In this document: piece by piece, positions 1 to 11,765 of the stretch
How positions within the stretch are numbered: the stretch's first letter is position 1
Layout: each line of letters begins with the position of its first letter
Assembly: GCA_030616165.1 (NCBI GenBank)
Contig: JAUWXV010000110.1
Location: 1-11,765 of the forward strand
Length of the DNA stretch: 11,765 nt
Reading direction: 5' to 3'
DNA from: a bacterium
Lineage (GTDB): Bacteria > SM23-31 > JAUVVT01
The notes under the pieces: generated by a model
Databases searched by the model: none
The model's input: only the letters and a program-made list of their open reading frames with translations
Told to the model about the DNA's origin: nothing
Made by a program: the position numbers and the translations under genes

Positions 1-810
1 TCCTGCCAACAAATCATCAAACCCATCTCCATTAACATCCCCTTTAATTGAGACCGAATTACCTGTATGACTGGGATACTTCTCCCCTGAAATGACTATA
101 TCTGCTTCATCCGCTTTAGTCGTATCTTTAAATTCATTTCCAAAAAAGGCATACACACCACCTGCCATTATTCCATCCTTATACTTTGAGTTTCCCACTG
201 CTCCCACAACAATATCAATATTTCCATCACCATTTATATCACTACCGGATGAGATAGACCATCCAAAAAATTGCTCCTTCCTTATTCCGACAAATTTTTT
301 GTCTGCCTTGGAAGCACTTATTTCACCAGTTATATTTCTGCCATAAAAAAGATAAACCGTTCCTGTTTTCTCAAATTCCTCATTGGTTGAGATTGCCCCT
401 ACTAAAAGGTCTGTAAATCCATCTTTGTTAACATCGGACTCAAATGAAACTGACCATCCGAAACTATCTCCATTTTTCTCTCCATTGATTATTAAATCTG
501 CGTTCGAAGCAAAAAGATTCTTAGGAAATTTCTTTCCATAAAATACATAAATCCTGCCTTCTCTGTTTCTTCCGGCACCATTAGCACCTATCACAAGATC
601 ATTTACTCCATCTCCATTAAAATCCCCTTCTGCAGAAACAGCAGAGCCTAAATAATTATTTGCTCCATCACCTACTATAAAACTTTCAAGTACCAGACTA
701 TGCTCTCCAGAAAGAATCTCTGTTTTACGTTTCTCTTGACTATATGTGAGAAAAAAATTTAATAAAGTAACAATAAATGTTAATATTAATATTTCTCTTA
801 TCTTTCTCAT
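1..810 (-). CDS. Exported FG-GAP/VCBS repeat protein, N-terminal 270 codons (runs off the window)
   Basis: The reading frame opens at ATG 810, with a GGAAG ribosome site nine bases upstream, and stays open to base 1, so the C-terminus is missing. Residues 1 to about 24 form a signal peptide: basic MRKIRE, then a hydrophobic stretch ending near LTYSQ. The mature part shows four beta-propeller-type repeats with a period of about 63-67 residues. Each carries a calcium-binding loop of the form DxNxDGxxD, beginning at D63, D126, D191 and D258, followed by a hydrophobic [L/I]VGA-like strand. Each of the first three repeats also has a VYxFYG-like strand. This pattern is the integrin alpha/FG-GAP family, which folds as an extracellular propeller and usually serves in adhesion or cell-surface assembly. 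The specific ligand and any C-terminal domain or sorting signal cannot be seen. The family call is confident; a function beyond a secreted propeller is not. Confidence 0.9.
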   Translation of the reverse strand, partial: MRKIREILILTFIVTLLNFFLTYSQEKRKTEILSGEHSLVLESFIVGDGANNYLGSAVSAEGDFNGDGVNDLVIGANGAGRNREGRIYVFYGKKFPKNLFASNADLIINGEKNGDSFGWSVSFESDVNKDGFTDLLVGAISTNEEFEKTGTVYLFYGRNITGEISASKADKKFVGIRKEQFFGWSISSGSDINGDGNIDIVVGAVGNSKYKDGIMAGGVYAFFGNEFKDTTKADEADIVISGEKYPSHTGNSVSIKGDVNGDGFDDLLAG

Positions 811-853
811 TATTTTTATCTTCCAAATTTTTATAATGTAATAAAAAATAATT

Positions 854-862
854 ATTATCACA
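854..862 (-). promoter_or_regulatory. Possible extended -10 promoter for the FG-GAP gene
   Basis: On the minus strand the sequence TGTGATAAT fits an extended -10 (TGn then GATAAT, five of six to consensus). It would start transcription about 37 bases before the ATG at 810. No good -35 hexamer sits at the proper distance. The rest of the 811-1104 gap is AT-rich with no open frame and no convincing terminator. In such AT-rich sequence a single -10 match is weak evidence. Confidence 0.25.
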
Positions 863-1104
863 ACATTATGTGGAGAAATTTACAAATTTCCAATAATCCA
901 TTGATTTATAATGAATTAAAAATACTATAAATTTTTATATATTACACTCTTTTTCAAAATGCACCGAGTAAGAATACAAAATTGGACAATTTTAATTATA
1001 ATTAAATATTTTATAAACCAAAGGACTAATTATAAAAAAATTATAATAAAAAATCAATAAATTTATTAAAAAATTAATGGTTGGACAAATTGAAGAATTA
1101 AGTT

Positions 1105-2913
1105 TTATTGAAGTTCTTCTCCCTCCTCTTCAACCTCTTCGATTTCCTCTTCAATCTCTTCGAGTTCCTCTTCCTCCTCTCCAAATTCAATGTCTTCTTC
1201 TGCAGGAGGTTTTTTCTTTTTCTCCTTCTTTTTCATAAGAGAAAAAACTGCAAATAGTAATATCAATGCAGCTATCGAACCAATAATATGAATCATATAT
1301 TTAACATAGAATGGTTTCTCTTTTTTCATTGTCTCACCAAATCCCAGTTCAGAAAGTTCGTATATTTCTCCATATTCATCCGTTTCAGATTCAAAACCTT
1401 CTTCAGATATGGGAGCATATTCATCAACCGCCATTTTACTTTTAACTCTTTCTGAATCAACATCCAATGACACAAGAAGCGTCCTATCCTGAAACTGAAA
1501 TTTTACATCAATATCATCTGTATATCTAATTCTAAAAGATTTGGCTTTTTCTGGATAAGCACCGTATAGTTCCATTGTGGTTTGAGCCGGTATCAGTGAA
1601 ACACTTCCACTTTCAGCGATAAGACTCAATTTCTCTTTAATATCACTAATATCTTTTTTAAGTGCATTTGTGACTCTCTTCTGCGAGGCGATACTTTTTT
1701 CAATGTTTCCTATTCTATCCGCCATCGCTTTTAACCTGTCCAAATCATCCTGAATCCGAACAATATCTTGAGTTAAATCCTCTGCTTCTTTCCTTAAATC
1801 AATCCTCTTCCCGATTGTTGTTTCTGCGGTTCTCCTTGGTTCAGGCATTTCCGAAGGTCTTTCTTCTATCAATCCAACAATATCACCCTTTTTGATTGCT
1901 GCTTCCGTATTTAAAATCTTCAGTTCGCCGTTATTCCCAATTATGCGTATAAAACTTCCTTCACCTATCAGGATTTCAGGTACACCTATCTCAACTTTTG
2001 TAATCGGATGAACAATTCTTTCCCTGCGATAGATGCCAAGATTATTTCCCTGCGAAATAATGCTCTTATTAAATCCCTCCTCCCACGAAAAAACAGCAGT
2101 ATTTGCTTTGCTATCTACTTTTAAAATCTCTCCGAAAAATTTCTGCTCAATCAGTTCTTCAAGTTGTAAAAGAAGTTTTTCAAGTTCTTTTTCACTTAAT
2201 TCACTCACTGGTATCTGTTCTTTTTCCCTTCTTAATATATCTATACCCATATCAGACCTCTGTCTTTCTGAAAGAACAACCTCATCTCCGACTTTTATAT
2301 CTTCCCATCCAGAAAGAATATCGCAAACTGACATACCCTTTTTAACTGATTCTACTGAAATCTTTCCCACTAAATACTTTTTCCTTTCAAGTTCCTCTCC
2401 GGTCACAGGATGTTTTAGTATCACTTCTCTAACAACATCAAAAAGAAGCTCCACCTGTATCCCATCATCTTCCCCAACATTAACATTTACTATTCCTTCA
2501 TCGATACTGAGAATCAAACCTTTTTTATTATCCATTAAATCCAAGTATAATATATCTTCCTCACCCACGGAATTTATTATCAATTCAAGATAATCTCCAA
2601 CCCTGGGTTCCATACGTTTTGACACCATCTTCCCAATTGAATATTCTGGAAAAACTTCAGTAATCTTAATATTTCCGACAAGTTCTTTTTCAATTTCAAA
2701 CTCTTCATCAGTTGTTGGATGACTCACCCCTATCCCCCGATATGCAGAAAAAACCATCCCTGCTCTTATTCCATCATTCGAACCCCAGTTTACATATATA
2801 TTATTCCCTTCTATCTTAACAATACCGCTTTCAGCTTGAAATGCTGTTAATCCATACACATTTAAAAATAAAAATAATATAAAAATAATGTATTTTGATT
2901 TATTTATTCTCAT
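1105..2913 (-). CDS. Secreted bitopic membrane protein with three FlgT-C-like repeats, coiled coil and acidic cytoplasmic tail
   Basis: I do not recognise this as a named gene. From ATG 2913 it is 602 residues. An in-frame GTG at 2925 would add four residues but lacks a ribosome site. In order: signal sequence (1 to about 27, basic then YIIFILFLFL); three related modules (about 29-111, 130-214, 260-349); a coiled coil (about 366-436); a small beta-rich stretch (about 440-500); one transmembrane helix (about 537-560); a Lys-rich stop-transfer segment; and a Glu-rich tail (about 572-602). Each module shares an HPxT motif (H65, H168, H302) followed by a Glu-rich strand and [V/I]G, and the first two have a clear NxGxxDGIxxx-like strand. 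This resembles the SH3-like C-terminal domain of flagellar protein FlgT, by memory of the family. I infer a periplasmic scaffold anchored in the inner membrane. It lies 149 bases after the putative barrel gene and is probably co-transcribed with it. Confidence 0.75.
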   Translation of the reverse strand: MRINKSKYIIFILFLFLNVYGLTAFQAESGIVKIEGNNIYVNWGSNDGIRAGMVFSAYRGIGVSHPTTDEEFEIEKELVGNIKITEVFPEYSIGKMVSKRMEPRVGDYLELIINSVGEEDILYLDLMDNKKGLILSIDEGIVNVNVGEDDGIQVELLFDVVREVILKHPVTGEELERKKYLVGKISVESVKKGMSVCDILSGWEDIKVGDEVVLSERQRSDMGIDILRREKEQIPVSELSEKELEKLLLQLEELIEQKFFGEILKVDSKANTAVFSWEEGFNKSIISQGNNLGIYRRERIVHPITKVEIGVPEILIGEGSFIRIIGNNGELKILNTEAAIKKGDIVGLIEERPSEMPEPRRTAETTIGKRIDLRKEAEDLTQDIVRIQDDLDRLKAMADRIGNIEKSIASQKRVTNALKKDISDIKEKLSLIAESGSVSLIPAQTTMELYGAYPEKAKSFRIRYTDDIDVKFQFQDRTLLVSLDVDSERVKSKMAVDEYAPISEEGFESETDEYGEIYELSELGFGETMKKEKPFYVKYMIHIIGSIAALILLFAVFSLMKKKEKKKKPPAEEDIEFGEEEEELEEIEEEIEEVEEEGEELQ

Positions 2914-2930
2914 AGTTTGTCTCACAAACT
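2914..2930 (-). promoter_or_regulatory. Perfect 7-bp inverted repeat abutting a start codon
   Basis: The arms AGTTTGT and ACAAACT are separated by GAG and end directly against ATG 2913. As RNA this gives a small hairpin whose loop and left stem contain the only ribosome-site-like bases (GTGAG) before the ATG. It could mask translation initiation or act as a DNA operator. It also decides the start: if the GTG in the middle were used, the start codon would lie inside the hairpin. The repeat is seen directly; its function is inferred. Confidence 0.4.
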
Positions 2931-3062
2931 TTTATTTATATATACAAAATTTTTATAAATAATCTATGGAATAAGGAACTAAAAATAATCTAAAACCTTT
3001 TGAACAACTTTTTTACTGCTAAATATAATTTAAACTAATTTCAATCTATTTCCAAACAAAAT

Positions 3063-4712
3063 TTAATATTTAAATACAACCGAAATCCACCATTTTTTCA
3101 AATTTGTAATTTCAGCAAAGTTTAAAAAATCTATTTTGATAGAATCCGACACTTTATAACTTGCTCCAAAGTGATAAGAGGTAAGATTTACCAACTTCCC
3201 TTTCAATTTTGATACTCTCTCTTCGGTAAACATCGGTTTATCTTCTGGATAATATGATTGACCTCCCCCCGAACTGCTGATAAGTGTGTTAGTACTGTCA
3301 GTCATTGTTCTCTTCCAATTTCCATCAAAAGAAATCGGTATCGAAGCATTGGCTCCGAGTCTTAAGGTAAAGTTATTGGTGAGTTTCATTTCCAGGCCGA
3401 CCGGGATAGAAATCATCAATGTATTTGCCTTACCGCGAGTCGCCGTTATTTTATTATCGTTGAAAACATTCTTATATAAAGTTGAATCTCCTTCACCTAA
3501 AAATTGATGAAATTCCTCAGTTCTTCTTCCAGGTCCCTGGTCAAGTTCAAAATTTCCCCATATATACTGGAATTTCAAACCAATGACCGACATACTCTTT
3601 AACCCATCAAAATGCCTTTCAGTTCCAAATCCAAACGTCAGGCTGTTTATACATGCAGTTCCCTCCCCTGAAACTTTATCTTCGATTAAACTTTTTCGAT
3701 AAATCAAAGCACCCCCTTCACTATTTGTAATTGTTGTATCAGCGATAAACTCTCTATTTGTCTTTATATTCAGGGGAAGACGGTAATGAGCAAAATTGAA
3801 AATCCAATTATTCTGATGGAATCTATCAAGCTCTGTATATATTGTTTTATGCCTTAGATTCAAAAAATAGGACTTAATCCCGAGTTCCATATAACCCAGA
3901 TCTTTTTCCTCAAATTTAGTTAGACTTTCATCATTTCCATTAATAAAAGGTTTTCTTAAAACAGGAAAAATCCTGTTCAGATTAATTCCTAATTTCTGGG
4001 GCATCATCCCTCCAGAAATACTTACCTCTCTTTTATCATTTTTGTAAATCTTCCCTACAGCAAAAGATAAAAGATTATTGGGAAATTTAACCTCACCTTT
4101 TTCTTCATCTGTATATGTTCTGACTGCTGTCGGATTATCCAGCAAAGTAGTATCTCTCCTCGCTGACCAGTTTATATTCATCCCTAATTTATCGAAAGAG
4201 ACAATATATCCTATATTTCTGAAGATACCGAGTATAGTAAAACTCTGCCCTGTGAAATCACCTTTAAATATATCAGATGAACGGGTTCTTAAAGCAGGAT
4301 TGGGTTGAAAATCTTCATACATAGCTTCATCTGTAATCTGGAAAGAATGTCCGCTCGATTCCCAAAACCCCCCGATATTGTATCTTTTAAATCCGCCAAC
4401 TATGCCAATTAGATTACTCGGAAAATCGCCGTTTTTGTTTATCTCCGAATTATCCTGTTCAAAAACGGTTGCTTCACCCTTTCCCTGAAGATTACTCAAA
4501 TTCGTGTAGATATATCTCTCTTTATATCTTGAAATGTATGCAGGATTAAAATACAAATCAGAATATAAATCATCCACAAAACCAAAAAGATTTGTCCCGA
4601 GTCCTCTCAACCTGAATGAATATTTGACCATCCCATCTGAAGGGGTATAATAAAATATTACAAATATTAATATCAGAAGAAAAATATACCTATTTATAGA
4701 AATTTTAGACAT
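3063..4712 (-). CDS. Putative outer-membrane beta-barrel protein
   Basis: This 549-residue protein starts at ATG 4712 with only a weak ribosome site (TGGTAA). Residues 1 to about 25 are a signal sequence with a hydrophobic core (YIFLLILIFVIFYY). Just after it comes RLRGLGTNLFGFVDDLYSDL followed by YFNPA near residues 54-58. This resembles the start of FadL/OmpP1- and PorV-like barrels, where an early NPA motif follows the first strand. The remainder is rich in alternating aromatic and polar strands (for example GFGTERHFDG, LGANASIPISF, SYHFGASYKV). It ends ISVVFKY, with a C-terminal aromatic residue as the BAM machinery recognises. There is no helical membrane segment beyond the signal. I infer an outer-membrane channel or assembly barrel; the substrate is unknown. 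It is the first gene of its unit, behind the promoter at 4788-4760 and the terminator that closes the clpC unit. Confidence 0.7.
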   Translation of the reverse strand: MSKISINRYIFLLILIFVIFYYTPSDGMVKYSFRLRGLGTNLFGFVDDLYSDLYFNPAYISRYKERYIYTNLSNLQGKGEATVFEQDNSEINKNGDFPSNLIGIVGGFKRYNIGGFWESSGHSFQITDEAMYEDFQPNPALRTRSSDIFKGDFTGQSFTILGIFRNIGYIVSFDKLGMNINWSARRDTTLLDNPTAVRTYTDEEKGEVKFPNNLLSFAVGKIYKNDKREVSISGGMMPQKLGINLNRIFPVLRKPFINGNDESLTKFEEKDLGYMELGIKSYFLNLRHKTIYTELDRFHQNNWIFNFAHYRLPLNIKTNREFIADTTITNSEGGALIYRKSLIEDKVSGEGTACINSLTFGFGTERHFDGLKSMSVIGLKFQYIWGNFELDQGPGRRTEEFHQFLGEGDSTLYKNVFNDNKITATRGKANTLMISIPVGLEMKLTNNFTLRLGANASIPISFDGNWKRTMTDSTNTLISSSGGGQSYYPEDKPMFTEERVSKLKGKLVNLTSYHFGASYKVSDSIKIDFLNFAEITNLKKWWISVVFKY

Positions 4713-4759
4713 TTATATTTACCATACATTATGGAAAAATTTTCCCTTGCTTTTAGGAT

Positions 4760-4788
4760 ATTATATACCATAAATTACTAATTATCAA
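4760..4788 (-). promoter_or_regulatory. Sigma70-type promoter for the barrel-protein gene
   Basis: On the minus strand TTGATA (4788-4783, five of six) and TATAAT (4765-4760, perfect) are separated by exactly 17 bases. Transcription would begin near 4753, giving a leader of about 40 bases to ATG 4712. A second possible site, the extended -10 TGGTATAAT at 4832-4824, lies upstream but has a poor -35. The position just after a strong terminator supports a new transcription unit here. Confidence 0.65.
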
Positions 4789-4920
4789 CAGATAAAATAT
4801 AATCATAATTTATAAATGCAATTATTATACCATCTATAAATACTATATATTAATATTGTTTAATTTAATTTTTTATCGGCATTAATCTTCTCATACATTA
4901 AAAAATATAAAATTTATCTT

Positions 4921-4963
4921 AAAAAAAATAAAAAACCCGAAAGATTTTTAAATCTTTCGGGTT
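4921..4963 (-). terminator. Rho-independent terminator of the clpC unit
   Basis: The arms AACCCGAAAGATTT and AAATCTTTCGGGTT (4934-4947 and 4950-4963) are perfect 14-bp complements around two bases. Read on the minus strand the hairpin is followed by a run of T with a single A (4933-4921). This is a textbook intrinsic terminator pointing away from clpC, about 375 bases past its stop codon. On the plus strand there is no T run, so it works in one direction only. Confidence 0.88.
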
Positions 4964-5336
4964 ATAAACAGATGATGCTTCGTTAAAAATTTTAAATACC
5001 TATCCCCCCTTCACCGATGAGCGAACGGACCGTTCGCCCTTAGTTGCTAATCTTTTCACAATTGAGAGACAATTATTTATTAAAAAAATCTGATGATAGG
5101 GGAGCGGAAATATTCGTATGCGGATTAGATAAGAGATTCAATTGTTCAGTTATCTATTTTTTTCTTTTTATCTTTAATGGAAAAGTCAATATCGGGGAAA
5201 GAAATTTCGTTTACTGCTTAAGTTTAATAAAATTTTTTTTAAATTTAAATAATAATGTAAATGAAGTTAATATATTTTTCTTAATCGGAAACCGAATATT
5301 TTCTTTTAATCACACAGATAACAACTTTGAAGTGAA
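4964..5336. other. Stretch without a convincing gene downstream of clpC
   Basis: These 373 bases between the clpC stop and its terminator hold a GC-rich palindrome (5021-5037) and otherwise AT-rich sequence. No minus-strand frame of useful length is present. On the plus strand a 98-codon frame runs from TTG 5044 to 5340. It has no ATG or GTG near its start, no ribosome site, a low-complexity Phe/Asn/Ile-rich translation and no recognisable motif. I treat it as probably non-coding. If clpC transcription really ends at 4963-4921, this is a long 3' untranslated region. Confidence 0.5.
5021..5037. repeat. GC-rich palindrome (arms GCGAACGG / CCGTTCGC)
   Basis: Two perfect 8-bp arms surround a single A, in a short GC-rich island (about 5001-5040, which also has a run of six C) that contrasts with the AT-rich surroundings. 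Neither strand has a T run after it, so it is not an intrinsic terminator. Its composition suggests an extragenic palindromic element of the REP type. That would require other copies in the genome, which cannot be seen here. Confidence 0.55.
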
Positions 5337-7781
5337 TTAATGATTTACTTCAACCTTCTCCTTGCTTATTAAAGAAAAGTGTAATTTCTCGCCTTTTACT
5401 CTTACCTTAACAAGAGAGCCATCAGGAAATCTTCCTTTAAGGATTTCTTCAGCAATGGGGTCTTCGATATATTTTTGAATTGCTCTTCTTAACGGACGGG
5501 CACCACACACTGGGTCAAACCCTTTCTTTGCTATAAATTCTTTGGCACCTAATGTCAATTTGATAACTAAATTCCTATCAGAGAGTTTATCAAGAATCTC
5601 TTTCAGTACCAGGTCTACAATTTTAATCATACTTTTTTTACCAAGGGTTTTAAATATAATTGTATCATCTATCCTGTTAAGGAATTCAGGGTTGAAAATC
5701 CTTTTTACATTTTCCATAATCTTATTTTTCATTTCTTCAAAAGAAGTTGCCTCCGAACTTCCAGTAAATCCAAAACTGGTACCTTTCTTTATATCACGTG
5801 CACCTATATTCGATGTCATTATCACTATTGTATTTTTAAAATCGACCCTTCTGCCCAGACCATCTGTCAATCTTCCATCATCAAAAACCTGCAATAAAAT
5901 ATTAAATACATCTGGATGAGCCTTTTCAATTTCATCCAGAAGGACAACAGAATATGGTTTCCGCCTCACTTTTTCGGTAAGTTGTCCTCCCTCCTCATAT
6001 CCTACATATCCTGGTGGGGCTCCAGTCAGTCTTGAAATTGAAAATTTCTCCATAAACTCCGACATATCGATTCTGACTAATGCCTCTTCATCTTCGAATA
6101 GATACTTTGCCAAAACCCTTGCCAATTCAGTCTTTCCCACACCTGATGGACCTAACAATATGAAAGAACCGATTGGTCTCCTGGGGTCTTTTAGCCCGGC
6201 TCTTGTTCGCTGGATAGCTCTGCAGAGGGTTGTTATTGCCTCATCTTGCCCGATAATGTATTTTTTTAATGCTTTTTCCATATTAAGTAATTTTTCTGAT
6301 TCCGAAACCGCAACCTTCGCAACAGGTATCCCGGTCATCATAGCTACAACTTCGGCTATATCCTTTTCGGTAACCTCAACAACATTATTTTCCTGTGTTT
6401 TCTGCCATTTATCTCTTGCCTTATCAAGTTTTTCTCTGGCTTTTCTTTCAGTATCACGAAGTTCAGCAGCCTTTTCAAATTCTTGAGACTTTACCGCTTT
6501 TTCCTTTATCCTATTCAGTTCCTCAACTTCCTTTTCAAGTTCAATAACCTCCTTTGGAACAACAAGGTTAGCAAGATGAACCCTCGAACCAGTCTCATCA
6601 AGAACATCGATGGCTTTATCTGGTAAAAATTTATCGGTAATATACCTGTTGCTTAATTTAACTGATGCCCCAATAGCCTCATCCGCATATTCAACATTAT
6701 GGTGTTCTTCATACCTGCTTTTCAATCCATGAAGGATTTCCAATGTTTCTTCCACTGTAGGAGGGTCAATCATAATCTTCTGAAATCTTCTTTCCAGCGC
6801 TCCATCCTTCTCAATATATTGTCTATATTCATTTAAGGTAGTTGCACCTATACACTGAAGTTCACCTCTTGCAAGGGCAGGTTTAAACATATTTGAAGCA
6901 TCCAATGACCCTGAGGCACCACCTGCGCCCACTATAGTATGAAGTTCATCAATAAAGAGGATTATATCCCTGTTCTTTTCAAGTTCAGACATCACAGCCT
7001 TCATCCGCTCTTCAAATTGACCGCGATATTTTGTCCCTGCTACAATTGCACCAAGGTCTAAAGTAACAACCCTTTTATCATGCAGTGTCCTGGAAACTTT
7101 CTTCTCTACAATCCTGACTGCCAGCCCTTCTGCAATTGCAGTCTTACCAACTCCTGGTTCTCCTATTAATACAGGATTGTTTTTCTTTCTTCTGCTTAAA
7201 ATCTGAGCCACTCGTTCTATCTCTTCTTCTCTTCCTATAATTGGATCGAGTTTCCCATTTCTTGCCAGTTCTGTTAAATCTCTTCCAAAGTGATCCAAAG
7301 CGGGCGTTTTAACTTTTTTTGTCTTTTCACCTTTATCTTCTAACTGACCCTGGAATATACTCTCAAGTTCCTTTTTTACTGAATCATAATCAACATCAAA
7401 ACTTAAAAGAACCTGAGCTGCGACTCCGTCCTTTTCTTTGCATAAAGAAAGAAGAAGATGCTCTGTGCCAATAATATTTGATTTAAAATTTTTTGCCTCG
7501 ATATACGTCATCTTCAATATTTTCTCAGCCCTTTTGGTAAGGGGAAGATTCCCAATAGTCATAGTATCGGCAGTAGATTTTACCATATCTTCAATCGCCT
7601 TTTTAATCTCATCAAGATCACATCCAAGATTCTTCAGAATCTCAATCGCAACACCCTCACCCTCTCGGATTAATCCGAGAAGGAGGTGCTCCGAACCAAT
7701 ATAATCATGATTTAAGCGTATTGCCTCTTCTCGAGCATATTGGATTACCATTTGTACACGGTGAGAAAAATTGTTTTTCAT
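5337..7781 (-). CDS. clpC: AAA+ unfoldase ClpC, partner of ClpP protease
   Basis: ClpC is a cytoplasmic hexameric ATPase that unfolds substrates and feeds them to ClpP. The 814 residues match the usual length and order. Two Clp N-repeats span 1 to about 145. The first AAA+ module has Walker A GEPGVGKT at 207-214, Walker B D278-E279 and arginine finger region RR at 331-332. A UVR-type coiled middle segment lies near 424-455. The second module has Walker A GPSGVGKT at 544-551, Walker B D616-E617, arginine finger R703 and a GARPLRRAI sensor at 760-768. The tripeptide FGF at 670-672 stands where ClpP-docking VGF/LGF loops occur. E31 and E107, in IGSEH and IGTEH, align with the two glutamates known to hold phosphoarginine in B. 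subtilis ClpC. ATG 7781 is chosen with AAGGGG six bases upstream. It follows mcsB in the same direction after 269 bases and may have its own promoter. Confidence 0.97.
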
Positions 7782-7790
7782 CTTTACCCC

Positions 7791-7820
7791 TTACTTTTAT
7801 TATTCCTATTATAAAAGTAA
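7791..7820 (-). promoter_or_regulatory. Inverted repeat overlapping a candidate -10 in front of clpC
   Basis: Perfect 10-bp arms TTACTTTTAT and ATAAAAGTAA are separated by 10 bases, ending just before the AAGGGG ribosome site of clpC. On the minus strand a perfect TATAAT (7813-7808) lies across the upstream arm and the spacer. The matching -35 (TTAAGG, 7836-7831, spacer 17) is poor, as expected of a regulated promoter. The size resembles CIRCE (9-N9-9), but the sequence is neither CIRCE nor the CtsR heptad. I infer an operator site; an RNA hairpin near the ribosome site is an alternative. The rest of the gap (7821-8050) is AT-rich and shows no gene. Confidence 0.42.
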
Positions 7821-8050
7821 TAATCTTTTTCCTTAAAAACAAATAGAAAATTTCTTACAAGGGAAAATTAAAAAATTTTACTATCTTATTATTGATTAAC
7901 ACTAAAAATTTTATTATTGTTCCCAAAAGATATATTTATAGTTAATATAACTTTATCTACTTTTTTTTCTTTTTCCAATCAATCAACATTCTTCATTCAA
8001 ATTTTTTTAATTGTTTCCCTAACCGCAATAATATTTTTTATGTCAACATA

Positions 8051-9112
8051 TTAAAAATTAATCTTATCTTTAACAATTTCAGCCCTTAAAATATCTCTTT
8101 CTAAAGGAGTAAGATTCTTTCCTGCTAATTTCTGTATATGTGCTGACTGAACAGTTACCATAAGTTCATTCAGAATTTTTCGGTCAATTTTTTTTAACAT
8201 TTTTAATTCTACACCGAGTCTGATAGCAGATAAAAGGCTCATAAATTCAAGTGAAGAAATTATCTTCGCATTTTTCATAATGGCTTTTGCACGATAAACT
8301 TTGTCTTCAATTTTAATTTTTGCATCTTTCAATAATTTATTTCTGGACTCTTTTTCATATTGAATAAACTTTTTCGCAACCTTCTTGATCCTCTCAATAG
8401 TATCTTTTTCCGTAATACCAAGAGTTACTTGATTAGATACCTGAAAAATATTTCCTTGGACATCGGTACCTTCACCATAAAATCCACGCACAGCAATCCC
8501 AGCAGGAACTATTTCCTCTAAAAATTTGTCTAAATTTTTCGTTAATACTATTCCGGGAAGATGGCAGAAAAAAGAAACCCTCAGCCCGTTCCCGGTATTG
8601 GAGGGACAAGCAGTAAGATAGCCCAACTCATCTGAAAAAGCAAAATCAAGCATGGAATTCAACTCATTGTCGACGACTCTAATACTATCCCACGCCGTAT
8701 TTATATCCAGTCCAGACCGAATCCACTGTATTCTCAAATGATCCTCTTCGTTTATCATAATGCAGGATAATTCCCCTTCACTGATAAAAATTGCCCCTGG
8801 TTTATTCAACTTTGCAAAAAAAGGGCTTATCAAATGTCTCTCAACCAGAAATTCTTTATCAAGTTCATTAACGTTGTTTATTTCTAAAAATTTCATACCA
8901 TTAAGAATTTTAGAATTACTAACAGCCCTTTTAACCAATTCAACAACCCTTTCCAATTTTCTCTTATCAGCACGATTGGGAAAAGGCGTATTCTTTAAAT
9001 TCCTTGCAAGTCTTGTTCTACTGCTGATTATAATATCGGAATTTCTCCCCTTTCCATTTAGCCATTCAGAACACTTTGGAATCAATTTGTCAATTTCTAA
9101 TTTATTTAGCAT
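8051..9112 (-). CDS. mcsB: Protein-arginine kinase McsB
   Basis: McsB phosphorylates arginine residues on proteins, marking them for ClpC-ClpP; it belongs to the phosphagen (ATP:guanido) kinase family. From ATG 9112 it has 353 residues, close to the roughly 360 typical of McsB. Visible motifs are the N-terminal DIIISSRTRLARN (26-38), the NEEDH segment (121-125) with an expected catalytic glutamate, the active-site CPSNTGNGLR (169-178) with the conserved Cys169, and GFYGEGT followed by FQVSNQVTLG (210-232). RDILRA at 339-344 fits the RDxxRA phosphoarginine-binding motif of bacterial McsB. The frame continues upstream to a TTG at 9187, but that start would add 25 atypical residues and overlap mcsA by 86 bases, so I prefer ATG 9112. 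This ATG overlaps the mcsA stop by 11 bases and lacks a clear ribosome site, which suggests translational coupling. Confidence 0.95.
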   Translation of the reverse strand: MLNKLEIDKLIPKCSEWLNGKGRNSDIIISSRTRLARNLKNTPFPNRADKRKLERVVELVKRAVSNSKILNGMKFLEINNVNELDKEFLVERHLISPFFAKLNKPGAIFISEGELSCIMINEEDHLRIQWIRSGLDINTAWDSIRVVDNELNSMLDFAFSDELGYLTACPSNTGNGLRVSFFCHLPGIVLTKNLDKFLEEIVPAGIAVRGFYGEGTDVQGNIFQVSNQVTLGITEKDTIERIKKVAKKFIQYEKESRNKLLKDAKIKIEDKVYRAKAIMKNAKIISSLEFMSLLSAIRLGVELKMLKKIDRKILNELMVTVQSAHIQKLAGKNLTPLERDILRAEIVKDKINF

Positions 9113-9605
9113 TTTTTTTAATATATTTAATCTTATCTCTAATTCGTGCTGCTTTCTCAAATTCCTCTTTTTCGATAGCCTTCTCAAGCTCTTTTCTTAA
9201 TTCCGAAATTTCTTTTTCTTCAGGTAAAATCCCTTCTTTTTTTAAAGCAAAATGTCTATTATTTCCATGAATTCTTCGCAAAATTACTTTCAAATCATCT
9301 TTAAAAACCTCGTAACAAAATTGGCAGCCAAGCAGCCCTGAAGTTCTAAACTCTGCATAGCTCAATCCACATTCTTTACAAGTAATATCTTTCTGTGAAA
9401 TTTCATTATCTATAATCTCTTTAATTTTCTCTTCGGCCATCCCAAAAATAATTCCTCCGAGTAAAGAAGGAAACTCCCCCAATGGATTACTGAACCCTTT
9501 TTCTTCTGCACATTTTTTGCAGATATTTATATCTTTTTTCTTGTTATTTATAATGATAGTAAATATTATATTTGCAGGATTCTTATTGCAGATTTGACAA
9601 ATCAC
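9102..9605 (-). CDS. mcsA: McsA, zinc-finger activator of McsB
   Basis: McsA binds and activates the arginine kinase McsB. The 167 residues contain four CxxC pairs (C3/C6, C29/C32, C76/C79, C94/C97), enough for two zinc sites. A C-terminal UVR domain follows (about 134-164, ELRKELEKAIEKEEFEKAA with RIRD), the same helix-hairpin type found in the ClpC middle segment. The start is GTG 9605, inside the lolD stop as GTGA, so the two genes share four bases. A GGGG ribosome site lies 10 bases upstream, at 9619-9616. The first cysteine pair begins at residue 3, so a later start would destroy a zinc site. Length and architecture match McsA of Firmicutes. The neighbours mcsB and clpC make the assignment secure. 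Confidence 0.94.
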   Translation of the reverse strand: MICQICNKNPANIIFTIIINNKKKDINICKKCAEEKGFSNPLGEFPSLLGGIIFGMAEEKIKEIIDNEISQKDITCKECGLSYAEFRTSGLLGCQFCYEVFKDDLKVILRRIHGNNRHFALKKEGILPEEKEISELRKELEKAIEKEEFEKAARIRDKIKYIKKNAK

Positions 9606-10300
9606 TTTTTTATATCCCCTTTTATTTTTCCATCAAATAGTTCTATAATTCTATCTGCCTTCTCCGATAATTTTTCATTATGCGTAACAAGTAGAAAGGT
9701 CTGTTTTTTTTCTTTGCAGAGTGACCATATAATCTCATGAAGGTTTTCACTATTTAAACGATCAAGATTCCCTGTTGGTTCATCTGCAAGCACAATTGAA
9801 GGATTATTTATTAACGCTCTTGCAAAAGCCACCCTCTGAAGTTCTCCACCCGAAAGCTCGCTCGGCTTATGTTCCATCCTTTCACACAAACCTATCTCTC
9901 TCAAAAGTCTTTCAGCCCTGTCTTTAATCTCTTCTCTATTATTTTTCCCTATAATACCGGGCATCATTACATTCTCTAAAGCAGTGAACTCGGGCAGAAG
10001 GTGATGAAACTGAAATATAAAACCAATCTTTTTATTCCTGAAAGATGCAAGTTCATTTTCATTCAATCCTGTTACCTTCTCAGAATCAATATATACCTCA
10101 CCTTTCGTAGGTTTATCAAGCGTTCCTAATATGTTTAAAAGTGTGCTCTTTCCAACACCAGAAGGTCCTATTATACAAATAATCTCTCCTCTCTTTACGT
10201 CAAAAGTTATCCTTTTCAATACCTCTAACTCATTTTTCCCAATAAAATAATTTTTGTATATATCCCTGACAGAAACTACATAATTTTTTCCGGAATCCAA
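9602..10300 (-). CDS. lolD: Lipoprotein-release ABC transporter ATPase LolD
   Basis: LolD powers the LolC/LolE permease, which lifts lipoproteins out of the inner membrane and hands them to LolA. From TTG 10300 the protein has 232 residues. Motifs are Walker A GPSGVGKST (45-53), Q-loop Q97, signature LSGGE (149-153), Walker B ending D173-E174, and switch histidine H207 in VTHNE. The stretch FQFHHLLPEFTALENV (about 96-111) is nearly the same as that of E. coli LolD and argues for LolD over FtsE or MacB. Start choice: TTG 10300 has GGAG six bases upstream, while the more distal TTG 10312 has no ribosome site, so 236 residues is the alternative. The gene follows the permease after 69 bases and its TGA overlaps the mcsA GTG, so lolD and mcsA must share a transcript. 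Confidence 0.93.
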   Translation of the reverse strand: MDSGKNYVVSVRDIYKNYFIGKNELEVLKRITFDVKRGEIICIIGPSGVGKSTLLNILGTLDKPTKGEVYIDSEKVTGLNENELASFRNKKIGFIFQFHHLLPEFTALENVMMPGIIGKNNREEIKDRAERLLREIGLCERMEHKPSELSGGELQRVAFARALINNPSIVLADEPTGNLDRLNSENLHEIIWSLCKEKKQTFLLVTHNEKLSEKADRIIELFDGKIKGDIKK

Positions 10301-10369
10301 ATTAAACTCCAAACTTATTTTTCAGGTAACCTTATTATTAACCTGCTTATTATTTCATACTTATTCATT

Positions 10370-11584
10370 TCACTCATATCTTATAGCTTCTACTGGATTT
10401 AGTTGGGCTGCTTTCCAAGCAGGATATAATGTTGAAAAAAAGCAGATTAAAACTGCTATAAAAAAAACAGAAATAATATCCATTAACCTTATATCTACAG
10501 GCAGATAATCTATAACGTAAGTATCGGTTGGTAATGGAAAATACCTATATTCTACCTGAAGCCAGCACAATATAAATCCTACCAGCGTTCCTGTAATTAT
10601 TCCAATAGATGCGATAATCCCCCCCTCTAATACAAAAATATTCATTATTTTCCTTGAAGTTGCGCCCATAGACTTAAGAATTCCTATTTCTCTTTTCTTT
10701 TCCATTACAAGCATTATAAGAGAACTAATAATATTAAAGGCGGCAACAAGAATTATAAGGCTCAAGACAATATTTGCAGCAAGCCTTTCTATCTTCATTG
10801 ACGAAAAGAGTGTTTTATGAAGATCATACCAGGTTTTTACAATAAAATTTTCAGACAGAGATTTTCTGATATTTACCGCAGTGCGGTCGATATAATTCTG
10901 GTTTACAGATTTTATTTCAAGCCCAGAAACATTCTCTCCAAATAGAAAAAGCCTTTGAGCATCAGAAAGAGAAATCAATGCATAATTATCATACTGAGTA
11001 AGTTTTATGGAGAAGTAACCCTCCACTCTGAATTTCATAATCTCGGGCATAGAATAAATACCACCTTTCGTCCTCGAACCCATAACCATAACGGTATCTC
11101 CAAGTCCAAGAAAAAGATTATCTGCAAGCATTCGGGCTAAAATTATCCCGGGAAGAACTCCATCCCTTTTCGATTTATCTTCAAGATAATGTTCACTGCT
11201 GTAAACTATATTTTCTCTTATTTTATTTACCTCTTCAATTTTTTTTATATCTATACCCTTGATGAATGTTCCCCTCTCGCCATACTCCGAGGTCAACATC
11301 CCTTTTCCAAGAATAAACGGAGAAACGCCTGCAACACCCTCTATACCTCTTATCTTCTTTTCAATTTCTTTCCAATTTTCCATCCCCGCGACGTTGTTTG
11401 TAGTAACTCTAATATGGCTGTCAAAATCAAGAAACATATCCTTTACAAGATTCCCGAACCCGTTCAGCACCGAAAGGGAAATAATAAGACAGGAAACACC
11501 CAAAAAAATCCCAATTACAGAAATAAGATTCCCTGTCTTTTTTAATCCAAGATACCTTTTCGCCACCGAAATCTCAAATTTCAT
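10370..11584 (-). CDS. LolC/LolE-family lipoprotein-release permease
   Basis: This is the membrane subunit of a Lol-type ABC exporter. The 404 residues show the family layout: an N-terminal helix (about 20-40, ISVIGIFLGVSCLIISLSVL then NGF), a large periplasmic domain (about 42-265), and three C-terminal helices (about 269-292, 316-340, 368-388). EKKREIGILKSMGA (295-308) is the coupling segment that contacts the ATPase. It ends AWKAAQLNPVEAIRYE, the usual FtsX/LolC ending. The stretch with LPTDTYVIDYLPV (351-363) is typical of LolC/E rather than MacB. LolC and LolE are hard to tell apart here, so no symbol is given; a second related gene ends just upstream at 11727. ATG 11584 is the only standard start, but its GAGGAG ribosome site (11609-11604) lies 19 bases away, unusually far. 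Confidence 0.92.
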   Translation of the reverse strand: MKFEISVAKRYLGLKKTGNLISVIGIFLGVSCLIISLSVLNGFGNLVKDMFLDFDSHIRVTTNNVAGMENWKEIEKKIRGIEGVAGVSPFILGKGMLTSEYGERGTFIKGIDIKKIEEVNKIRENIVYSSEHYLEDKSKRDGVLPGIILARMLADNLFLGLGDTVMVMGSRTKGGIYSMPEIMKFRVEGYFSIKLTQYDNYALISLSDAQRLFLFGENVSGLEIKSVNQNYIDRTAVNIRKSLSENFIVKTWYDLHKTLFSSMKIERLAANIVLSLIILVAAFNIISSLIMLVMEKKREIGILKSMGATSRKIMNIFVLEGGIIASIGIITGTLVGFILCWLQVEYRYFPLPTDTYVIDYLPVDIRLMDIISVFFIAVLICFFSTLYPAWKAAQLNPVEAIRYE

Positions 11585-11617
11585 AATAAAAACTTAGTAT
11601 TATCTCCTCAGTAAATA

Positions 11618-11645
11618 ACTATATAAAGATTTACCCATTTCTCAA
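11618..11645 (-). promoter_or_regulatory. Promoter for the lolC/E-lolD-mcsA-mcsB unit
   Basis: TTGAGA (11645-11640, five of six) and TATAGT (11623-11618, five of six) are separated by 16 bases on the minus strand. Transcription would begin near 11611, about 27 bases before ATG 11584. The -35 lies wholly inside one arm of the palindrome at 11637-11671. This suggests the downstream genes can be expressed separately from the upstream permease gene. Confidence 0.55.
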
Positions 11646-11671
11646 TCCGTGCTTTGCACGGATTGAGAAAT
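11637..11671. repeat. 16-bp perfect palindrome upstream of the permease gene
   Basis: The arms (11637-11652 and 11656-11671) are perfect 16-bp complements around TTT, with core CAATCCGTGC / GCACGGATTG. No T run follows on either strand, so it is not a simple terminator. The left arm (lower coordinates) contains the -35 of the candidate promoter, so the element may be an operator, or an extragenic palindromic repeat that happens to supply a -35. Confidence 0.7.
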
Positions 11672-11689
11672 AAGTTAAAGTTTTCTTTG

Positions 11690-11715
11690 TTACTTTCTTT
11701 TTCAAAAGAAAGTAA
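11690..11715. repeat. 12-bp perfect palindrome TTACTTTCTTTT / AAAAGAAAGTAA
   Basis: Two perfect 12-bp arms surround TC, between the upstream permease stop and the 11637-11671 palindrome. On the minus strand there is a T run before the hairpin, not after it, so it does not look like a working terminator for the upstream gene. Its outer heptamers (TTACTTT, AAAGTAA) are also the outer ends of the inverted repeat before clpC. Confidence 0.6.
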
Positions 11716-11726
11716 AGAAAAAAACA

Positions 11727-11765
11727 TCACTCATATCTTATGGCATCTGTTGGCAGAAGCCTTGA
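11727..11765 (-). CDS. C-terminal end of a second LolC/E- or FtsX-type permease
   Basis: Reading the minus strand from 11765 gives SRLLPTDAIRYE and a TGA stop at 11729-11727. The LxPTDAIRYE ending is the conserved C-terminus of LolC/LolE and related FtsX-type permeases, and matches VEAIRYE at the end of the neighbouring 404-residue permease. The last codons are also nearly identical in DNA (ATAAGATATGAGTGA in both). Only 13 codons lie inside the window. A LolC-LolE pair flanking one LolD is the likely arrangement, but an unrelated MacB-like permease cannot be excluded. Confidence 0.75.
   Translation of the reverse strand, partial: SRLLPTDAIRYE

Follow-up and report, generated by a model that had tools for sequence, protein, structure and literature searches.

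Lipoprotein-export genes occupy the ctsR position ahead of mcsA-mcsB-clpC in a putatively two-membrane bacterium

To our knowledge, descriptions of McsB and phosphoarginine tagging come nearly all from Gram-positive bacteria and centre on the repressor CtsR. The closest described system is the ctsR-mcsA-mcsB-clpC operon of the Bacillota, known in Bacillus subtilis as the clpC operon; McsB, ClpC and ClpP together form a phosphoarginine (pArg) degradation pathway (PMC8370763). The locus examined here matches that operon in the order, strand and tight spacing of mcsA-mcsB-clpC and in its apparently intact kinase and pArg residues, but it is without ctsR, carries lolF-lolD in the corresponding slot, has no radA-disA downstream and belongs to a host that appears to have two membranes. 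With the lolF-lolD operon of the Gracilicutes (PMC11784454) it shares a permease gene followed by lolD, an arrangement often found after lysS, whereas here the run continues into mcsA-mcsB-clpC, and in many lineages into bamA, and the window's class has two permease genes in tandem. A third comparison is with chlamydiae, two-membrane bacteria that have McsAB but not the Bacillota operon; unlike the present case, their mcsAB genes stand apart from clpC, with tRNA genes on their flanks (PMC10128030). All of the parts are known families, and it is the gene order and its alternation with ctsR that are unreported in the searchable literature. Searches combining lolD, mcsA, mcsB and clpC, mcsB with lipoprotein-releasing, or four of the terms lolD, lysS, bamA, gene cluster and clpC returned no paper, most subscription papers and preprints lying outside their reach.

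The window, by which we mean the whole 11,765-nucleotide stretch analysed, carries on its minus strand the end of a LolC/E-type permease gene, a second permease gene, lolD, mcsA, mcsB, clpC and a terminator-like hairpin, in that order (Table 1). The lolD stop codon TGA (9604-9602) and the mcsA start codon GTG (9605-9603) are interlocked, and the sequence GGGGA about 10 bases upstream of the GTG could act as a ribosome-binding site. The mcsA stop codon ends at 9102, and although the longest mcsB reading frame opens with TTG at 9187, alignment favours the ATG at 9112; both overlaps reported in the preliminary description are thus confirmed. A spacing of 269 bases, with no terminator-like site, separates mcsB from clpC, which may have its own promoter in this gap. 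As clpC lies this far past mcsB and a terminator-like hairpin stands at 4963-4934, the run continues on the clpC side beyond the edge of the region first studied. A search for known RNA elements acting on the run gave none, and a promoter consensus scan of the region gave 36 matches against 25.6 expected.

Table 1. Positions of the features of the lolF-lolD-mcsA-mcsB-clpC run in the window
Feature	Position	Strand	Basis or remark
Second LolC/E (LolF-type) permease, C-terminus only	11727..11765	-	reads SRLLPTDAIRYE followed by the stop; contig end cuts gene
Promoter-like site upstream of permease gene, TTGAGA-16-TATAGT	11618..11645	-	consensus scan, weak evidence
LolC/E (LolF-type) lipoprotein-releasing permease	10370..11584	-	TIGR02212, FtsX and MacB_PCD
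lolD, lipoprotein-export ATPase; exact start uncertain	9602..10312	-	TIGR02211 best match
GTGA common to lolD stop and mcsA start	9602..9605	-	direct reading
mcsA, arginine-kinase activator	9102..9605	-	NF053706, UVR PF02151, alignment
11 bases shared by the end of mcsA and the start of mcsB	9102..9112	-	direct reading, recomputed as -11
mcsB, protein arginine kinase	8051..9112	-	NF002194, residue alignment
clpC, AAA+ unfoldase	5337..7781	-	Clp_N, two AAA domains, UVR, D2-small
Intrinsic-terminator-like hairpin and T tract downstream of clpC	4934..4963	-	13 pairs, tail TTTTATTTTT

The gene identities rest on profile matches of differing strength. Both Lol components fall below the strict cut-offs of their best-matching families, the complete permease with TIGR02212 (E 4.2e-87, 292.7 bits, cut-off 362) and LolD with TIGR02211 (E 1.1e-86, 289.9 bits, cut-off 308); the FtsX and MacB_PCD Pfam domains of the permease are above cut-off. 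McsA is likewise below the NF053706 threshold (E 2.2e-39, 135 bits, cut-off 210), while its UVR motif passes and the alignment contains four CxxC motifs. McsB passes NF002194 (E 7e-124, 413.4 bits, cut-off 385) and is under threshold for NF053707 (385, cut-off 500). ClpC has two N-domain repeats, two AAA domains, a UVR middle motif and a D2-small domain, and scores 1321 bits against a ClpC profile built in this analysis.

By alignment, the kinase and pArg-site residues of the window's McsB are intact. The catalytic columns E, E, C and E equal those of a Bacillaceae McsB (motifs NEEDH, CPTN/CPSN and YGEG), and the stretch ERDILRA aligns with HERDIRRA, retaining the equivalents of Arg337, Asp338 and Arg341, which bind phosphoarginine in the allosteric pocket of B. 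subtilis McsB (PMC8370763). Depending on the position, these catalytic and pArg-site residues are kept in 39 to 49 of 49 lol-type loci. The residues Glu32 and Glu106 of ClpC, which we take to be phosphoarginine-binding sites, were dropped as a mark of phosphoarginine recognition; they say little on the matter because they are equally conserved in genomes without McsB. The eraser of the modification is uncertain, since neither of the two low-molecular-weight phosphatases of the genome has a YwlE-type threonine, one of them reading CTGNVCRS in place of CTGNTCRS, presumably the YwlE signature.

The window's own genome (3.74 Mb in 343 contigs, 90% complete) has no match to PF05848, the profile searched for CtsR, which at this completeness leaves a small chance of a missed ctsR. 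It does contain ClpP, several Omp85 proteins and a LolA (C227; PF03548, 33.7 bits, cut-off 23.6), a gene set that suggests a two-membrane host equipped with a Lol pathway and ClpCP but lacking the classical repressor. The suggestion that Lol genes stand in the place of ctsR is borne out by two loci of other genomes (L217 in G146 and L224 in G283), which read lysS-ctsR-mcsA-mcsB-clpC-radA, ctsR lying some 75 bases after lysS. Because the left anchor lysS and the right anchor mcsA-mcsB-clpC are common to both types, ctsR occupies the exact position of lolF-lolD. The McsB-like proteins of these two loci score low, and the one aligned, from L217, has lost its N-terminal region, both glutamates of EEDH, the catalytic cysteine and the pArg motif; judged from its residues, it is perhaps a dead kinase kept as an adaptor or repressor partner.

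The survey took in 386 genomes from 258 families, sampled around the window and for the most part distant from it. McsB was detected in 139 of them, about a third (NF053707, E<=1e-15), LolCE in 298 (E<=1e-40) and CtsR in seven. LolCE is absent from six of the seven CtsR genomes compared with 82 of the 379 others (Fisher p 0.0007, a generous value since the genomes are related), yet four of the seven have Omp85. The ctsR context therefore tracks the absence of Lol rather than that of an outer membrane, in agreement with a review in which terrabacterial diderms are mostly without Lol (PMC11784454).

The possibility that the arrangement is a local oddity of a single metagenome-assembled contig was rejected, as three genomes of the same class have it. 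The order prfB-...-lysS-lolF-lolF-lolD-mcsA-mcsB is found in G001, of the same family, and in G004, where clpC comes next, and both share the tandem LolCE pair and, with others, the 4-base lolD-mcsA overlap; G002 has the same order with an 80-base lolD-mcsA gap. Two further genomes (G003, G005) have no McsB match and are uninformative, their LolCE genes being at contig ends. Close relatives thus keep lolD and mcsA together, as the coupling proposed in the preliminary description would have it. Two tandem LolC/E-type permease genes before lolD, as in L102 and L105, mark the window's class; elsewhere a single LolF is usual.

For the wider survey approximately one McsB locus per family was taken (89 families, a few weak-scoring ones omitted), 86 of which have a context uncut by a contig end. 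Neighbouring genes were mapped with profiles made from clusters at the 80 closest McsB loci that come from named genomes (the named loci); these clusters were identified as LysS, RadA, DisA, IspD, an IlvE-like aminotransferase, MlaE, MlaD, a PrfB-type release factor, Omp85/BamA and CtsR. A lolD gene lies upstream of the mcs genes in 51 of the 86 families, directly in 37, past ilvE in 11 and within 3.5 kb in three, the remaining contexts being ilvE alone (9), ctsR (5) or other genes (21). Where lolD is directly adjacent (39 loci), the downstream side has clpC in 35 and bamA in 18 and the upstream side has lysS in 29; the complete string prfB-lysS-lolF-lolD-mcsA-mcsB-clpC-bamA is present in L111, L116, L152, L166, L167, L179, L194, L213 and others. 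The two genes overlap in 17 of the 35 cases that could be measured, and with a joint that recurs in 37 families chance overlap was rejected. Within the named loci, ctsR is found in all 42 of the Bacillota, lolD-mcsA in all those of Zixibacteria (4), Latescibacterota (1) and Fibrobacterota (1), and lolD-ilvE-mcsA in 19 of the 20 of Omnitrophota, the 20th being cut by a contig end; lolD is not a neighbour in those of Planctomycetota, Atribacterota, Verrucomicrobiota, Kiritimatiellota and Armatimonadota. The lolD-mcsA gene order is old and widespread.

Several variants of the locus were observed in the same survey. The branched-chain aminotransferase-like (ilvE-type) gene between lolD and mcsA occurs in L023-L059 (Omnitrophota), L155, L163, L214 and others, and L260 and L261 have such a gene between lolD and clpC with mcsAB absent. 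Loci L163, L210 and L025, of the Omnitrophota type, have Mla (lipid transport) genes together with radA, ispD or a PIN/TRAM-type gene downstream of clpC, and this type joins Firmicutes-like downstream genes to outer-membrane genes. Two loci (L118 in G035, L200 in G240) read lolD-mcsB-clpC-bamA, with a divergent McsB and no recognisable mcsA. McsB frames in L128 (G151) and at G241:C36:17799-18800 contain one and two in-frame TAG codons, respectively, and are pseudogenes, errors or cases of a recoded stop.

Our preferred reading, which we hold to be probable, is that the window is part of an ancient envelope-building supercluster of two-membrane bacteria, prfB-lysS-lolF-lolD-(mcsA-mcsB)-clpC-bamA, containing a CtsR-free McsA/McsB/ClpC module that is co-transcribed with Lol. 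A single transcript would carry lolF-lolD-mcsA-mcsB and probably clpC, the McsA/McsB/ClpC quality-control module having lipoprotein export on one side and the assembly of outer-membrane proteins on the other. Misfolded proteins of the cytosol would be phosphorylated on arginine by McsB together with McsA and then degraded by ClpCP, CtsR not being involved. Expression would then be expected to follow the growth of the envelope instead of being switched by CtsR on heat shock. As to the benefit, our best guess is that the export machinery and its cargo would be made together with the protease for unexported precursors.

The strongest competing account, possible though on balance unlikely, is that the housekeeping string prfB, lysS, lolF, lolD, clpC and bamA has been kept by descent and common transcription needs, with mcsAB near lolD through clpC and no function joining phosphoarginine to Lol. 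The string does hold translation genes unrelated to either process, and a separate gene, ilvE, is tolerated between lolD and mcsA in Omnitrophota loci. The median start-to-stop gap of lolD-mcsA (2) is close to those of mcsA-mcsB (-1), lolF-lolD (6) and lysS-lolF (7), so that lysS-lolF-lolD-mcsA-mcsB is one tight block in which the lolD-mcsA joint is not unusual; the gaps further out are wider (mcsB-clpC 55, clpC-bamA 92, prfB-lysS 93). Moreover, at 40 loci without McsB, picked by strongest LolCE score and so not random, clpC follows lolD in 14 (two via ilvE) and bamA follows it directly in 10. That clpC holds the place after lolD without mcsAB argues against a bond specific to the arginine kinase. 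Set against this account, the order is kept over very divergent phyla, often with start and stop overlapped, which usually means selection for co-expression, and outside Bacillota lolD is the commonest neighbour of mcsAB-clpC among the gene families mapped.

The preliminary description had gone further and linked phosphoarginine marking with lipoprotein traffic, perhaps as one stress response. On this account the targets that McsB would mark for ClpCP are components of Lol, lipoprotein precursors that have stalled, or a regulator of envelope stress. The gene order and overlaps, together with the occurrence of ctsR where LolCE rather than the outer membrane is lacking, are consistent with such a dedicated pathway. 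However, McsAB is cytosolic whereas the cargo of Lol lies on the periplasmic side, the linkage of clpC and lolD occurs without McsAB, other joints of the block are as tight as that of lolD and mcsA, and the window yielded no CIRCE element. The proposed link is thus not supported, and while a joint Lol/McsAB envelope-stress response is possible, we consider the dedicated pathway improbable.

The evolutionary relationships were approached through a quick LG+G4 tree of McsB and ClpC from 84 loci, placed on a midpoint root, so that the root itself is not inferred. On this tree the deepest split has lolD loci on either side, the ctsR loci of the Bacillota group with Atribacterota in a single clade, and the window belongs to a starred set of 16 rows of which 15 are lolD-adjacent. 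That a McsAB-ClpC cassette landed beside lolD by horizontal transfer, for which the acquisition suggested by the tRNA genes around chlamydial mcsAB (PMC10128030) and the patchy occurrence of McsB could be cited, is highly improbable, since lolD-adjacent loci cluster strongly on the tree (9 changes against 26.6 in shuffles), named phyla stay together and the insertion point is identical each time. The lol/ctsR state needs two changes; two long branches (L120, L193) meet on the tree, and one of these changes may be false. Given the midpoint root, ctsR may have been the first occupant of the slot. More speculatively, and in our estimation unlikely, phosphoarginine-ClpCP was first a CtsR-free quality control of envelope precursors within the Lol-Bam supercluster, and came under the heat-shock control of CtsR later, when the forerunners of Bacillota and comparable lineages lost the Lol genes from the slot.

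In the sampled genomes, McsB is mostly found without CtsR and mostly beside genes for lipoprotein export and outer-membrane assembly. A role of arginine phosphorylation outside CtsR thereby becomes testable in two-membrane lineages, and the horizontal origin suggested for chlamydial mcsAB need not be the general case. The alternation of ctsR with lolF-lolD after lysS provides a gene-order clue to the diderm/monoderm transition.

Three further features of the window were noted. A near-perfect hairpin (CTCAATCCGTGC..GCACGGATTGAG) lies between both permease genes at 11633-11675; its 27-base core has one further exact copy in the same genome (C261), and it may be a small repeat element. A protein of 606 residues encoded at 1105-2925 contains a region resembling FlgT_C and, after a membrane segment, an acidic tail at its C-terminus. 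The 549-residue protein encoded at 3063-4712 has no Pfam or NCBIfam match and is possibly an outer-membrane protein; a homologue lies downstream of clpC in G001 (L103).
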